Shown here one piece after another: positions 1 to 64,000 of a DNA stretch of 64,000 nt. The position numbers were made by a program, and so were the translations under genes. The DNA comes from Blastococcus xanthinilyticus (GTDB taxonomy: Bacteria; Actinomycetota; Actinomycetes; Mycobacteriales; Geodermatophilaceae), in contig NZ_VNHW01000007.1 in the NCBI RefSeq assembly GCF_008124835.1, forward strand, positions 168,172 to 232,171, given 5' to 3'. The notes beneath the pieces are model-generated. The model was not told the origin of the DNA and ran no database searches. It saw nothing but the letters and a program-made list of their open reading frames with translations. The first letter of the stretch is position 1. Each line of letters begins with the position of its first letter.

Positions 1-280
1 GCCGGTCGGCCCCGGTGGTGGTCAGCCGGAGCACCGCCGCGGCCGGGGCGCCGGCCGGCCCGACCGGGAAGGTGGCGGTCCCGGTGCTCGTCCAGGTGCC
101 GCTCTCCGGCCGCCAGCCGGCCACGCCGTCCAGCCCGGACAGCCGCGCCGCCTCCCCCAGGACGGCGGGCACCAGCCCGGCAGCCCGGGCCAGCGGGGTG
201 CGACCGGGACGGCGCAGGGCCGGGTGCCGGACGGGGCGCACCGCGGTGGCCCGGGCGGTTCCCCACACCTGCCGGTTCAC
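1..280 (-). CDS. N-terminal part of an unidentified protein, cut by the left window edge
   Basis: Reading right to left from a GTG at 280, the frame stays open for 93 codons to the window edge. It begins MNRQVWGTARATAVRPVRH and continues with a Trp/Thr-rich stretch (GWRPESGTWTSTG). The start overlaps the stop of the P-loop kinase gene as GTGA (277-280), the usual sign of translational coupling, so the two genes probably belong to one operon. Codon choice is strongly G/C-ending, like real neighbours. I do not recognise the family. A phosphotransferase or sugar-cluster enzyme would fit beside the kinase-like partner, but that is only a guess. Confidence 0.5.
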   Translation of the reverse strand, partial: MNRQVWGTARATAVRPVRHPALRRPGRTPLARAAGLVPAVLGEAARLSGLDGVAGWRPESGTWTSTGTATFPVGPAGAPAAAVLRLTTTGADR

Positions 281-1125
281 CGGGCCGGCACCGGCGCGCC
301 CACCGGCTCCACCCGCCACCGGGCCAGGCACGCCGCCCAGATCACCGCCAGCGCCGCACCCCGCACCTCCTCGGGAGAGCGCGTCGCGTCGATGACGTGC
401 AGGCCGAGCTCCTGCTCCAGCGCCCGGAAGTTCCGGCGGGCCGCCTCGCTCGCCTCGACGCCGTTCTCCCCCTTGCGCGCGAACGCGACCTCCCCGGGCA
501 GGTCGAGCAGGAGCGTCACGTCCGGCGCCGGGCAGGTCCGGGACAGGAACCAGAAGTAGAGCCGCTTCGCGGTCGCCCACGGTGGCTCGGCCGGCAGCCG
601 GGCGTCGTACACGTACCGGTCGAAGACCACCAGCCGCCCGCGGCGCTGGTGCGACCGGGCCTCCAGCAGCCTCGCCCAGGCGCGGAACGGGCGGGCGGCG
701 GCGTCCCGCACCGAGATGCCGGCCGACGGCCCGGCGTCCCCGCTCTGCCACAGGCCCATGTAGACCGTGGCCACCGGCAGCGGGAACGCCTCGGCGATGC
801 CCTGGGCGAGGGTCGACTTCCCGGCGCCGTCGGGCCCGAGCACCGCGACGCCGAGCCCGCGGCGCCGGGCGGGCCGTCCGGGGGCCGGCGGGCCCGGCAC
901 CTCCACGACCACGAACCGGCCCGCGGCGGGGTCCAGCGCCGCGTACCGCCGGGCCGCCGGGTCCGGTGCGCCGGGCAGGGCGACGAAGCCGGCGGCCCGG
1001 GCGCAGCGGTCGACCGTGGAGAGCCGGTCCGGCGGCACCGCCAGCACCAGGTGCCCCGGGGCCGCGCCGGCCACCGGTCTCCGCTCGATCCCCGCGCTCC
1101 GCAGCGCGGCGGTGAACGCATCCAT
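277..1125 (-). CDS. Thymidylate-kinase-like P-loop protein
   Basis: This 282-residue protein has an N-terminal part of about 90 residues of unknown fold, followed by a P-loop kinase domain. The Walker A motif GPDGAGKS lies near residues 97-104, and the DRYVYD motif of thymidylate/deoxynucleoside kinase-like enzymes follows the middle. A later PDVTLLLDLP strand and the end of the domain match the dTMP-kinase superfamily. The long extra N-terminus is not typical of housekeeping Tmk. Such stand-alone kinases often sit in polysaccharide clusters, where their substrate is not settled. The ATG at 1125 is chosen; a GTG four codons upstream (1137) is possible. It is coupled to the gene on its left. 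Confidence 0.75.
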   Translation of the reverse strand: MDAFTAALRSAGIERRPVAGAAPGHLVLAVPPDRLSTVDRCARAAGFVALPGAPDPAARRYAALDPAAGRFVVVEVPGPPAPGRPARRRGLGVAVLGPDGAGKSTLAQGIAEAFPLPVATVYMGLWQSGDAGPSAGISVRDAAARPFRAWARLLEARSHQRRGRLVVFDRYVYDARLPAEPPWATAKRLYFWFLSRTCPAPDVTLLLDLPGEVAFARKGENGVEASEAARRNFRALEQELGLHVIDATRSPEEVRGAALAVIWAACLARWRVEPVGAPVPAR

Positions 1126-1443
1126 CGGCTGGTGCACGGGCCGCCCTCCGGTCCGGGAGCAGGAACGTCCGCCTCCGGTGGTCGCGCGCGGCGCCGGCCG
1201 CCGGGGCTCGGGCGTCGGAGTGTGCCAGGCGGACCGCCTCCGCAGGAGGTTCGCGCGCCCCGCTCCGCGACCGGGTGCCCGGCCGCGCGGCGAACCCGAC
1301 CACCGGCCGCTCCCGGCATCTACCGTGGCGCTCCGGACCAGCTGGGGGCCGTCGTCAGCCGGGCGCCGAGGGAGGCAGGGTCGCCGATGTTCCCGGAGAC
1401 GCACGGAGCGGCGCGTGCCGCCGGGCGGGCCCGGTAGGCCGAC
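1126..1443. other. Divergent intergenic region, 318 bases
   Basis: This gap lies between the leftward kinase-like gene and the rightward glycoside-hydrolase-like gene, so it should hold both promoters. I see no convincing -10/-35 pair, no long inverted repeat and no small gene with a ribosome-binding site. Confidence 0.4.
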
Positions 1444-2724
1444 GTGCGACGGGGGGCCCGGGCCGGCGAGCGCCGCCGTCCGGGATGGGTGGGGGGCATC
1501 GCCCTGGCGCTGTCCGGGGTGGTCGCCGCCTGGACCGCCACGCACCCGGCCACGGCCGGCCCCCCGGTGCCCGGGATGACGATCGGCGTCACCCACGCGC
1601 AGCAGTCCGCCGACGGGTGGGGGGAGCCCGGCGCCGTCTCCCGGGCCCGCGACGTCCTGGCGTCGGTGGCGCCCGTCCAGAACCAGCACCTCATGGGGTG
1701 GGGGGCGCTGAACCCCGAGCCGCGCCCCGGCGACATGGAGTTCGCCAGCCTCGACCGCCGCATCGAGGCGATCACCGGCACCGGCGCGGAGCCGGTGCTG
1801 ACGCTCTGCTGCGCGCCGGACTGGATGAAGGGCGGGGAGCCGGGGACCACCGACTGGGACCGGCTCACCACCGCGCCGGACCCCGACCACTACGACGACT
1901 TCGCCCGGCTGGCCGCGGCGGCCGCGATCCGCTACCCGGAGGTGCGGCGGTTCATCGTCTGGAACGAGTTCAAGGGCTTCTACGACGAGGAGCGCAACAA
2001 CTGGGACGTGGCCGCCTACACCGACCTCTACAACGAGGTCTACCGCGCCGTGAAGGAGGTCCGCCCCGACGCGCTCGTCGGCGGCCCCTACGTGGTGTTC
2101 GACATCTGGTCCTCCCGCGAGGAGGCCAGCCACCCGTCGGCGGTGGAGGGCCGGTGGGGCGTGCTGGACCAGCGGGCGCTCGACGTCGTCGAGTACTGGC
2201 TGGCGCACGCCGAGGGCGCCGACTTCGTCGCGGTGGACGCGAGCAGCGGCACCCGCGACGACGGCCTCCTCACGACCGACTTCGAGGCCACGGAGGCGCT
2301 GGGCGAGGTCACCCGCTGGGTCCGGTCGCGCACCGACCTCCCGGTGTGGTGGGCCGAGCTCTACGCGACGGTCGACGGCGAGCGGCCGTCCTCCGACGCC
2401 CGGCGGGCCGCCGTGATGGCGCAGGCGCTGGTGACCGTCGCGCAGGCCGGCGCCTCCGGTGCGCTGCTCTGGCAGCCCGAGGCCAGCGAGGAGGTGCGGA
2501 CGGCGGCGCTGTTCACCCCCACGGCCGAGGCCGCCGGCGGCCGGCCCCTTCCGCTGGTCGCCCTGCTGGAGGTGATCGGCGAGGAGCTGCGCCGCGACCC
2601 CCGCCGGGTCGAGACGCGGTGGCACCCGTCGGGACCGATGTGGACGGTGCGCACCCCGGAGTGGTCGGCGGTGTGGACCCCCGACGGCGGCGTGCGCGGC
2701 CCCTTCCCGACGGCGGTCTGGTGA
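1444..2724 (+). CDS. Exported glycoside hydrolase-like protein (clan GH-A fold)
   Basis: This 426-residue protein starts at GTG 1444. An arginine-rich N-terminus and a hydrophobic segment at about 15-38 indicate export or an N-terminal anchor. The rest reads as a TIM-barrel hydrolase of the GH-A clan. IVWNEF carries the Asn-Glu pair expected before the acid/base (Glu175), and WWAELY late in the protein supplies a candidate nucleophile (Glu305). The nearest match by eye is the GH39/GH5-like group, but the substrate cannot be read from sequence. The following genes encode a large membrane protein and a small membrane protein, which suggests a cell-envelope or exopolysaccharide role. The stop TGA at 2722-2724 is followed by a 225-base gap. 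Confidence 0.7.
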   Translation: MRRGARAGERRRPGWVGGIALALSGVVAAWTATHPATAGPPVPGMTIGVTHAQQSADGWGEPGAVSRARDVLASVAPVQNQHLMGWGALNPEPRPGDMEFASLDRRIEAITGTGAEPVLTLCCAPDWMKGGEPGTTDWDRLTTAPDPDHYDDFARLAAAAAIRYPEVRRFIVWNEFKGFYDEERNNWDVAAYTDLYNEVYRAVKEVRPDALVGGPYVVFDIWSSREEASHPSAVEGRWGVLDQRALDVVEYWLAHAEGADFVAVDASSGTRDDGLLTTDFEATEALGEVTRWVRSRTDLPVWWAELYATVDGERPSSDARRAAVMAQALVTVAQAGASGALLWQPEASEEVRTAALFTPTAEAAGGRPLPLVALLEVIGEELRRDPRRVETRWHPSGPMWTVRTPEWSAVWTPDGGVRGPFPTAVW

Positions 2725-2864
2725 CCGGCGCCCGCGGGCACCCCGTCCGCCCTGCCGGGCCCGACGGTATGGACCCGCGGCCTCCCCGCACCGCAGACTG
2801 CGCACGCGGCCGGTACGGGGTCGCGCCACCGGCGCGGCGCAGGCCCACTCGCGACGGAGGTGTG

Positions 2865-2957
2865 ATGGCGGACCAGGGGCTCCCCTCGGGCGCGCGCCCG
2901 CTCCGCCGGGCGCGGCCGCGCGTGCCCACCGCTCTCCCCCGGGCCGCGGATGGCTGA
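2865..2957 (+). CDS. Possible 30-residue upstream peptide overlapping the next gene
   Basis: ATG 2865 is preceded by a strong GGAGG (2856-2860). The short Arg/Pro-rich frame (MADQGLPSGARPLRRARP...) ends at a TGA (2955-2957) that lies inside the first codons of the membrane protein starting at 2950. The downstream start has no obvious Shine-Dalgarno of its own, so this peptide may be a leader that couples translation. The sequence resembles no family known to me, and it could be a chance frame in GC-rich DNA. Confidence 0.35.
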   Translation: MADQGLPSGARPLRRARPRVPTALPRAADG

Positions 2958-5190
2958 CCTCGGCGTGCTCGAGGACGTTCCCGGGGCGGCGCCCGAGCGG
3001 CCCGGGCGACCGGGAGCGGATCCCGGGCTCCGGCCCGGCCGGCTGCGGGCCGAGCGGATTCCCCTGCTGGCGACGGCGGCGCTCGCCGTGGCCGTCCCCG
3101 CGGTCGCCGCCCTCGACCTCGCCGTTCCGGGGCGGGCCCTCCTGGCGCTGGCGTTCGTGCTCACCGTGCCGGGCGTGCCGCTGGTCGCGGGGTTGCGGCT
3201 GCCCGACCCGCTGCTGGCCTGCTCCCTCGCCGGCGCCCTGAGCATCGCGACCGCGCTGCTCACGGCCACCGCCGCCCTGCTCACCGGCACCTGGGACCCG
3301 GTGCGCTGGGCCTGGGCGCTCGCCCTGGTGCACCTGGCGGCCACGGCGTGGGTGCTCCGGCGGGGGCCGCGCACCGCCGGCCCCGGCGCCCGGGCGCCGG
3401 GCCGCCCCGCCGCCCGGGAGCTGCGGATCCGCGCGGTCTGCGCCGCGGCACTGGTCGCGGCCGTCGGCCTCTGGTGGCTGGCCGCCGGCCGGGTCGACCT
3501 CGACGCCGCCGGCGCGAGCGGGCTCATCGGGGTGGTGGGCTGGCCCTACCTCGCCGCGCTGGTCCTGGTCGCGGGCGTCGCGGCCGCCCAACTGGTGCGC
3601 CGCGCGCCGGACGGCGTCGTGCTGGCGGCGGCGGCCCTGGTGCTGGCGCTGGTCCTGTTCGCGTTCGCCAACGTCGCCGACGGCGCGGCGGGTGTGCCCA
3701 CCGGCTGGCGGCACGTCGGCTTCCAGCGGTTCATCAGCGCGAACGAGGCCTCGTTCTACGGCCTCGACGCGCGCGCCAGCTGGCCGGCGTTCTTCGCCGC
3801 CGCCGCGCAGCTGGTGCACCTGGCCGGCGTCGCCGACGCGAGCGCGTTCCTGCAGCTGGCCCCGTTCTTCTACAACGCGGCGGCGCTGGTGCCGCTGCTC
3901 GTCGTCGCCCGGTGCGTCACCGGGTCCGGACGGATCGCCTGGCTGTCGGTCTTCGTCTACCTGGGCGCGAACTGGTACCAGCAGGACTACTTCGCCCCGC
4001 AGGCGACGGCGTTCCTGCTCTACCTGACCGTGCTGGCGACCCTGCTGTGGAGCGCCGCGGCCGCCTGGCGCAGCCGCGCGGCGGACCGGCCCGGCGGTCC
4101 CCGGCCGGAGCGCCGGCGGCTCCGGTCGCTGCTGGCCCCGCTCGGCCGGCGCCCGCCGCTGCCCGCCGGGCTGGACGCCGGACGGTCGGTCGCCCTGGAG
4201 GGCGTGCTCCTCCTGCTCGCAACCGCCGTCGTCGTGACGCACCAGCTCACCCCGGTGACCCTCGTGCTGACCCTGCTGGTCTTCGTCGTCACCGGGTACA
4301 CCCGGTTCCGGCGGCTGTGGCTGGTCGTCGCCCTGCTCTTCGTCGGGTGGTTCAGCTACGGCGCCAGTGACTTCTGGACCGGTCACCTCTCGGCGGTCGT
4401 CGGCGACGTCGGCCAGGTGGGCGCCAACCTCGACCAGGCCGTCACGTCCCGGGTCGTCGGCGATCCGACCTACCAGTTCATGCAGCAGGTGCGGCTGGGG
4501 TGGTCGCTGGTCCACGTCCTGCTCGCCGTGACCGGGCTCGGGCTGATCCTCCGGCGGCCGGACGCCCGGCTGATCGCACTGCTGGCGGCCAGCGCGGGCA
4601 GCCTGGTGCTGCTGCAGAGCTACGGCGGGGAGGTGGTGCTGCGGGTGTTCGTCTTCGCAGCACCCCTGCTGGCCCCGCTCGCGGCGATCGCCCTGCACCG
4701 GCTGCTCACCTGGGCACCGCGGGGCCTGCCGGCCCGCCGGCGGCAGTGGCTCGCCCTCGCCGCCCTGGCCGTCGTCCTCACCGGCTACGGGGCGGCGGGC
4801 ACCGCCACGCGCGGGGTCAACGTCTCGTTCGAACGGGTCAGCGCCGACGACGTGCGGGCCGCCCGCGTGCTGTGGGCGAACCTGCGCGAGGGGGACACCG
4901 TCGGCCTGCTCTACCCGGCCGGCGCCTATCCGGGCGACCGCTACGGCGAGTGGTCGACGGTCTGGCTGCGCGAGGAGCGCTGCGAGCTCCCGCCGGAGGC
5001 GTGCGCGCTGACCCAGCTGCCGCGGTTCGTCCTCCTCGGCCGCACCCAGGACGCCGCCCTCACCCTCGTCGAGGGCAGCGCGCCGGGGGCCTCGCGGGAG
5101 CTGGCCGACGCCCTGCTGCGCAGCGGCCGCTACGAGGTCGTCTACCGGGGCGCCGACGCGCAGCTACTCGTGCTGGACGGGCCCCGATGA
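2950..5190 (+). CDS. Large polytopic membrane protein, possible GT-C-like
   Basis: This 746-residue protein has a soluble N-terminus of about 35 residues followed by roughly fourteen hydrophobic segments. Between them is a conserved-looking aromatic stretch (GANWYQQDYFAPQ) near residue 340, and the last 130 residues are mainly outside the membrane. The layout, many helices with a large C-terminal extracytoplasmic part, resembles GT-C glycosyltransferase-like proteins of actinobacterial surface polysaccharide loci. I do not see a clear catalytic DxD-type motif, so the function is inferred from topology only. It overlaps the next small membrane gene by ATGA and probably shares an operon with the upstream hydrolase. 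Confidence 0.75.
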   Translation: MADLGVLEDVPGAAPERPGRPGADPGLRPGRLRAERIPLLATAALAVAVPAVAALDLAVPGRALLALAFVLTVPGVPLVAGLRLPDPLLACSLAGALSIATALLTATAALLTGTWDPVRWAWALALVHLAATAWVLRRGPRTAGPGARAPGRPAARELRIRAVCAAALVAAVGLWWLAAGRVDLDAAGASGLIGVVGWPYLAALVLVAGVAAAQLVRRAPDGVVLAAAALVLALVLFAFANVADGAAGVPTGWRHVGFQRFISANEASFYGLDARASWPAFFAAAAQLVHLAGVADASAFLQLAPFFYNAAALVPLLVVARCVTGSGRIAWLSVFVYLGANWYQQDYFAPQATAFLLYLTVLATLLWSAAAAWRSRAADRPGGPRPERRRLRSLLAPLGRRPPLPAGLDAGRSVALEGVLLLLATAVVVTHQLTPVTLVLTLLVFVVTGYTRFRRLWLVVALLFVGWFSYGASDFWTGHLSAVVGDVGQVGANLDQAVTSRVVGDPTYQFMQQVRLGWSLVHVLLAVTGLGLILRRPDARLIALLAASAGSLVLLQSYGGEVVLRVFVFAAPLLAPLAAIALHRLLTWAPRGLPARRRQWLALAALAVVLTGYGAAGTATRGVNVSFERVSADDVRAARVLWANLREGDTVGLLYPAGAYPGDRYGEWSTVWLREERCELPPEACALTQLPRFVLLGRTQDAALTLVEGSAPGASRELADALLRSGRYEVVYRGADAQLLVLDGPR

Positions 5191-5471
5191 CCGCCGGGGA
5201 GACCGGGTGGGCGGCCCTGACCGAGCTCGCCGGGCCCCTGGGGCTGGTCCTCCTGGCCGCCGCCGTGCTGGTCGCCGCCGTCCTCGAGGTGCTGGACGAG
5301 CGCGCCGACGCCCGGACGGCGCACGACGCCGCCGTTCCGCGCCGTCACCGGCATGCCGCCCCGCGCTCCCACCGGACCGCCTGGCTCGCGCTCCGCGTCT
5401 CGCTCGTCGTCCTGGTGCTGGCCGCGCTGGCGGCCACGGCCGCCCGCGTGCTCCCCGTCCTCGGCAGCTGA
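5187..5471 (+). CDS. Small two-helix membrane protein
   Basis: This 94-residue protein starts at ATG 5187 inside the stop of the large membrane protein (ATGA overlap). It has one hydrophobic helix at about 15-36, a basic His/Arg-rich linker, and a second helix at about 65-90. No family is recognised. The coupling suggests that it is made together with the large membrane protein, perhaps as an accessory subunit. A frame longer on the left also reads through this gene, but only the ATGA-coupled start fits the operon. Confidence 0.65.
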   Translation: MTAGETGWAALTELAGPLGLVLLAAAVLVAAVLEVLDERADARTAHDAAVPRRHRHAAPRSHRTAWLALRVSLVVLVLAALAATAARVLPVLGS

Positions 5472-5490
5472 GCGCGCCGCCGGGAGCCCG

Positions 5491-5799
5491 CTACGCCGCC
5501 CCGGGCAGCAGGCGCAGGCGCGCCAGCAGGCCGGTGGTCCGGGCCGGCACCGCCTCCGACGGCCGCGGACCGGTACCGCTGCCGGCCGGGCGGACGGCCG
5601 CCCGGGGGGCGGACGGCGGCACGGGCAGCAGGCGGTGGACGTCGGCCGGCCCGTAGGCCGACGCCGGCGCGGCGTGGCGGCCGTATCCCGCCGCTCCCGG
5701 GTCGCGGACGACGATGGTCTCGGCGGCCACCGGGCGCCACGGTGCGGTGACCGGGCCCGTTCCCGGCGGCGGCCCCGAGGGCAGGTGCGAATGCTCCAC
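5491..5799 (-). CDS. Small Pro/Ala-rich hypothetical protein
   Basis: This 102-residue frame starts at GTG 5799, preceded on its strand by AGGAAGG at good spacing, and ends at TAG 5491-5493. The product is rich in Pro, Ala and Arg (PADVHRLLPVPPSAPRAAV), with no helix or known motif. Its codons end mostly in G or C in this frame, as in real genes. It sits alone between a rightward operon and the rightward GGDEF-EAL gene. Function is unknown, and it may be an artefact of high GC. Confidence 0.4.
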   Translation of the reverse strand: MEHSHLPSGPPPGTGPVTAPWRPVAAETIVVRDPGAAGYGRHAAPASAYGPADVHRLLPVPPSAPRAAVRPAGSGTGPRPSEAVPARTTGLLARLRLLPGAA

Positions 5800-5937
5800 G
5801 CCTTCCTCATCGGCGGCCGGGAGGCTCCCCGGCACCGTCCGGCCCCGCCGGTGCCGGCGCCGGCGACCTCCCCCATCGGGGTCATACCGGCCGTGCCGCG
5901 CTGCAGCGCGCCCGCTGCGCGGCCGATCTCCCCTCAC

Positions 5938-8256
5938 GTGGACCAGCCAGACCAGGACGCGGTCACGAGCCGACGCCCCGGCCGTGCTCTGTACCTGACC
6001 GCCGCGCTGGTCGCGCTGTTCGCCACCGGCACCGGCCCGCGTCCGGCCGGCGCGGCGTGGGACCGGGCGTACGACGTCGTCCTCTACAACCTGCCCTACC
6101 TCGCCGCCGCCGCCGTCTGCGTTCTCGCGGCCCGGCGGGTGCGCACGGAACGGATCGCCTGGGTCACGCTCGCCGTCGCCCTGGTGCTCGGCGCGCTCGG
6201 CAACGTGCTGCGCGTGCTCTCCTCCGGCCTGGAGGGCGACGAACCGTCGTCCGCCCTCTCCAACGCGGTCATGATGGTGGCCTACCTGGCCATGTACGTG
6301 CCGGTCGTCGTCCTGATCCGGACCCGGGTGCCGCGGTTCCACCCCAGCATGTGGCTCGACGGCGTGGTGGCCGCGCTCGGCAGCCTGGCCGCCGGCGTCG
6401 CCTTCCTGCTGGGCCCCTACCTGCTCACCATCCCCGGCGAGCGGCCGGTGGCGGCGGTCGACCTCGCGGCCCCGATCACGACCGTCCTGCTCATCGGCGT
6501 GGTCATGGCCGTCGGCGGCATCCTCGGCGTGCGCCTGGACCGCACCTTCGTGCTGCTCGGCGCCGCGCTGAGCCTCATCTGCCTGTCCGACCTCATCCTG
6601 TTCGGCATCAAGGTGCGCGGCACCTACGTCGACGGGGGGCCGCTGGAGCTCGGCTGGCTGATCTCCGTCGTGCTGTGCGCCGCCGCCGCCGAGCACGCGG
6701 TCGAGCCGCCCCAGCGCCTGCGCAGCGGCGGCTCCCGCACCGGCTGGCGGCTGCTCGCCGTGCCCTTCGCCTGCCTGCTCGCCAGCCTCGTCGTGCTCAG
6801 CCCCTGGTCGCAGCCCGTCCCCGACGTCGCCGGCTGGCTGGCCATCGGGTGCGTGCTCGCCGGCGTCCTGCGCATCGCCGTCACCTTCCGCGAGGTCCGC
6901 GGGTACAACCAGGTCAAGCTCGAGTCGCGCACCGACGAGCTCACCGCCCTCCCCAACCGCCGCGCGCTGATCGAGCAGGCCCAGCGCGTCGTCGCCGCGG
7001 CCACCCCCGGGGAACCCGGCGCCCTCCTGCTGCTCGACCTCGACGGGTTCAAGGAGATCAACGACAGCCTCGGCCACTCCGCCGGCGACGACCTGCTGCG
7101 CCAGATCGGCCCGCGGCTGCTCGGCTCCCTGCGCGCCGGCGACGTCCTCGCCCGGCTCGGCGGTGACGAGTTCGCCGTGCTCATGCCGGCCGCGGAGCCG
7201 GCCGAGGCCCGCGTGCTCGCCGAGCGGCTGCGCGAGCGGCTGCTGGCGCCGTTCACGGTGGCCGAGGTGCGGCTGCACGTCGGCGTGAGCATCGGCGTCG
7301 CGACCACGCCGGCGCCGGCCGCGACCGTCGAGGAGCTGCTGCACTGCGCCGACGTCGCCATGTACAGCGCCAAGCGCGCCCGCGAGGGCGTGCACGTCTA
7401 CGTGCCCGACCCCGTCACCGGCACCGCCGGCAGCGACCGGCTGCGCACCATGGAGGAGCTGCGGACCGCCCTGGACGGCGACGAGATCTGCGTCTTCCTG
7501 CAGCCGCAGATGGACCTGCGCGACGGCCGGATCGTGGGCGTCGAGGCCCTGGTCCGGTGGCAGCACCCGACCCGGGGGCTGCTCTCGCCGGCCCACCTGC
7601 TGCCGGCGGCCGAGCAGGCGGGGCTGCTGCGCCCACTGACCGACCGGGTGCTCGACCTCGCGCTCGAGGCCGCCTGCCGCTGGTGGCCCGGCCGCGAGCT
7701 GCCGGTGTCGGTCAACCTGTCGGCGGCCAACGTCACCGACCTCGACCTGGCCGGCAAGGTCGCCGCCACGCTGGACCGGTACGGCCTGCCGGCGCGCGCG
7801 CTCACCCTGGAGCTGGTCGAGGACACCCTCATGGCCGATCCCGAGCGGGGCCGCACGGTGCTCGCCGACCTGCGCCGCTCCGGCGTCCGCACCTCGATCG
7901 ACGACTACGGCACCGGCTACAGCTCGCTGGCCTACCTGCGGCACCTGCCGGCCGACGAGCTCAAGCTGGACCGCAGCCTGACCGCCGACGTCGACCGCGA
8001 CCCCCGGGCCGCGGCGATCGTGCAGAGCACGGTGGCGCTCGCGCACGCGCTGGGCCTGAGCCTGGTCGCCGAAGGGGTCGAGACCCTGGCGACCAGCGCG
8101 ACGCTGGCCCGGCTCGGCTGCGACGTCGCCCAGGGGTACGCCATCGCCCACCCCATGCCGGTCGACGAGTTCCTGCCGTGGCTCGCCGCCTCTGACTCGG
8201 GGCTGGTCGACGTCGCGCTGCTCCCGGAGCTCGGCCGGGGTCCGGCCCAGGACTGA
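5938..8256 (+). CDS. Membrane GGDEF-EAL protein with both active sites intact
   Basis: This protein of 772 residues (GTG 5938) makes or breaks the second messenger c-di-GMP. The first roughly 310 residues form eight or more membrane helices, probably a sensor region. A GGDEF domain follows with an intact GGDEF at about 408-412. The EAL domain has EAL at about 536-538, the Asn of SVNLSA, ELVED, DDYGTGYSS, LKLD and EGVET, so all metal and catalytic positions known in active phosphodiesterases are present. It could be bifunctional or switch between activities. An alternative GTG lies at 5893. It is followed 84-99 bases later by the SpeD-like/acyltransferase pair on the same strand. Confidence 0.9.
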   Translation: MDQPDQDAVTSRRPGRALYLTAALVALFATGTGPRPAGAAWDRAYDVVLYNLPYLAAAAVCVLAARRVRTERIAWVTLAVALVLGALGNVLRVLSSGLEGDEPSSALSNAVMMVAYLAMYVPVVVLIRTRVPRFHPSMWLDGVVAALGSLAAGVAFLLGPYLLTIPGERPVAAVDLAAPITTVLLIGVVMAVGGILGVRLDRTFVLLGAALSLICLSDLILFGIKVRGTYVDGGPLELGWLISVVLCAAAAEHAVEPPQRLRSGGSRTGWRLLAVPFACLLASLVVLSPWSQPVPDVAGWLAIGCVLAGVLRIAVTFREVRGYNQVKLESRTDELTALPNRRALIEQAQRVVAAATPGEPGALLLLDLDGFKEINDSLGHSAGDDLLRQIGPRLLGSLRAGDVLARLGGDEFAVLMPAAEPAEARVLAERLRERLLAPFTVAEVRLHVGVSIGVATTPAPAATVEELLHCADVAMYSAKRAREGVHVYVPDPVTGTAGSDRLRTMEELRTALDGDEICVFLQPQMDLRDGRIVGVEALVRWQHPTRGLLSPAHLLPAAEQAGLLRPLTDRVLDLALEAACRWWPGRELPVSVNLSAANVTDLDLAGKVAATLDRYGLPARALTLELVEDTLMADPERGRTVLADLRRSGVRTSIDDYGTGYSSLAYLRHLPADELKLDRSLTADVDRDPRAAAIVQSTVALAHALGLSLVAEGVETLATSATLARLGCDVAQGYAIAHPMPVDEFLPWLAASDSGLVDVALLPELGRGPAQD

Positions 8257-8355
8257 CTCCGCAGGGTGAGGAGGGCACCGAGGGGGTGACGCACGACCGA
8301 GCGACACGCCGTCCATGATCGCCACCGTGCGCAGTCGCCTGTGGACTATGAGCGG

Positions 8356-8745
8356 GTGACACCGCCTTCCTCCGCCCCTGACCTGCTGCCCCGCTCCACC
8401 GAGTGGCGCGAGCTCGCTCCGGAGATCCACCGGCAGCGACTCGTCATCGAGGGCATCCCCGCCCAGCCGGTGGACGACGCGCAGATCCGCGCCTACCTCT
8501 CGGCCCTGTCCCGCGAGGTGGACATGGTGCAGCTCCTCGAGCCGGTGACGCACCGCTCGGACCTCTACGGCTGGGCCGGCTGGATCCACTGGGAGACCTC
8601 CGGGGCGCACTTCTACGCCTGGGAGCAGCCGCGGCTGTTCTTCTCGGTCGACATCTACACCTGCAAGGCGTTCGACCCGGAGGTCGCGGTGGCGTTCACC
8701 GCCGACTTCTTCGCCGCCCGCACCGTCGTCGCGAAGTCGTTCTGA
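8356..8745 (+). CDS. SpeD-like protein (S-adenosylmethionine decarboxylase family)
   Basis: This protein of about 129 residues has the size and the core of bacterial SpeD. WETSGAHF matches the self-cleavage region, where the Ser would become the pyruvoyl group. DIYTCKAFDP matches the conserved strand with the catalytic Cys (DVYTCGDLDP in Bacillus). The loop between them is about two residues longer than in Bacillus SpeD. Members of this family make decarboxylated AdoMet for spermidine, and some homologues have been shown to decarboxylate ornithine or arginine, so the substrate is open. No spermidine synthase is nearby. The next gene starts one base after the stop. The GTG at 8356 is chosen, possibly leaderless; GTG 8341 is also possible. 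Confidence 0.7.
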   Translation: MTPPSSAPDLLPRSTEWRELAPEIHRQRLVIEGIPAQPVDDAQIRAYLSALSREVDMVQLLEPVTHRSDLYGWAGWIHWETSGAHFYAWEQPRLFFSVDIYTCKAFDPEVAVAFTADFFAARTVVAKSF

Positions 8746-8746
8746 C

Positions 8747-9541
8747 GTGGCGCTGCGGTTGCTCGTCGCCTCCTCCCCCGCCGAGCGGGAGGCCGCCCGG
8801 CAGGTCGAGGCCCGCGTGTTCCTGCAGGCGTTCGGCAACACCCCCGAGCTGCTCGAGCAGGAGTACGGCGCCTACGAGGAGCGGTCCCGGTTCATCGCGG
8901 TGATCGACGACGCGAGCGGCGAGGCCCTCGGCACCGCCCGGCTGATCACCTCGGGCGCCGACCCGGTGAAGACGCTGCTCGACGTCGCGGGCGACCCGTG
9001 GCAGCTGCCCGTGGCCGAGAGCCTGGGCACCGTGGGGCTCGCCGCTGCCGAGGTGTGGGACGTCGCGACCCTCGCCGTGGACCCCCGCTACCGCGCCGGC
9101 GCGGCCGGTGCCGAGGTCAGCGTCGCGCTGTGCCACGGCATCTGGCGGTTCGCCCGCAACTGCGGCGTCCCGGGCATGGTCACCATCCTCGACGACCGGG
9201 TGCGCCGCCTGGTGCGCGCGATGGGGCTGCCCTGGCACCCGATGGCCGGGGCGACCTCGCAGCCCTACCTGGGCTCCCCCGCCAGCACCCCGTGCGTCTT
9301 CGTCGTCGCGACGGCGGAGGCGGAGGTGTACGGCTCCCGCCCCGACCTCGCGCCGGCGCTGGACCACGGCCGGCTCGCCTCGATCACCGTCGACCCGGCC
9401 GACCTCGCACCGCACCGCGGCACCCTCGCCGAGGCGCCCGCCGAGCCGGAGGCCCCGCTGCCGCCGCGCCGCGACACCACCGGGTGGCGGCCGCCGACCG
9501 CCCGCCGCACCGAAGAGGTCGCGACCCCGCCGGGCGTCTAG
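8747..9541 (+). CDS. GNAT-fold acyltransferase resembling FeeM / acyl-homoserine-lactone synthases
   Basis: This 264-residue protein starts at GTG 8747, one base after the SpeD-like gene. The first roughly 190 residues match the layout of autoinducer-synthase and N-acyl amino acid synthase (FeeM) folds. An N-terminal YGAYEERSRFIAVID strand is followed by GTARLI, then WDVATLAVDPRYR, and a core helix and strand ending in MVTILDDRVRRLV. The last roughly 70 residues are Pro/Arg-rich and probably disordered. Enzymes of this fold transfer an acyl group to an amine. Next to a decarboxylase-family partner, an amine product is an attractive but unproven acceptor. It ends with TAG, and a strong hairpin follows. 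Confidence 0.65.
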   Translation: MALRLLVASSPAEREAARQVEARVFLQAFGNTPELLEQEYGAYEERSRFIAVIDDASGEALGTARLITSGADPVKTLLDVAGDPWQLPVAESLGTVGLAAAEVWDVATLAVDPRYRAGAAGAEVSVALCHGIWRFARNCGVPGMVTILDDRVRRLVRAMGLPWHPMAGATSQPYLGSPASTPCVFVVATAEAEVYGSRPDLAPALDHGRLASITVDPADLAPHRGTLAEAPAEPEAPLPPRRDTTGWRPPTARRTEEVATPPGV

Positions 9542-9550
9542 CCCCCGGGC

Positions 9551-9578
9551 GGCTCCGGCGCCCACGGGCGCCGGAGCC
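9551..9578 (+). terminator. Strong hairpin after the SpeD-like/acyltransferase pair
   Basis: A perfect 12-bp inverted repeat (GGCTCCGGCGCC and its complement) encloses a 4-base loop ten bases after the TAG stop. There is no T-run, as is common for terminators in GC-rich actinobacteria. Confidence 0.6.
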
Positions 9579-9849
9579 GGTCAGCGCGGTCCACCTAGGC
9601 TGGCCGACCGCGCCGACACTCCCGGGCGAGATCATCATCCGGAGTCCAGGCCCCGTGATGCCGCTTCCGGAGCTGAACCGACGGACGCGCGATGCGGCGC
9701 CGCCGCGGGCACGAGGAGGCGCCGCACGGCGTGGCGCGCGCGGCACGCCGCGCCCCGCCCCGGTCGGGGCCCCGACGCCTTCCCGCCCGAAGTTCCGGTC
9801 CCTTAGCTTTGCGATACGTCTTCGGAGCGTTAACCAACGGGGGTTCGCG
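9579..9849. promoter_or_regulatory. Upstream region of the lipoprotein operon
   Basis: This 271-base gap has no gene. Its last 60 bases (about 9790-9849) are clearly richer in A/T than the surroundings and run straight into the lipoprotein start, so the promoter is probably there. I cannot assign exact -35 and -10 boxes. Confidence 0.35.
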
Positions 9850-10560
9850 ATGCCAACTGAGACCAGCCATCGAGTGCATCGCCGGCAAGGCACGGCACTA
9901 ACGGTCGATGGGTCCGCGAGGCGCACGACCACCGGGTTGACACTCGCAACGAGCGCCGCGCTGCTGCTCACCAGCTGCGGCGGTGACGCGCCCGCTGCGC
10001 CCGCCACGGCCACCGCGACGACGTCCGTCGCGCCAGTCGTGACCGAACCGGTGGACCCGACGACGTCGACGGCGCCCAGCACGACGACCAGTTCCTCCAC
10101 GGTCGGCTCAACCACAGGGGGCGGTGGCGTGTTGACGGCTGGGGATGAGGGGCGCGAGCTCACACTTGCCGACTTCTTCAATCCGGGCCAGTACTGGGAA
10201 GAGGACCGCTACGACATCGCCGACCGCAAGGACGTGCCCGGTATCGCCACCACGGTCGACAGCTGCTACGCGTCATCGGCTGACGAACTCGAGTTGCGCC
10301 TGGGCAACAACTTCTCCCAGCTGACGTTCTCTGTAGGCCAGGCCAACGACTCGTTGAGCTCTGACCAGAGCATCACCGTCGAAGTACTGGGCAACGAGGC
10401 CCAGCGGGAGATCCTTAGCGTCCCGTTCAACGAGATCACCGAGTTCGACATCCCCGTAGAAGGGGTCAACGCGCTGAAGATCCGCCTACTCCTCGACGAC
10501 AAGGTGGCCGACTGCGGCGGTTCGGTGATCGGTGTTCTCGTGGATCCCGTCCTGAGTTGA
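9850..10560 (+). CDS. Probable lipoprotein with NPCBM-like C-terminal domain
   Basis: This 236-residue protein starts at ATG 9850 after a GGGGG stretch. A long basic N-region precedes a hydrophobic segment that ends in the lipobox LLTSC, with Cys43 as the predicted lipidated residue. A Thr/Ser/Pro-rich linker follows to about residue 95. The last roughly 125 residues contain the pattern DSCYASSADELELRLG and ITVEVLGN, which resembles NPCBM-type carbohydrate-binding modules. Base composition is markedly less GC-rich than in flanking genes, which hints at transfer. It overlaps the next gene by TTGA. Exported and membrane-anchored is likely; the ligand is unknown. Confidence 0.6.
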   Translation: MPTETSHRVHRRQGTALTVDGSARRTTTGLTLATSAALLLTSCGGDAPAAPATATATTSVAPVVTEPVDPTTSTAPSTTTSSSTVGSTTGGGGVLTAGDEGRELTLADFFNPGQYWEEDRYDIADRKDVPGIATTVDSCYASSADELELRLGNNFSQLTFSVGQANDSLSSDQSITVEVLGNEAQREILSVPFNEITEFDIPVEGVNALKIRLLLDDKVADCGGSVIGVLVDPVLS

Positions 10561-11345
10561 CCCACCGGAAGCGTGCCCAGCGGCCGGGCCGATTGGGGTG
10601 GCTGCATGCCTGGCAGCACAGTCCGCTCGCCAAGGCGGTGATGGGCGTGGTCGTGTTCGCAGCCGCGGTGGCCACAGTCCTGACCTACGTCGGCAACTCC
10701 GACGAGGCAAGCGGCGGCACTGGGTCGCCCGCGCCCTCGTCCATCCTTTCGCCCCCTCCAGCCGAAGCGCACGCGAGTGAGCCTGTCCACGACACCGCAC
10801 CGGCCGTGGGCAGCTGCCTCGATTCCGGCGATGCCCCGGCTCCGTGCGACGGACCTCATGCCGCCGAGGTCTTCGCTACCGGCGACTGCTCGGAGACAGC
10901 GCTCCTGACCTATCTTGGCGGTCAGTCGGGGCAAGACGTGCTGCGGGAGCTCTCCACGGCCAGCCTGCCGACCGGCGACACGGTGGTGTGCACGGTGACC
11001 GCGCCCGAAGGTGCCCTCGCCGGCGGCAGCCACCGGGACGTTCTGCTCAGTGACGCGGGCGACGCGTGGCGACGGTGCGTCGACCACGTGGAGCGGGAGG
11101 TCGGCTGCGCCCAACCCCACGTCGCCGAAGTCGTCTTCGATCGCCGGGACACCGCCGATCCTCTCGACTGCGCGCGCCGGGCCGACGACTACCTCGGCAC
11201 CCCCTTCGCCACGAAGTCGGCCGATCTCCGGGTGCTGCAGGACGAGCAGCGCTGCCTCCTCGCCGTCCGCGGGGACAACATCCTGACCGGCTCGCTCCGC
11301 CGGCTGGGCTCGCAGAGCCTGCCCCTCCAGGCGGCACCGAGCTGA
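10557..11345 (+). CDS. Anchored septum-formation-domain-like protein
   Basis: This 262-residue protein starts at TTG 10557 inside the stop of the lipoprotein (TTGA). A basic N-terminus and one membrane helix (about 27-46) precede a Ser/Pro linker. Two Cys-containing modules follow: GSCLDSG...APCDGPHAAEVFA and VGCAQPHVAEVVF. The pattern of Cys pairs with PHxAEV is typical of the actinobacterial septum-formation domain (PF13845-like). The protein would sit in the membrane with its Cys-rich part outside. Its base composition is also a little below average. No link to division can be shown from this context. Confidence 0.6.
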   Translation: MTHRKRAQRPGRLGWLHAWQHSPLAKAVMGVVVFAAAVATVLTYVGNSDEASGGTGSPAPSSILSPPPAEAHASEPVHDTAPAVGSCLDSGDAPAPCDGPHAAEVFATGDCSETALLTYLGGQSGQDVLRELSTASLPTGDTVVCTVTAPEGALAGGSHRDVLLSDAGDAWRRCVDHVEREVGCAQPHVAEVVFDRRDTADPLDCARRADDYLGTPFATKSADLRVLQDEQRCLLAVRGDNILTGSLRRLGSQSLPLQAAPS

Positions 11346-11578
11346 TCTCAGCCGCTCACCCGGGGCCGCGGTCACGCAGTCCCCTGGATGCGCGGAAGCG
11401 CGGCCGACCGCCGGGCGGCCGGGGCGCAGTGCGGCACGCGTCTGAGCAGGCCAGGAGATCGACACGAGCGTGACCCCGGCGCGTTACCGAGGTCGCTCGA
11501 CCGCGTGGCTCCGCATCCCAGGTGGGCTCTCGGTGACGCACCGGCCACCCCGTCATCCCGGCACGGGCGGCGTGCGGA

Positions 11579-11617
11579 CAGCTGACCCGGCGGCAGCAGC
11601 CGCCGCCGGATCAGCTG
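11579..11617 (-). terminator. Hairpin at the end of the formate dehydrogenase operon
   Basis: A 14-15 bp stem with one mismatch (CAGCTGA-CCGGCGG and its complement) overlaps the stop codon of the NrfD gene. It lies in the convergent gap and could stop transcription from both sides. The rest of the gap from 11346 shows nothing further. Confidence 0.5.
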
Positions 11618-12660
11618 GTCGTCGTCGACGCGAGGTCGGCGGCCTCGCGGGCCGCCAGCCGCTCCCGCTGCGGGATCACGACGTACTTCGGGTCCTTGGT
11701 GCTGGCGATGCCGGCCTCGAAGACGCCGAACCGGGTGAGCAGCGACCCCGCGGCGAGCAACGTCCCTGACGCAATCGCGCCCACCCGGGTGCGCCCGGCG
11801 ACGGCGGTCAGCCCGGCCCCCGCGGCGGTGCACGTGCGGGCCGCGCGCATGAACTTCCCGGGCCGGCCCTCGTGGAACGGCTCGCTGACGATGCCGTGGT
11901 CGTTCTCGACCTTGTGCACCACGGCCAGCTCGATCGCCGCGCCCGCGATCGCCATCTTCCGCGCCGGCCCGGCCTCCTCCACCGGCGTGAACATCATCGT
12001 GATGCCCCCGCCGGCGGCCATCGCCGAGCCACCGAACACGTAGGGCAGCTGCGTGTGCGCCGCGTGCCACGACGGCACCGCGGTGTTGGCCAGCAGCACC
12101 CCGGTGTAGGTGGCCAGCGGCCCGCCGAACACCGCCGCCACCACCCCGCCGAACCGCTTGAGCCGGGGGAACCAGCCCAGCAGCTCCACGGCCGCCGTCG
12201 CCCCGGCCGCCGCGCTGAACGGCGCCAGGATGTAGGAGCCCACCGACAGCGGGGAGGTCACCTTGAACACCCGCAGCATGTGCAGGAACCGCTCCGGGCG
12301 GCCGAGGTCGTGGATCAGGAAGACCACGGACAGGAGCGACCCACCGCCGGCGGTCAGCCGGGAGACCTTGGTCAGCGTCGGCCGGTCGGTGACGTCGGCC
12401 AGCGCGCCGAGGATCGCCGAGGATCCGGCCGCCCCGCCCAGGAACAGGTAGAGCGGCACGTCGGGGCTCTTCCACACCGGCGTCTTGACGATCTGGCGGC
12501 CGTAGTACGACGTGAACTCGACGTCGTCGACCATCGCGACCTCGCCGCGGCCGCGCCATCCGCCGCCGCGGCGCTTCTTCCTGCCGGTGCTGCGCTGCGT
12601 CGCCGGGCCCTGGTCGGCCTGCCGCCACCCCGAGCCGGGGCTGGTGATCCCGCCGGTCAT
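11611..12660 (-). CDS. nrfD: NrfD/PsrC-type membrane anchor subunit of formate dehydrogenase
   Basis: This 349-residue protein has a basic, soluble N-terminus of about 60 residues and then about eight hydrophobic segments typical of the NrfD/PsrC family. Recognisable parts include the LFLGGAAGSSAILGALAD segment and VVFLIHDLGRPERFLHMLRVFK, the loop conserved in NrfD proteins. These subunits pass electrons from an Fe-S partner to menaquinone and lack haem. The gene lies 19 bases after the Fe-S subunit in the order alpha, Fe-S, anchor. It therefore replaces the cytochrome b subunit of FDH-N type enzymes. The ATG at 12660 is the first start in the frame. Confidence 0.9.
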   Translation of the reverse strand: MTGGITSPGSGWRQADQGPATQRSTGRKKRRGGGWRGRGEVAMVDDVEFTSYYGRQIVKTPVWKSPDVPLYLFLGGAAGSSAILGALADVTDRPTLTKVSRLTAGGGSLLSVVFLIHDLGRPERFLHMLRVFKVTSPLSVGSYILAPFSAAAGATAAVELLGWFPRLKRFGGVVAAVFGGPLATYTGVLLANTAVPSWHAAHTQLPYVFGGSAMAAGGGITMMFTPVEEAGPARKMAIAGAAIELAVVHKVENDHGIVSEPFHEGRPGKFMRAARTCTAAGAGLTAVAGRTRVGAIASGTLLAAGSLLTRFGVFEAGIASTKDPKYVVIPQRERLAAREAADLASTTTS

Positions 12661-12679
12661 GAGCGCCCTTCCCCGGCAG

Positions 12680-13741
12680 TCATCGCTGCCGCGAGCCGAG
12701 GATCGCCGTGACGGCGACCGCGACCATCATCGCCGCGGCCTTTCCGGCCGCCTTCCACATCGCCGGCAGGTCCCGCGTCGTCACGATCGGGTCCGGCGGC
12801 AGGCCGTAGACCTCCGGCTCGTCGAGCAGCAGGAAGAACGCGCCGTCACCGCCGACGCCGTCGTTCTCGTCCCGCCCGTAGAGCCGCGCGGTCTCCACGC
12901 CCTGCTCCTTGAGCGTGGCCAGCCGCGCGTCCGCCCGGGCCTGCAGCTCGTCGAGGTCACCGAACTGGATCGACTGCGTCGGGCAGGCGGTGGCGCACGC
13001 CGGCTGCAACCCGTCGGTCAGCCGGTCGTAGCACATCGTGCACTTGAAGACCCGGCCGTCGTCCTTGCGCTGGTCGATGACGCCGTAGGGGCAGGCCGCC
13101 ACGCAGTAGCCGCAGCCGTTGCAGATGTCGCCCTGGACGACCACGGTGCCGTACTCGGTGCGGAACAGCGCCCCGGTCGGGCAGACGTCGAGGCAGCCGG
13201 CGTGCGTGCAGTGCTTGCACACGTCGGAGCTCATCAGCCAGCGGACCTGCTTGTCCGCGCCGCTCTGCCCGGTCTGCGGGTCGAACTCGCTCAGCGCCTC
13301 GGCGTTGAGCACGCTGGCCTGGGCCTTGGCGGTGCTGTCGTGGTCGCCGGAGCCGGCGACCGACGGACCGTGGTCGTGCCGGTCGTCGCCGGGCCGGCCG
13401 AAGGTGGGCATCGGCAGGTCGACGGCGCGGCTCTGCTCGATGAAGGCCACGTGCCGCCAGGAGTTCGCCCCCAGCTGACCGGTGTTGTCGTAGGACATCC
13501 CGGACATGCCGATGACGTCCTTGGTGCCGTGCGAGTCGTCCATCGGGAGCGTGTTCCACTCCTTGCAGGCCACCTCACAGGCCTTGCAGCCGATGCACAC
13601 CGAGGTGTCGGTGAAGAAGCCGACCCGCTTGGGGTGGTCGTCGTCGTACCCGGACTGACCGGTGACGTCGGGCACCGGGCCGTAGAGCCGGTTGCCGGGG
13701 TCGTTCCCGGTGAAGGCCGCGCTCGCCGAGCTGATCGTCAT
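12680..13741 (-). CDS. Formate dehydrogenase iron-sulfur (beta) subunit
   Basis: This 353-residue protein carries four [4Fe-4S] binding groups. The first is CIGCKACEVAC from residue 49; later groups are CKHCTHAGCLDVC, CNGCGYCVAAC and the CTMC/ACATAC pairing. Their order matches FdnH/FdoH-type subunits that move electrons from the catalytic subunit towards the membrane. A hydrophobic helix near the C-terminus (KAAAMMVAVAVTAIL) is the usual single anchor. An insertion of about 95 residues after the first cluster is longer than in E. coli FdnH. The ATG at 13741 follows GGGAGGGAG at good spacing. It lies 127 bases downstream of the alpha subunit, with a hairpin in the gap. Confidence 0.92.
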   Translation of the reverse strand: MTISSASAAFTGNDPGNRLYGPVPDVTGQSGYDDDHPKRVGFFTDTSVCIGCKACEVACKEWNTLPMDDSHGTKDVIGMSGMSYDNTGQLGANSWRHVAFIEQSRAVDLPMPTFGRPGDDRHDHGPSVAGSGDHDSTAKAQASVLNAEALSEFDPQTGQSGADKQVRWLMSSDVCKHCTHAGCLDVCPTGALFRTEYGTVVVQGDICNGCGYCVAACPYGVIDQRKDDGRVFKCTMCYDRLTDGLQPACATACPTQSIQFGDLDELQARADARLATLKEQGVETARLYGRDENDGVGGDGAFFLLLDEPEVYGLPPDPIVTTRDLPAMWKAAGKAAAMMVAVAVTAILGSRQR

Positions 13742-13761
13742 CGCACTCCCTCCCGCACGTC

Positions 13762-13837
13762 GTCCTGGCTCACCATGAGGGGTCCTGGCTCACGACCGGT
13801 GCTGAGCCAGGACCCGGAACGATCAGGTGACCTGATC
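13762..13837 (-). repeat. Inverted and direct repeat block between the alpha and beta formate dehydrogenase genes
   Basis: A perfect 13-bp inverted repeat (GGGTCCTGGCTCA and its complement) occupies 13780-13792 and 13803-13815. A second direct copy of GTCCTGGCTCAC lies at 13762-13773, just upstream of the beta-subunit ribosome-binding site. The single inverted copy could thus pair with either direct copy, giving two mutually exclusive stems in the mRNA. A separate 8-bp palindrome (GATCAGGT-G-ACCTGATC) follows at 13821-13837. These could set the relative amounts of the two subunits. Confidence 0.6.
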
Positions 13838-13868
13838 ATCAATGCGCCGATGGTCAGTGCGCCGACGG

Positions 13869-16800
13869 TCACAGGCTGGACCCCTCGCCCGCGTCGGCGG
13901 CCACCGGGTCGCGCCCGTTGACCCCGACCCGGCCGGACGCCACGCCGGCCCGCCGGCGGTAGTCCTCGACGAACTCCAGCAGGGCGGGGCCGCGCGGGCG
14001 CCGCCCCGGGACGATGTCCGCGGTGCTGACCTTGTCCTCCTGGATGTGCGTGTTCGGGTCGAGCACGATGCCCAGCAGGTCGTTCGCGGAGTCGCCGGTG
14101 GAGATGCCGCTGTAGGACCAGTGGTACGGCATGCCGATCTGGTGCACGACCTGCCCGTCGCGCAGCTTGATCGGCCGCACCCGCTCGGTCACCAGCACCT
14201 TGGCCTCGATCGCGGTGCGGGCGCTGACCAGCGTGGCGTAGTCGCCGTGGGTCAGCCCGCGCAGCGCCGCGAGCTCGGGGCTGACCTCCACGAAGAACTC
14301 CGGCTGGAGCTCGGCGAGGTAGGGCAGCGTGCGGCTCATCGCGCCGGCCGTGTGGTGCTCGGTCAGCCGGTAGGTGGTCACCTGGAACGGGAAGACCTCG
14401 CTGCGCGACGGGTTCTCCCGGTTCCACGGGCCGTCGATCCGCTCGACGGTCGGGTTCGCCTGCTGCTTGTAGAGGGCGTTCTCGACCACCGACTCGACCG
14501 GCTCGTAGTGCGTCGGCAGCGGGCCGTCGACCACCCCGGACGGCGCGTACAGCCACGCCTTTCCGTCACCCTGCATGACGAACGGGTCGGTGCCCGACAG
14601 CGCGTCCTGCGCCTTGGCGCCGTGGGCCGGCACGTAGTCCGGCCGCTTGTTCTTCTCGAAGTCGGGGACGTCGGCGCCGGTCCACTCGCCGGCGGCCTCG
14701 TCCCAGTACACGTACTTCTTCCGCTCGCTCCACGGCTTGCCCGCGGGGTCGGCCGAGGCGCGGTTGTAGAGCATCCGGCGGTTCAGCGGCCAGGCCCAGC
14801 CCCACTCGGAGGCCACCGCGCCCTGCTCGCTCGCCGGCTTGCGCCGCGCGGCCTGGTTCACCTCGTCGGCGTAGACGCCGGTGTAGATCCAGCAGCCACC
14901 GCTGGTGGAGCCGTCGTCCTTCATCTGCATGTAGGACGACAGCGCCTTGCCGTCGGGGCCGACGCCGTTGATCTCCCGCAGCACCGCCTCGGCGCTGGGG
15001 TCCTGGGTCTCGCCGTGGGTCGGGTAGTCCCAGGTGAGGTCCAGCAGCGGGCGGTCACGCGGGTCGTCGGAGTCCGCCAGCCGTTCCCGGAGGATCCGGC
15101 CGAGGTGGTAGAAGAACCACAGGTCGCTGCGCGCGTCGTTCGGCGGCTCCACCGCCTTGTCCCGCCACTGCAGCAGCCGCTGGGTCTGGGTGAAGGTGCC
15201 TTCCTTCTCCACGTGCGTGGCCGCCGGCATGAAGAAGACCTCGGTGGCGATCGTCTCCGGGGCCAGCTCCCCGGTCTCGATCTCCGGCGACTGGTTCCAG
15301 AACGTCGCCGACTCGATCATCTGCAGGTCGCGGACGACCAGCCAGTCGAGGTTGGCCAGGCCGAACCGGTTCATCCGGCCGTTCGGGTGCCCGACGACCG
15401 GGTTCTCCCCCACCAGGAAGTAGCCGGAGACCTTGCCCTCGATCATGTCCGCGATCGTCCGGTAGGAGCTGTGGTCGCCGTTGATCCGCGGCAGGTAGCC
15501 GAAGGCGAAGTCGTTCTCCGCCGTCGCCGCGTCACCCCACCAGGCCTTGAGCAGGCTGGTCATGTACGCCCGCTTGTTGCCCCAGAACCCGGCCTTGCCG
15601 GCGGCGTCGGCGACGTACTCCTCGAGCGAGTCGTGCTGCAGCGCGTGCGGCATCGGCAGATAGCCCGGGAGGATGTTGAACAGCGTCGGGATGTCGGTGG
15701 AGCCCTGGATGCTGGCGTGCCCGCGCAGCGCCATGATCCCGCCGCCGGGGCGGCCGATGTTGCCCAGCAGCGTCTGCAGGATCGAGCAGGTGCGGATGTA
15801 CTGCGCGCCGACGCTGTGCTGCGTCCAGCCCACCGAGTACACCCACGCCGTCGTCCGGTCGCGGTTGCTGTTGCTCGTCACCCACTCGGCGACCTGGGCG
15901 AACACCTCCGGCTCGATGCCGCAGACCTCGGACACCATCTCCGGGGTGTACCGGGCGTAGTGCCGCTTGAGGATCTGGAAGACCGAGCGCGGGTGCTGCA
16001 GCGTCTCGTCGCGCTTGGGCTTGCCGGGGATCGGCGGGCCGCCGCTGCCGGCCGCCTGGGCCTGGTCGGACGCCCGGACGGCGGGCTGGTCGTCGAGCTG
16101 CTCCTGCTGCGCCGCCTCGGCCGGGTTCTCGGCGTCGGACTGCGCCGGCTCCTCGGTCTCGTACTGCCAGCTGTCCTCGTCGTAGACCCGGCTCTCCGGG
16201 TCGAAGCCGGAGAACAGGCCGTCGGCGTCCTCGGAGTCGATGAAGTCCTGGCTGACGATCGCCGCGGCGTTGGTGTAGGCGACCACGTACTCCTCGAAGT
16301 ACAGGTCGTTGCTCAGCACGTGGTTGATCAGGCCGCCGAGGAACGCGATGTCCGTGCCGATCCGCAGCGGGACGTGCAGGTCGGCGATCGCGCTGGTGCG
16401 GGTGAAGCGCGGGTCGATGTGGATGATCTTCGCGCCGCGCGCCTTGGCCTCACCGACCCACTGGAAGCCCACCGGGTGGCACTCGGCCATGTTCGAGCCC
16501 TCGATGACGATGCAGTCGGCGTTCGAGAGGTCTTCCAGGAAGTTCGTGGCGCCACCACGACCGAACGAGGCACCCAGACCGGGCACCGTCGCGGAGTGCT
16601 ATATGCGCGCCTGGTTCTCGATCTGGATCGCGCCCATGGCGCTGTAGAGCTTCTTCATGAGGTAGTTCTCCTCGTTGTCGAGGGTCGCCCCTCCGAGGCT
16701 CGCTATCCCCATGGTGCGGCCGAGGTGCCGGCCGTCCTCGTCGCTGTCCTGCCAGCCCTTGCGGCGGGCCTCCAGGACGCGGTCGGCGATCATCTCCATC

Positions 16801-17171
16801 GCCGTGTCGAGCTCGAGGTCCTCCCACTCCGTCCCGTAGGGGCGGCGGTACTTGACCGTGGTGACCCGGCTCGGGCTGGTGACCAGCTGCTTGCTGGCCG
16901 AGCCCTTCGGGCAGAGCCGGCCGCGGCTGATCGGCGAGTTCGGGTCGCCCTCGATCTGGACGACCTTCTCGTCCTTCACGTAGACGTTCTGCGCGCAGCC
17001 GACGGCGCAGTACGGGCAGACGCTCTTGACGACGCGGTCGGCGGTCGCGGTGCGCGCCACCGTCGCCTCGGTCGCCTTGCTGCGCGCGGCCGAGCCGCGC
17101 CCGAACGGGTCCGAACCGGTGAGCTGCCGGTACACCGGCCAGCTCTCGAGCCAGGTCTTCACCTGCGTCAC
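13869..17171 (-). CDS. Formate dehydrogenase alpha subunit, selenocysteine encoded by UAG
   Basis: This is a molybdopterin/tungstopterin formate dehydrogenase of 1100 residues if the in-frame TAG at 16599-16601 is read through. The first part carries the [4Fe-4S] site CPYCAVGC...CPKG (Cys52, 55, 59, 87). ENQARI-TAG-HSATVPGL exactly matches the family pattern in which Cys or Sec precedes HSSTV, so the TAG is residue 191. The remaining 909 residues continue the family without a break (GRGGATNF, EGSNMAECHPVGF, and a C-terminal MopB domain). A Gln/Glu/Pro-rich insert lies in the first half. No twin-arginine signal is seen. Frame-shift or decay is unlikely because both halves are intact and in one frame. 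Confidence 0.93.
16569..16587 (-). promoter_or_regulatory. SECIS-like hairpin for selenocysteine insertion
   Basis: On the mRNA a 7-bp stem (GGUGCCC with GGGUGCC, two G-U pairs) closes a GGUCU loop. The loop begins 18 bases after the UAG codon. The E. coli fdhF SECIS has the same GGUCU apical loop at the same 18-base distance after its UGA. The bulged U of the E. coli stem is not present. The element is inside the coding sequence, as in other bacteria, and would recruit SelB. Confidence 0.8.
16599..16601 (-). other. UAG codon read as selenocysteine
   Basis: The codon sits at the active-site metal-ligand position of the alpha subunit (residue 191), where the family has only Cys or Sec. UGA is the standard Sec codon; UAG use is published for Geodermatophilus and Blastococcus. 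Confidence 0.88.
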
Positions 17172-17227
17172 TCTGCCACCCGGTTCCGCCGGTGGCGCGT
17201 CGACGGGCCCGCCGGGTGGATCACGAT

Positions 17228-17286
17228 CGTCCGGATACCCCCGGACGACGACGGCGGGCGGATACCGGGCCCCCCGTGGGCCCGGT
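17228..17286 (-). terminator. Two hairpins between the TasA-like gene and the formate dehydrogenase operon
   Basis: A 7-bp stem (CGTCCGG and complement, 17228-17247) and a 9-bp stem (ACCGGGCCC and complement, 17264-17286) lie after the stop of the TasA-like gene and before the start of the alpha subunit. They probably end the upstream transcript and isolate the formate dehydrogenase promoter, which must lie in the same 138-base gap. Confidence 0.45.
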
Positions 17287-17309
17287 CCCCGCCCGCTGCC
17301 GGCGCGGCC

Positions 17310-17927
17310 TCAGCGCGCGGCGCCGTCCCGCTGCGCGGCGGTGAAGGTGAAGGTCAGCCGGCTGGTCTGCAGCCGCATCCGGTCGCCGGCGTCCGCGGGG
17401 AAGGACACCGTGGCCACCAGGTGGTCGACGCCCCCCGGGTTCAGGCTCTTCGCCCCGGTCAGGGCGGTGTCCATGACGATCGGGCCGGCGTAGAAGTCGG
17501 TGAGGGCGCCGGCGCAGCTGAACGTGGAGCCCGACGCCGTCCACGGCACCGAGCACGACTGGACGTCCATCTGCAGCCCGTGCACGAGGTCGCTGTCGAG
17601 CAGGCTGGACTCCCGCGCCACCGAGCCGAAGCGGACCGAGGACAGCGCGACGTCACCGTCGTTGACCAGGTCGAAGGGCACCTGCTCCACGTCGCCGGGG
17701 AGCATCGCCCCGCTGGAGAACGGCACGGTGGTCATCCCCGCGGCGGCGTCCAGGTCGATCGAGAGCACGCCGCTGCGCACCTCGGTGTCCACGGCGTCGC
17801 TGGTGCTGAAGCCGCCGAAGGTCCCCAGCCCCGCGACCGCGCCCGCGGCGGCGACCACGCCGAGCATGCCCACGACCTTGGCGGCGGTGCTCCGGGGGAC
17901 GACGGCGGAGCTGATACGGCTGTTCAC
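17310..17927 (-). CDS. TasA/camelysin-like exported surface protein
   Basis: This 205-residue protein starts at GTG 17927 with GGGAGG seven bases upstream. The N-terminus is basic, with a hydrophobic export segment at about 17-38, followed by GTFGGFSTSDAVDTEVRSGVLSIDLDA. This Gly-Thr/Phe-Ser then G-x-L-x-I/L pattern is typical of TasA/CalY-family proteins, which form fibres or surface layers in Bacillus. Two Cys near the middle (SCSVPW and FSCAGA) could form a disulfide. No SipW-type signal peptidase is adjacent, unlike in Bacillus. Family assignment is by pattern only. Confidence 0.6.
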   Translation of the reverse strand: MNSRISSAVVPRSTAAKVVGMLGVVAAAGAVAGLGTFGGFSTSDAVDTEVRSGVLSIDLDAAAGMTTVPFSSGAMLPGDVEQVPFDLVNDGDVALSSVRFGSVARESSLLDSDLVHGLQMDVQSCSVPWTASGSTFSCAGALTDFYAGPIVMDTALTGAKSLNPGGVDHLVATVSFPADAGDRMRLQTSRLTFTFTAAQRDGAAR

Positions 17928-18043
17928 GGTGCGGCCTCCCTCGCTGCCCGGGTGGCTGTTCCACCCGGCGGCAGGGACGACCCTGCGCGGTCGACCGCAG
18001 GGTCGGCCGCAGCGATCCGCAAGGAATCCGCAAGGATTGCGGG

Positions 18044-18307
18044 TCAGTGCTCGGGCAGCCGCTCCGGCGCCCGCTCCGGCAGCCGTTCCGGGACCGGCCG
18101 CCGCGGCGGCAGGGCGGCCAGCGCCAGGACGGCGAGGACGGCGACCGCCCAGCCGGCCAGGACGAACAGGTCACCGGCGTGCAGCCCGTGGTTCCGGCTC
18201 ACCGTCAGCAGGATCGGGCCCTCGTTCGCGTACTCGCCGGTGACCAGGAGGAAGGCGAACCCGGACAGCACCCCGCCGCAGACCAGGGCGCAGAGCCAGC
18301 GGAGCAT
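18044..18307 (-). CDS. Small two-helix membrane protein with a repetitive tail
   Basis: This protein of 87 residues starts at ATG 18307. Two hydrophobic helices (about 3-22 and 45-66) flank an outside loop containing VSRNHGLHAGD. The C-terminal tail repeats Pro-Glu-Arg-Leu units (VPERLPERAPERLPEH), encoded by a short direct repeat. No family is recognised. A small 6-bp hairpin (18028-18042) follows the stop. Confidence 0.55.
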   Translation of the reverse strand: MLRWLCALVCGGVLSGFAFLLVTGEYANEGPILLTVSRNHGLHAGDLFVLAGWAVAVLAVLALAALPPRRPVPERLPERAPERLPEH

Positions 18308-18372
18308 CCGGACACCGTAGCCGCGCCCGCTCCGGCGGACCCCCTCGGCGCCCGGGACCCGCGCTCCCCGGC

Positions 18373-19116
18373 TCACCCGCCGGCCGGCGCGAGCTCCTCG
18401 ATCCGCGGCAGGAGCTGGTCGGCCAGGAACTGCTGCCCGTCCTGGGTGGGGGTCTCCCCGTCCGGCCCGATCCGCGCCGGATCGGTCAGCCAGGCGCCCG
18501 CGATCGGATCGACGAACGGGACGCCGGCCGCCTCGGCGGCGGCCGAGACCGCGTCCCGGTTGGTCTGCACGTAGCCCGGCGCCGGGATGGTCGGCCACGC
18601 CGGCCCCACGGCCAGCAGGTCGGCCTCGGGGGACGCCGCGCGGGCCGCATCGAACGCCGCCTGCGCCGCGGCCTGCACATCTGGGGCGGCCGCGTTGTCG
18701 TTCCGGGAACCGGCGAACACGACCACGTCCCAGTTCCCGCCCGCGCCCTCGGCCAGCTGCGCGAAGGTGGACCCGTCCGGCGGCGCCACCAGGTAACCGC
18801 TGCCGTCGGCCGCCGCCACCTGCACCTCCACCGTCCGCTCGCCGCTGGCGGCGATGGCCTCGCCGACCAGCTGCGGCCAGCCCGCGGTGCCCTCGGGGGC
18901 GGCGGTGGTCCCGTCGCCGACCACCAGCACCCGCAGGTTCTCCGGCTCGGCCGTCGCCTCCGCTCCGCCGGCCGTCGTCCCGGCCGACGCGGAGGCGGTG
19001 AAACCGGGCGGCGGGGGCCGGTTCACGATGAGGTACGCCAGCGCGCCGACGACGACGACGCTCAGTGCCATGACCACCCACGCCCACCGGGGCGTCGGTG
19101 GCAGTCCGCCGACCAT
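18373..19116 (-). CDS. Membrane-anchored SGNH/GDSL-like protein lacking catalytic residues
   Basis: This protein of 247 residues has one N-terminal helix (about 11-31), an Ala/Thr linker, and an SGNH-hydrolase-like domain outside the membrane. The first block reads VVGDGTT, where the nucleophilic Ser of GDS is Gly69. The AGSRND block keeps the Asn. The last block reads DGETPTQDGQQ, where the catalytic His of DGxHP is Thr. With both Ser and His missing, it should not work as an esterase of this class and may instead bind a ligand, or use other residues. The GTG/ATG choice is not critical; ATG 19116 gives the helix a normal N-terminus. Confidence 0.65.
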   Translation of the reverse strand: MVGGLPPTPRWAWVVMALSVVVVGALAYLIVNRPPPPGFTASASAGTTAGGAEATAEPENLRVLVVGDGTTAAPEGTAGWPQLVGEAIAASGERTVEVQVAAADGSGYLVAPPDGSTFAQLAEGAGGNWDVVVFAGSRNDNAAAPDVQAAAQAAFDAARAASPEADLLAVGPAWPTIPAPGYVQTNRDAVSAAAEAAGVPFVDPIAGAWLTDPARIGPDGETPTQDGQQFLADQLLPRIEELAPAGG

Positions 19117-19167
19117 GGCGCGACGGTACGCGGGCGGCCGGCCGTCCGGGTGGGGAGCCGCCGCCGG

Positions 19168-19431
19168 TCACGCGCCGCCGGGCGCCCCCGGCTCGGGCGA
19201 GCCGGCCTGCCGGGGCGCGGGGCGCGGCACCGGGTGCCCGGCCAGCCGCGCCGCCTGCGCCCGACGCTGCGCCGACCGGCGCAGGAGCACCTGGGCCAGC
19301 ACCGCGTCGTCGGTGCGGCGGGCCCGTTCGGCCAGGACGTCGGCGGTCTCGAGCAGCAGGGCGACACGCCGCCGCTGATCGGTCGCCTGGCGCGGTCCCG
19401 GCACGCCCGGGGTCAGCTGCCCTGTGCTCAT
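19168..19431 (-). CDS. Small basic helical protein, function unknown
   Basis: This 87-residue protein (ATG 19431) is rich in Arg, Ala and Leu. A central amphipathic stretch (RRRVALLLETADVLAERAR, then AQVLLRRSAQRRAQAARLAG) is likely to be a helical hairpin or coiled coil. It has a Pro-rich tail. No known family; it could be a small regulator or nucleic-acid binder. An ATG three codons upstream (19440) is also possible. Confidence 0.5.
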   Translation of the reverse strand: MSTGQLTPGVPGPRQATDQRRRVALLLETADVLAERARRTDDAVLAQVLLRRSAQRRAQAARLAGHPVPRPAPRQAGSPEPGAPGGA

Positions 19432-19556
19432 GCCGCACATCGTGGAGGCTGCCCGCACACGCCGCGACTCGGCCGCCGCGCGGCCGGTCGCCCCAACGGG
19501 TGACGGGCCGATCACGTTCCCTGCAGCAACCGGCGCCGCGGTCCGAGAAGGGTCAG

Positions 19557-21305
19557 GTGACCTCCGCGACCGCCGCCCTCCTGGGCTGTGCCGTGCTCGC
19601 GGGCGTCCTGGGCGGGCTGTGCTGGCGCCAGCGCCGGCTGGTCGCCGGCCTGCGGCGCTGCCGTGCGGGGTTCACCGCGCTCGTCCGCAGCAGCCCCGAC
19701 CCCGTCGTCCTGCTCGACGCGCGGCTGCGCATCACGTTCGCCTCACCCGCCGTCGCCGCGCTGCTCGGCCGCGAGCCCGCCGAGCTCCCCGGGCTGGAGC
19801 TGGCGTCCGCCGTCCACCCCGACGACCGGACCGCCCTGTTCGGCGGGCTCGGCGCACCGGCCGGTGAGAACGGCGAGCTCGCCGTCCGCACCGCCCGCGT
19901 CCGCACCGGCGACGGGCAGTGGCGACTGATCCAGGTGACCGCCCGCGACCTGCGCGCCGACCCCGACGTCGGCGCGCTCGTGCTGTTCTGCCGGGACGCG
20001 ACCGTCCGCGGCCGCGGCCCGGACCCCGAACTGCTCGAGCTGGCCCTTACCGACCCGGTGACCGGGCTGCCCAACTCCACGGCGCTGGTCCGCCGCCTGG
20101 CCGCGGTGCAGCGGTCCCTCCCCGGCGCCCCCGTCGCGCTCGCGGTCGTCTCCGTCGGCGGCCTCCCCGACGATCCGCACCCCGGCGCCGACACCACCGT
20201 CCTGCGGGTGCTCACCTCCCGGCTGGCCCGCGAGCTGCGCGGGGAGGACTGGCTGGCCCGCGGCTCGGACGGCGACCTGGTCGTGCTCGTCGACGGCACC
20301 GTCTCCGACGCCGAGGTCGTCGCCGCCCGCCTCGTCGCCACCGCCGGCTGGCTGGCCACGCCCACCGGGCCCCTGACCGCCGTCGCCGGCGTCACCGGCC
20401 TGGGGGCCGACGTCGACCCCGGCGATGCGCTGCGCCGCGCCGACCTGGCGCTGCGGAGCGCGCGGGCCGCCGGCGCCGGGTCGGTGCACCGGTTCGACGA
20501 CGCGCTGCGCGAGGCCGAGGACCGGCGCAGCACGCTGGGCACCGACCTCGCCGGCGCGCTGGCCCGCGGTGAGCTGCGGCTGGCGTTCCAGCCGGTCGTG
20601 GACGTCGTGCTGCAGCGCACCGTCTCCCTCGAGGCGCTGCTGCGCTGGCGGCACCCGGTCCTCGGCGAGATCTCCCCCCAGGAGTTCGTGCCGCTGGCGG
20701 AGGAGTCGTCCCTGATCACCGAGCTCGGCCGGTGGGTGCTGCGCGAGGCGTGTGCCACCGTGGCCGCGCTGCCCGGCGATCCGCTGTCGGTGGCGGTCAA
20801 CGTCTCGGCGCGCCAGGTACGCAGCGGCGAGCTGGTCTCCGACGTCGTCGCCGCGCTGGAGGCCGGCGGCCTGCCCGCGTCCCGGCTGGTCGTCGAGATC
20901 ACCGAGTCGATGCTGCTCGACGCGCACGTCGCCGACGAGCTGGAGACGCTGCGCCGGCTCGGCGTGCGGATCGCCGTCGACGACTTCGGCACCGGCTGGT
21001 CGTCGCTGGCCTACCTGGCCGGCCTGCCCGCCGACCTGCTCAAGATGGACCAGCACTTCCTCGCCGGCGTGGAGCGGGACCCGCAGCGCCGCGCGCTGTG
21101 CCGGGCGGTCCTGCAGCTGGGGACCAGCCTGGGGCTGCCCGTCGTCGTCGAGGGCGTCACCACCCCCGGCCAGCTCGCGCTGCTGCGTGACATGGGCCAC
21201 CGCTTCCTCCAGGGCTACGCGTTCTCCCGGCCGCTCGAGGCGGGCCGGCTCAGCGACACCGACTGGCGGGACGCCGTCGAGCGGCCCCTGGCCGTGACTC
21301 CGTGA
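19557..21305 (+). CDS. PAS-GGDEF-EAL protein with dead GGDEF and intact EAL
   Basis: This 582-residue protein starts at GTG 19557 after AGAAGGG. One N-terminal helix is followed by a PAS domain (about 35-150). The diguanylate cyclase domain has lost its signature: ARGSDGDLVVLV replaces ARLGGDEFAVLV, so the site reads SDGDL (237-241). The phosphodiesterase domain is complete: EAL (359-361), NVSARQ, EITES, DDFGTGWSS, LKMD and EGVTT. It should therefore hydrolyse c-di-GMP and perhaps sense GTP or a signal through the other domains. It overlaps the next gene by GTGA, so the two are translated together. Confidence 0.9.
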   Translation: MTSATAALLGCAVLAGVLGGLCWRQRRLVAGLRRCRAGFTALVRSSPDPVVLLDARLRITFASPAVAALLGREPAELPGLELASAVHPDDRTALFGGLGAPAGENGELAVRTARVRTGDGQWRLIQVTARDLRADPDVGALVLFCRDATVRGRGPDPELLELALTDPVTGLPNSTALVRRLAAVQRSLPGAPVALAVVSVGGLPDDPHPGADTTVLRVLTSRLARELRGEDWLARGSDGDLVVLVDGTVSDAEVVAARLVATAGWLATPTGPLTAVAGVTGLGADVDPGDALRRADLALRSARAAGAGSVHRFDDALREAEDRRSTLGTDLAGALARGELRLAFQPVVDVVLQRTVSLEALLRWRHPVLGEISPQEFVPLAEESSLITELGRWVLREACATVAALPGDPLSVAVNVSARQVRSGELVSDVVAALEAGGLPASRLVVEITESMLLDAHVADELETLRRLGVRIAVDDFGTGWSSLAYLAGLPADLLKMDQHFLAGVERDPQRRALCRAVLQLGTSLGLPVVVEGVTTPGQLALLRDMGHRFLQGYAFSRPLEAGRLSDTDWRDAVERPLAVTP

Positions 21306-23887
21306 CCGCCCTGCGCGAGCTGCCGCGGCAACTCCTGTGGACGGCGGCGCTCGGCCTCGTCGGCCTGGTCCTCACCGCGCCGGCCAGCGCGCCCGACGGC
21401 ACCGGCATGCAGTGGGACGAACTGGTCATGTCCGCCCTCGCCACCAGCTGCGCGGTGCTCGTGGTGCGCCGGCTGCGCGGCGTGGAGCCGGCGGCCGCGC
21501 GCCCCTGGTGGCCGGTGGTCGCCGGTGCGGTGTGCTTCGCCGTCGCCACCCTGCTGGCCGGCTCCTTCCCGGGGCCGGCGTTCGACGGGTTCGGCGTCGA
21601 CGACGTCCTCCTCTTCACCGGCGCCTGCACCCCGCTGATCACCGCCGCGCTGCTGGCCCGGCAGGTCATCCGGACCCGCTGGAGCACGCTGGTCGTCGAC
21701 GGCCTCATGGTGGCCAGCGCGGTCCTGGTCGTCACCGAGGTGCTGCGGGCGCCGCTGCGCGGCCCGGACCCGGCGTCGGCGGACCTGCGCGGGCTGGTGC
21801 TCACCTACGGCTCCTACGCCGCCGTGATGCTCGGCGGCGCCGGCGCCCTGTGCACCGTCTCCACCGCCGCCCTGCGCCGGTCGGTCAGCGTGCTGCTGGT
21901 CGGCATCGCCGCCCAGGGCGTGGCCGCGGGCAGCGAGGCGATGGCCATCGCCACCTCGTCCTCGGCGTGGACGTCGGCCTGCGCCCTCGCCGTCGCCGTC
22001 TCGCTCCTGTCCACCGCCCTCGCCGTCCACCGCGCGCCGCTGCGGCTCCCCGACCGCGGGGCCCGGGCCGCCGCGCCGCGGGTGAGCGCCCTCGGGTTGT
22101 CGCTCACCGTCTCGGCCGTCCTCGGCCCGCCGGCGGCCATCGCCGCCACGGTGCTCGGCGGCGCCACCCTGGGCCGCGGCGCCGAGCTGGGCTGCTCGGT
22201 CGTGTTCGGGCTCATGGCCGTCCGCCTGGTGCTGCGCATCCGCGAGGACGGGCGGATCACCGAGGACCTGGTGCGCAGCGAGGAGGACTTCCGCGGGCTG
22301 GTCGAGGCGAGCTCCGACGGCATCGCCATCCTGGACGCGCAGTTCCGGCTGCCCTTCGCCTCCCCCGCCGCGCGCAGCCTGCTCGGCATCGGCGACGACG
22401 ACCCCGACGTCGTGCTGCTGGACCTCGTCGTCCCCGAGGACCGCGAGCCGTTGCGCCGGGCCGCGCTGGCCGCCCCCGCCGGCGAGGGCCCGGCGATGCA
22501 CTTCCGGGTGCCGGTCGCCGACGGTCCGCCGCGCGAGCTGGAGGTCACCTCCTCCGAGCGGCCCGGCAGCACCCGGCGGGTGCTGCACCTCCGGGACGTG
22601 ACCGCCCGCCGCCGGCGCGAGCGGGAGCTCGAGCGCATGGCCTACACCGACCACCTCACCGGCCTGCCCAACCGCGCCATGCTGTTCCGGGAGCTGGGCA
22701 CCACCGCGCCCGGGCCGCGCACCCTGCTGGTCGTCGACCTCGACGGGTTCAAGGCGGTGAACGACGTCGCCGGCCACGAGGCGGGCGACCAGCTGCTCGT
22801 CGACGTCGCCCGGCGGCTGCACACCGTCGTCCGCGAGGACGACCTGGTGGCCCGGCTCGGCGGCGACGAGTTCGCCGTCGTGGTCACCGGCGGGCCCGCC
22901 GACGGCGAGGACGTCGCGCTGCGGATCGTCGACGCGATGGCCATGCCGTTCCGGTCCGGGGACAGCACCTTCGCGACCGGGGCGAGCGTCGGGGTCGCGC
23001 GGCTCACCGCCGCCGGCGGGCAGGCCGCCTTCCGCGAGGCCGACGCCGCCCTGCGCGCGGCCAAGCAGGCCGGCAAGGGCTGCGTCCGGCTGGCCGGCGA
23101 CGACGACCGGACCGGCGTCGAGGCCGAGGACGACTTCCACGACGTCGTCGCCGAGGGGCTGTTCGCCGTGCGGCTGGACGCCGCCTGCCGGCCCGACGGC
23201 CGGATCGAGCTGGTGCACGCGGTGCCGAGCTGGTCCCATCCCGAGCACGACACCGTCCGCGGGCTGGAGCTGTGGGGCTTCGCCGAGCGCCAGGGCCGGT
23301 CGCGCGAGCTGCAGCAGTGGCTGCTGCGCGAGGCCTGCCGGGTGGGCGCGGAGCTCCCCGACGAGACGGTCGCCGTCGCGGTCAGCCTGCCCGCCGGGTT
23401 CACCACCGCCGAGGATCTGGCGGCCACCGTCGCCGGCGCCCTGGCCGACTCGGGGCTGCCGGCCGAGCGGCTGGTGCTCTCCTTCACCGAGGAGACCCTG
23501 CTGACCTCGTCCGCGGCGCTGATCCCCGAGCTCGAGGCCGTGCGGCGCACCGGCGTGCGGCTGTGCCTGGACAACTACGGCATGGGGCACAGCCTCTTCG
23601 CCCTGCTCGCCCGCCTCGCACTGGACCTGGTGCGGGTCGACCTCACCGCGCTGGCCGGCCGCGACGACACCGACCGCGCGCTTCAGGTGCTCGGCGCGAT
23701 CGCCCGCACCACCGCCGGGTTCGGCCTCACCGCGATCGCCGGCGGCATCTCCACCGCCGCCCACCGCGACGGCGCCGTCGCTGCCGGGATCCATCTGCTG
23801 CACGGCCGCGCCTTCCCGGTCGACCTGCCGGCCGAGGAGATGGCCGCGCTGCTCGTCGCCGCCGGGGGCCCCGTCCCCGCCGCCTGA
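21302..23887 (+). CDS. Membrane PAS-GGDEF-EAL protein with intact GGDEF and dead EAL
   Basis: This 861-residue protein starts at GTG 21302 within the upstream stop (GTGA). About nine hydrophobic segments (up to residue 310) precede a PAS domain and a GGDEF domain with intact GGDEF (520-524). The C-terminal EAL-like domain has lost key residues: HAV replaces EAL (639-641), DNYGMG replaces DDFGTG, the Lys is Arg (VRVD), and AGGIS replaces EGVET. It should make c-di-GMP but not break it. With its coupled neighbour it forms a synthesis/degradation pair with complementary losses. Confidence 0.9.
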   Translation: MTALRELPRQLLWTAALGLVGLVLTAPASAPDGTGMQWDELVMSALATSCAVLVVRRLRGVEPAAARPWWPVVAGAVCFAVATLLAGSFPGPAFDGFGVDDVLLFTGACTPLITAALLARQVIRTRWSTLVVDGLMVASAVLVVTEVLRAPLRGPDPASADLRGLVLTYGSYAAVMLGGAGALCTVSTAALRRSVSVLLVGIAAQGVAAGSEAMAIATSSSAWTSACALAVAVSLLSTALAVHRAPLRLPDRGARAAAPRVSALGLSLTVSAVLGPPAAIAATVLGGATLGRGAELGCSVVFGLMAVRLVLRIREDGRITEDLVRSEEDFRGLVEASSDGIAILDAQFRLPFASPAARSLLGIGDDDPDVVLLDLVVPEDREPLRRAALAAPAGEGPAMHFRVPVADGPPRELEVTSSERPGSTRRVLHLRDVTARRRRERELERMAYTDHLTGLPNRAMLFRELGTTAPGPRTLLVVDLDGFKAVNDVAGHEAGDQLLVDVARRLHTVVREDDLVARLGGDEFAVVVTGGPADGEDVALRIVDAMAMPFRSGDSTFATGASVGVARLTAAGGQAAFREADAALRAAKQAGKGCVRLAGDDDRTGVEAEDDFHDVVAEGLFAVRLDAACRPDGRIELVHAVPSWSHPEHDTVRGLELWGFAERQGRSRELQQWLLREACRVGAELPDETVAVAVSLPAGFTTAEDLAATVAGALADSGLPAERLVLSFTEETLLTSSAALIPELEAVRRTGVRLCLDNYGMGHSLFALLARLALDLVRVDLTALAGRDDTDRALQVLGAIARTTAGFGLTAIAGGISTAAHRDGAVAAGIHLLHGRAFPVDLPAEEMAALLVAAGGPVPAA

Positions 23888-23981
23888 TCCGCACTCGCGG
23901 CGCGGAAAGATCCCGTGACGCGGCGGTGAACAGCCCGCACCCTCCCTGGTGCCCGGCACCCGGCTGGTCGACAGTGGGCGG

Positions 23982-24947
23982 GTGAGACCCGATGCCCGCG
24001 CCTGGTTCGCCGACCGCACCACGTCCGCGACCTCCCTCGCCGCCATCGACGCCGCCGCCCTCCTGCAGGCCAAGCGGCGCAGCGGCGACCGGATCAGCGT
24101 GGTCCTCCCCGCCCGCAACGAGGAGGCGACCGTCGGCCGGCTGGTCGCCGACCTGCACGCCCGCTGGGTGCGCGAGGTCCCGCTGGTCGACGAGCTGGTG
24201 GTCGTCGACTCCGACAGCACCGACCGCACCGCCGCCGTCGCCCGGGCAGCCGGGGCCGACGTCGTCGCCACCACCGACGTGCTGCCCGGCCACGGCACCC
24301 GCCGCGGTAAGGGCGAGGCGCTGTGGAAGTCCCTCGCCGCCACCACCGGCGACCTCGTCGTCTTCCTCGACGCCGACCTCCTCGGCGACGTCTCCCACTA
24401 CGTGCCCGGCCTGCTCGGCCCGCTGCTCACCGACCCGCAGGTCGACTACGTGAAGGGCTGCTACACGCGGCCGCTGGAGGTCGGGGACTCCGTGGTGCCC
24501 GCCGGCGGTGGCCGGGTGACCGAGCTGACCGCCCGCCCGCTGCTCAACGCCCTGTGGCCCGAGCTCGCCGGCTTCGTCCAGCCGCTGGGCGGAGAGTACG
24601 CCGGGCGCCGGACCGCGCTGGAGCAGGTGCCGTTCGTCTCCGCCTACGGCGTGGAGGTGGGGCTGCTGATCGACCTGCTCCGCCTGGGCGGGCTGGGCTC
24701 GCTGGCCCAGGTCGACCTCGGCGAGCGCCGGCACACCTCGCAGAGCGTCGAGGCGCTCGGGGAGATGGCCGGGCAGGTGGTCGCCACCGTGCTCGCGCGG
24801 GCGGCGTCGGACCGCGAGCCCAGCGGGCTGCTCACCCAGTTCCGCCACGACGGGGCGGCCTTCGTGCCCCGGACCAGCGCCGTCGCCGTCGACGAGCGGC
24901 CGCCCATGGCCGACGTCCCCGAGTACCGCGAGCAGCTGGCCGGCTAG
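23982..24947 (+). CDS. gpgS: Glucosyl-3-phosphoglycerate synthase
   Basis: This protein of 321 residues is a GT-A glycosyltransferase that moves glucose from an NDP-sugar to 3-phosphoglycerate, the first step to methylglucose lipopolysaccharides or glucosylglycerate. Visible marks are VVLPARNEEATVG at the nucleotide site, VVVDSDSTDRT, the metal-binding FLDADL, and the GpgS-type stretches GHGTRRGKGEALWKS and GGEYAGRR. Length fits the family. GTG 23982 is chosen because the conserved N-terminus begins there; earlier starts add unrelated residues. No matching GpgP phosphatase is adjacent. Stop is TAG. Confidence 0.9.
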   Translation: MRPDARAWFADRTTSATSLAAIDAAALLQAKRRSGDRISVVLPARNEEATVGRLVADLHARWVREVPLVDELVVVDSDSTDRTAAVARAAGADVVATTDVLPGHGTRRGKGEALWKSLAATTGDLVVFLDADLLGDVSHYVPGLLGPLLTDPQVDYVKGCYTRPLEVGDSVVPAGGGRVTELTARPLLNALWPELAGFVQPLGGEYAGRRTALEQVPFVSAYGVEVGLLIDLLRLGGLGSLAQVDLGERRHTSQSVEALGEMAGQVVATVLARAASDREPSGLLTQFRHDGAAFVPRTSAVAVDERPPMADVPEYREQLAG

Positions 24948-25047
24948 CGGCGCCACCCTCGGTCGCGCGCCACGGACGGGACGGGGAGGATCTCCGCGTG
25001 CCGGTTGCTCTTCCCGTCCGCGCCCCGCTCCCCCGCCGGCCGCGGAG

Positions 25048-25887
25048 GTGAACGCGCCCGAGGTCGTCGCCCACCGCGGCGCCACCGCGGAGGCGCCCGA
25101 GCACACCCTCGCCGCCTACCGGAACGCGGCGGTGGTCGGCGCCGACGCCGTCGAGTGCGACGTCCGCATGACCCGCGACGGCGTGCTGGTCTGCGTCCAC
25201 GACCGGAGGATCCGGCGCACCTCCAACGGCCGTGGTGTCGTCTCCGCCCTACGCCTCGCCGAGCTCGAGCAGTTCCGCTTCGGCGCCCGGCGCGGCCGGC
25301 TGGACCGGTGGAAGGACGACGAGATCATCGCCGTCACCGACGAGCCCGACGTCGAGAACGGCCGCGTGCTGACCCTCGACCGGCTGCTCGAGCACGTGAC
25401 GAGCACCCCGGGCGTCGTCCGGCTGGCGATCGAGACCAAGCACCCGACCCGGCACACCTCCCGCGTGGAGCACGAGCTCGTGCGTTCGCTGCGCCGCTAC
25501 GGCCTCCTCCAGGGCGACCGGCCGGTCGAGTGGGCGGGCAAGCCGGCGTTCCGGGTGATGAGCTTCTCGCAGCTGGCCGTCCGCCGGATCGCCGCGCTGG
25601 CGCCGGGCGTGCCGACGGTCCAGCTGATCGGCAAGCGGCTGCGCCCGGTGCGCGGCGAGCTGCTGTCGGGCTCGATGACCGCGGTCGGCCCGGGCCTGGC
25701 GCTGCTGCGGTCGGACCCCGCGTTCGTCGCGCAGGCCCACGCCGCCGGCAAGGAGGTGCACGTGTGGACCCCGAACACCGCCGCCGACATCGACTTCCTG
25801 GTCTCCCTGGGCGTCGACGCGCTCATCACCGACCACCCCGACGAGGCGCTCCGCCGGCTGGGCCGCGGCACGACCCCTGCCGCCTGA
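25048..25887 (+). CDS. Glycerophosphodiester phosphodiesterase
   Basis: This 279-residue enzyme hydrolyses glycerophosphodiesters to glycerol-3-phosphate and an alcohol. Family residues are present in order: the HRG motif (AHRGATAEAPEHT), ECDV with metal-binding Glu and Asp, and VHD. An IETKHP strand supplies a further Glu, and the barrel ends with HVWTPN and DALITDHP. No signal peptide is visible, so it is probably cytoplasmic. It lies 100 bases after gpgS on the same strand; a shared transcript is possible but not shown. Confidence 0.9.
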   Translation: MNAPEVVAHRGATAEAPEHTLAAYRNAAVVGADAVECDVRMTRDGVLVCVHDRRIRRTSNGRGVVSALRLAELEQFRFGARRGRLDRWKDDEIIAVTDEPDVENGRVLTLDRLLEHVTSTPGVVRLAIETKHPTRHTSRVEHELVRSLRRYGLLQGDRPVEWAGKPAFRVMSFSQLAVRRIAALAPGVPTVQLIGKRLRPVRGELLSGSMTAVGPGLALLRSDPAFVAQAHAAGKEVHVWTPNTAADIDFLVSLGVDALITDHPDEALRRLGRGTTPAA

Positions 25888-25951
25888 CGGCGGTCCGCTC
25901 CACAGCCGTCACTCAGCGTGACGGCGCCGGGCCGGCGGGTACATCTCCGGA

Positions 25952-25991
25952 AAGTCGGACTCTGCCTACAGGTGTGAGCAGAGTCCGACTT
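25952..25991. repeat. Palindromic repeat, family A copy 1
   Basis: Arms AAGTCGGACTCTGC and its complement (14 bp) enclose a 12-base loop in the convergent gap after the glycerophosphodiesterase gene. The same AGTCGGACTCTGC arm occurs at 31360. It may act as a two-way terminator. The rest of the gap (25888-26074) has no gene. Confidence 0.65.
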
Positions 25992-26074
25992 CCCGTGGGG
26001 GGACCCTCGGACCCTGGGGCGGTCCGGGATGGAGCGGGTCGGGCGCCGATCGGGTGCGGCCGGATCGGATCCGG

Positions 26075-26740
26075 TCAGGCCAGCGGTGTGCGGTCGAGCG
26101 CCGCGGCGAGGTCGCCGGGCGTGTCGAACACGTCCACCGCGCCGGCGCCGCGCAGCTCGTCGTCTCCGAAGCCCCCCGAGCGCACGACGAACGCCGGCAT
26201 CCCGGCGTTCTTCGCGGCCTCGACGTCGAACACCGAGTCGCCGATCAGCACGCTCGGCGTCCCCTCGGGCGCACCGAGCTTCGCGAGTGCCACCTGGAGC
26301 AGGTCGGGAGCGGGCTTGCTCGACTCGACGTCGTCGCTGGTGGTCCAGGCGTCGGCGAGGTCGCGGATCCCGAGCAGGTCCAGGGAGTGGTCGACGTGCT
26401 TCGCCTTGCCGGAGCTGGCCAGGACGACCCGGTGACCGCGGTCGTGGATGGCCTGGACGAGCTCGCGGGCACCCGGCAGCGGCGCCACCTCGTCGATCAC
26501 CCGGTCGAACTCCTCGCTCCAGCGCTCCCGGGCGCGGTCGCCGATCCGCGCCTCGACGTCGTCGCCGGCCAGCGCGGCCGGGAGCCGGTCACCGCCCATG
26601 CCGATCAACCGGTGGATCCGCCACACCGGGTGCACCTCGCCGAGCCCGCGCAGCGCGCGGTACCAGGCCAGGGCGTGCTGGTAGTTGCTGTCGACGAGGG
26701 TGCCGTCGACGTCGAGGACGGCGATGCAGGGTTCACTCAC
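26075..26740 (-). CDS. HAD-superfamily phosphatase
   Basis: This protein of about 221 residues (GTG 26740) has the complete HAD set: DVDGTLVD (nucleophile and acid Asp), LASSGK (motif II Ser), the Lys of ESSKPAPD, and IGDSVFD for Mg binding. The small alpha-helical cap after motif I puts it in the phosphoglycolate-phosphatase/beta-phosphoglucomutase-like subgroup. Its substrate cannot be told. A longer frame to 26785 exists, but the extra 15 residues are not family-like. Confidence 0.85.
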   Translation of the reverse strand: MSEPCIAVLDVDGTLVDSNYQHALAWYRALRGLGEVHPVWRIHRLIGMGGDRLPAALAGDDVEARIGDRARERWSEEFDRVIDEVAPLPGARELVQAIHDRGHRVVLASSGKAKHVDHSLDLLGIRDLADAWTTSDDVESSKPAPDLLQVALAKLGAPEGTPSVLIGDSVFDVEAAKNAGMPAFVVRSGGFGDDELRGAGAVDVFDTPGDLAAALDRTPLA

Positions 26741-26795
26741 GCCCCCGGCCTGCCCACCGCCCGTCCGGGCCAACCACGGCGGCACGGGAGCGGGG

Positions 26796-27911
26796 TCAGC
26801 GGCTCAGGTCGAGGAGCCCGCGGACGGTCTGCCCGGCGGCCTGGTCCCGGTAGCCCTCGTTGACCTCCTCGAGGCCGTACCGGCGGGTGATCAGGCGGTC
26901 GAGCTCGAGCCGGCCCTCCTCGTGCATGCGCAGCAGCCGCGGGATGTCGGTGAACGGGTTGCACGAGCCGAACATCGCGCCCTGCACCCGGTGCTCGAAC
27001 ACCGTGGTCACCTGCCCGTTGAGGCCGGCCCGGCCGTCCTCCGGCCGGTCGGCCAGTGCGGTGAGCACCAGCGTGCCGCCCTTGCCCAGGCACGCCGACG
27101 CCGCCTTGTACACCTCGCCGGACATCTTCCCGACCGTCACGACGACGACGTCGGCGCCGGTCCCGCGGGACAGCTCCCGGGCCAGCCCCGCCGCCTCCCC
27201 GGCGTCGGCCACCGTGCGGGTGGCGCCCAGCGACTCGGCGAACTCCCGCTTCATGGCCACCGGGTCGACGCCGATCACGTGCATGGCGCCGGCGTGCACG
27301 GCGCCCTGGACGGCGTTGACGCCGACGCCGCCGAGCCCGACGACGACCACCGTGTCACCGGGCCGCACACCGCCGGAGTAGACCGCCGATCCCCAGCCGG
27401 TGGGCACGCTGCACGCGACCAGCGCGGCGGTGTCCAGCGGCAGCCACGGGTCGATGCGGACGCACGAGAACTCGCTGAGCAGGGTGTGCCGGGAGAAGGC
27501 ACCGATCATGCAGAAACCGCCCAGCGGCGCACCGTCGAGCCGGTAGGGGAAGGTGCCGGTGGGCAGCTGCCCGGTGGCGATCGTCGCCCCCTTGTCGCAG
27601 AGGTTCGACCGGCCCGAGGCGCAGTACCGGCAGTGCCCGCAGGCGGGCAGGAAGCTGGTGACGACGTGGTCGCCCGGGGCCACGCCGGTGACGCCGGCGC
27701 CCACCGCCTGGACGACGCCGGAGCCCTCGTGCCCGCCGACGATCGGGTAGCGCCCGCCGGGGTTGGCGTGCCGCAGGTGCTCGTCGGAGTGGCAGAGCCC
27801 GGCGTAGGCCATCTCGACCAGCACCTCGCCCGGGCCCGGGTCGAGCACCTCGAGGTCGACGATCTCGTACTCGGTCTCCGGCTCGCGCAGTACCGCAGCT
27901 GTCGTCCGCAC
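26796..27911 (-). CDS. Zinc alcohol dehydrogenase, NDMA-dependent type
   Basis: This 371-residue medium-chain dehydrogenase binds catalytic zinc through GLCHSDEH and GGHEGSG. Structural zinc is bound by four Cys in CGHCRYCASGRSNLC. The nucleotide fold shows VVVVGLGGVGVNAVQGA. FGSCNPFTDIPRLL near the C-terminus and the overall sequence match the actinobacterial Rxyl_3153/NDMA-dependent family, which keeps its nicotinamide cofactor tightly bound and is often linked to mycofactocin. No mycofactocin gene is in the window. GTG 27911 begins the conserved MRTTAAVL start. A TetR gene diverges from it. Confidence 0.85.
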   Translation of the reverse strand: MRTTAAVLREPETEYEIVDLEVLDPGPGEVLVEMAYAGLCHSDEHLRHANPGGRYPIVGGHEGSGVVQAVGAGVTGVAPGDHVVTSFLPACGHCRYCASGRSNLCDKGATIATGQLPTGTFPYRLDGAPLGGFCMIGAFSRHTLLSEFSCVRIDPWLPLDTAALVACSVPTGWGSAVYSGGVRPGDTVVVVGLGGVGVNAVQGAVHAGAMHVIGVDPVAMKREFAESLGATRTVADAGEAAGLARELSRGTGADVVVVTVGKMSGEVYKAASACLGKGGTLVLTALADRPEDGRAGLNGQVTTVFEHRVQGAMFGSCNPFTDIPRLLRMHEEGRLELDRLITRRYGLEEVNEGYRDQAAGQTVRGLLDLSR

Positions 27912-28030
27912 CGGGGCGGCTCCTCTCGCAGTCGTGGTGGCTCGGCCGGCCTCGCGACCGCGCACCCGCCGGTCATCGTGCCTGGTGGGCTCCGCCGTCC
28001 CGCGCCGACCCCAGGATCCGCGACACGACA

Positions 28031-28046
28031 TACCGACCGGTTGGTA
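28031..28046. promoter_or_regulatory. Probable TetR operator
   Basis: TACCGACCGGTTGGTA is an almost perfect 16-bp palindrome, with one mismatched pair, in the 176-base gap between the alcohol dehydrogenase and the divergent TetR gene. Such sites usually bind the adjacent TetR protein and control both genes. Confidence 0.6.
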
Positions 28047-28087
28047 ACGGGAGCGATCATGGCCGATCGTTGCCTAAGCTTCGGAGC

Positions 28088-28789
28088 GTGAGCCAACCGA
28101 GCGACCGCCGGGCGCGGAAGAAGGCGCAGACGCGGGAGCACGTACGCACCGTGGCGCACCGACTGTTCGCCGAGAACGGGTTCGACGCGGTCACGATCGC
28201 CGACATCGCCCGCCAGGCCGACGTCGCGGTGCAGACGGTGTTCAACCACTTCGCGACGAAGGAGGAGCTCTTCTTCGACGGTCGCATCCCGTGGTCGCAC
28301 GCCCCGGCCGACGCGGTCCGGAACCGGCCGGCCGGGGTCACTCCGCTGACCGCGCTGGCCGACCACCTCGCGGAGGGCGCCGCCTACTTCGTGCGCCTGC
28401 ACGTCAGCCCGCAGGGGCGCGCCTTCACGCAGGTCGTCCACAGCAGCCCGGCGCTGGCCGCCTACGAGCAGCGGGTCCTGTTCGAGGCCGAGCGGGAGCT
28501 GACCGCGGCGCTGGCCGCCGCGTGGACGACCGACCCCGAGCCCGGGATGGCCACCTCGCCGGTGCTGTTCTGCCCGCGGCTGGCCGCCCCGCTGGCCGCC
28601 GCCCTGTGGCTCACCGTGTCCCGGGTGGTCGTCGTCGAGCAGCGGCAGGTCGTGGACCACAGCGACGACCCGGAGGGCGCCGCGGCGGAGGTCCGGACGC
28701 TGACCGAGAGCCTGATGACCGGCCTGTACGCCCAGCTGGGCCTGCAGCCGCCGGCGAACGTGGCGAAGCTGGCGCGCCGCGCCGGGTGA
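28088..28789 (+). CDS. TetR-family transcriptional regulator
   Basis: This 233-residue regulator has a helix-turn-helix at the N-terminus (AHRLFAENGFDAVTIADIARQADVAVQTVFNHFATKEELFF) in the standard TetR order. A ligand-binding alpha domain fills the rest. GTG 28088 is preceded by CGGAG. The divergent alcohol dehydrogenase and the palindrome between them suggest that it represses that gene in response to an alcohol, aldehyde or related compound. Confidence 0.9.
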   Translation: MSQPSDRRARKKAQTREHVRTVAHRLFAENGFDAVTIADIARQADVAVQTVFNHFATKEELFFDGRIPWSHAPADAVRNRPAGVTPLTALADHLAEGAAYFVRLHVSPQGRAFTQVVHSSPALAAYEQRVLFEAERELTAALAAAWTTDPEPGMATSPVLFCPRLAAPLAAALWLTVSRVVVVEQRQVVDHSDDPEGAAAEVRTLTESLMTGLYAQLGLQPPANVAKLARRAG

Positions 28790-28798
28790 GCGGAGGGC

Positions 28799-29392
28799 TC
28801 AGGCGGCGACGGTCTCGGCCAGCGGCCGGACCAGCGGCATCAGCACCTCGTCGACGACCAGCACGACCTGGTCGACGGTGAGCGGCTCGGGCATCCGGTA
28901 GCGCTGCCACCAGAAGGCCTCGAGCACCGAGCTGAGCAGCCGCACCCGCTCGACGCGGACCGGCTCGCCCCGCCGCTCGGCCCGGGCGCAGACCTCCTCG
29001 ACCGCCGCCGCGAGCGGGCGCACCAGCGCCTCGTCGAGGCCCGCCCGCAGCTCCGCGTCGTGCCGCGCGGCCCCGACGAGGCTCGCGACCGCGCGCTCCT
29101 CGCGGCTCAGCGGCTGGGTCCACCGCGGGGTGAGCAGCCCCAGCAGGTCCTCCCGCACGGAGCCGCCCTCGGCGGGCAGCACCACCAGGTGGAAGCGGCC
29201 GACGGCCGCCCGCGCGAGCGCGGACATCGTCGGCCACCGCCGGTAGATCCCGGCCTTGCCGGCCCGGGCGCGGGCGGCGACGCGGTCGCTGTTGAGCCGC
29301 CCCCACCCCTCGTCGGCCAGGATGTCGACGGCGACGGCGAGCAACTGCTCGGACAACTCGGTGCTGAGCGGGCGCCCCGGGGTGCCCGTCAT
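28799..29392 (-). CDS. TetR-family transcriptional regulator
   Basis: This protein of 197 residues has a TetR DNA-binding domain (AVDILADEGWGRLNSDRVAARARAGKAGIYRRWPTMSALA, residues about 20-58), of the subgroup with IYRRW at the recognition helix. The C-terminal domain is helical and typical in length. It faces the previous TetR gene tail to tail, with a 9-base gap. Target genes are not clear; the 131 bases upstream (29393-29523) contain no plain palindrome. Confidence 0.85.
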   Translation of the reverse strand: MTGTPGRPLSTELSEQLLAVAVDILADEGWGRLNSDRVAARARAGKAGIYRRWPTMSALARAAVGRFHLVVLPAEGGSVREDLLGLLTPRWTQPLSREERAVASLVGAARHDAELRAGLDEALVRPLAAAVEEVCARAERRGEPVRVERVRLLSSVLEAFWWQRYRMPEPLTVDQVVLVVDEVLMPLVRPLAETVAA

Positions 29393-29523
29393 CGCGCCGT
29401 TCCGATCCGGCTGGTCGTATGCACGCGCCCATCCTGGCGCCTCGATGGAACGACCACAACGATATGAGACCGTGATCGGGAAACTACTTTCCGCAGGTCA
29501 CCGGCCGGGTGGGGATCGCCCGG

Positions 29524-29856
29524 TCAGGCGCCCGCGGCGCTCTCGACGTGCACCTGGAGGCTGGCGCCGTCCTCGGAGAGCCAGCCCTGGCTGCGGGCGT
29601 GCGCGACCATCCGGTCCCACTGGGCCGCCCAGTCGGCCGCCCGCGCCCGCGGCTCGGCGGCGGCCCGCAGGGAGGCGACGTCGAGGAACGCCGTTCCGGC
29701 GTCCTGCAGCCGGCCCAGCCCGGAGCGCTCCAGCGCGTCGGCGGCCTCCTCGTCGGTGACCACGCCCAGGGCCAGGTGCAGCCGCCCCAGGTCGTCGACA
29801 TCGACCACCCGCGTCTCCGGACGCTCGTCGGCGCCGGTCACCACCTCGACGATCAT
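29524..29856 (-). CDS. Hypothetical 110-residue protein
   Basis: This small acidic protein starts at ATG 29856 with GGAGGG seven bases upstream. It contains a β-rich start (MIVEVVTGADERPETRVVDVDDLG) and then helices with Trp residues (DWAAQWDRMVAHARSQGWL). It has no Cys, signal or membrane helix. I do not recognise the family. The gap to the upstream MenB gene is 43 bases, so they probably share a transcript. Confidence 0.65.
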   Translation of the reverse strand: MIVEVVTGADERPETRVVDVDDLGRLHLALGVVTDEEAADALERSGLGRLQDAGTAFLDVASLRAAAEPRARAADWAAQWDRMVAHARSQGWLSEDGASLQVHVESAAGA

Positions 29857-29899
29857 TCTTCATCCCTCCGGACAGTCAGGACTCTCGGGTGCGCTTCTC

Positions 29900-30817
29900 T
29901 CACACGTGCCAAGGAAACCGCGTGAAGTCCGGATCGCGCTTCTCGAGGAAGGCATCCCGGCCCTCGACGGCCTCCTCGGCCATGTAGGCCAGCCGGGTGG
30001 TCTCGCCGGCGAAGATCTGCTGGCCGACCAGCCCGTCGTCGATCAGGTTGAACGAGTACTTGAGCATCCGCTGGGCGGTCGGGCTCTTGGCCACGATCTT
30101 CTTCCCCCACTCCAGCGCGGTGGCCTCCAGCTCGGCGTGCGGGACCACCCGGTTGACCATGCCCATCGTGTGGGCGTCGGCGGCGGTGTACTCCTCGCCC
30201 AGGAAGAAGATCTCGCGGGCGAACTTCTGCCCGACCTGCCGCGCCAGGTACGCCGAGCCGAACCCGCCGTCGAAGCTGCCGACGTCGGCGTCGGTCTGCT
30301 TGAAGCGGGCGTGCTCGGCGCTGGCCAGGGTCAGGTCGGAGACGACGTGCAGGCTGTGCCCGCCGCCGGCCGCCCACCCGGGGACGACGCACAGCACGAC
30401 CTTGGGCATGAAGCGGATCAGCCGCTGCGCCTCGAGGACGTGCAGCCGGCCCAGTCCTCCCCCGCCCGCACCGCCCCCTGCCGCCGTGCCCTTGTCGTGC
30501 TCGTAGCCGTACTTCCCGCGCACCCGCTGGTCCCCCCCGGAGCAGAACGCCCAGCCGCCGTCCTTGGGGCTGGGCCCGTTGCCGGTGAGCACCACGCAGC
30601 CGACGTCGGTGGACAGCCGCGCGTGCTCCAGCGCGGTGATCAGCTCGTCGACCGTCTGCGGCCGGAACGCGTTGCGCACCTCGGGCCGGTCGAAGGCGAT
30701 GCGCACCACGCCCGCGTCCACGGCCCGGTGGTAGGTGATGTCGCCGAAGTCGAAGCCCTCCACCGGCCGCCACGCGGAGCTGTCGAAGATCTCGGAGACG
30801 TCGTCGCGGGCGCTCAT
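29900..30817 (-). CDS. menB: 1,4-dihydroxy-2-naphthoyl-CoA synthase
   Basis: This 305-residue crotonase-fold enzyme closes the second ring in menaquinone biosynthesis. Typical MenB parts are visible: FCSGGDQRVRGKYGY, GRLHVLEAQRLIRFMPK, VVPGWAAGGGHSLHVVSDLTLAS (oxyanion-hole region) and DADVGSFDGGFGSAYLAR. The end DPDFTRFPWHV is also typical. A Gly-rich insert before GRLHVL is longer than usual. No other men gene is in the window. It lies 10 bases after the Nudix gene and probably shares its transcript. Confidence 0.93.
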   Translation of the reverse strand: MSARDDVSEIFDSSAWRPVEGFDFGDITYHRAVDAGVVRIAFDRPEVRNAFRPQTVDELITALEHARLSTDVGCVVLTGNGPSPKDGGWAFCSGGDQRVRGKYGYEHDKGTAAGGGAGGGGLGRLHVLEAQRLIRFMPKVVLCVVPGWAAGGGHSLHVVSDLTLASAEHARFKQTDADVGSFDGGFGSAYLARQVGQKFAREIFFLGEEYTAADAHTMGMVNRVVPHAELEATALEWGKKIVAKSPTAQRMLKYSFNLIDDGLVGQQIFAGETTRLAYMAEEAVEGRDAFLEKRDPDFTRFPWHV

Positions 30818-30827
30818 GCTCCCGAAC

Positions 30828-31301
30828 CTAGCCCGCGGCTCGGAGCAGCGGCCGCAGCCGGTCGAGCGAGGCGGCCAGCCCGGGGTGCAGCGGCACCTCG
30901 TGCAGCACCGCCAGCGCCACCCACGCGACGCCGTCGCTCTCGCCGTCCAGCCGCAGGTCGCCCGCCTCGAACGGCCGCGCGGGCCGGGCCAGGACGGTCG
31001 TGTAGGCCCAGCCGCCGTGGTCGTCGACCGAGGAGGCGCCGAGGACGACGTCCGCCGCGCCGAGGCCGAGCTCCTCCCCCACCTCCCGCAGCGCTCCGGC
31101 CGCCGCCGACTCCCCGACGTGCAGCGCGCCGCCCGGCGTCCCCCACGTGCCGCCGTGGTGCGACCACAGGGCCCGGTGCTGGAGCAGCAGCTCGGGGCCG
31201 CCGGTGCCGTCGCGGTGGATCAGCAGGCCCGCCGCGCCGGCCCGCCCCCAGTGCCGGTGGCCCTGGGCGCAGACGGTCCAGCCGTCGGTCGAGGCGAGCA
31301 C
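30828..31301 (-). CDS. Nudix hydrolase
   Basis: This 157-residue protein contains a full Nudix box, GALHVGESAAAGALREVGEELGL, with the Glu residues that bind metal. Such enzymes cleave nucleoside diphosphates linked to another group; the substrate here is unknown. The N-terminus (TVCAQGHRHWG) resembles the zinc-ribbon-like start seen in some actinobacterial Nudix proteins. GTG 31301 is the start. It is followed closely by menB. Confidence 0.88.
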   Translation of the reverse strand: MLASTDGWTVCAQGHRHWGRAGAAGLLIHRDGTGGPELLLQHRALWSHHGGTWGTPGGALHVGESAAAGALREVGEELGLGAADVVLGASSVDDHGGWAYTTVLARPARPFEAGDLRLDGESDGVAWVALAVLHEVPLHPGLAASLDRLRPLLRAAG

Positions 31302-31359
31302 GCCGCCCAGTCAACCCGGTCGCGCGCCCGCCCGGCCAGCCCGGCAAGGTGTGCTGCGG

Positions 31360-31397
31360 AGAGTCGGACTCTGCTTCGCCACGGAAGCAGAGTCCGA
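31360..31397. repeat. Palindromic repeat, family A copy 2
   Basis: A perfect 16-bp inverted repeat (arm AGTCGGACTCTGCTTC) with a 6-base loop lies in the divergent gap between the Nudix and MaoC genes. It shares its first 13 arm bases with the palindrome at 25952. Its location upstream of two starts argues against a role only as terminator. Confidence 0.65.
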
Positions 31398-31443
31398 CTG
31401 TGCGCGGAACACCCTGCCAACCCCCGGGAAGGAACACGACGAC

Positions 31444-31902
31444 GTGAGCACCACGACGACCATGGCCGAGCTGGACGGGCTCACCGGCACCGAGCTCGGC
31501 ACCAGCGACTGGTACGAGGTCACCCAGGAGCACGTGAACCTCTTCGCCGACGCGACCGGTGACCACCAGTGGATCCACGTCGACGTGGCGCGGGCGACGA
31601 AGGAGAGCCCCTTCGGCGGGCCGATCGCGCACGGCTACCTGACGCTGTCGCTGCTCGTGCCGCTGTTCACCCAGGTGCTGACCGTCACCGACACCGTGAT
31701 GGGCGTGAACTACGGCCTGAACAAGGTGCGGTTCCCCGCGCCGGTGCCGGTGGGGTCCCGGGTGCGGATGACCGCCACCCTCGCCGACGTCCAGGACATC
31801 GCCGGCGGCAAGCAGCTCACCTTCTCCTGCGTGATCGAGCGCGAGGGCGGGGACAAGCCGGTCTGCATCGCCGAGCCGGTCTACCGCTACTACGGCGGCT
31901 GA
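31444..31902 (+). CDS. MaoC-type enoyl-CoA hydratase
   Basis: This 152-residue hot-dog-fold protein has the (R)-hydratase signature ATGDHQWIHVD...SPFGGPIAHGYLTLSL, with the catalytic Asp and His. The later NYGLNKVRFPAPVPVGSRVR is typical of the NodN/MaoC group. It hydrates trans-2-enoyl-CoA to (R)-3-hydroxyacyl-CoA. GTG 31444 is chosen, with GGAAGG 13 bases upstream; ATG 31462 is a shorter alternative. The LOG-like gene follows after 7 bases. Confidence 0.9.
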   Translation: MSTTTTMAELDGLTGTELGTSDWYEVTQEHVNLFADATGDHQWIHVDVARATKESPFGGPIAHGYLTLSLLVPLFTQVLTVTDTVMGVNYGLNKVRFPAPVPVGSRVRMTATLADVQDIAGGKQLTFSCVIEREGGDKPVCIAEPVYRYYGG

Positions 31903-31909
31903 TCGACCG

Positions 31910-32482
31910 GTGCGCATCGCCGTCTTCACCGGGTCGCACGCCGGCCCGCCGTCGCACACCGCGGCCGCCGCGGCGTTCGCCACCGCGCTGGCCGGCGCGG
32001 GGATCGGGATCGTCTACGGCGGCGGGCGCGTCGGGATGATGGGCACCGTCGCCGACGCCGCGCTGGCCGCCGGCGGCGAGGTCATCGGGGTCATCCCCGG
32101 GCACCTGGTCGACGACGAGGTGGCGCACCCCGGGCTGCCGCGGCTGGACGTCGTCGACTCGATGCACGAGCGCAAGGCGCGGATGGCCGAGCTGGCCGAC
32201 GCCTTCGTCGCGCTGCCCGGCGCCGCCGGCACCCTCGAGGAGCTGTTCGAGGCCTGGACCTGGGGGATGCTCGGGCTGCACGCCAAGCCGGCGGCGCTGC
32301 TCGACGTCGACGGCTTCTGGCAGCCGCTGCTGGACCAGCTGCGCCGCATGGTCGACGACGGGTACCTCGACCGCGCCCGGCTCGACGCCCTCGGCGTGGT
32401 CGCCGACGCCGAGGAGCTGCTGCGGTTCACCGCGGGCTACGTGCACCCACCGCGGAAGTGGGCCGCCCCGCCGTCCTCGTGA
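31910..32482 (+). CDS. LOG-family phosphoribohydrolase
   Basis: This 190-residue protein matches the Lonely-Guy family, which cleaves nucleoside 5'-monophosphates (including cytokinin nucleotides) to base plus ribose phosphate. VYGGGRVGMMG binds phosphate, and MHERKARM follows. The active-site motif, normally PGGxGTxxE, reads PGAAGTLEE, with one Gly changed to Ala. The catalytic Glu and Arg are kept. It starts at GTG 31910, seven bases after the MaoC gene. Confidence 0.88.
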   Translation: MRIAVFTGSHAGPPSHTAAAAAFATALAGAGIGIVYGGGRVGMMGTVADAALAAGGEVIGVIPGHLVDDEVAHPGLPRLDVVDSMHERKARMAELADAFVALPGAAGTLEELFEAWTWGMLGLHAKPAALLDVDGFWQPLLDQLRRMVDDGYLDRARLDALGVVADAEELLRFTAGYVHPPRKWAAPPSS

Positions 32483-32536
32483 CCCGGCGGGGGCCGGGGT
32501 AACCCACCGGCAACAGCTCGGTGGTGGACTGTGCGG

Positions 32537-33472
32537 ATGGCATCGGCCCCGGTCCGCGAGACGCGGATCGTCCACGGTCACAAGCGCGCCTTCCTCCGGG
32601 CCGGGGACGGGCCGCCGCTGCTGCTCCTGCACGGCATCGGGAACAACTGCTCCACCTGGGCCGGGGTGATCGGCCGGCTGGCGGAGCAGCACACCGTCAT
32701 CGCCCCCGACCTGCTCGGGCACGGCGACTCGGACAAGCCCCGCGGCGACTACTCCATCGCCGCCTACGCCAACGGCATGCGCGACCTGCTCACCGTGCTC
32801 GACGTGGAGCGGGCCACCGTGGTCGGGCACTCGCTGGGCGGCGGGATCGCCCTGCAGTTCGCCTACCAGTTCCCCGAGCGCTGCAACCGGCTGGCCCTGG
32901 TGGGCAGCGGCGGCCTGGGCCCGGAGCTGTCCGCCGGGCTCCGCGCGGCCACCCTGCCGGGGGCGGAGCTGGTGCTCACCGCACTGGCCGGGGTCTCCGG
33001 GCCGCTGCGCACCGGCCTGCGCACCGTCGACTGGATCGGCAGCCTCGCCGGCTGGCGGCAGGTGCGCGACCTCGCGGAGGCCGGTGACGCGCTGCTCGGC
33101 CTCAGGGACATCGAGGCCCGCCGTGCCTTCCTCCGCACCCTGCGCGGCGTCGTCGACGCCCGCGGCCAGGCGGTGACCGCGCTGGACCGGCTCTACCTGG
33201 CCGACGCCATCCCGATGCTGGTGATCTGGGGCGACCTCGACCCGATCGTGCCGTCGGTGCACGCCGACACCGTGCGCACGCTGGTGCCCAGCGCCCGCGT
33301 GGAGATGTTCGCCGGCGCGGGCCACTGGCCGCACCTGGACCAGCCCGACCGCTTCTGCGACGCCCTCCTCGACTTCGTGGCCACCACCGAGCCGGCCGAG
33401 CACGACCTGGACAGCTGGCGGGCCCTCCTGGCCCAGAACTGGGACGGCGTGCCGAGGGCCGTCGCGCGCTGA
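32537..33472 (+). CDS. Alpha/beta hydrolase
   Basis: This 311-residue protein has the alpha/beta-hydrolase core. LLLLHGIGNNCSTW supplies the oxyanion hole and VVGHSLGGG the nucleophilic Ser. The acid Asp comes from IWGDLDPIVP, and the His from AGHWPHLDQP. It lacks a signal peptide. The sequence type is close to haloperoxidase/esterase-like hydrolases; no substrate can be named. ATG 32537 is used; GTG 32531 is equally open. Confidence 0.88.
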   Translation: MASAPVRETRIVHGHKRAFLRAGDGPPLLLLHGIGNNCSTWAGVIGRLAEQHTVIAPDLLGHGDSDKPRGDYSIAAYANGMRDLLTVLDVERATVVGHSLGGGIALQFAYQFPERCNRLALVGSGGLGPELSAGLRAATLPGAELVLTALAGVSGPLRTGLRTVDWIGSLAGWRQVRDLAEAGDALLGLRDIEARRAFLRTLRGVVDARGQAVTALDRLYLADAIPMLVIWGDLDPIVPSVHADTVRTLVPSARVEMFAGAGHWPHLDQPDRFCDALLDFVATTEPAEHDLDSWRALLAQNWDGVPRAVAR

Positions 33473-33493
33473 CCGCGCGGCCTGCCTAGCGTC

Positions 33494-34627
33494 GTGCCGG
33501 TGGAGCACTGGGACGTCGTCGTCGTGGGAGCCGGTCCGGCCGGGGCCGCCGCCGCACTGGCCGCCCGGCGGGCCCGGCCGGAGGCGCGGGTGCTGGTGCT
33601 CGACCGGGCCGGCTTCCCGCGCGACAAGGTGTGCGGCGACGGCATCGCGCCGGAGGCGCTCGACGTGCTGGGCGGGCTCGGGCTGGATCCGGCCGCGGTG
33701 ACGGCCGGGTACCCGGCGGTGCCCCGGCTGCGGCTGCGCTCCCCCGATGGCACGACCGTCGAGCGCGCCACCCGCCGCCCCTCGCACGTCATCCCCCGCG
33801 CGGTGCTCGACGCCCGGCTGGTCGCGGCGGCCCGGGAGGCCGGGGCGGAGCTGCGGCGGCACCTGGTCCGGCGGATCACCGTCGGCCCGGACGGGGTCGA
33901 GGTGGACGGGGCCGTCACGGCCGGCGTGCTGATCGGCGCCGACGGGGCGGAGTCGGTGGTCCGCCGGGCCGTGGGCGTGCCGCGGAACCGCCCCGACCAG
34001 CTCGCCGTCGCCCTCCGCGGCTATGCGCCGGTCCCGGCCGGGCAGCGCGACGTCCAGGTCATCCTCACCACCGAGCAGCGGTGGCCGGCCTACGCCTGGT
34101 CGTTCCCGATCGGCGACGGCCGGGCCAACGTGGGCTACGGCGAGCTGACCTCCGGCGGGGCCACCCGGGCCGGCCTGCTGGAGGGGCTCGACCGGCTGCT
34201 GCCCGGCGTGCGGGCCGAGGAGCTGAAGGCCCACCGGCTGCCGCTGAGCACCGGGCGGCCGCGCCAGCCCGACGGGCGGGTGCTGCTGGCCGGCGACGCG
34301 GCCTCCCTGATCAACCCGCTGACCGGGGAGGGCATCTTCTACGCCGTCCTCTCCGGAGCCCTGGCCGGCGCGGCGGCCGGCGCGGGGGCGGGCGCCGGCG
34401 CGGCCTACCGGCGGGCGCTGGCCCGCCGGCTCGGCCGGCACCTGCGGCACTCCTCGGCGGCGTCCCGGCTGAGCCGGTGGCCGGTGCTGATGGATGCCGC
34501 CCTGCGGGCCGCGGCGGTCTCGCAGCGGGTGTTCGACGACGTGGTCCACCTCGGCCTGGCGGACGGCCGGCTCACCGTGCCCACGCTCGTCGGCGCGGCC
34601 GGCTCCCTCCGGCGGCCGGCTCCGTAG
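33494..34627 (+). CDS. Geranylgeranyl-reductase family FAD-dependent oxidoreductase
   Basis: This protein of 377 residues has the FAD-binding GAGPAGAAAA at the N-terminus, then FPRDKVCGDGIAPEALD, the hallmark of the geranylgeranyl reductase family, and RVLLAGDAASLINPLTGEGIFYA for the flavin pyrophosphate. These enzymes reduce isoprenoid chains of quinones or lipids; in this organism menaquinone or polyprenol are plausible targets. GTG 33494 is the start. Stop is TAG. Confidence 0.9.
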   Translation: MPVEHWDVVVVGAGPAGAAAALAARRARPEARVLVLDRAGFPRDKVCGDGIAPEALDVLGGLGLDPAAVTAGYPAVPRLRLRSPDGTTVERATRRPSHVIPRAVLDARLVAAAREAGAELRRHLVRRITVGPDGVEVDGAVTAGVLIGADGAESVVRRAVGVPRNRPDQLAVALRGYAPVPAGQRDVQVILTTEQRWPAYAWSFPIGDGRANVGYGELTSGGATRAGLLEGLDRLLPGVRAEELKAHRLPLSTGRPRQPDGRVLLAGDAASLINPLTGEGIFYAVLSGALAGAAAGAGAGAGAAYRRALARRLGRHLRHSSAASRLSRWPVLMDAALRAAAVSQRVFDDVVHLGLADGRLTVPTLVGAAGSLRRPAP

Positions 34628-34631
34628 CCGG

Positions 34632-35468
34632 TCAGCGCAGCGCCGTCACCAGCGCCGCCGACGACTCCTCCGAGGTCAGCACGACGAACCCGAGCTCGGC
34701 CAGCGTGACGGCGACCGCCTCGCCCATGAGCTGCTGCACGGCGCCGTCGGCGGCGGGGCCGCGCACGCCCTGCACGCTCATCCGGTCGTGGGTGCGCCAG
34801 CTGACCAGGACCCCACCGGCGGCGGTGTCGGGCATCAGGCAGACCCCGCCGGCCGCGCGCTCCCCGGCGCCGTCGTAGAGCGGCAGGCCCGCCTCGACCA
34901 GCGCGGCGGCGACCTCGACGACCAGCGTGGTCAGCGGGTCGGTGTCGCTCAGCAGCTCGTCCCAGTCCTCCGGCAGGCGGTCCAGCTGGTCACCGAGCTC
35001 GGCCAGCCAGGCGCGGTCGACCGGCGAGGGGCGCGGCGCGACCGTGCCGTCGGGGCGGCGGACGCCGTGCACGGCGATGGCGGCGAGCTCCCCCGACAGC
35101 GCCGCCCAGTCGGCGTCGACCCGGTCGTCGAACGGGCCGGCCACCGCCTGCGCCCCGTCGTCCACCAGCCACCAGGTGGGAGCGGCGGCGGGCGCGGGCG
35201 CCGGGCGGACGGCGAGGGCGACGGCCTGCTGCTGCGGCTGGGTCCGGCCCCCGGCCGCGGCCGCCGCCCCGGCCTGCCCGGCGGTGCGGCGCCCCGCGGG
35301 GTGGTTGTCGGTGCGCGGCGCGGGCGCCTGCTGGGGCTCGCGGGCGGCGTTGCGGGCGAACTCGTACCGCGCCGTCGAGCTGGCGCCGAGGACGACCACG
35401 ACGGCGGTGCAGACGAGGAAGCCCAGCAGCGTGGCGGCCGGCCAGACCAGCATCGAACCCAGGGTCAC
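34632..35468 (-). CDS. Membrane-anchored hypothetical protein
   Basis: This protein of 278 residues (GTG 35468 behind AGGAG) has an N-terminal membrane helix (about 5-28), a Gln/Ala/Pro-rich linker to about residue 95, and an acidic domain of about 180 residues. The domain contains WWLVDDGAQAVAGPFDDRVDADWAAL, which is unusual in its spacing of Trp and acidic residues. No family is recognised. The active role is unknown; it faces the reductase gene tail to tail, four bases apart. Confidence 0.65.
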   Translation of the reverse strand: MTLGSMLVWPAATLLGFLVCTAVVVVLGASSTARYEFARNAAREPQQAPAPRTDNHPAGRRTAGQAGAAAAAGGRTQPQQQAVALAVRPAPAPAAAPTWWLVDDGAQAVAGPFDDRVDADWAALSGELAAIAVHGVRRPDGTVAPRPSPVDRAWLAELGDQLDRLPEDWDELLSDTDPLTTLVVEVAAALVEAGLPLYDGAGERAAGGVCLMPDTAAGGVLVSWRTHDRMSVQGVRGPAADGAVQQLMGEAVAVTLAELGFVVLTSEESSAALVTALR

Positions 35469-35801
35469 GGGACCACTCCTCAGCGGCTACGCCGCGGCGG
35501 GGGAAGTGCCGCGGACAGGTCAGACGCTAGGGCCCTCCACGGTCTTCCTCGGCAGCCGCGGACGCCGTTCTGACCGCCCGTCACCGAACCGTTGCGCCGA
35601 CCCCGGACAGCGCCCGGTGACCGGTCCTCCACGGCACCGTCTTGTCGACATCCAGCGCGCCGACCTGCGCAAACGCACTCGGGAGGCGTGCGATCAGGCC
35701 GTCGGCGCTCGGCGGCCCGGCATGTCGCGCCCCCTTTCCCCGGGACGCGGAACGGCCCGCCGGCTGGTGCCGACGGGCCGTTCGCGTGCTGCGTTACCGG
35801 G
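35469..35801. other. Intergenic region, 333 bases, with one terminator hairpin
   Basis: The first 280 bases upstream of the anchored protein hold its promoter but no pattern that I can define. At 35750-35783 a 10-bp stem (GAACGGCCCG and complement) lies 19 bases after the stop of the M6 protease gene on its strand and is a likely terminator. Confidence 0.5.
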
Positions 35802-38072
35802 TCAGTTGACCTGCACCCGCATGAGCTGACCGGCGGCGCTCATCCCCGTGACGGTGATGGTCGTGCCGGTCTTCGGGACGTCGACGCCGGTCCAGCCGTT
35901 GGCGTCGGGCTGCTCGCCCGGAGCCACCCACCAGTCCTTCGTGTCGTCGAAGGTCCGGACGGCCGGGAGGCCACCCACCCGGCCGGCCACGCCGGTGTCC
36001 GGGTCGTGCAGCGTCAGCTTGTCCGTCGGCTGGAGCCCGAAGGTCGAGTCGTAGGACTGGACCCGCGGCCGCCAGCTCTCGCCGTTGGTCCGGTCCTCGC
36101 CCTCGTCGTCGGTCGGCTCGTAGAGCAGGCCCGGGTGGGCGTCGACCGGCAGGACCAGGCCCGCGCCGGGGTGGGCGCCGACGTTGTTGTCGCTGTACTG
36201 GGTGTTCCAGTAGCTGATCAGCAGACCGTCCTGGTACGGGAAGTGCTCGACCCAGTCCGGCCGGTTCGGGTCACCGAAGTTGTACGGCCCCGTCTTCAGC
36301 CCCGTGTCGTAGCCCGTGTAGGCCCGGTTCTCGAGGATGTAGGCGTTGAAGAACGACTCGGTGGTCGTACCGGTGGTCACCTCGAACCCGTCCAGCGTCC
36401 AGTCGGTGACCGGGGTGCCGCCGATGCTCACGGCGTCGACCTGCAGGCCCGGCTCGGTGGCCGCACCGTCGGTCCAGTACCGGAAGCCGACGAGCGCGCC
36501 GTCGGGCACGGAGCTGATGTCCGCCGTCAGGTCGACCCACTCGCCACCGGTGCTGCCGGTGATGCCGTTGCCGAAGTTCTGGCCGTTGGGGTCGTCGGAG
36601 GTGGAGAGGTTCGTCGGCACCGAGGTGAAGGTGGCACCGCCGTCCGTGGTGTACGCCACGTAGGCGTAGTCCCAGTCCTCCTCGATCTGGTAGTTGACCT
36701 TGGCGGTCAGTTCACCGGCACCGGCCGGCTTGGGCGCCAGCATGGTGTGGTCGAGGTCGTCACCGGAGCCGGAGTACCAGAAGTCCTCACCCTCGAACGG
36801 CGTGCCGATCGTGGTGGTGACCTCCTTCTCCGGGAGGACGACGACGGCGGCCTGCTTCTCCTTGGTGTTGTACGCCGACGGGCCGAGACGCAGGCTGGCG
36901 CTGTCGCCGGCCTGGACCGTCTCGTAGTTCAGCCAGCCCAGCTGCAGCTTCTCCCAGGCGCCCATGTGGATCGGCTGGGTGCCGATGCCGTCCTCGGGGC
37001 GACCCGAGTTGCCGTACGAGCCGGAGCTCATCAGCGTCCAGAAGGCGGTGCTGTTCTCGGCGCCGCCGCTGTTGCCGGAGGTGTCGTACAGGTCCGGCAG
37101 GCCCAGGTCGTGGCCGAACTCGTGGGCGAAGACACCGACGCCGCCGTTCTCCGGCTCGACGGTGTAGTCACCGATCCAGTACTTCGAGCCACCGACCTGC
37201 GTGCCGCCGAGCGGGTTCACCCGGCCGTCGACCGTGGGGCCGCCGGTGCCGATGCGGGTCGTCTGGTTGTACCAGCGGTGCGACCAGATGGCGTCGTCGC
37301 CGAGGACCCCGCCGCCGACCTCCTCGCCCATGCCCGAGTGCACGGCCTGGAAGTGGTCGATGTAGCCGTCGGCCTCGTCGAAGTTGCCGTCGGCGTCGGA
37401 GTCGTAGCGGTCCCAGACGTCGAACTGCGAGAGGTACTCGTCGATCTGCTCCGCGGTCTTCCCGGCCGCGAGCTGACCCTCGTACCAGGCGTTCACCGAG
37501 TCGTTAACGAACTTCCAGGTGACGGCGTCACCGAGGTCGTTGTCGCCGTACGAGGCGCCGGTGCCGGGGACCTGCACCCAGTCCTCGACCTCACCGGTGA
37601 CGGTGTACCGGCCCGAGGAGAGCTGCTCGTAGAAGTTCGCCACCGAGTTCACCCCGGGAGCGGAGCTGTACAGCAGGGTGTCGAAGTAGCTCTGCGAGAA
37701 GTCCGACGTCCAGATGGTGGTGTTGTCCACCGAACGGTCCGGCTGCGGGATGGAGTTGTGCGGCAGGTCGCTGAACTCGCCGAGGACGGTCCAGATCGCG
37801 TCGCTGTCCTCCTGGGCCAGCTCGACGTAGCGGCCCGGGGACACCTCGACGACCTTGTTGTTGCCCTGCGGCGTGGCCTCACCGCTGAGCACCTGCTGGA
37901 GGGCCTCGGCGCGCAGCTCGCGCTGCTTGTCGACCAGCGGGCTGGACAGGTCGTGGGATCGTTCGGGGCTGGGGGTGCTGGGGGTGTCCTGCACCGGAGG
38001 CGCGGCGGACGCGGTCGCCGGGATGGCCAGGACCACGGCAGCACCGGCGACGACAGCCAGAGCTCTCTTCAA
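35802..38072 (-). CDS. Secreted M6-family metalloprotease (immune inhibitor A-like)
   Basis: This secreted protein of 756 residues starts at TTG 38072 with AGGAG eight bases upstream; that position gives a clean signal peptide (to about ATASA, residue 23). The zinc site HEFGHDLGLPD lies at 317-327. Around it are the M6 features SSGSYG and a long propeptide-like region before about residue 150. C-terminal modules with repeated β-strand patterns (VDLTADISSVPDGALVGFRYWTDG) are typical of immune inhibitor A proteins. It would degrade extracellular protein. Confidence 0.92.
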   Translation of the reverse strand: MKRALAVVAGAAVVLAIPATASAAPPVQDTPSTPSPERSHDLSSPLVDKQRELRAEALQQVLSGEATPQGNNKVVEVSPGRYVELAQEDSDAIWTVLGEFSDLPHNSIPQPDRSVDNTTIWTSDFSQSYFDTLLYSSAPGVNSVANFYEQLSSGRYTVTGEVEDWVQVPGTGASYGDNDLGDAVTWKFVNDSVNAWYEGQLAAGKTAEQIDEYLSQFDVWDRYDSDADGNFDEADGYIDHFQAVHSGMGEEVGGGVLGDDAIWSHRWYNQTTRIGTGGPTVDGRVNPLGGTQVGGSKYWIGDYTVEPENGGVGVFAHEFGHDLGLPDLYDTSGNSGGAENSTAFWTLMSSGSYGNSGRPEDGIGTQPIHMGAWEKLQLGWLNYETVQAGDSASLRLGPSAYNTKEKQAAVVVLPEKEVTTTIGTPFEGEDFWYSGSGDDLDHTMLAPKPAGAGELTAKVNYQIEEDWDYAYVAYTTDGGATFTSVPTNLSTSDDPNGQNFGNGITGSTGGEWVDLTADISSVPDGALVGFRYWTDGAATEPGLQVDAVSIGGTPVTDWTLDGFEVTTGTTTESFFNAYILENRAYTGYDTGLKTGPYNFGDPNRPDWVEHFPYQDGLLISYWNTQYSDNNVGAHPGAGLVLPVDAHPGLLYEPTDDEGEDRTNGESWRPRVQSYDSTFGLQPTDKLTLHDPDTGVAGRVGGLPAVRTFDDTKDWWVAPGEQPDANGWTGVDVPKTGTTITVTGMSAAGQLMRVQVN

Positions 38073-38327
38073 GGGTGGTTCTCCTGCGTTCGGAGGGAGA
38101 CCGACCGGCCGACCGGTGGGGAGCCACCGGAGGCCCTCACGGGCGGTCGCCGGGGACGTTAGGTGAGCCCCGCATCGTTGTCTACAAGTCGACACCAGCC
38201 GGTCACGGAACGAACCCGGCTCCGGGTCGGGAACTCCTGCGGTTACCTGGATGTTTACCCGTGCGAAACGATGCCGGTCGGTATGTCGAAGAGTTCCTGT
38301 CGTCCCACTGTGTGAGATGGAGCACTG

Positions 38328-38415
38328 CGGAGGGCGTGGGATTCGAACCCACGAAGAGGGGTCACCTCTTAGCGGTTTTCAAGACCGCCGCACTAGGCCG
38401 CTATGCGAGCCCTCC
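38328..38415 (-). tRNA. tRNA-Ser (anticodon UGA)
   Basis: The folded molecule has a 7-bp acceptor stem (GGAGGGC with GCCCTCC) and discriminator G. The anticodon arm reads GCGGT-CTTGAAA-ACCGC with anticodon TGA. It has the long variable arm of class II tRNAs and a T arm with GTTCGAA. CCA is not encoded. It is an ordinary serine tRNA for UCA codons, not tRNA-Sec, which would be longer and, in this lineage, need a CUA anticodon. Confidence 0.95.
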
Positions 38416-38510
38416 TGGCAGGTGGTGCGCCGCGGCGCCACCTCGCCGCGCCGGCCATGCTACGGAGTGCCGTCCCGGCCGACCGACCGGCCGGCGGTGC
38501 GAACGAACGA

Positions 38511-38548
38511 GCGGGCGCCACCGGCTCCGGAGAGCCGGTGGCGCCCGC
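38511..38548 (-). terminator. Strong hairpin after the 5'-nucleotidase gene
   Basis: A perfect 16-bp inverted repeat (arm GCGGGCGCCACCGGCT) with a 6-base loop lies 17 bases after the stop of the nucleotidase gene. No T-run follows, as usual here. Confidence 0.7.
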
Positions 38549-38565
38549 CTGTGCTCAGCCGGGGA

Positions 38566-40281
38566 TCAGCCGGTCACGGTGATCCGGTCGGTCTCCGGTG
38601 CGGACACCGGGTCCTCGGACAGGTAGGCCTGGAGCGCGTCGACGTCGAACCCGGGCTGGTTCACCACGTCCGTCCCCTCGGTGAGCACGGTGAACCCGTC
38701 CCCGCCGCCGGCCAGGAAGTTGTTCACCGTGATGCGGTAGGTCTCCCCCGGCGCGACGGCCTCGCCGCCGATGGAGAGCGACCCGGGGACCACGCTGCTG
38801 CCGTCCGCCGCCACCGCGTAGCGCACCGAGTCCGAGGGGGCGAGCACCCGGCCCACCTCGAACTGCTGGTTCAGCAGCGCGTACAGCTGCTCACCGGTCA
38901 GGTCGAGCGTGGTGAGCAGGTTGTTGAACGGCTGCACCTCGAAGGCCTCGCCGTAGGTCACGACCCCGTCGCCCTCGCCGGCCTCGGAGGAGGCGTAGAG
39001 CAGGTCGGCGCGCACCCCGCCGGGGTTCATGAACGCCGCGACCGCACCGGCCTCGTCGTCGGTGGCCGCCAGCTGCGCGTCGGCGATCAGGTTGCCCAGC
39101 GGCGACTCGCCCAGCAGCGACCCGACGAGGGGCTCCTGCGCGCGCACGACGTCCTCGGTGATCTCACCGACCGGCACGTTCGCGATCGGCTCGGCGAGCC
39201 GGGAGTAGCGCTCGACGAGCTCCTGCGCCTTGCGGTCGGGCCGGACGTCCCGGGTGACCACGACGTTCTCGGCGCTCGCGGCCACGACGTCGCCGGTGCG
39301 CTTGTCGAGGCTCAGGTCGATGTCGGTGATCAGCCGCCCGTTGGACAGCGCCTGGGTGACCAGCTTGCCGTCGATCTCGTCCTCGCCCTGGCAGACGAAC
39401 CCGTTGTGGTAGTGCCCGGTGAGGATGACGTCGACGGCGTCGTCGACCGCGTTGGCGATGTCGAAGGCCGGGCCGGTCGGGTCCTCGCAGGCGTTGATGC
39501 CGCCGCCCGCCACGCCGCCCTCGTGCAGCGAGACGACGATCGCCTCGACGCCGTCGGCGCGCAGCTCGGCGACGTAGCGGTTGATCGTCTCCACCTCGTC
39601 CTCGAAGCGGACGTCGGCGATGCCCTCGGCCGAGACGATGGAGGGGGTCTCGTCCAGGGTGAGGCCGATGACGCCCAGCGGCACACCCTTGAAGCGGTAG
39701 ACCTCGTACGGCGGCAGGATCGGCGCGTCGGTCTCCCGGTCCACGACGTTGGCGGCCAGCCAGTCGGCGTCGGAGCCGTTGTAGCCGGTGCCGTCCAGGC
39801 AGCCGTCCACGGGGTGGCACGCGCGGCCGTCGATGATGCGCTGGAGCTCGTCGACCCCCTCGTCGAACTCGTGGTTGCCGACCGCGGCGACGTCCAGGCC
39901 GAGCCGGTCCATCGCGTCGATGGTCGGCTCGTCGCGGAAGAGGGCCGACAGGAACGGGCTGCCGCCGATCAGGTCGCCGTTGCTGATCGTGAGCGTCTGG
40001 CGGTTCTGCGCCTCCAGCTGCCGGAGGTGGGTGGCGAAGTAGGTCAGGCCACCGGCGTCGACGACGCTGCCGTCGGCCAGCGTGACCCGCCCGCCGGAGC
40101 CCGAGGGCGGCTCCAGGGCGCCGTGGAAGTCGTTGAAGGCGAGCAGCTGGACCTCGACGGCCTTGTTGCCGGCCGGGGGATCCTGCGGACGGTCACCGGC
40201 CACCGCGGGCGCGGCGGCGGTGACGGCCAGGACGGCGAGGGACGCGGTCGCGGCGAGCGTGGCCAGGGGACGGGGCCTCAT
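38566..40281 (-). CDS. Secreted 5'-nucleotidase (UshA-type)
   Basis: This 571-residue exported enzyme has a signal peptide (to about residue 28, ending AVAG). The metallophosphatase domain shows LLAFNDFHG, NGDLIGGSPF, GNHEFDEG, VSLHEGG and TGHYHN, all metal- and phosphate-binding positions. The C-terminal substrate domain has NPGGVRADL and the TVNNFLAGGGDGF stretch. It would release phosphate from extracellular nucleotides. The ATG at 40281 follows AGGAGT. No wall-anchor signal is seen at the end. Confidence 0.93.
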   Translation of the reverse strand: MRPRPLATLAATASLAVLAVTAAAPAVAGDRPQDPPAGNKAVEVQLLAFNDFHGALEPPSGSGGRVTLADGSVVDAGGLTYFATHLRQLEAQNRQTLTISNGDLIGGSPFLSALFRDEPTIDAMDRLGLDVAAVGNHEFDEGVDELQRIIDGRACHPVDGCLDGTGYNGSDADWLAANVVDRETDAPILPPYEVYRFKGVPLGVIGLTLDETPSIVSAEGIADVRFEDEVETINRYVAELRADGVEAIVVSLHEGGVAGGGINACEDPTGPAFDIANAVDDAVDVILTGHYHNGFVCQGEDEIDGKLVTQALSNGRLITDIDLSLDKRTGDVVAASAENVVVTRDVRPDRKAQELVERYSRLAEPIANVPVGEITEDVVRAQEPLVGSLLGESPLGNLIADAQLAATDDEAGAVAAFMNPGGVRADLLYASSEAGEGDGVVTYGEAFEVQPFNNLLTTLDLTGEQLYALLNQQFEVGRVLAPSDSVRYAVAADGSSVVPGSLSIGGEAVAPGETYRITVNNFLAGGGDGFTVLTEGTDVVNQPGFDVDALQAYLSEDPVSAPETDRITVTG

Positions 40282-40425
40282 GCGGTACTCCTCCGGGAGG
40301 GGGGCGGTTCCCGGTCACCGTAGGTCGCTCGCCGCGCGATCGGGAAGTGAACAGTGGAGGAAGCCGCAGGGGCTGCGCCGGGCCGCCGCGACCGGCTGCG
40401 GGGGAGCTCCCGCCGCGGGCGCAGA

Positions 40426-41637
40426 ATGACCGCGATGACCACCACCGCCACGGGGCGGCGCACCGCCTGGCGGCTGGTGCTGCCGGCCGCCGCCCTCGTG
40501 CTCGTGGCCCTGTGCCTGCGGGCGCCGTTCACCGCCGTGGGCCCGCTGCTGGGCGAGCTGGGCGGGGAGCTGTCGCTCTCCACCGGCGCGCTCGCCGTCG
40601 TCACCGCGCTGCCGCTGCTGTGCTTCGGCCTGGTCTCCCCGTTCGCGCCCTCGCTCGCGGCGCGCCTCGGCGTGCACCGCGCCGTGCTCCTGGGCGTCGT
40701 CGCCCTCGTGGCCGGCGTCCTGCTCCGGCTGGCCGGCGCACCGGGCCTCTACGCGGGCACGGTGCTGCTCACCGCCGGCATCGCCGTGGCCAACGTGCTC
40801 CTGCCGGCCGCCGCGCGGGCGGAGTACGGGGCCCGCAGCGCCCTCGTCCTCGGCATGATCGTGGCCTCGATGGCGGCCTCGGCCAGCATCGGGGCCGGTC
40901 TCGCGCAGCCCCTGGCCGACGTCGCCGGGAGTGCGGTGCTCGGCCTGGCGCTGTGGGCCGTCCCGGTGCTCGTGGCGCTGGCCGCCATCGCGGCCCTGGC
41001 CCGCGAGCGGTGGCGCGCGCCGCGACCGGCGGCGGCGCCCCGGGGCGCCCGCGCCGCCCTGCTGCGCGACCGGGTCGCGCTCCTCGTCACCCTCTTCTTC
41101 GGGCTCCAGTCGCTGGCCTTCTACGCCATGCTCACCTGGCTGGCCGAGATCCTCGAGGACGACGCCGGGGTCTCCCCCGTCACCGCCGGCGGCCTGGTGG
41201 CGCTCGCCGCCGCTCTGGGCGTGCCCGCCGCGCTCCTCGTCCCGCCGCTCGCCGCGCGCCGGCCCGGCCAGGGCGGCTGGGTGGTGCTGGGCACCGTCCC
41301 CGTCCTCGTGGGCATCGTCGGCCTGCTGATCGCCCCCGGCGCGGCTCCGCTGCTGTGGGCGCTGCTGTACGGGGCCGGGACCGGCATCTCGTTCCCGCTG
41401 GCCATGACGCTGGTCCTGCAGCGCACCCGCGACGTCGGCCAGACCGGCCGGCTCTCGGCGTCCGCGCAGAGCCTGGGGTACCTGGTGGCCGCGACCGGCC
41501 CGCTCGCCGTCGGCCTGCTGCACGAGGCGACCGGCGGCTGGGAGCCCGGGCTGGTCTTCCTGCTGGGGGTCGTCGCCGCCCAGCTCGCCGTCGGGCTGGC
41601 GGCCGCGCGACCCCGGCTCGTCGGCGAGGGCGTCTGA
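40426..41637 (+). CDS. MFS transporter, CynX/NimT-like
   Basis: This 403-residue protein has about twelve hydrophobic helices with an early LRAPFTAVGPLLGEL and GVHRAVLLG between helices 2 and 3, as in the cyanate/nitroimidazole (CynX/NimT) MFS group. The midpoint loop is short and basic. The transported compound is unknown. ATG 40426 is used, with ATG 40435 as alternative. It diverges from the nucleotidase across 144 bases. Confidence 0.85.
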   Translation: MTAMTTTATGRRTAWRLVLPAAALVLVALCLRAPFTAVGPLLGELGGELSLSTGALAVVTALPLLCFGLVSPFAPSLAARLGVHRAVLLGVVALVAGVLLRLAGAPGLYAGTVLLTAGIAVANVLLPAAARAEYGARSALVLGMIVASMAASASIGAGLAQPLADVAGSAVLGLALWAVPVLVALAAIAALARERWRAPRPAAAPRGARAALLRDRVALLVTLFFGLQSLAFYAMLTWLAEILEDDAGVSPVTAGGLVALAAALGVPAALLVPPLAARRPGQGGWVVLGTVPVLVGIVGLLIAPGAAPLLWALLYGAGTGISFPLAMTLVLQRTRDVGQTGRLSASAQSLGYLVAATGPLAVGLLHEATGGWEPGLVFLLGVVAAQLAVGLAAARPRLVGEGV

Positions 41638-41647
41638 CCGTGCTTGT

Positions 41648-41720
41648 GCCGAGTGCGCACTTGATGTCGACGGACACGCCGTGCCGCGGCGTGTCGGCCG
41701 ACGGCAACTGCCCACTCGGC
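41648..41720. repeat. Long imperfect palindrome, family B copy 1
   Basis: Outer arms GCCGAGTG and CACTCGGC close a 73-base element with an inner GACACGCC/GGCGTGTC stem. It fills most of the convergent gap between the MFS and peptide-transporter genes. The outer end CAACTGCCCACTCGGC and inner GGACACGCCG recur at 60633-60704. Confidence 0.6.
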
Positions 41721-41733
41721 GCGGGACGAGCGG

Positions 41734-42783
41734 TCAGGGGTCGGCGGTGACGCCCTCCGGCGTGCGGGTGACCGGGGTGCCGACGACGCCGTGCAGGTGG
41801 CAGGCGGCCAGCTGACCGGGCGCCCCGGCCGCGTGCAGCGCGGGGTCGACGTCGTCGCACGGCTCGAACACGTACGGGCAGCGGGTGCGGAAGCGGCAGC
41901 CGCTCGGCACGGCCGAGGGTGAGGGCACGTCGCCGGTGAGCACGATCCGCTTCCGGGCCCGCTCCTGCGCCGGGTGCGGCACCGGCACGGCGGACAGCAG
42001 CGCCTGCGTGTACGGCATCTGCGGATCTCTGCCCACCGCGGCGGCCGGCCCGATCTCGACCACCCGGCCCAGGTACATGACCGCGATCCGGTCGGAGATG
42101 TGCCGGACGGCGGACAGGTCGTGCGAGATGAACAGCAGCGTGAGCCCGAGCTGCCGCTGCAGCCGGCGCAGCAGGTTCAGCACCTGGGCCTGCACGCTCA
42201 CGTCGAGGGACGCGATCGCCTCGTCGCACACCAGGAAGTCCGGCTCCCCCGCCAGCGCTCGCGCGATGCCGACGCGCTGCCGCTGGCCGCCGGAGAACTC
42301 GTGCGGGTAGCGGCCGGCCACCGCAGGGTCGAGGCCGACCAGCTCCAGCAGCTCGCCCACGCGGGCGGCGCGTTCCCGCTTGCCCGACCGCAGGCCGTGC
42401 ACCTCCAGCGGCTCGCTCACCGTCTGCGCGACAGTGCGGCGGGGGTCGAGCGAGGCGAACGGGTCCTGGAACACCATGCCGGCCCGGCGGCGCATCTCCT
42501 TGAGCCCCCGGCGGTCCAGCGAGGTGACGTCGGCGCCGTCGAAGGTGACCGTGCCGCCGGTGGGCGGAACGAGCCGCAGCAACGCGTTGCCCAGCGTGGA
42601 CTTCCCGCAGCCGGACTCCCCGACCAGGCCCAGGGTCTCGCCGCGCAGGATGTCGAGGTCCACGCCGTCCACGGCCCGGAGCACGCCGCCGCCCCTGCCG
42701 CGCAGACCCCTGCCGCCGACCGGGAAGTGCACCTCCAGCCCGCGGGCGGAGACCAGGACGTCGCTCGCCGACCGGTCGTTCAT
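41734..42783 (-). CDS. Oligopeptide ABC transporter ATP-binding protein (OppF-like)
   Basis: This 349-residue ATPase starts at ATG 42783 inside the stop of the previous gene (ATGA). Walker A is GESGCGKST, the signature is FSGGQRQR, and Walker B is [13 protein letters not shown]. The C-terminal oligopeptide domain with [14 protein letters not shown] supplies Cys ligands typical of the Opp/Dpp class, which may bind a cluster. It forms a heterodimer with the OppD-like partner. Confidence 0.93.
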
Positions 42784-43832
42784 CCCTGCCCTCCCTCGGT
42801 GCACCAGGTGGCCGCGCGGTGCGGCAGCCGCGACCCCTCCTCGAGCGCCCCGGACGCGGTCGCGCCCGCCGCCGCGCGGGACACCACGGCCAGCGGGGGC
42901 TGCTCGGTCTCGCAGCGCGGATCGGCCCGCACCGGGCAGCGCGGCCAGAACACGCAGCCCGGCGGCAGGTCGGTGGGCGGCGGCGGCAGCCCGGGGACGG
43001 TGGTCAGCTCGGGCACCTCGCCGTCGGGCCCCGCCGGCGCGGCGAGGTCCGGCAGGGAGCCCAGCAGCCCGCGCGTGTAGGGGTGCGCCGGCCGCTCGAG
43101 GACGTCGTCGACCGTCCCGTCCTCGACGCAGCGCCCGCCGTACATGACCAGCACGCGGTCGGCGATCCCGGCGACCACCCCGAGGTCGTGGGTGATCCAG
43201 ATGACGCCGGTGCCGTGCTCGGCCTGCAGCTTCTCGACCAGGTCGATGATCTGCGCCTGCACCGTGACGTCCAGCGCCGTCGTCGCCTCGTCGGCGATCA
43301 GCAGCGACGGCGAGTTGCTCAGCGCGATGGCGATGACCACCCGCTGCCGCATGCCGCCCGACAGCTCGTGCGGATAGCGGTCCAGCGCCTTCTCGGGATC
43401 GGGCAGGCCGACCTCGCGCAGCAGCTCCGCCGCCCGCGTCCGTGCGGCGGACTTCGAGACGTCGCCGTGCGCCCGGATGCCCTCGACCAGCTGGCGGCCG
43501 ATGGTGAGCACCGGGTTCAGCGAGGTCATCGGGTCCTGGAACACCATGCCGGCCCCCGGGCCGCGCACCTGGCGCAGCCGCTCGGGTGGCATCGTCAGCA
43601 GGTCCTCGCCCTGGAGCAGCGCCCGGCCGGTCACCGTCGCCACCCGCGCCGGCAGCAGCCCCAGCAGCGCCAGCACCGAGACGCTCTTGCCGCTGCCGGA
43701 CTCCCCCACGACGGCGACGGTCTCCCCCGCCCCCACGGTGTAGCTCAGCCCGTTGACCACCTCGGCCGGGCCGCGCGGGGTGCGCAGCCGCACCCGCAGG
43801 TCCTCGACCTCCAGCACCGGGTCACCGCTCAC
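42780..43832 (-). CDS. Oligopeptide ABC transporter ATP-binding protein (OppD-like)
   Basis: This 350-residue ATPase starts at GTG 43832 within the stop of the OppC-like gene (GTGA). Walker A is GESGSGKS, the signature is LSGGMRQR, and Walker B is [12 protein letters not shown]. The C-terminal [15 protein letters not shown] matches the Opp/Dpp zinc- or cluster-like motif. It ends with a coupled ATGA to the OppF-like gene. Confidence 0.93.
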
Positions 43833-44872
43833 CGGTCGCCCCCGCTGCCCGCGGCGTCGCCGGCCACCGCGGCGTCGCCGGCCACCGCGGCGCCGCCGAC
43901 CGCGGCACTGCCACTGGCGGCCTTGCCGCTGCCGGCCATCAGCGTGCGCTGCCGCGGGTCGAGCGCGTCGCGCAGCCCGTCGCCGAGCAGGTTGAAGCAG
44001 AGCACCGTCAGGAAGATCGCCATCCCCGGGAAGAAGGCCAGCCACCAGGCCAGCTCGATGTAGCCGCGCCCCTCGGCCAGCATCAGCCCCCACGACGGGT
44101 TCGGCGGCTGGGTCCCCAGCCCGAGGAAGGACAGCGCCGCCTCCGCCAGCACCGCGAAGGCCAGGCTGATCGAGGTCTGCACGATGATCGGCGGCGCGGC
44201 GTTCGGGAGGATGTGCCGGGTGAGGAGCCGCCAGTCCGAGGCGCCCACCGAGCGGGAGGCCCGCACGTAGACCTCCTCGCGCACGCCGAGCACGCTGGCG
44301 CGGGTGACCCGGGCGAAGATCGGCGTGTAGACGATGCCGATGGCCAGCGCGGTGTTGCCCGAGCCCGGCCCCCGCACGGCCAGGACGGCGATCGCCAGCA
44401 GCACCGCCGGGAAGGCGAACAGCATGTCCATGAACCGCATGAGGACGTCGTCGACCCACTTGCCGTAGTAGCCGGCGAGCAGGCCGATGAGCGTGCCCGC
44501 GACCAGCGCGAAACCGACGGCGAGGAAGCCGACCCGCAGCGACACCGAGGCGCCGAGGATCACCCGGCTGAGGATGTCGCGGCCGAGGTCGTCGGTGCCG
44601 AAGGGGTGCGACCAGCTGGGCGACTGCAGCCGGTCGGCGACCGAGATGTCGTTGGCCCCCTCGGGCGCGAACGTGTCGTCGAGGACCGCCACGACGACGA
44701 TGAGCAGCAGCAGCACCCCGGCGACGGCGGCCGTGGGGTTGTGCAGCAGCAGGCTCAGCGTCTCCCGCCACTGCGGGCGGGCCGGCCGCAGCGTGGCCGC
44801 CGGCGACGTCCCGGGGGCACCGGCCGGGGTGTCCGGCGAGTTGCCGGGTTCGGGGACGGGCGCGCCGGTCAT
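43829..44872 (-). CDS. Oligopeptide ABC transporter permease (OppC-like)
   Basis: This 347-residue permease has an N-terminal soluble part (about 40 residues), a first helix, an outer loop with HPFGTDDLGRDILSRV typical of OppC/DppC, and the inner EAA motif region (EVYVRASRSVGASDWRLLTRHILPN). The last roughly 30 residues are a low-complexity Ala/Gly/Asp tail (AAVAGDAAVAGDAAGSGG) coded by a tandem repeat, absent from typical family members. Confidence 0.92.
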   Translation of the reverse strand: MTGAPVPEPGNSPDTPAGAPGTSPAATLRPARPQWRETLSLLLHNPTAAVAGVLLLLIVVVAVLDDTFAPEGANDISVADRLQSPSWSHPFGTDDLGRDILSRVILGASVSLRVGFLAVGFALVAGTLIGLLAGYYGKWVDDVLMRFMDMLFAFPAVLLAIAVLAVRGPGSGNTALAIGIVYTPIFARVTRASVLGVREEVYVRASRSVGASDWRLLTRHILPNAAPPIIVQTSISLAFAVLAEAALSFLGLGTQPPNPSWGLMLAEGRGYIELAWWLAFFPGMAIFLTVLCFNLLGDGLRDALDPRQRTLMAGSGKAASGSAAVGGAAVAGDAAVAGDAAGSGGDR

Positions 44873-44924
44873 GGCAGCAGGCCTCGGCTGTATGTCATCT
44901 TCACCAGCAGGACCCGGCTGGGGA

Positions 44925-45866
44925 TCATCGCCGGATCCGCGGGTCGATGGCGGAGTACAGCAGGTCGACGACCAGGTTGATCACCAGGAACACCAGCGCG
45001 AAGAGCAGGATCGCGCCCTGCAGCACCGGGTAGTCGCGCGCCTCGACGGCCTGCAGCGCCAGCTGCCCGAGGCCGGGCCAGGAGAACACGATCTCGACGA
45101 CGACGACGCCGGACAGCAGGTAGGCCAGCTGCACGCCGGTGACCGTGACGAGCGGGAGCAGCGCGTTGCGCAGCACGTGCCAGGTGAACACCTGGCGGCT
45201 GCCCAGACCCTTGGCCTGCGCCGTCCGCACGTGGTCCGAGCCCAGCGCCTCGAGCACGCTGGACCGCACGAACCGGGTGATGACCGAGCCGGAGACCACG
45301 CCGGTCACGAGCGCGGGCATGAGCAGCCGCTGCAGCCAGCCGCCCGGGTCCTCGGTGAGCGGCACGTACCCGCCCGACGGCAGCCAGCCCAGCGTCCCGG
45401 CGAAGACGAGGATGAGCACGATGCCCATCCAGAAGTCGGGCACCGAGATGCCGAACTGGCTGATGACGGTGGCGACGCGGTCGACGACCGACCGGGGCCG
45501 CAGCGCCGAGATCGTGCCGAGCGGGACCGCGATGACCAGCGCGACCAGGATCGAGGCGAACGCCAGCGTGAGCGTGGCGGGCAGCCGCTCGGCGATCTGC
45601 GAGGTGACGGTCTCCCCGCTGCGGAAGCTCACCCCCAGGTCGCCGGTCACGGCCCGGCCGAGCCAGGTGACGAACTGCTCGAGCAGCGGCTGGTCGAGCC
45701 CCGACCGCTCGCGCAGGGCGTCGTAGGTCTCCTGGGAGAACCGCGTGCCCAGGGCGAGCCGCACCGGGTCGCCCGGTACGAGGTGCACCAGGGCGAACAC
45801 GATGACGCTCACCCCGGCGAGGACGACCGCGGACTGGCCGACCCGCCGGATCAGGTAGCCGGTCAG
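44925..45866 (-). CDS. Oligopeptide ABC transporter permease (OppB-like), CTG start
   Basis: This 313-residue permease has the standard OppB/DppB pattern: a first helix LIRRVGQSAVVLAGVSVIVFALVHL followed by PGDP, and the EAA loop (AQAKGLGSRQVFTWHVLRNALLP). Family members start with M-x-x-Y-L-x-R-R. Here the only codon at that place is CTG (45864-45866), which overlaps the OppA stop as CTGA and has GGAG five bases upstream. No ATG, GTG or TTG lies close upstream. Confidence 0.88.
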   Translation of the reverse strand: MTGYLIRRVGQSAVVLAGVSVIVFALVHLVPGDPVRLALGTRFSQETYDALRERSGLDQPLLEQFVTWLGRAVTGDLGVSFRSGETVTSQIAERLPATLTLAFASILVALVIAVPLGTISALRPRSVVDRVATVISQFGISVPDFWMGIVLILVFAGTLGWLPSGGYVPLTEDPGGWLQRLLMPALVTGVVSGSVITRFVRSSVLEALGSDHVRTAQAKGLGSRQVFTWHVLRNALLPLVTVTGVQLAYLLSGVVVVEIVFSWPGLGQLALQAVEARDYPVLQGAILLFALVFLVINLVVDLLYSAIDPRIRR

Positions 45867-47395
45867 GGCAGCTCCACGTCCTCGAAGTTGATCGCCTTGT
45901 CCGGCCGGATGGTGTAGCCGGACAGCCCGGGCGCCCAGGCCTGCACCACGTTGGGGTTGTAGAGGTACAGGTACGAGACGTCGTCGACGATCAGCTGCAC
46001 CGCCTGGTCGTAGAGATCCTTGCGGGCCTCGCGGTCGGTCTCGCTGGAGGCCTGCTGCAGGAGCTGGTCGACCTCCGGGTTGCTGTAGCCCTGGTAGTTG
46101 TTCACCCCGTCGGTGATGTGCTGGGAGTGGTAGTAGTCGAACGGGTCGAGGTTGCCCAGCCAGCCCAGCATGAAGGCGTCGAAGTCGCCCTGACCCTGCC
46201 GGTCCAGCCAGGTGGCGAAGTCCACCGTCTGGACGTCGACGTTGATCCCGATCGGCTCCAGCTGGCTGGCGATCACCTGGGCGGCGGTGACCGTCTCGGG
46301 GAACTCGTCGGTGACCATCAGCCCCATCTCGAGGGGCAGCTGGACGCCGGACTCCTCCAGCAGCTGCCGGGCCGCCTCGGCGTCGGCCTCGAACGGCGCG
46401 TAGTCCGAGGCGAAGAAGTTGCCCTCGGGGATCGCGGTCTGGTTGGCCTGCGCCGCGCCGAAGCGGGCGGCCTCGGTGACCGCCTCGCGGTCGATCGCGG
46501 TGGCGATCGCCTGGCGCACCAGCGGGTTGCCGAACGGCTCCCGGGCGAAGTTCATGGACATGTACCAGTAGTCGACGCTGGGGATGCTCTGCAGCTCGAC
46601 CTCGTCGTTGCCCTCCAGCGACTCGATCTGCTGCGGCGGCACGTTGTCGGTCCAGTCGACCTCGCCGTTCTCCAGCGCGGTGAGCGCCGCGGCCGGCTCG
46701 GCGATGTAGCGGAACTCGACGCCGTCGATGCTCGGCGGGCCGCCCCAGTACTCCTCGTAGGCGGCCAGCTCGGTGCTGCTGGCGTCGGAGCTCTCCAGCG
46801 TGAACGGCCCGGTGCCCACCGCCTCGGTGGTGAGGTCGTACTCCTCGGCGGCGCCCTCGGGGATGATCGCCGTTCCCTTGAAGCCGCCGATCAGGGCCGG
46901 CAGGTTCGGGGTGGGCTGGGAGAGGGTGATCTCCACCGTCTGCGGGTCCACCGCCTCGACGCCGGTGACGTTCTCGAACCGGTAGGCGTTCTGCAGCTGC
47001 TCGTCGATGATCCGGTTGTAGGAGTAGACGACGTCGGCGGCGTCGAACTCCGAGCCGTCGTGGAAGGTGACGCCCTCGCGCAGGGTGAACGTCCAGGTGA
47101 GCCCGTCCTCGCTGGTCTCCCAGTCGGTGGCCAGGCTCGGCTCCATCGTCAGGTCCTCGGGGTTCGGGACGACGAGGGTGTCGTAGACGTTCTCCAGCAC
47201 CTGGAAGCTCGGGTAGGCGCTGGTGACGTGCGGGTCGAACTGGTCGGGCTGCGCGCCGACCGCGGCGACGAGGGTGCTGCCCCCACCGCTGCCGCCGCCG
47301 CCCGCGCCGGTGTCGACGCTCTCCCCACCGCCGCCGCAGGCGGTGAGAATCAGCGCTCCGGCGGCGACCAGGGACACGAGTCGGGTGCTGCGCAC
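45863..47395 (-). CDS. Oligopeptide-binding lipoprotein (OppA-like)
   Basis: This solute-binding protein of 510 residues starts at GTG 47395 behind GGAGG. The lipobox LILTAC puts the lipidated Cys at residue 20, followed by a Gly/Ser linker. The body matches SBP family 5: LYDTLV-type early strand (ENVYDTLVVPNP), ATDWETSEDGLTWTFTLREGVTFHDG and SMNFAREPFGNPLVRQAI. It captures peptides for the four following transporter genes. The operon order is A, B, C, D, F. Confidence 0.93.
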   Translation of the reverse strand: MRSTRLVSLVAAGALILTACGGGGESVDTGAGGGGSGGGSTLVAAVGAQPDQFDPHVTSAYPSFQVLENVYDTLVVPNPEDLTMEPSLATDWETSEDGLTWTFTLREGVTFHDGSEFDAADVVYSYNRIIDEQLQNAYRFENVTGVEAVDPQTVEITLSQPTPNLPALIGGFKGTAIIPEGAAEEYDLTTEAVGTGPFTLESSDASSTELAAYEEYWGGPPSIDGVEFRYIAEPAAALTALENGEVDWTDNVPPQQIESLEGNDEVELQSIPSVDYWYMSMNFAREPFGNPLVRQAIATAIDREAVTEAARFGAAQANQTAIPEGNFFASDYAPFEADAEAARQLLEESGVQLPLEMGLMVTDEFPETVTAAQVIASQLEPIGINVDVQTVDFATWLDRQGQGDFDAFMLGWLGNLDPFDYYHSQHITDGVNNYQGYSNPEVDQLLQQASSETDREARKDLYDQAVQLIVDDVSYLYLYNPNVVQAWAPGLSGYTIRPDKAINFEDVELP

Positions 47396-47639
47396 GGGAG
47401 AACCTCCGTGGTCGGGGCAGGGTGTCCACCTCCGACCTTGCTCCCGTCCCCGGGCTCGGGCCACCCGAATACGGCCTGGAGCAGGATCGTTGCCTGGTCG
47501 AGACCTCGCCGCGGCACCCGGCCGGGCGGTGGGGCGCCGTCGCCGGGGAGCACCGGCGGGCTCGGCGACGAGGTGCCGGACGGCGTGGCCCAGATCACAC
47601 TGGAGCCGTCTCTGCACCGTCGCACCGCCGAGGTGGCCC
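47396..47639. promoter_or_regulatory. Divergent region between the peptide transporter and HMG-CoA reductase
   Basis: This 244-base gap must contain promoters for both units. The ribosome-binding sites are clear at both ends (GGAGG for the OppA-like gene, GAGG for the reductase). No strong inverted repeat or extra gene is visible. Confidence 0.4.
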
Positions 47640-48827
47640 ATGACCGACACCCAGCCCACGCACCGCGCGCGCATCCCCCGCGACCGCGAGCACGACTACA
47701 CCGACGAGATGGCGCACAAGCGGCAGGCGTTCGTGGCCGAGCAGACCGGTGCCGGGCTGGACCACGTCGGCCGCTACTCCATCGACCCCGCCGTCCTGCC
47801 GGGCAACGTCGAGAACTTCACCGGCGTCGCCCAGGTGCCGATCGGCGTGGCCGGGCCGCTCACCATGCGCGGCGAGCACGCCCACGGCGACTTCTTCGTG
47901 CCCATGGCGACGACGGAGGGCACGCTGGTCGCCAGCTACAACCGGGGCATGCGGGTGATCGGCGAGTGCGGCGGCGTCCGGACCACCGTCGTCGACGACC
48001 ACATGCAGCGGGCGCCGGCCTTCATGTTCGACAACGCCCTCGAGGCGCGGGAGTTCGGCCGCTGGGTGGACGAGCACCTCGACGGCATCCGGGCGGCGGC
48101 CGAGGAGACCACCCGCTCGGGCCGGCTCACCTACATCGGGCAACACCAGATCGGCCCGCTGCGGTACCTGCGGGTCAACTACACGACCGGCGACGCCGCC
48201 GGCCAGAACATGACCGGCAAGGCCACGCTCGCCGCCTGCGAGTGGATCAGGGAGAACCACCCCGACCACCCGCGCTACGTGCTCTCCGGCGCCATCGACA
48301 CCGACAAGAAGCACTCGCAGATCAACATGCTCATGACCCGCGGCAAGCGGGTGGTGGCCGAGGTGACCATCCCCGACGAGGTGCTGCGCCGGCTGACCGG
48401 CGTCAGCACGCGGGCGCTGTTCGAGTACCGGCAGGTCGGCATGGCCGGGGCGTTCATGTCGGGTGCGGCCTACAACGGCGCGCACGCCGCCAACGGGCTC
48501 ACCGCGATGTTCATCGCCACCGGGCAGGACGCCGCGAACGTCGCCGAGTCGCACGCCGGCGTCACCTACACCCAGCTGCTGGAGAACGGTGACTACTACT
48601 GGTCGACGACGCTGACCTCGCTGATCGTCGCCACCTACGGCGGCGGCACCGGGCTGCCCACCCAGCGGGAGTGCCTGGAGATGCTCGGCTGCTACGGGGC
48701 GGACAAGGTGCAGAAGTTCGCCGAGATCTGCGCCGGCGTGGTGCTGGCCGGCGACATCTCGCTGACCTCGGCGATCCTGGCCGGCGACTGGGTGACCAGC
48801 CACGACTCCCTGGGGCGCAACCGGTAG
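47640..48827 (+). CDS. HMG-CoA reductase-like protein
   Basis: This 395-residue enzyme matches class I hydroxymethylglutaryl-CoA reductases. Family parts in order are NFTGVAQVPIGVAGPL, ATTEGTLVASYNRG with the catalytic Glu, DTDKKHSQINM with the catalytic Lys, GQDAANVAESHA with the Asp, GGGTGLPTQRECLEMLG and a C-terminal WVTSHDSLGRNR with the His. It would reduce HMG-CoA to mevalonate. No other mevalonate-pathway gene is present within the window, so the use of mevalonate here is uncertain. Stop is TAG, immediately followed by a palindrome. Confidence 0.85.
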   Translation: MTDTQPTHRARIPRDREHDYTDEMAHKRQAFVAEQTGAGLDHVGRYSIDPAVLPGNVENFTGVAQVPIGVAGPLTMRGEHAHGDFFVPMATTEGTLVASYNRGMRVIGECGGVRTTVVDDHMQRAPAFMFDNALEAREFGRWVDEHLDGIRAAAEETTRSGRLTYIGQHQIGPLRYLRVNYTTGDAAGQNMTGKATLAACEWIRENHPDHPRYVLSGAIDTDKKHSQINMLMTRGKRVVAEVTIPDEVLRRLTGVSTRALFEYRQVGMAGAFMSGAAYNGAHAANGLTAMFIATGQDAANVAESHAGVTYTQLLENGDYYWSTTLTSLIVATYGGGTGLPTQRECLEMLGCYGADKVQKFAEICAGVVLAGDISLTSAILAGDWVTSHDSLGRNR

Positions 48828-48834
48828 CGCGCCC

Positions 48835-48896
48835 GGCGACTTCGGGGAACGTGCCGCCTGCGTCGCCGCCCGGGGCGCATGTTCCCCGAAGTCGCC
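48835..48896. repeat. Long palindrome, family C
   Basis: Two perfect 16-bp arms (GGCGACTTCGGGGAAC and complement) enclose a 30-base loop just after the reductase stop. It could terminate the reductase transcript. I see no second copy in the window. Confidence 0.65.
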
Positions 48897-48915
48897 CAGG
48901 CCCGGGCGAAGACGG

Positions 48916-48949
48916 GTCGAGCCCCGCCCCCTCGGGGGCGGGGCTCGAC
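48916..48949 (-). terminator. Hairpin after the first surface-protein gene
   Basis: A perfect stem of about 15 bp (arm GTCGAGCCCCGCCCC) with a tiny loop lies 20 bases after the stop of the surface-protein gene. It is very stable and probably a terminator. Confidence 0.7.
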
Positions 48950-48968
48950 GTCGGCGGGCCGGGAGGGG

Positions 48969-50579
48969 TCAGCCGGCGGACCGCCGCCGGGCGACCAGCA
49001 GCAGCGCACCACCGGCGGTGAGGGTGGCGAGGCCGGCGCCCACGGGGACGGCGATGTCCGCGCCGGTGTAGGCCAGCGTCGGGCCGCCCGGGGCCGAGGC
49101 GGCGGCCACCGTGACGTCCAGCCGCAGGAAGCGCTCGGTGCCGTCCGGCGCGAAGCCGGAGGCCACCAGGCTGTGCCGGCCGGCCGCGAGGTCCGCCGGC
49201 ACGGTCACCGTGGCGCGGAAGTCGCCGTTCGCGTCGGTCGTCGCGGTCCCGAGCAGCCGCGGCTCGGAGTAGACGACGATCGCCACCTGGGAGTTCGGCT
49301 GGAAGCCCGTGCCGATGACGACCAGCTGCTCGCCGGCCTCGGCGCGGGTGATGTCGCCCTTGTCGGTGGTCAGGGTCAGCGGCGTCGTGGGCACCGTGGC
49401 GGGCACCCGCGGGGCGGGCTGCTCCTCCACCACCTCCGGCTGGGCGACCGGCGGGCTGGTGGTCACCGGGGCGGCCGGCGTGACCGTCCGGGCGTTGCTC
49501 GCGGCGCCGTTCGCGGGGCTGCTGACCGCGCGGACGACGACGGTCACGGCCGTGCCGTTGGGCAGGCCGGTGATCGTGCCGGTGCGCGCGCCGCCGGAGG
49601 ACGTCGTGGCGAGCGCCGTCCAGTGGCTCCCGCTGTCGGTGCTGTACTCCCAGCCGCTGATGACCGCTCCCGTGTCGGCGCCGGGGGTGAAGGTGACGCC
49701 GGCCGAGCCGTTCCCTGCCGTCAGCGCGGTCAGGTCCGGCGCTGCCGGCGGCGGGCAGGGCACGTGGTTGCCGGTGACGTAGCCGTTGCCGCTCGTGTTC
49801 AGCGCGCTGTTCGCCGTGGCGCCCGCGGGCGCGAGGTTGGAGCCACCGCCGCCGCCGGCACCCTCCGGGGCATACGTGGGGTTGCCACCACCGCCGCCAC
49901 CGCCGAAGGCGCCGCCACCGCCGCCACCCGCGCCGTCCGACGGCGCGTCGCCGCCCACGGGACCGGCCCCGCCGAGGCCGTCACCGTCGAGGTAGCCGGA
50001 GCCGCCACCGGCACCGGCCGCGGAGGCGGTACCGCCACCACCCCCGGAGTTCTCGCCGTTGCCCGCGCCCGCGGCACCTCCCGGCCCGGCGTCGCCCCCG
50101 GCGACCCCGTAGCCGCCACCGCCACCGCCTCCGGCGATCAGCAGCGGCGCGCCCCCGGTCACGACCGCGGTGCGACCGCCACCGCCACCACCGGGCGTGC
50201 CGCCCGTCGCGGCGCCGCCGCTGTGCACGCCCCCGCTGAGGCCGCCCGCCCCGGTGGAGCCGGCAGCAGCTCCGCCGGCACCGGCGAGGAGGGTGAACTG
50301 CTGACCCGCCGTCACCGCGGTCCGCGCGGCCACGTGGCCACCGGCACCGCCGCTGCTCCCGGCGCCGGTCCCGCCGGTGCCGCCGTGCAGCACCCAGTCG
50401 ACCGCGCAGACGCCGGCCGGGATGGTGACCGGGCCGGAGTGGGCCGGGTCGGCCCAGTAGATGTCGGTGGCGATGTCGGCGTGCGCGACGCCGCCGACAC
50501 CGAGAACGGCCGTGGAGAGGCCCATCGCGCCGGCGGCCACGAGGCCCAGGGCGCGACGGGACGGAGACGTGGAACGCAC
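48969..50579 (-). CDS. LAxTG-anchored Gly-rich surface protein
   Basis: This protein of 536 residues starts at GTG 50579 behind GGGGG. A signal peptide ends near GVAHA (residue 30). It is followed by a long Gly/Ala-rich region (about 60-270) with runs of Gly, a fibronectin-III-like domain (APDLTAL...TVTPAAP), a Pro/Thr linker, and an Ig-like domain (LVVIGTGFQPNSQ). The end has LAYTG (about 502-506), a hydrophobic helix and RRR, the sorting signal of class E sortases. It resembles the protein at 52306 in order of domains. Confidence 0.85.
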   Translation of the reverse strand: MRSTSPSRRALGLVAAGAMGLSTAVLGVGGVAHADIATDIYWADPAHSGPVTIPAGVCAVDWVLHGGTGGTGAGSSGGAGGHVAARTAVTAGQQFTLLAGAGGAAAGSTGAGGLSGGVHSGGAATGGTPGGGGGGRTAVVTGGAPLLIAGGGGGGGYGVAGGDAGPGGAAGAGNGENSGGGGGTASAAGAGGGSGYLDGDGLGGAGPVGGDAPSDGAGGGGGGAFGGGGGGGNPTYAPEGAGGGGGSNLAPAGATANSALNTSGNGYVTGNHVPCPPPAAPDLTALTAGNGSAGVTFTPGADTGAVISGWEYSTDSGSHWTALATTSSGGARTGTITGLPNGTAVTVVVRAVSSPANGAASNARTVTPAAPVTTSPPVAQPEVVEEQPAPRVPATVPTTPLTLTTDKGDITRAEAGEQLVVIGTGFQPNSQVAIVVYSEPRLLGTATTDANGDFRATVTVPADLAAGRHSLVASGFAPDGTERFLRLDVTVAAASAPGGPTLAYTGADIAVPVGAGLATLTAGGALLLVARRRSAG

Positions 50580-50838
50580 GCCGACCCCCGTGGTGATCGG
50601 CCCGGGACGCCGGGCGCGGACGCCCGGCACCCGGACGACGGGGCACCTGACCACGCGGCGGTCCCCACTCCGGGCCCGCAACGCCGCCGGAAACTCTCAG
50701 TGCCGGAACGTGACCGGACCGTGATATACGCCGGTCGACACGGGTGCGCGAACAGCCCCGGTGAAGCCGAAACAGTGACCAACGCGGCCCCCCGCGGCTG
50801 TCAGGCTCCCTCGTCCGGCCGCTCCCGTCGGGCTCGGG

Positions 50839-50997
50839 TCAGCCGTCGACGGTGACGTCGTTCCACGGGAGCTGCGGCTCCACCCACGGGAAGACGACGA
50901 AGAGCAGCAGCGCGCAGACGGTGAGCGCCAGCACGAGCGACTGCGCCGCCTTCAGGCCCCTGCCGCCGGGCAGGTGCCGCCAGATCCAGCCGTACAT
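50839..50997 (-). CDS. 52-residue membrane protein of the class E sortase locus
   Basis: This short gene (ATG 50997, TGA 50839) codes for MYGWIWRHLPGG..., a hydrophobic helix (SLVLALTVCALLLFVVF) and the end PWVEPQLPWNDVTVDG. Small proteins of this type are commonly found directly after class E sortase genes in actinobacteria, so it is most likely real and functionally tied to the sortase 21 bases upstream. Its role is unknown. Confidence 0.8.
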   Translation of the reverse strand: MYGWIWRHLPGGRGLKAAQSLVLALTVCALLLFVVFPWVEPQLPWNDVTVDG

Positions 50998-51018
50998 CGC
51001 CGTCCTCCGGTGTCCGGA

Positions 51019-52089
51019 TCAGCCCTCGCGCAGCGCCGGCGGGCCGTCGGGCATCTCCGACTTGGGGATGCCCGCGCCGTCGAGCCGCGCGTGGACGATG
51101 AGCCGCTGCCGCGCGGAGAACCGCGGGTGGCAGGTCGTGAGCGTCAGGTAGGAGCCGGTCGGCCCGCCCGAGGGGTCGGCGCCCGGCGTCGGGGCGATCA
51201 CCGACACGTCGGAGGGGGGAACGATCCGCTGGCCCGGGATGCCGCTGGGGTCGGCCTCGAGGTTCCCGGTCGCCGGGTCCCCGAGCACGCGGTAGACGAA
51301 CCAGGTGTCGACGGTCTCCACGACGATCGGGTCGCCGGGGCGCAGCGCGTCGAGCTCGAGGAAGGGCGATCCCTTGCCGACGCGGTGGCCGGCCAGGGCG
51401 ACGTTGCCCGGCTCCCCCGGCATCGCGGTGCCGACGTAGTGGCCGGGTCCCTGCGAGAGCTCCCCCTCGGTGGTGCCCTCCAGGACCACGCGGGCGTAGT
51501 CACCGCCCAGCCGCGGGATCCGCAGGACCCCGAAGGCGTCGCCGATCTCCACCTGGACCAGGCCCGCCCCGGCGGGGGCGTCCGCCCACTGCTCCTGCAG
51601 CTCGGCGCTGAGCTGGTCCTGGCGGCGCTCGGTGAGCAGGTCGGTCACGTAGACCTCGTAGACGACGAACAGCAGCAGCACCAGGCCGGCGGTGACCAGC
51701 AGCTCGCCGACCCCGCGGGCGACCGTCTGCCAGCGCGCCGGCCGGTACGGCGGCGGACCGGGGGGCTCGTCGCCCTCGTCGTCCCACGGGACGTCGGCGC
51801 CGTGGGTGTCGTCGTAGATGTCGTCGTAGGTGTCGTCGTAGATGTCGTCGTCGTGGGAACCGGCATCCGTGGAGTGCTCGTCCCAGGGCCCGTCGTCCCA
51901 CGGCCGCCCGGCCGGGTCAGCGCCCTTCCCGGCCCGGGCCTCGTCGTGCCGCACGGCGGTCGCGCGGCCGGATCCCACGGGCACCGGCGGGAGACCCCGC
52001 ACCGGCAGCGCGCCGGGCTCGGAGACCCGGTCCCACCGCTGCGTCGGACGGGTGTCGTCGTCGTGCCGTCCCCGGTGAGGGTCCGCCAT
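51019..52089 (-). CDS. Class E sortase
   Basis: This 356-residue transpeptidase starts at ATG 52089. A long, acidic cytoplasmic N-terminus includes four near-repeats of Asp-Asp-Ile/Thr-Tyr (DNA 51806-51853, 12-base period). One membrane helix follows (about 140-163). The catalytic domain shows LAGHRVG (His), TLTTCHP (Cys320) and SARQR (Arg near 327-329). Class E enzymes cut LAxTG signals; both flanking surface proteins end with LAYTG or LALTG. An earlier GTG (52137) is possible. Confidence 0.93.
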   Translation of the reverse strand: MADPHRGRHDDDTRPTQRWDRVSEPGALPVRGLPPVPVGSGRATAVRHDEARAGKGADPAGRPWDDGPWDEHSTDAGSHDDDIYDDTYDDIYDDTHGADVPWDDEGDEPPGPPPYRPARWQTVARGVGELLVTAGLVLLLFVVYEVYVTDLLTERRQDQLSAELQEQWADAPAGAGLVQVEIGDAFGVLRIPRLGGDYARVVLEGTTEGELSQGPGHYVGTAMPGEPGNVALAGHRVGKGSPFLELDALRPGDPIVVETVDTWFVYRVLGDPATGNLEADPSGIPGQRIVPPSDVSVIAPTPGADPSGGPTGSYLTLTTCHPRFSARQRLIVHARLDGAGIPKSEMPDGPPALREG

Positions 52090-52234
52090 ACCGTTCCCCC
52101 GGGTGTCGGCCTGCGGTGCGCGCTCGCGGCGCACCACCGGCAGATGCTAGGTGACCGACCATGCGCACAGCGTGATCCGACGCGCGAGGGGCGCCGGATG
52201 CCCGGCGGCGGCCGGACGCAGACCCTGCTCAGCG

Positions 52235-52272
52235 CTCCGGCCCCGCCCCGCAGATGCGGGACGGGGCCGGAG
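52235..52272 (-). terminator. Hairpin after the second surface-protein gene
   Basis: A 15-pair stem with one mismatch (arm CTCCGGCCCCG...CCCG) and a 6-base loop lies 33 bases after the stop of the surface protein at 52306. The surrounding gap (52090-52305) also serves as the sortase upstream region and holds no gene. Confidence 0.6.
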
Positions 52273-52305
52273 CCGGTGTGCGGGTGGTGCCGAGGTGCTG
52301 GGGGG

Positions 52306-53967
52306 TCAGGCGGCCTGGCGGCGGCGCGAGGCGACGAGGAGGCCGCCACCCGCCAGGAGGGCCAGGGCGCCGGCGCCGAGGTACGGCAGGGCCGAGAAGC
52401 CGGTGAGGGCCAGCACGGCCGTGCCGCCGGACACGGTCACCTCGACCACCAGGTTGCGGACGTTGCCGTTCACGTCGACACCCGTGGCCACCAGGTGGTG
52501 GACGCCGTTCTCCATGTCCTTGGGCAGGGTGACCTCGGCGCTGAACGTGCCGTCGGACAGGACGGTGACCTCACCGAGCTTGACCGGGGTGGAGTAGACG
52601 ACCAGCTCGACGGTGGAGCCGGGCAGGAAGTCCTTGCCGGAGATGGTCACCTTCTGGCCGGCGACGACCTTGCCGTCCTTGGCGTCACTGGTCAGCGTGC
52701 CGTCGGCCTTGGGCAGGGTCTTGGCGACCGACGAGGCAGGGACGTCGGAGATGGTGACGACCTCTGAGTGGAGGCCCGGGTTGCCCGCGCTGTCGACGGG
52801 GGTGACACCGAACGTGTGGGTCCACCCCGGCGTGGCCACCATGACGCACCGGCGCACGTCGGCCGCCGTCTCGCAGGCGATGCCGCTCGCCCCGTCGGTG
52901 CCGTCCGCGGACATGGCCTCACCGCCGACGATGTACCCGGCCAGGTCGAAGGTGCCCTCGGTCGAGGGTGCGTCCCAGGTGAAGACGATCGAGGACGGGC
53001 CCGCCTTGGCGACGACGTTGGTCGGGGCGCCGATCGGCTTGTACGCCATGGCGGCGATCGAGGCGGTGGCCGCACCGGGGCCGACGGCGCTGGTCGCGCG
53101 GACCCGGACCTTGTAGGTCGTGCCGTTGGTCAGGCCCGACACCGTGCCGACGAGCTCGTCGCCGTCCTGGGTGACGGTCAGCGGCTTGTAGGTCGCACCG
53201 TCGTCGGTGCTGACCTGCCACCCGGTGACGGGTGACTGCGCGTCCTCGTCGAACCAGCCGGGAGCGAAGGAGAGCTCGAGCCCGCCGTCGCGTCCGACGA
53301 CCCACAGGTCCTCCGGAGCGGCGGGGGCGTCGAGGGGGGCCGGCGGCGGGCACTCGACCCCGACACCGCTGATGGAGCCCGGGCCGGGGACGGACGCCGT
53401 GGCAGCGGCCTCCGGAGAGCCCACCAACCAGTTCCCGCCGTAGTTGTTCTCGTTGCCACCGCCGGCACCGCCGGAGCCGTTCGCGCCGGCCCCGTCACCA
53501 CCGAAGGCCAGCAGGTAGACCGAACCGCTCTTCAGGACGACGCTCGCCGCGCCGCCACCGCCGCCGCCGACGGTCGCGTCGAGGCCACCCGCGCCCCCCT
53601 GCGTCGACCCGGCACCGCTGCCGTTGGTGCCGCCGGCTGCGCCACTCGCGTCGGCGACGCCGTCCTCCCCGACGCTTCCGGGGTTCAGCGTGAAGACGTC
53701 GTTCTCCGCGGCGGGGAGCGTCACCTTCACGTGCCCGGCCAGCGCTCCCGCGGCGCCGTCGCTGGCCGCTCCGCCGGAGCCGCCGGAGAGCGTCCACTCG
53801 ACGGAGCAGATGCCGGCCGGCACCGGAGCCGAGGGACCGGTGCCCGAGACCGTGTAGGACGGCGCGGCGAGGGCGACGCCGCCGAGGCTCAGGATGGTGC
53901 TGGACATGGCGATCGCCCCGACGGCCGTGAGGCCGAGGGCTCGCCGGGTCGGTGCTGCGAGGTGCAC
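52306..53967 (-). CDS. LAxTG-anchored surface protein with fibronectin-III domains
   Basis: This 553-residue protein starts at GTG 53967 behind AGGGAG. A signal peptide (to about VALAA, residue 31) is followed by a Gly/Ala-rich region, two fibronectin-III-like domains (AAPEDLWVVG... and GAPTNVVAKAG...), and an Ig-like domain (VTISGKDFLPGSTVELVVY). The end has LALTG (about 519-523), a hydrophobic helix and SRRRQAA. It is a paralogue in domain order of the protein at 48969. Class E sortase between them is the probable anchoring enzyme. Confidence 0.88.
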   Translation of the reverse strand: MHLAAPTRRALGLTAVGAIAMSSTILSLGGVALAAPSYTVSGTGPSAPVPAGICSVEWTLSGGSGGAASDGAAGALAGHVKVTLPAAENDVFTLNPGSVGEDGVADASGAAGGTNGSGAGSTQGGAGGLDATVGGGGGGAASVVLKSGSVYLLAFGGDGAGANGSGGAGGGNENNYGGNWLVGSPEAAATASVPGPGSISGVGVECPPPAPLDAPAAPEDLWVVGRDGGLELSFAPGWFDEDAQSPVTGWQVSTDDGATYKPLTVTQDGDELVGTVSGLTNGTTYKVRVRATSAVGPGAATASIAAMAYKPIGAPTNVVAKAGPSSIVFTWDAPSTEGTFDLAGYIVGGEAMSADGTDGASGIACETAADVRRCVMVATPGWTHTFGVTPVDSAGNPGLHSEVVTISDVPASSVAKTLPKADGTLTSDAKDGKVVAGQKVTISGKDFLPGSTVELVVYSTPVKLGEVTVLSDGTFSAEVTLPKDMENGVHHLVATGVDVNGNVRNLVVEVTVSGGTAVLALTGFSALPYLGAGALALLAGGGLLVASRRRQAA

Positions 53968-54155
53968 GTCGACTCCCTGGACTGGCCCGGATGCGCGCCG
54001 GGTCGCTTGGTCCGGGGGTGCCGGACGAGGGAGACCGGACCACGCCGCGAGGTCGTGGCCCGGCGCGCCACCCGCGGCGGAACGGCTGAGGCGTTCCGTT
54101 ACCCGACCGTGACCTGACACGTGAAAGCGCAGGTCAGGAACACGCGGAAAGGTGC

Positions 54156-54197
54156 CGGATGTCGACGAGACGGCCTGGTCGGTCTCGTCGACATCCG
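54156..54197. repeat. Palindrome, family D
   Basis: Two perfect 16-bp arms (CGGATGTCGACGAGAC and complement) enclose a 10-base loop in the gap before the MaoC-type gene. It may be the terminator of that operon, as its position is downstream of the MaoC stop on the minus strand. No other copy is seen. Confidence 0.65.
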
Positions 54198-54248
54198 TTC
54201 AGTCCGGAACCGATCCGCTTCGAGAAGGTCCTGGCCGGCGGTGCTTCC

Positions 54249-55103
54249 TCAGAGCGGGCGGACCGTGCCGACCAGGTGCTCGGTGCCGCTGCGCGCGTTC
54301 CGGACGGCGGCGTCCCAGCCGCCGTCGGCCGGCGCGGTCGAGAGGGTGACCGTCGAGGGGAGGAACAGCGGCTTGCGGAACGCGACGTCGACGCCGAACG
54401 CGTCGGGCAGCCGGTTGGCCACCGACGCCAGCACGCGGGCCTTCACCCACATGCCGTGCGCGATCGCCCGCTTGAAGCCGAACGCCTTGGCACTGAGCCC
54501 GGAGAGGTGGATCGGGTTCACGTCGCCGGAGACCTTCGCGTAGCGGCGGCCGGCGTCGTCCGGGATCCGCCAGGTGGCGGCCGCACGGTCGAGGCCCCCG
54601 ACCGACACCGTCACATCGGAATCCGGCGCGCCGTGGGGCGCGGTCGCGCCGCGGGCCAGGTACGTCGAGCGCCCCCGCCACACCTCCGCGCCACCGGCGG
54701 ACACCGACGCGCAGAGGTCCACGGTCGCCCCGCTGCGGTGGGCAGCGAACCGCTCGGCCCACACCTCCAGGTCGAGCTCCTCCGACGCCGCGATCGGCCG
54801 CAGCACGTCGATGCGGTTGCGCAGGTGCACCAGGCCCGGCAGCGCGAGCGGGAAGGCGCGGTCGCTCATCAGCGCCAGCTGCAGCGGGAAGGTGAGCAGA
54901 TGCGGGTAGGTCGCCGGGAGCGCGTCCGACAGCGGGAACCGGCAGACCCGGGCGTAGTCGGCCAGGTTCGCCGGGTCCACCCGCACGCCGTGCCGCGCCA
55001 CCCGGGTGTCGGGCAGCGCCCCGCCGCGGCCGCGCGCGGTGAACGCCGCCCGCGCGAAGAGCGCCGCCATGTTCGGGGGCGCATCGAGCACGGTGGTGGC
55101 CAT
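54249..55103 (-). CDS. MaoC-type dehydratase, long double hot-dog
   Basis: This 284-residue protein has a hydratase-2-like C-terminal half with SGDVNPIHLSGLSAKAFGFKRAIAHGMW, holding the catalytic Asp and His. The N-terminal half has lost a similar motif, as in double hot-dog enzymes. It would hydrate enoyl-CoA/ACP chains. Its ATG overlaps the stop of the FabG-like gene (ATGA), so it forms one operon with the reductase and thiolase. Confidence 0.88.
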   Translation of the reverse strand: MATTVLDAPPNMAALFARAAFTARGRGGALPDTRVARHGVRVDPANLADYARVCRFPLSDALPATYPHLLTFPLQLALMSDRAFPLALPGLVHLRNRIDVLRPIAASEELDLEVWAERFAAHRSGATVDLCASVSAGGAEVWRGRSTYLARGATAPHGAPDSDVTVSVGGLDRAAATWRIPDDAGRRYAKVSGDVNPIHLSGLSAKAFGFKRAIAHGMWVKARVLASVANRLPDAFGVDVAFRKPLFLPSTVTLSTAPADGGWDAAVRNARSGTEHLVGTVRPL

Positions 55104-56458
55104 CAGGCGCCCAGCAGCGACTGGCCGCAGACCCGGACGGTCTGGCCGTTGACACCTGCGCTGGCCGGCTGCGACAGCCAGGCGATCGTCTCGGCGACGT
55201 CGACCGGCAGCCCGCCCTGCTGCAGCGAGTTGATCCGCGACCCGATCTCCCGGGTGCCGAAGGGCATCTTCGCCGTCATCTCGGTGACGATGAACCCCGG
55301 CGCGACGGCGTTGATCGTGGCGTCGCGCTCGGCGAACTCCGGCGCCCAGGCGCGCACCATGCCGATGACGCCGGCCTTGCTCGCCGCGTAGTTGGTCTGG
55401 CCGCGGTTGCCCGCGATGCCCGACTGCGAGGAGACGCAGACGATCCGGGCGCCGGGCTTCAGCGCGCCCTCGGCGTCCAGCAGGGCCTGCGTGATGTCCA
55501 GCTGGGCCTGCAGGTTCACCGCCATGACCGAGTTCCAGCGGGCGGCGTCCATGTTGACCAGCAGCTTGTCGCGGGTGATCCCGGCGTTGTGGACGACGAC
55601 GTCCACCCCGCCGTGCCGGGCGACGAGCTGCTGCACCAGCCGCGGGCCGGCGTCCTCGGCGGTGATGTCCAGCGCCACGGCGGTGCCGCCGATCGCGTTC
55701 GCCACCCGCGCCAGCTGCTCCCCCGCCGCCGGGACGTCGACGGCGACCACGTGCGCGCCGTCCCGGGAGAGCACCTCCGCGATCGCCGCGCCGATGCCGC
55801 GGGCGGCGCCGGTGACGACGGCGACCTTGCCGGCCAGCGGCTTCTCCTCGTCGGGGTTGGCCGGGACGTCGGCCGCCGAGAGCGTCAGCAGCTGCCCGTC
55901 GACGTAGGCCGACCGGCCGGACAGGAAGAACCGCAGCGGGGCGGCCAGCGACTCCTCCGCACCCTCGGGCACGAAGACGGCGTTCGCCGTCGAGCCACCG
56001 CGCAGCTCCTTGGCGATGGAGCGGACCAGCCCGTCCACCGCCTGGCGCGCGGCCGCCCGGGCCGGGGAGCCGGCGGCCGCCGGCGGGTCGGCGAGGACCA
56101 GCACGCGGCCCGAGGAGCGCAGCCGCTCGAGCGCCGGCGCCAGGAAGTCGTGCGCGCCGGCGAGGTCGGCCGGGCCGGTCAGCCCCGTCGCGTCCAGGAC
56201 GACCGCGCCGAGCTTCTCGCCGTCGGTCCCGCCGTCGGCCGTCACCGGGGACTGCACGGTCACCCCGGCGTCCCGGAGGACGGCGGTGACCGTGTCGCGC
56301 AGCCGGCCCTGGCCGGCCGAGCCGACCACCACCGGCCCCGGCAGCAGCGGCTGCCCGGGCTCGTAGCGGCGCAGCTCCACCGGGCGCGGGAGGCCCAGCT
56401 GCTTGGTGATCGTGGTGCCGACGCCGGAGTTGGCGAAGGTCGTGTACCAGTCAGCCAC
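55103..56458 (-). CDS. High-molecular-weight 3-oxoacyl-ACP/CoA reductase (FabG4-like)
   Basis: This 451-residue enzyme starts at GTG 56458. The N-terminal roughly 200 residues form a degenerate, flavodoxin-like domain. The C-terminal part is a complete SDR reductase with VVTGAARGIG, HNAGITRD, the Ser of VSSQSGIAGN and the YAASK catalytic Tyr and Lys. Such two-domain FabG4 proteins occur in mycobacteria and relatives and reduce 3-oxoacyl-CoA. It lies between thiolase and MaoC genes. Confidence 0.9.
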   Translation of the reverse strand: MADWYTTFANSGVGTTITKQLGLPRPVELRRYEPGQPLLPGPVVVGSAGQGRLRDTVTAVLRDAGVTVQSPVTADGGTDGEKLGAVVLDATGLTGPADLAGAHDFLAPALERLRSSGRVLVLADPPAAAGSPARAAARQAVDGLVRSIAKELRGGSTANAVFVPEGAEESLAAPLRFFLSGRSAYVDGQLLTLSAADVPANPDEEKPLAGKVAVVTGAARGIGAAIAEVLSRDGAHVVAVDVPAAGEQLARVANAIGGTAVALDITAEDAGPRLVQQLVARHGGVDVVVHNAGITRDKLLVNMDAARWNSVMAVNLQAQLDITQALLDAEGALKPGARIVCVSSQSGIAGNRGQTNYAASKAGVIGMVRAWAPEFAERDATINAVAPGFIVTEMTAKMPFGTREIGSRINSLQQGGLPVDVAETIAWLSQPASAGVNGQTVRVCGQSLLGA

Positions 56459-56532
56459 GAGGGATCTCTCTTCCGTGCGGGGTGGCGGGGAATGCGGCGG
56501 AGCCGTCCGGTTCCCCACCGGAGGTGTGTGGA

Positions 56533-57828
56533 TCAGGACTCGAGGATGGCGACGACGCCCTGGCCGCCGGCGGCGCAGATGGAGATCAGGCCGCGCTTGC
56601 CCGGGCCGGCCTCGTGCAGCATCTTCGCCAGCGACGCGACGATCCGGCCACCGGTGGCGGCGAACGGGTGCCCGGCCGCCAGCGACGAGCCGTGCACGTT
56701 GAGCTTCGACCGGTCGATCGAGCCCAGCGGGGCGTCCAGGCCCAGCTTCTCCTTGCAGAACGCCGGGTCCTCCCAGGCCTTCATCGTGGCGAGCACCGTG
56801 GAGGCGAACGCCTCGTGGATCTCGTAGAAGTCGAAGTCCTGCAGCGTCAGGCCGTTGCGGGCGAGCAGCACCGGCACGGCGTAGACCGGCGCCATGAGCA
56901 GGCCCTCGCCGCCGTGCACGTAGTCGACGGCGGCGGTCTGCGCGTCGACCAGGTGGGCCAGCACCGGCAGCCCCTTGGCCTCGGCCCACTCGTCGGAGGC
57001 CAGCAGCACCGCCGAGGCGCCGTCGGTCAGCGGCGTGGAGTTGCCCGCCGTCATCGTGGCGCCCTCGCCCGTGCCGAACACCGGCTTCAGCGTCGCCAGC
57101 TTCTCCACGCTCGAGTCGGGGCGCAGGTTGTTGTCGCGGGTCAGGCCGAGGAACGGCGTCACCAGGTCGTCGAAGAAGCCGCGGTCGTAGGCGGCGGCCA
57201 TGGACCGGTGCGACCGGGCGGCGAGCTCGTCCTGCTCCTCGCGGCCGATCTCCCACTCCGCGGCGGTGATCGCCGCGTGGTCGCCCATCGCCAGGCCGGT
57301 GCGCGGCTCGGCGTTGCGCGGCATCTCCGGGGCGATCATGCCGGGCCGGATGCGGGCGAGGGCCTTGAGCCGCTCCTGCACCGTCTTCGCGCCGTTCAGC
57401 GAGATGAGCACGCGGCGCAGGTCCTCGCTCACGGCGAGCGGGGCGTCGGAGGTGGTGTCCACACCCCCGGCGATGCCGGACTCGATCTGGCCCAGGGCGA
57501 TCTTGTTGGCGACCAGGATGGCCGCCTCCAGCCCGGTCCCGCACGCCTGCTGGACGTCGTAGGCCGGCGTCGTGGCGGCCAGCTTCGACCCGAGCACCGA
57601 CTCGCGGGTCAGGTTGAAGTCGCGGGCGTGCTTGAGGACGGCGCCGGCGACGACCTCGCCCACCGACTCGCCCTGGAGGCCGAAGCGCGCGACCAGCCCG
57701 TCGAGGGTCGCGGTGAGCATGTCCTGGTTGGACGCCTGGGCGTACGCCGAGTTGGACCGCGCGAACGGGATCCGGTTCCCGCCGACGATCGCCGCCTTGC
57801 GGGTCGCGGGCTGCTGGCTCTGCGCCAT
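56533..57828 (-). CDS. fadA: Acetyl-CoA acetyltransferase / thiolase
   Basis: This 431-residue thiolase has the acyl-accepting Cys96 in QQACGTGLEA, EIHEAFAS with the catalytic His, GHPFAATGGR and the second Cys in ISICAAGGQG. It splits 3-oxoacyl-CoA or condenses acetyl-CoA. Clear GGAGG lies 5 bases before ATG 57828. It heads an operon with the FabG4-like and MaoC-like genes. The divergent TetR gene is a probable regulator. Confidence 0.92.
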   Translation of the reverse strand: MAQSQQPATRKAAIVGGNRIPFARSNSAYAQASNQDMLTATLDGLVARFGLQGESVGEVVAGAVLKHARDFNLTRESVLGSKLAATTPAYDVQQACGTGLEAAILVANKIALGQIESGIAGGVDTTSDAPLAVSEDLRRVLISLNGAKTVQERLKALARIRPGMIAPEMPRNAEPRTGLAMGDHAAITAAEWEIGREEQDELAARSHRSMAAAYDRGFFDDLVTPFLGLTRDNNLRPDSSVEKLATLKPVFGTGEGATMTAGNSTPLTDGASAVLLASDEWAEAKGLPVLAHLVDAQTAAVDYVHGGEGLLMAPVYAVPVLLARNGLTLQDFDFYEIHEAFASTVLATMKAWEDPAFCKEKLGLDAPLGSIDRSKLNVHGSSLAAGHPFAATGGRIVASLAKMLHEAGPGKRGLISICAAGGQGVVAILES

Positions 57829-57888
57829 GGTGACCTCCGTGGTCGGGTGGGCTGGTAGGTACCCACGGTATCAGGTACTGTCCGTATC
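57829..57888. promoter_or_regulatory. Divergent promoter/operator region of the fatty-acid genes
   Basis: This 60-base gap separates the thiolase gene from TetR. An A/T-richer core (about 57857-57889) has GGTACC, GGTATC and GTATC elements with partial symmetry (ACGG...CCGT) and is a probable TetR operator. I cannot fix exact half-sites. Confidence 0.45.
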
Positions 57889-58581
57889 GTGAAGGCCGAG
57901 GTGAGGGACGGCGCAGCAGCGCCGGCGAGGTCCCGCGACCGGCGCGACTCCCGGTGGGACGAGCACCGCCGCGCACGCCGCGAGCAGCTGGTCGACGCCA
58001 CGCTGGCCGCGATCGGCCGGCACGGCGCCGGCGTCGGCATGGACGAGATCGCCGCCGCCGCAGGCACCAGCAAGACCGTCGTCTACCGGCACTTCACCGA
58101 CCGCACGGACCTCTACGTCGCCGTCTGCGCCCGGGTCGCCGACCAGCTGCTGCCCCGGCTGCGGGCCGCGATGGAGCTCGGCGGCACCCCCCGGGCGATG
58201 ACCACCGCGGCGGTCGAGGCCTACCTCGCCTTCTGCGAGGCCGACCCGGAGCTGTACCGGTTCGTCGTCCACCTGCACCCGACCGACCGCCCCGTGGACG
58301 CCGATCCCATCGACAGCCTCTCCGACCTGGTGGGCGACCAGGCGGCCGCCCTGCTGCGCAGCGCGCTGACGCAGGCCGGCCGCGATCCGGCGCCCGCGGG
58401 CCCCTGGGGCCACGGGTTGATCGGTCTCGTGCGCGCCGCCGCCGACTGGTGGCTGCGGGCCGAGCGGCCGATGCCCCGCGCCGAGCTGGCCGCACACCTC
58501 ACCGAACTGGCCTGGGCCGGACTCTCCGGCGTCGTGACCACCGAACCCCGCCCCGCTACCGAAGCCACGGAGGACCTGTGA
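57889..58581 (+). CDS. TetR-family regulator of fatty-acid genes
   Basis: This 230-residue protein has the DNA-binding domain ATLAAIGRHGAGVGMDEIAAAAGTSKTVVYRHFTDRTDLY (about 40-80) after a basic N-terminus. It starts at GTG 57889, 60 bases from the divergent thiolase gene, and its stop overlaps the acyl-CoA oxidase-like gene by GTGA. It is likely to sense acyl-CoA and control both operons. Confidence 0.9.
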   Translation: MKAEVRDGAAAPARSRDRRDSRWDEHRRARREQLVDATLAAIGRHGAGVGMDEIAAAAGTSKTVVYRHFTDRTDLYVAVCARVADQLLPRLRAAMELGGTPRAMTTAAVEAYLAFCEADPELYRFVVHLHPTDRPVDADPIDSLSDLVGDQAAALLRSALTQAGRDPAPAGPWGHGLIGLVRAAADWWLRAERPMPRAELAAHLTELAWAGLSGVVTTEPRPATEATEDL

Positions 58582-60617
58582 CCAGCACCCTGCCCCCCAC
58601 GGTCGACCCCGCCCACCTCCAGGAGACGCTCGACGGCCGGTGGGCGCACGTGCGCCGCGACGCCCGGGAGAACCTGCACGACCCCGGGATGCTCCCGGTC
58701 TACGGCGAGTCGATGGCCGACGCCCGCGAGCGGGTGACCCGCACGGCCCGCACGCTCGCCGAGTCCGGCCGGGTCACCCTCGGCTTCCCCAAGGAGTTCG
58801 GCGGCGAGGCCGACGCGGGCGGATCGGTGACCTCGATCGAGATGCTGGCGTTCACCGACCTCTCGCTCATGGTCAAGGCCGGCGTCCAGTGGGGGCTGTT
58901 CGGCGGCGCCGTCCAGCTGCTCGGCACGCGCCGGCACCACGAGGCCTACCTGCGCGACATCATGAGCTTCGACCTGCCCGGCTGCTTCGCCATGACCGAG
59001 ACCGGGCACGGCTCCGACGTCCAGCAGCTGCGCACCACCTGCACCTACGACCCCGCGACGCAGACCTTCGACCTGCACACCCCGCACCAGGCCGCGCGCA
59101 AGGACTACATCGGCAACGCGGCGAAGGACGGGCGCATGGCGGTCGTCTTCGCCCAGCTGGTCACCCAGGGGAAGAACCACGGCGTGCACGCCTGGCTGGT
59201 GCCCATCCGCGACGAGGACGGCGCCCCGATGCCCAGGGTCACCATCGGCGACGACGGCCCCAAGGCCGGGCTGCTGGGCGTCGACAACGGGCGCCTGACC
59301 TTCGACCACGTGACCGTGCCGCGCGACATGCTGCTCGACCGCTACGGCCAGGTCGCCGCCGACGGCACCTACACCTCGAGCATCGAGAACGAGACCCGCC
59401 GCTTCTTCACCATGCTGGGCACGCTGGTGCGCGGCCGGGTCAGTGTGGGCGGCTCGGCCTCCTCGGCGACGAAGCTGGCCCTGGACATCGCCGTCCGGTA
59501 CGGCAACGCCCGCCGCCAGTTCAGCGCCCCCGGCGAGGAGCGCGAGATCGTCATCAACGACTACCTCGTGCACCAGCGCAAGCTGCTGCCGGCGCTGGCG
59601 AAGACCTACGCGCTGCACTTCGCGCAGAGCGAGCTGGTCAGCACCATGCACGACCTCCAGACGGCGGTGCACGAGCACGGCGAGGAGATCGACGAGCACG
59701 CCCAGCGCGAGCTCGAGTCCCGCGCCGCCGGGCTCAAGGTGGCCCAGACCTGGCACGCCACGCAGACCATCCAGATGTGCCGCGAGGCCTGCGGCGGGGC
59801 CGGCTACCTGCAGGAGAACCGGCTGCCGCACCTCAAGGCCGACACCGACGTCTTCACCACGTTCGAGGGCGACAACACCGTCCTGCTGCAGCTGGTGGCC
59901 AAGGGGCTGCTCACCGGCTACCGCGACAACTTCGGCTCCCTCGACGGCTGGGGCCGGGTCGGCTTCGTCGCCGACATGGTCCGCGAGACCGTGCTGGAGC
60001 GGACCGCCGCCCGCGCGCTCATCCAGCGGCTGGTCGACGCCGTCCCCGGGCGGGACGACGAGGTGCCGATGCTCGACCGCGGCTGGCAGCTGAAGATGTT
60101 CGAGTTCCGCGAGAAGCACGCGCTGGAGGGGGCGATCCGCCGGCTGCGGAAGAACTCCACGACCCCCGGCATGGCCCCGTTCGACATGTTCAACGACGTC
60201 CAGGACCACGTGCTGAAGACGGCGCGGACGCACATCGACCGGATCGTGCTCGAGGCCTTCGTCGAGGGCGTCGACCGCGCCACCGACCCCGCCGCGACAG
60301 CGCTGCTGGACACCCTGTGCGACCTCTACGCGCTCTCGACGATCGAGGAGGACAAGGCCTGGTTCCTGGAGCACGGCCAGCTCACCCCGGCCCGGGCCAA
60401 GACCCTGACCGCGACGGTGAACGCCCTGCTCAAGGAGCTGCGGCCGCACATCACCACGCTGGTGGACGGCTTCGCCATCCCCGCCGACTGGAAGGCCGCG
60501 GCGATCCTCGAGGAGGAGCCGGCCCGGCAGGCGGCCATGGCCGCCCGCGACGCCGAGCTGCGCACCGCCACCCCGCAGGGCACCGCCACCAACCTGGAGG
60601 TCCCCCCGGGCCAGTAA
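58578..60617 (+). CDS. Acyl-CoA oxidase/dehydrogenase-like enzyme
   Basis: This protein of 679 residues is far longer than ordinary acyl-CoA dehydrogenases (about 380), and has the oxidase-like order. CFAMTETGHGSDVQQLRTTC binds flavin and substrate. RFFTMLGTLVRGRVSVGGSA and ACGGAGYLQENRL follow, with TFEGDNTVLLQ holding the catalytic Glu. A C-terminal helical domain adds about 250 residues. It oxidises acyl-CoA to enoyl-CoA, with oxygen or another acceptor. GTG 58578 overlaps the TetR stop. Confidence 0.9.
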   Translation: MTSTLPPTVDPAHLQETLDGRWAHVRRDARENLHDPGMLPVYGESMADARERVTRTARTLAESGRVTLGFPKEFGGEADAGGSVTSIEMLAFTDLSLMVKAGVQWGLFGGAVQLLGTRRHHEAYLRDIMSFDLPGCFAMTETGHGSDVQQLRTTCTYDPATQTFDLHTPHQAARKDYIGNAAKDGRMAVVFAQLVTQGKNHGVHAWLVPIRDEDGAPMPRVTIGDDGPKAGLLGVDNGRLTFDHVTVPRDMLLDRYGQVAADGTYTSSIENETRRFFTMLGTLVRGRVSVGGSASSATKLALDIAVRYGNARRQFSAPGEEREIVINDYLVHQRKLLPALAKTYALHFAQSELVSTMHDLQTAVHEHGEEIDEHAQRELESRAAGLKVAQTWHATQTIQMCREACGGAGYLQENRLPHLKADTDVFTTFEGDNTVLLQLVAKGLLTGYRDNFGSLDGWGRVGFVADMVRETVLERTAARALIQRLVDAVPGRDDEVPMLDRGWQLKMFEFREKHALEGAIRRLRKNSTTPGMAPFDMFNDVQDHVLKTARTHIDRIVLEAFVEGVDRATDPAATALLDTLCDLYALSTIEEDKAWFLEHGQLTPARAKTLTATVNALLKELRPHITTLVDGFAIPADWKAAAILEEEPARQAAMAARDAELRTATPQGTATNLEVPPGQ

Positions 60618-60632
60618 GAGGACGCCTCCCGG

Positions 60633-60704
60633 GCCGAGTGGGCAGTTGCGGTCGGCGACACGGCAGGACACGCCGGTCGCGGCGGCCGCAACTGCTCACT
60701 CGGC
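60633..60704. repeat. Long palindrome, family B copy 2
   Basis: Arms GCCGAGTGGGCAGTTGC and its complement with one mismatch close a 72-base element just after the acyl-CoA oxidase-like gene. The inner GGACACGCCG and outer ends match the element at 41648-41720. Confidence 0.65.
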
Positions 60705-60754
60705 GGAGGGGCACGGCGCGGGCTGGGCGGAGCGCGACCGGAGAATGGGCGCCC

Positions 60755-61486
60755 GTGGAGATCCTGGCCGTGGCCGAGACGCTGCGGGTCCCGGCCGCCG
60801 TCGACCTCGCCGCCGTCGTCGTCGGCGCGCTCACCGGCGGCCTGCTGGCCGCCCGCGAGGGGTTCGCCGTGTCCGGCGTGCTGCTCCTGGCCGTCAGCGG
60901 CGGCCTGGGCGGCGGGCTGATCCGCGACGTGCTGCTGGCCGAGGGGCCGCCGATCGCCCTCACCAACCAGGCCTACCTGCCCACGGTGGCGATCGCCGCG
61001 GGCATCACGTTCTACTTCTCCGGCTGGCTCTCCCGGCTGACCGCGCTGCTGGTCGTGCTCGACGCGGTCACGCTCGGGTTCTTCACCGTCATCGGCGCGC
61101 AGAAGGCGCAGCTGGCCGGCCTGCCCAGCGCGTCGGTGGTGTTCATCGGCACGCTGACGGCGGTCGGCGGCGCGCTGATCCGGGACATGCTGCTCGCCCA
61201 GCGGGCCGACATCATCGGGCCCGGGCCGTACAACGCCGTCGCCGCGCTCATCGGCGCCACCGCCCTCACCGTGCTCGCCGGGCCCCTGGGGCTCGACCCC
61301 ATCCCGGTGGCGGCGCTGGTGATCGCGCTGGTGGCCGTGCTCCGGGTGCTGTCGGTGTGGCGCGGCTGGGAGGCCCCGGTCGCCGTCGACCTGCCCGAGC
61401 GCACCCGCAGCCGGCTGGTCCGCCGCCGCGAGCGGGGCCGGCGCCGGGCCGGGGCCGCCCTGTTCCGCCGGCGCCGCCGGGGCTGA
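60755..61486 (+). CDS. TRIC-type (UPF0126) membrane protein
   Basis: This 243-residue protein has seven hydrophobic segments with two similar halves. Each half has the Gly-rich, GGxxRD signature: GGLGGGLIRDVLL and AVGGALIRDMLL. This matches TRIC-family channels, which conduct potassium or other cations in structural studies of prokaryotic members. The C-terminus is very basic. GTG 60755 is chosen, with GGAG 11 bases upstream. Confidence 0.9.
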   Translation: MEILAVAETLRVPAAVDLAAVVVGALTGGLLAAREGFAVSGVLLLAVSGGLGGGLIRDVLLAEGPPIALTNQAYLPTVAIAAGITFYFSGWLSRLTALLVVLDAVTLGFFTVIGAQKAQLAGLPSASVVFIGTLTAVGGALIRDMLLAQRADIIGPGPYNAVAALIGATALTVLAGPLGLDPIPVAALVIALVAVLRVLSVWRGWEAPVAVDLPERTRSRLVRRRERGRRRAGAALFRRRRRG

Positions 61487-61493
61487 CCGGCCC

Positions 61494-64000
61494 TCAGCCC
61501 TCCGGGCGCAGCTGGACGGCGAGCACGGCGACGTCGTCCTCCGCGTCGGGCAGGAACATCCGCTCGAGCACCCGGTCGCACAGGTCGTCCAGCGGCAGCC
61601 CGGCGCACTCGCCGAGGACCTCCAGCAGCTGCTCGGTGCCCGCGTCGATGTCCCGGTCGCGCCGCTCCACCAGCCCGTCGGTGTAGAGCAGCACCGTCGA
61701 GCCCGGCGCGACGACGGCCACGTGGTCCTCGCGCACCGTCTCCGGCGCCACGCCCAGCAGCAGGTCGGCCTGCTTGCCGTCGAGGAGCACCACGCTGCCG
61801 TCGGAGGCCAGCAGGGCCGGGGGCGGGTGGCCGGCGTTCGCCCAGCGCAGCCGCATGCGGCCCGCGTCGTCGCCGGGCTCGGGCTCGAGGTGGGCGACCA
61901 GCGCGGTGGCCATCGTGTCCAGCGCCAGCCCCTGGACGGCGCGGTCGAGCTCGCTGAGCACCTCCGCGGGCGAGCCGCCGCTGGAGTAGCTGATCCCGCG
62001 CAGCAGGCCGCGCACCTGGCCCATCGCCGCCGCCGCGCGGGTGTCGTGCCCGACCACGTCGCCGATGGCCAGCACCGTCGTCCCGCCGCGCTGGAGGAAG
62101 GCGTCGTACCAGTCGCCGCCGATCTCCGCGCCCTCGGCGGCCGGCACGTACCGGACGACGATCCGGCAGCACTCCGGCTGCGGGGGCTCGGTGAGCATGC
62201 TGCGCTGCAGCGCGTCGGCCAGCTCCCGCTGCTGGCCGTACAGCCGCGCCTGGTGCAGGGCCAGGCCGGCCCGCCGGCCGATCTCGACCGCGGTGTCCAC
62301 CTCGGCGCTGCCCAGCGCCCCCCGCTCCTCGCGGGTGAACAGCCCCAGGGCGCCCAGCACCTGCCCGCGGGCCACCAGCGGCACCACCACCCCGGAGGCC
62401 GCGCCGAGCCGGGCGAACCGCTCCCGGGCGCCGGCGTCGGGAAGCGCGCGGGCCACGTCCTCCCAGTCGATGACCGACAGCACCAGCGGGCGGCCGCTGC
62501 TGGTCACCCGCCGGGCGGCGGAGGCGTCGCTCATCGTGGCGACCATCGCGCGCACGTAGTCCTCGACCTCGGCGCGCCGTGCGACGTCCCGGTGGCTGCT
62601 GGCGACGTCGTGCAGCCGGCCCTGCTCGTCGGTGACCACGATCCAGCACCAGTCGGCCAGGTCGGGCACGACCAGCGCGGCCAGCTGCTCGATCTGCTGG
62701 TTGATGTCGAGGGTCCCCGAGAGCACCCGGCCGGCCTCGGCCAGCAGCCGGAGCCGCTCGTTGGCCTGCGACATGGCGGCCACCGCGGCGGCGCGCTCGG
62801 CGTCGGCCTGCAGCCGGGAGACGCTCAGCGCGATCTGGGCGGCGAGCGCCTCCAGCACCTCGACGTCGTCCCCCCGGAAGTCGTGGTCGACGGTCCAGAC
62901 GGCGAGGAAGGCGCCGAGCACCCGCCCCTCCACCCGCAGCGGGATCGCGGCGACGGCGCGCAGCCCGAGCAGGTCGACCACCGGGGCCATCGCCGGGAAG
63001 CGGGTGATCGTCTCGGCGCTGCCGCTGAGCAGCAGCCGCCGCCCGCGCCGGGCGACGAACTGGGCCGGCAGTGCGTCGTCCATCGGCAGGACGACGCCGT
63101 CGGACAGGCCCGCGTCGGGGTGCTGGTCCCGGACCGCGGCCAGCAGGTTGCCGGTCATGTGCAGGCGCAGCGGCCCGCCGACGGAGTCGAAGATCGCCAG
63201 CGCGCTGGACTGGGCCCCGAGCACCTGGGCGCCGCGCAGGACGACGTCGGCGAGCTCCTCCAGCCGGGCGGCGTTGGCCAGCTCGGCCGCGACCTCGGCG
63301 ATGGCGGCCGCCCGCTCCACCGCGGTGAGCCGCTGCTCGGCCTGCCCGCGGGCGTCGGTGACGTCCAGGACGGTGCCGAGCACCCGCGCCGGCGCGCCGG
63401 ACACGTCGGCCACCACCCGGCCCCGCGCCAGCACCCAGCGGGTGACGCCGTCGTCCCGGCGGACCCGGAACTCGACCGTGTAGTCACCGCGGTCCTCGAC
63501 CGCGACCCGCATCGCCTCGGCCACCGCCGGGTGGTCGTCGGGGTGCACGTGGTCGGCCAGGACCCGCTCGAGCGACTCGATGTCCACCGCGGAGTCGACC
63601 CCGAACAGGGCCGCGCAGCGCTCGTCCCAGTGGACCGTGCCGGTGCGCAGGTCGCGCTCCCAGATGCCCACCGAGCTCGCCTCCAGCGCGACCTCCAGCC
63701 AGGCCCGCGAGGTGCCGACCGCGGACTGCGCGGCGGAGAGCTCGAGCTCCGCGACGACGGAGGTCGCCAGCTGCTCCAGCAGCTGGACGGCGTCACCGGA
63801 CCAGGCCTGCGGCGCGGCGTCGTACACCGCCAGCGCGCCGACCACCTGGCCGGAGGCGGCCTGCAGCGGCGCGCCGAGGTAGGCCCGCACCTGGCCCGAG
63901 GTGACGGCCGGCAGCCCCGCGACCCGCTCGTCGGCGGTCGCGTCGGGGATGTCCAGCGGCCGGCCCTCGCGCACCACGATCGCCGACAGCGCGCCGGTGA
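61494..64000 (-). CDS. PAS/GAF-regulated PP2C phosphatase (RsbU-like), cut by the right edge
   Basis: The frame stays open to the window end, so the N-terminus is missing. The visible 835 residues start inside a GAF domain (IVVREGRPLDI...GALAVYD). A PAS domain with W-x-x-RG-type PAC ending (VTRWVLARGRVV) follows, then two further GAF domains and a C-terminal SpoIIE/PP2C phosphatase (GGDWYDAF, AIGDVVGHD, LYTDGLVERR and EDDVAVLAVQL). Such enzymes dephosphorylate anti-sigma antagonists to activate stress sigma factors. No partner gene is in view. Confidence 0.92.
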   Translation of the reverse strand, partial: TGALSAIVVREGRPLDIPDATADERVAGLPAVTSGQVRAYLGAPLQAASGQVVGALAVYDAAPQAWSGDAVQLLEQLATSVVAELELSAAQSAVGTSRAWLEVALEASSVGIWERDLRTGTVHWDERCAALFGVDSAVDIESLERVLADHVHPDDHPAVAEAMRVAVEDRGDYTVEFRVRRDDGVTRWVLARGRVVADVSGAPARVLGTVLDVTDARGQAEQRLTAVERAAAIAEVAAELANAARLEELADVVLRGAQVLGAQSSALAIFDSVGGPLRLHMTGNLLAAVRDQHPDAGLSDGVVLPMDDALPAQFVARRGRRLLLSGSAETITRFPAMAPVVDLLGLRAVAAIPLRVEGRVLGAFLAVWTVDHDFRGDDVEVLEALAAQIALSVSRLQADAERAAAVAAMSQANERLRLLAEAGRVLSGTLDINQQIEQLAALVVPDLADWCWIVVTDEQGRLHDVASSHRDVARRAEVEDYVRAMVATMSDASAARRVTSSGRPLVLSVIDWEDVARALPDAGARERFARLGAASGVVVPLVARGQVLGALGLFTREERGALGSAEVDTAVEIGRRAGLALHQARLYGQQRELADALQRSMLTEPPQPECCRIVVRYVPAAEGAEIGGDWYDAFLQRGGTTVLAIGDVVGHDTRAAAAMGQVRGLLRGISYSSGGSPAEVLSELDRAVQGLALDTMATALVAHLEPEPGDDAGRMRLRWANAGHPPPALLASDGSVVLLDGKQADLLLGVAPETVREDHVAVVAPGSTVLLYTDGLVERRDRDIDAGTEQLLEVLGECAGLPLDDLCDRVLERMFLPDAEDDVAVLAVQLRPEG

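Follow-up and report, generated by a model that had tools for sequence, protein, structure and literature searches.

Mukai and colleagues reportedly confirmed UAG-encoded selenocysteine (Sec) by 75Se labelling in 2016. Their work is the one cited for UAG-Sec in Geodermatophilaceae by Santesmasses and colleagues (2017, PMC5330540), who describe three tRNA-Sec with a CUA anticodon, all from this family, and UAG in genes for formate dehydrogenase (FDH), UGSC proteins and one AhpC; for B. saxobsidens, an AhpC selenoprotein with UAG is given. Recoding to Sec extends in some species to other stop codons and to ten sense codons (PMC10778597), and the Sec machinery of E. coli can be redirected to UAG (PMC3834832). 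UAG-Sec in Geodermatophilaceae is thus already published, as the sequence-only reading of the present locus had stated and as PMC5330540 confirms in print, and the fdhA gene analysed here is not different in kind. It lies in the window, the stretch of 64,000 nucleotides that was analysed, which corresponds to C7:168172-232171 of the Blastococcus xanthinilyticus assembly (4.6 Mb, 38 contigs).

The fdhA gene and its in-frame TAG

The first ORF of fdhA (17171..16599, minus strand) begins with GTG and encodes 190 aa up to the TAG, past which 909 more codons follow in frame until a TGA terminator at 13871-13869 (Table 1); the ORF reading thus reproduced the lengths that the sequence-only reading had given for the two sides. 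Reading TAG as U gives a protein of 1100 aa with U191 in the context ARI-U-HSATV, and this is the sole fdhA codon that departs from table 11. Over the read-through FdhA, the NCBIfam profile NF041513 ('formate_DH_Act') scored 1920.9 bits against a cut-off of 1400 and TIGR01553 scored 952.9 bits against 814.2; the domains Molybdopterin, Molybdop_Fe4S4 and Molydop_binding were found. Taken separately, the two halves align to neighbouring parts of NF041513, the first with residues 7-190 on profile positions 2-185, the second, a 905-aa ORF, with residues 2-879 on positions 192-1067.

When FdhA was aligned to 1h0h (formate dehydrogenase subunit alpha), the query letters 'aric' stood opposite 'ARIX' in 'ARIXHSATV', and entries close to 1h0h in the same match list are titled 'selenocysteine-containing'. 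We take the X of 1h0h to be Sec and the enzyme to be from Desulfovibrio. The earlier claim that the alpha subunit is interrupted by an in-frame TAG at its Cys/Sec position was borne out accordingly, the TAG on the minus strand facing this presumed Sec. In fdhA homologues elsewhere, the active-site codon is TGA in Tsukamurella and a Cys codon in Nonomuraea.

Read codon by codon, the Sec site is TAG in all 70 FdhA copies (our own and 69 relatives, from nine genera), and it is hence not a local error. Among FdhA matches with 73% identity or more, each one that spans the Sec codon has one TAG; three others in this range, two from G079 and one from G033, miss the site. Several synonymous sites near the TAG are constrained among the family copies. 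In the relative G079, both fdhA copies (L191, G079:C12; L192, G079:C4) are without the Sec codon and the hairpin stretch and have their frame shifted there. The 3' edges of these two breaks are identical and the 5' edges differ, which may represent genuine loss or assembly dropout.

The codon before the TAG is ATA, which makes up just 1.6% of 245 nearby Ile codons, yet precedes TAG in every one of the 70 copies. Among the UGA homologues, from six plasmid homologues fetched with Chelatococcus left out (no match to the motif used), Tsukamurella and Thermomicrobium have ATA before TGA, Arthrobacter has ATT and Indioceanicola GTC; GTC also precedes the Sec codon in E. coli fdhF, fdnG and fdoG. A tie between ATA and UAG decoding was considered and dropped, since two of these UGA homologues have ATA as well, and for the same reason the ATA codon predates the codon switch described below.

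Two further genes on the same strand are closely spaced with fdhA. For the iron-sulphur subunit, the best NCBIfam match was the FDH-beta profile TIGR01582 at 180.5 bits, under its cut-off of 334.7; for the NrfD-like membrane subunit, the NCBIfam profile search gave no match.

Table 1. Coordinates of the features discussed. Positions are those of the window unless a contig or stretch is named; hairpin positions are numbered from the T of TAG.
Feature	Position	Strand	Remarks
fdhA, formate dehydrogenase alpha subunit	13869..17171	minus	1100 aa with TAG read as Sec
TAG, predicted Sec codon, residue 191 of the fdhA product	16599..16601	minus	aligned with X of 1h0h
Invariant ATA (Ile) codon immediately 5' of TAG	16602..16604	minus	70/70 copies
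Putative hairpin, 5' arm, positions 15-21	16581..16587	minus	family alignment
Putative hairpin, apical loop GGUCU, positions 22-26	16576..16580	minus	letters and positions as in E. coli fdhF
Putative hairpin, 3' arm, positions 27-33	16569..16575	minus	compensatory changes in 3/7 pairs
fdhB-like iron-sulphur subunit, next operon gene	12680..13741	minus	353 aa; TIGR01582, Fer4_11
NrfD/polysulphide-reductase-like membrane subunit, third operon gene	11611..12660	minus	349 aa; PF14589 and PF03916 above cut-off
Geodermatophilus G058, second tRNA-Sec (UCA)	C17:1173-1263 (L179)	minus	81.8 bits
Geodermatophilus G058, AhpD-like ORF with TGA at second Cys of CxxC (CxxU)	C17:1579-2157 (L179)	plus	315 bases from UCA tRNA
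'Coriobacteriia' MAG stretch L139, grdA and selA-selB-selC(CUA)	2319-2795, 4293-7612, 7597-7689		selA 614.6, selB 379.5, tRNA-Sec 64.2 bits

Decoding machinery, hairpin and further UAG codons

The sequence-only reading had placed the recoding genes outside the window and called for a search of the whole genome. All four were found together, selB, selA, tRNA-Sec and selD being clustered within ~5 kb on contig C6, with scores above the NCBI cut-offs for selA (413.2 bits), selB (277.6) and selD (387.2). The tRNA-Sec scored 64.2 bits against RF01852 (cut-off 47). Its anticodon is CTA in the DNA (CUA), its acceptor stem is followed by GCCA in the DNA (G and an encoded CCA), and it is the sole Rfam match above the gathering score in its 10-kb stretch; it did not qualify as a Pyl-type tRNA. 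SelD has Cys in its N-terminal GGGCACK motif, with no stop codon there. A second Rfam tRNA-Sec match above the cut-off (51.5 vs 47 bits) at 38329-38415 of the window was rejected, as ARAGORN identifies it as tRNA-Ser(UGA), at 38327-38415; tRNA-Ser(UGA) exceeding the Rfam tRNA-Sec cut-off is a false positive to watch for.

The TAG is followed by a putative SECIS-like hairpin of seven pairs. The covariation set comprised 32 distinct sequences out of the 70 fdhA copies, giving 224 cells for the seven pairs, and 99.1% of these cells are paired; G23, U24, C25 and U26 of the loop are invariant in 32/32 sequences. Double-sided changes occur at the pairs 15-33, 18-30 and 21-27. Cells changed on both sides numbered 21 against a shuffled mean of 6.9, reached by none of 500 shuffles, in a test that is weakened by kinship among the sequences. 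The less extreme two of the five shuffle measures were the number of pairs with a both-sided change (3, mean 1.9; reached by 15/500) and further pair types (reached by 10/500). Pairing dropped to 31-57% once the register was shifted by one, two or three columns, in a test which preserves kinship yet favours a structure derived from these same sequences. Single-sequence folding of the fdhA hairpin was not better than that of many shuffles (z -0.98 and -1.18). Support for the predicted hairpin is comparative, then, and does not come from single-sequence folding. We presume that SelB contacts its loop. Recognition of SECIS by the winged-helix domains of SelB has been described (PMC8124441).

Two genes of the UGSC family (NF041046) likewise have one TAG each, at C3:106144-106569 (133.4 bits, cut-off 125) and at C1:590250-590657 (105.2 bits, under this cut-off). 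In both, TAG is the U of U-G-S-C and precedes an eight-pair hairpin in which positions 22-26 read AGUGU or AGUCU. Together with fdhA, these probably bring the UAG selenoprotein genes of the genome to three or more; the number is a lower bound because the read-through scan missed the second UGSC gene (L305) and the loop pattern is blind to both UGSC genes. That pattern, a GGUCUG loop with its spacing (CAGACC N13-23 CTA, opposite strand), gave 87 matches in the genome vs 217 in the reversed control, i.e. no enrichment, with 52 of the 87 read, the window's own included. The read-through scan, which covered the own-genome loci fetched, gave five hits. One was fdhA and one the UGSC gene L301; L008 and L261 both showed the gap between EF-G and EF-Tu, and the fifth was at L011. 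The EF-G/EF-Tu gap was rejected as a UAG-Sec gene, the TAG being a normal stop, and the TAG of L011, followed by an in-frame ATG, was taken for a putative gene boundary. In the relative G087 (g9), two UGSC-family genes have a Cys codon (CGSC) and one has TAG (L296, L304, L307).

The genes for EF-G (699 aa, TIGR00484 1121.4 bits) and SelB both terminate in TAG. UAG is therefore still an ordinary stop, and recoding should be local and site-specific. Among 41 ORFs in the window, chosen by a simple composition script and not by a gene caller, 34 end in TGA, six in TAG (the fdhA site among them) and one in TAA.

In the mechanism that we propose, SerRS would charge tRNA-Sec(CUA) with serine, which SelA, using selenophosphate made by SelD, would convert to Sec-tRNA. 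SelB would bring the Sec-tRNA to the ribosome and bind the hairpin, which begins 14 bases past the first base of the UAG. At the fdhA UAG, the Sec-tRNA would outcompete release factor 1; UAG elsewhere, in positions without the hairpin, would still terminate. The resulting protein would serve as catalytic subunit in a formate dehydrogenase that also contains the iron-sulphur and NrfD-like membrane subunits.

Codon and anticodon in the family and beyond

A tRNA-Sec is present in 108 of 112 Geodermatophilaceae genomes; G067, G071, G097 and G098, each less than 83% complete, gave no match. The CUA tRNA-Sec pattern was found in 101 of the 112. Anticodons were read at 31 loci as 23 CTA and 8 TCA, the latter representing seven genomes of g5, g6 and g7, which have UCA only, and one extra copy in G058. 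Sec codons read directly were 70 TAG and 3 TGA (from g7; one TGA without context), and codon and anticodon match family-wide. The four FdhA matches of g7, each with one TGA, show 36-38% identity and hence represent a more distant FdhA, not the same gene. Additional FdhA matches at 33-38% identity are listed without stops, and the FdhA search gave no match in g5 and g6.

The own CUA tRNA-Sec is identical to the UCA tRNA-Sec of G072 (g7) at 85 of 92 bases. All four UCA tRNAs of g5-g7 that were compared differ from it at positions 33, 36, 37 and 41, of which two belong to the anticodon and two form the closing pair of the anticodon loop. Identity of Dxs to that of G058 is 67-69% in g5, 70-73% in g7 and 79-92% in the CUA genera, no match from g6 having been obtained in this comparison. 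Because CUA is so prevalent in the family and UCA is found in seven genomes of three more distant genera, one of them with a UGA fdhA, the codon switch appears to have occurred inside the Geodermatophilaceae, and one switch within the family is the simplest reading of these sequences. As codon and anticodon each differ by two bases, an intermediate, UAA or UGG, would be expected. Duplicate tRNAs were also seen: Blastococcus endophyticus NZ_JABGCI010000003.1 has two CUA tRNA-Sec ~59 kb apart (L133 2092-2183 and L148 5048-5139), and the MAGs RYN_169 and RYN_126 have two apiece.

Geodermatophilus G058 has its native CUA tRNA-Sec on contig C11, one selA match, and an fdhA and a UGSC gene, both with TAG. 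Its contig C17 carries the second, UCA-type tRNA-Sec and the AhpD-like ORF of Table 1. Aligned over 95 columns, the two tRNA-Sec agree in only 67, hence the UCA tRNA is no duplicate of the native one. The TGA site of the AhpD-like ORF is Cys in 29/29 relatives that were fetched and aligned, and the TGA is followed by a seven-pair hairpin, two bases closer than in fdhA. Transposase and integrase domains flank the cassette on either side, and the G+C content of C17 is 0.62-0.72 in the first 15 kb and 0.71-0.79 beyond, with 0.62 in the last short bin. Plain contamination is unlikely because C17 also holds the only dxs match of G058; this Dxs is closest to Blastococcus genomes (91-92%), vs up to 90% for other g3. 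In the search for a cassette donor with AhpD, viral contigs contained no relative, and the 333 plasmid records returned all stayed below 60% identity; the downstream half of the AhpD-like ORF alone matched no Pfam family. By its sequence, G058 is a candidate for two Sec codons, UAG and UGA, in one cell. The cassette could be a relic, or else the TGA, which is followed by an ATG, could separate two ORFs.

In the collection of genome contigs, the CUA tRNA-Sec pattern occurred in 98 stretches (L051-L148), and since the pattern is strict, other CUA tRNA-Sec can be missed. By their letters, 89 of the 98 have a core of the Geodermatophilaceae type (three labelled Bacillus sp. AZ43, Jatrophihabitans and Frankiales). 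For seven (L070, L072, L085, L115, L118, L130, L135) the match was to general tRNA instead of tRNA-Sec, and one (L090) gave no tRNA match, the Rfam scan having covered 18 of the 98 stretches. The seven CUA tRNAs of general type, from MAGs of several phyla, are possible amber suppressors. Viral contigs yielded 41 pattern stretches, of which 15 were scanned and none was a tRNA-Sec.

The tRNA-Sec of the last of the 98 stretches, L139 (G+C 0.35), on a single MAG contig for which 'Coriobacteriia' is the depositor's class label, is unlike the Geodermatophilaceae type. Here selA, selB, tRNA-Sec(CUA) and a TusA-like gene are consecutive, with grdA upstream, and the selB ORF overlaps the tRNA by 16 bases. 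The grdA gene (NF040748, 274.5 bits) has TAG at the Sec site, in CFV-U-TSAGAMDLENQ, a position at which GrdA, as we assume, carries Sec; a hairpin after this TAG is weak and not significant. With tRNA, machinery and codon concordant within 8 kb, the sequence marks L139 as a candidate for a second origin of UAG-Sec, outside Geodermatophilaceae.

Reading these cases jointly, we lean slightly towards the following history. Geodermatophilaceae would have gone from UGA/UCA to UAG/CUA after splitting from the three genera; Geodermatophilus G058 would have taken up a mobile cassette with a UCA tRNA-Sec and a UGA-Sec AhpD-like gene, and would use UAG and UGA with one selA; and the Coriobacteriia MAG would have switched independently, with grdA as a UAG selenoprotein. 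The Sec codon would then be unfixed even within a family or a cell. In the literature searched, which left most subscription journals and bioRxiv outside, no paper was found that describes a wild bacterium with two Sec codons or UAG-Sec in Coriobacteriia, nor was one that gives the family-wide anticodon picture.

Alternative explanations and known systems

We hold with great confidence that the sequence identifies fdhA as a selenoprotein gene with UAG codon 191 read as Sec. Were the TAG a sequencing error or a fresh nonsense mutation and fdhA a pseudogene, a single genome with one interrupting stop would present the same picture, and G079 does have two copies broken at the Sec site. This is refuted by the TAG in 70/70 copies of nine genera; the one TAG in all covering matches of at least 73% identity, the constrained synonymous sites around it, and the presence of tRNA-Sec, selA, selB and selD also speak against it, and its probability is close to nil. 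Should the UAG be read as pyrrolysine or via another amber suppressor, one might point to ARAGORN, which calls the tRNA 'tRNA-Pyl', as it does other CUA tRNAs. In a 2013 study of pyrrolysine, Geodermatophilus obscurus stands among the Infernal tRNA hits, with the footnote 'No UAG-anticodon', and was not kept (PMC3639795). The present tRNA, however, scores as tRNA-Sec and lies within the selA-selB-selD cluster. Moreover, it shares most of its bases with the UCA tRNA-Sec of g7, and the site is occupied by the presumed Sec in 1h0h and by UGA in Tsukamurella, which makes decoding as pyrrolysine or by another amber suppressor very improbable.

Translation might instead stop at the UAG, yielding a 190-aa protein with the FeS domain and a separate 905-aa protein from the in-frame GTG at 16586, 12 bases past the TAG; UAG is, after all, a stop elsewhere in the genome. 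One FDH profile would then be cut at the catalytic residue, however, and neither the covariation of the hairpin nor a tRNA-Sec with the matching CUA anticodon would be accounted for. We see scarcely any chance that two separate proteins are what the locus is for, and it is likely that some termination occurs alongside read-through at this codon. If UAG is read as Sec, as we prefer, automated annotation is apt to split fdhA or to call it a pseudogene, and to overlook the two other putative selenoproteins. The family moreover provides a before-and-after record of a codon switch, in which gene, hairpin and tRNA are the same and two codon and two anticodon bases are swapped. If the G058 and Coriobacteriia cases are true, a Sec codon can be acquired horizontally and can change repeatedly, and the route of the switch, presumably via UAA or UGG, would become testable.

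Among known systems, pyrrolysine decoding shares with the present one the UAG and the CUA anticodon, and differs in tRNA type, in the flanking sel genes and in the active-site position found here. E. coli fdhF, fdnG and fdoG likewise have the codon at the Sec site of the enzyme family, with GGUCU (fdhF) or AGUCU (fdnG, fdoG) at positions 22-26. Their codon is UGA, however, preceded by GTC (Val), and of the seven stem pairs fdhF forms none and fdnG and fdoG form five. FdhA of Tsukamurella tyrosinosolvens, on plasmid 17 (NZ_LR134459.1), is closer, with 79.7% identity over the Sec region and the same ATA, seven-pair hairpin and loop, but with TGA in place of TAG, presumably the ancestral state of the same gene. 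The published Geodermatophilaceae have the same CUA tRNA-Sec and UAG at the Sec sites of FDH and UGSC proteins; whereas that set consisted of three CUA tRNAs, the present one extends to 101 of 112 genomes, with UCA in distant genera and a hairpin tested by covariation.
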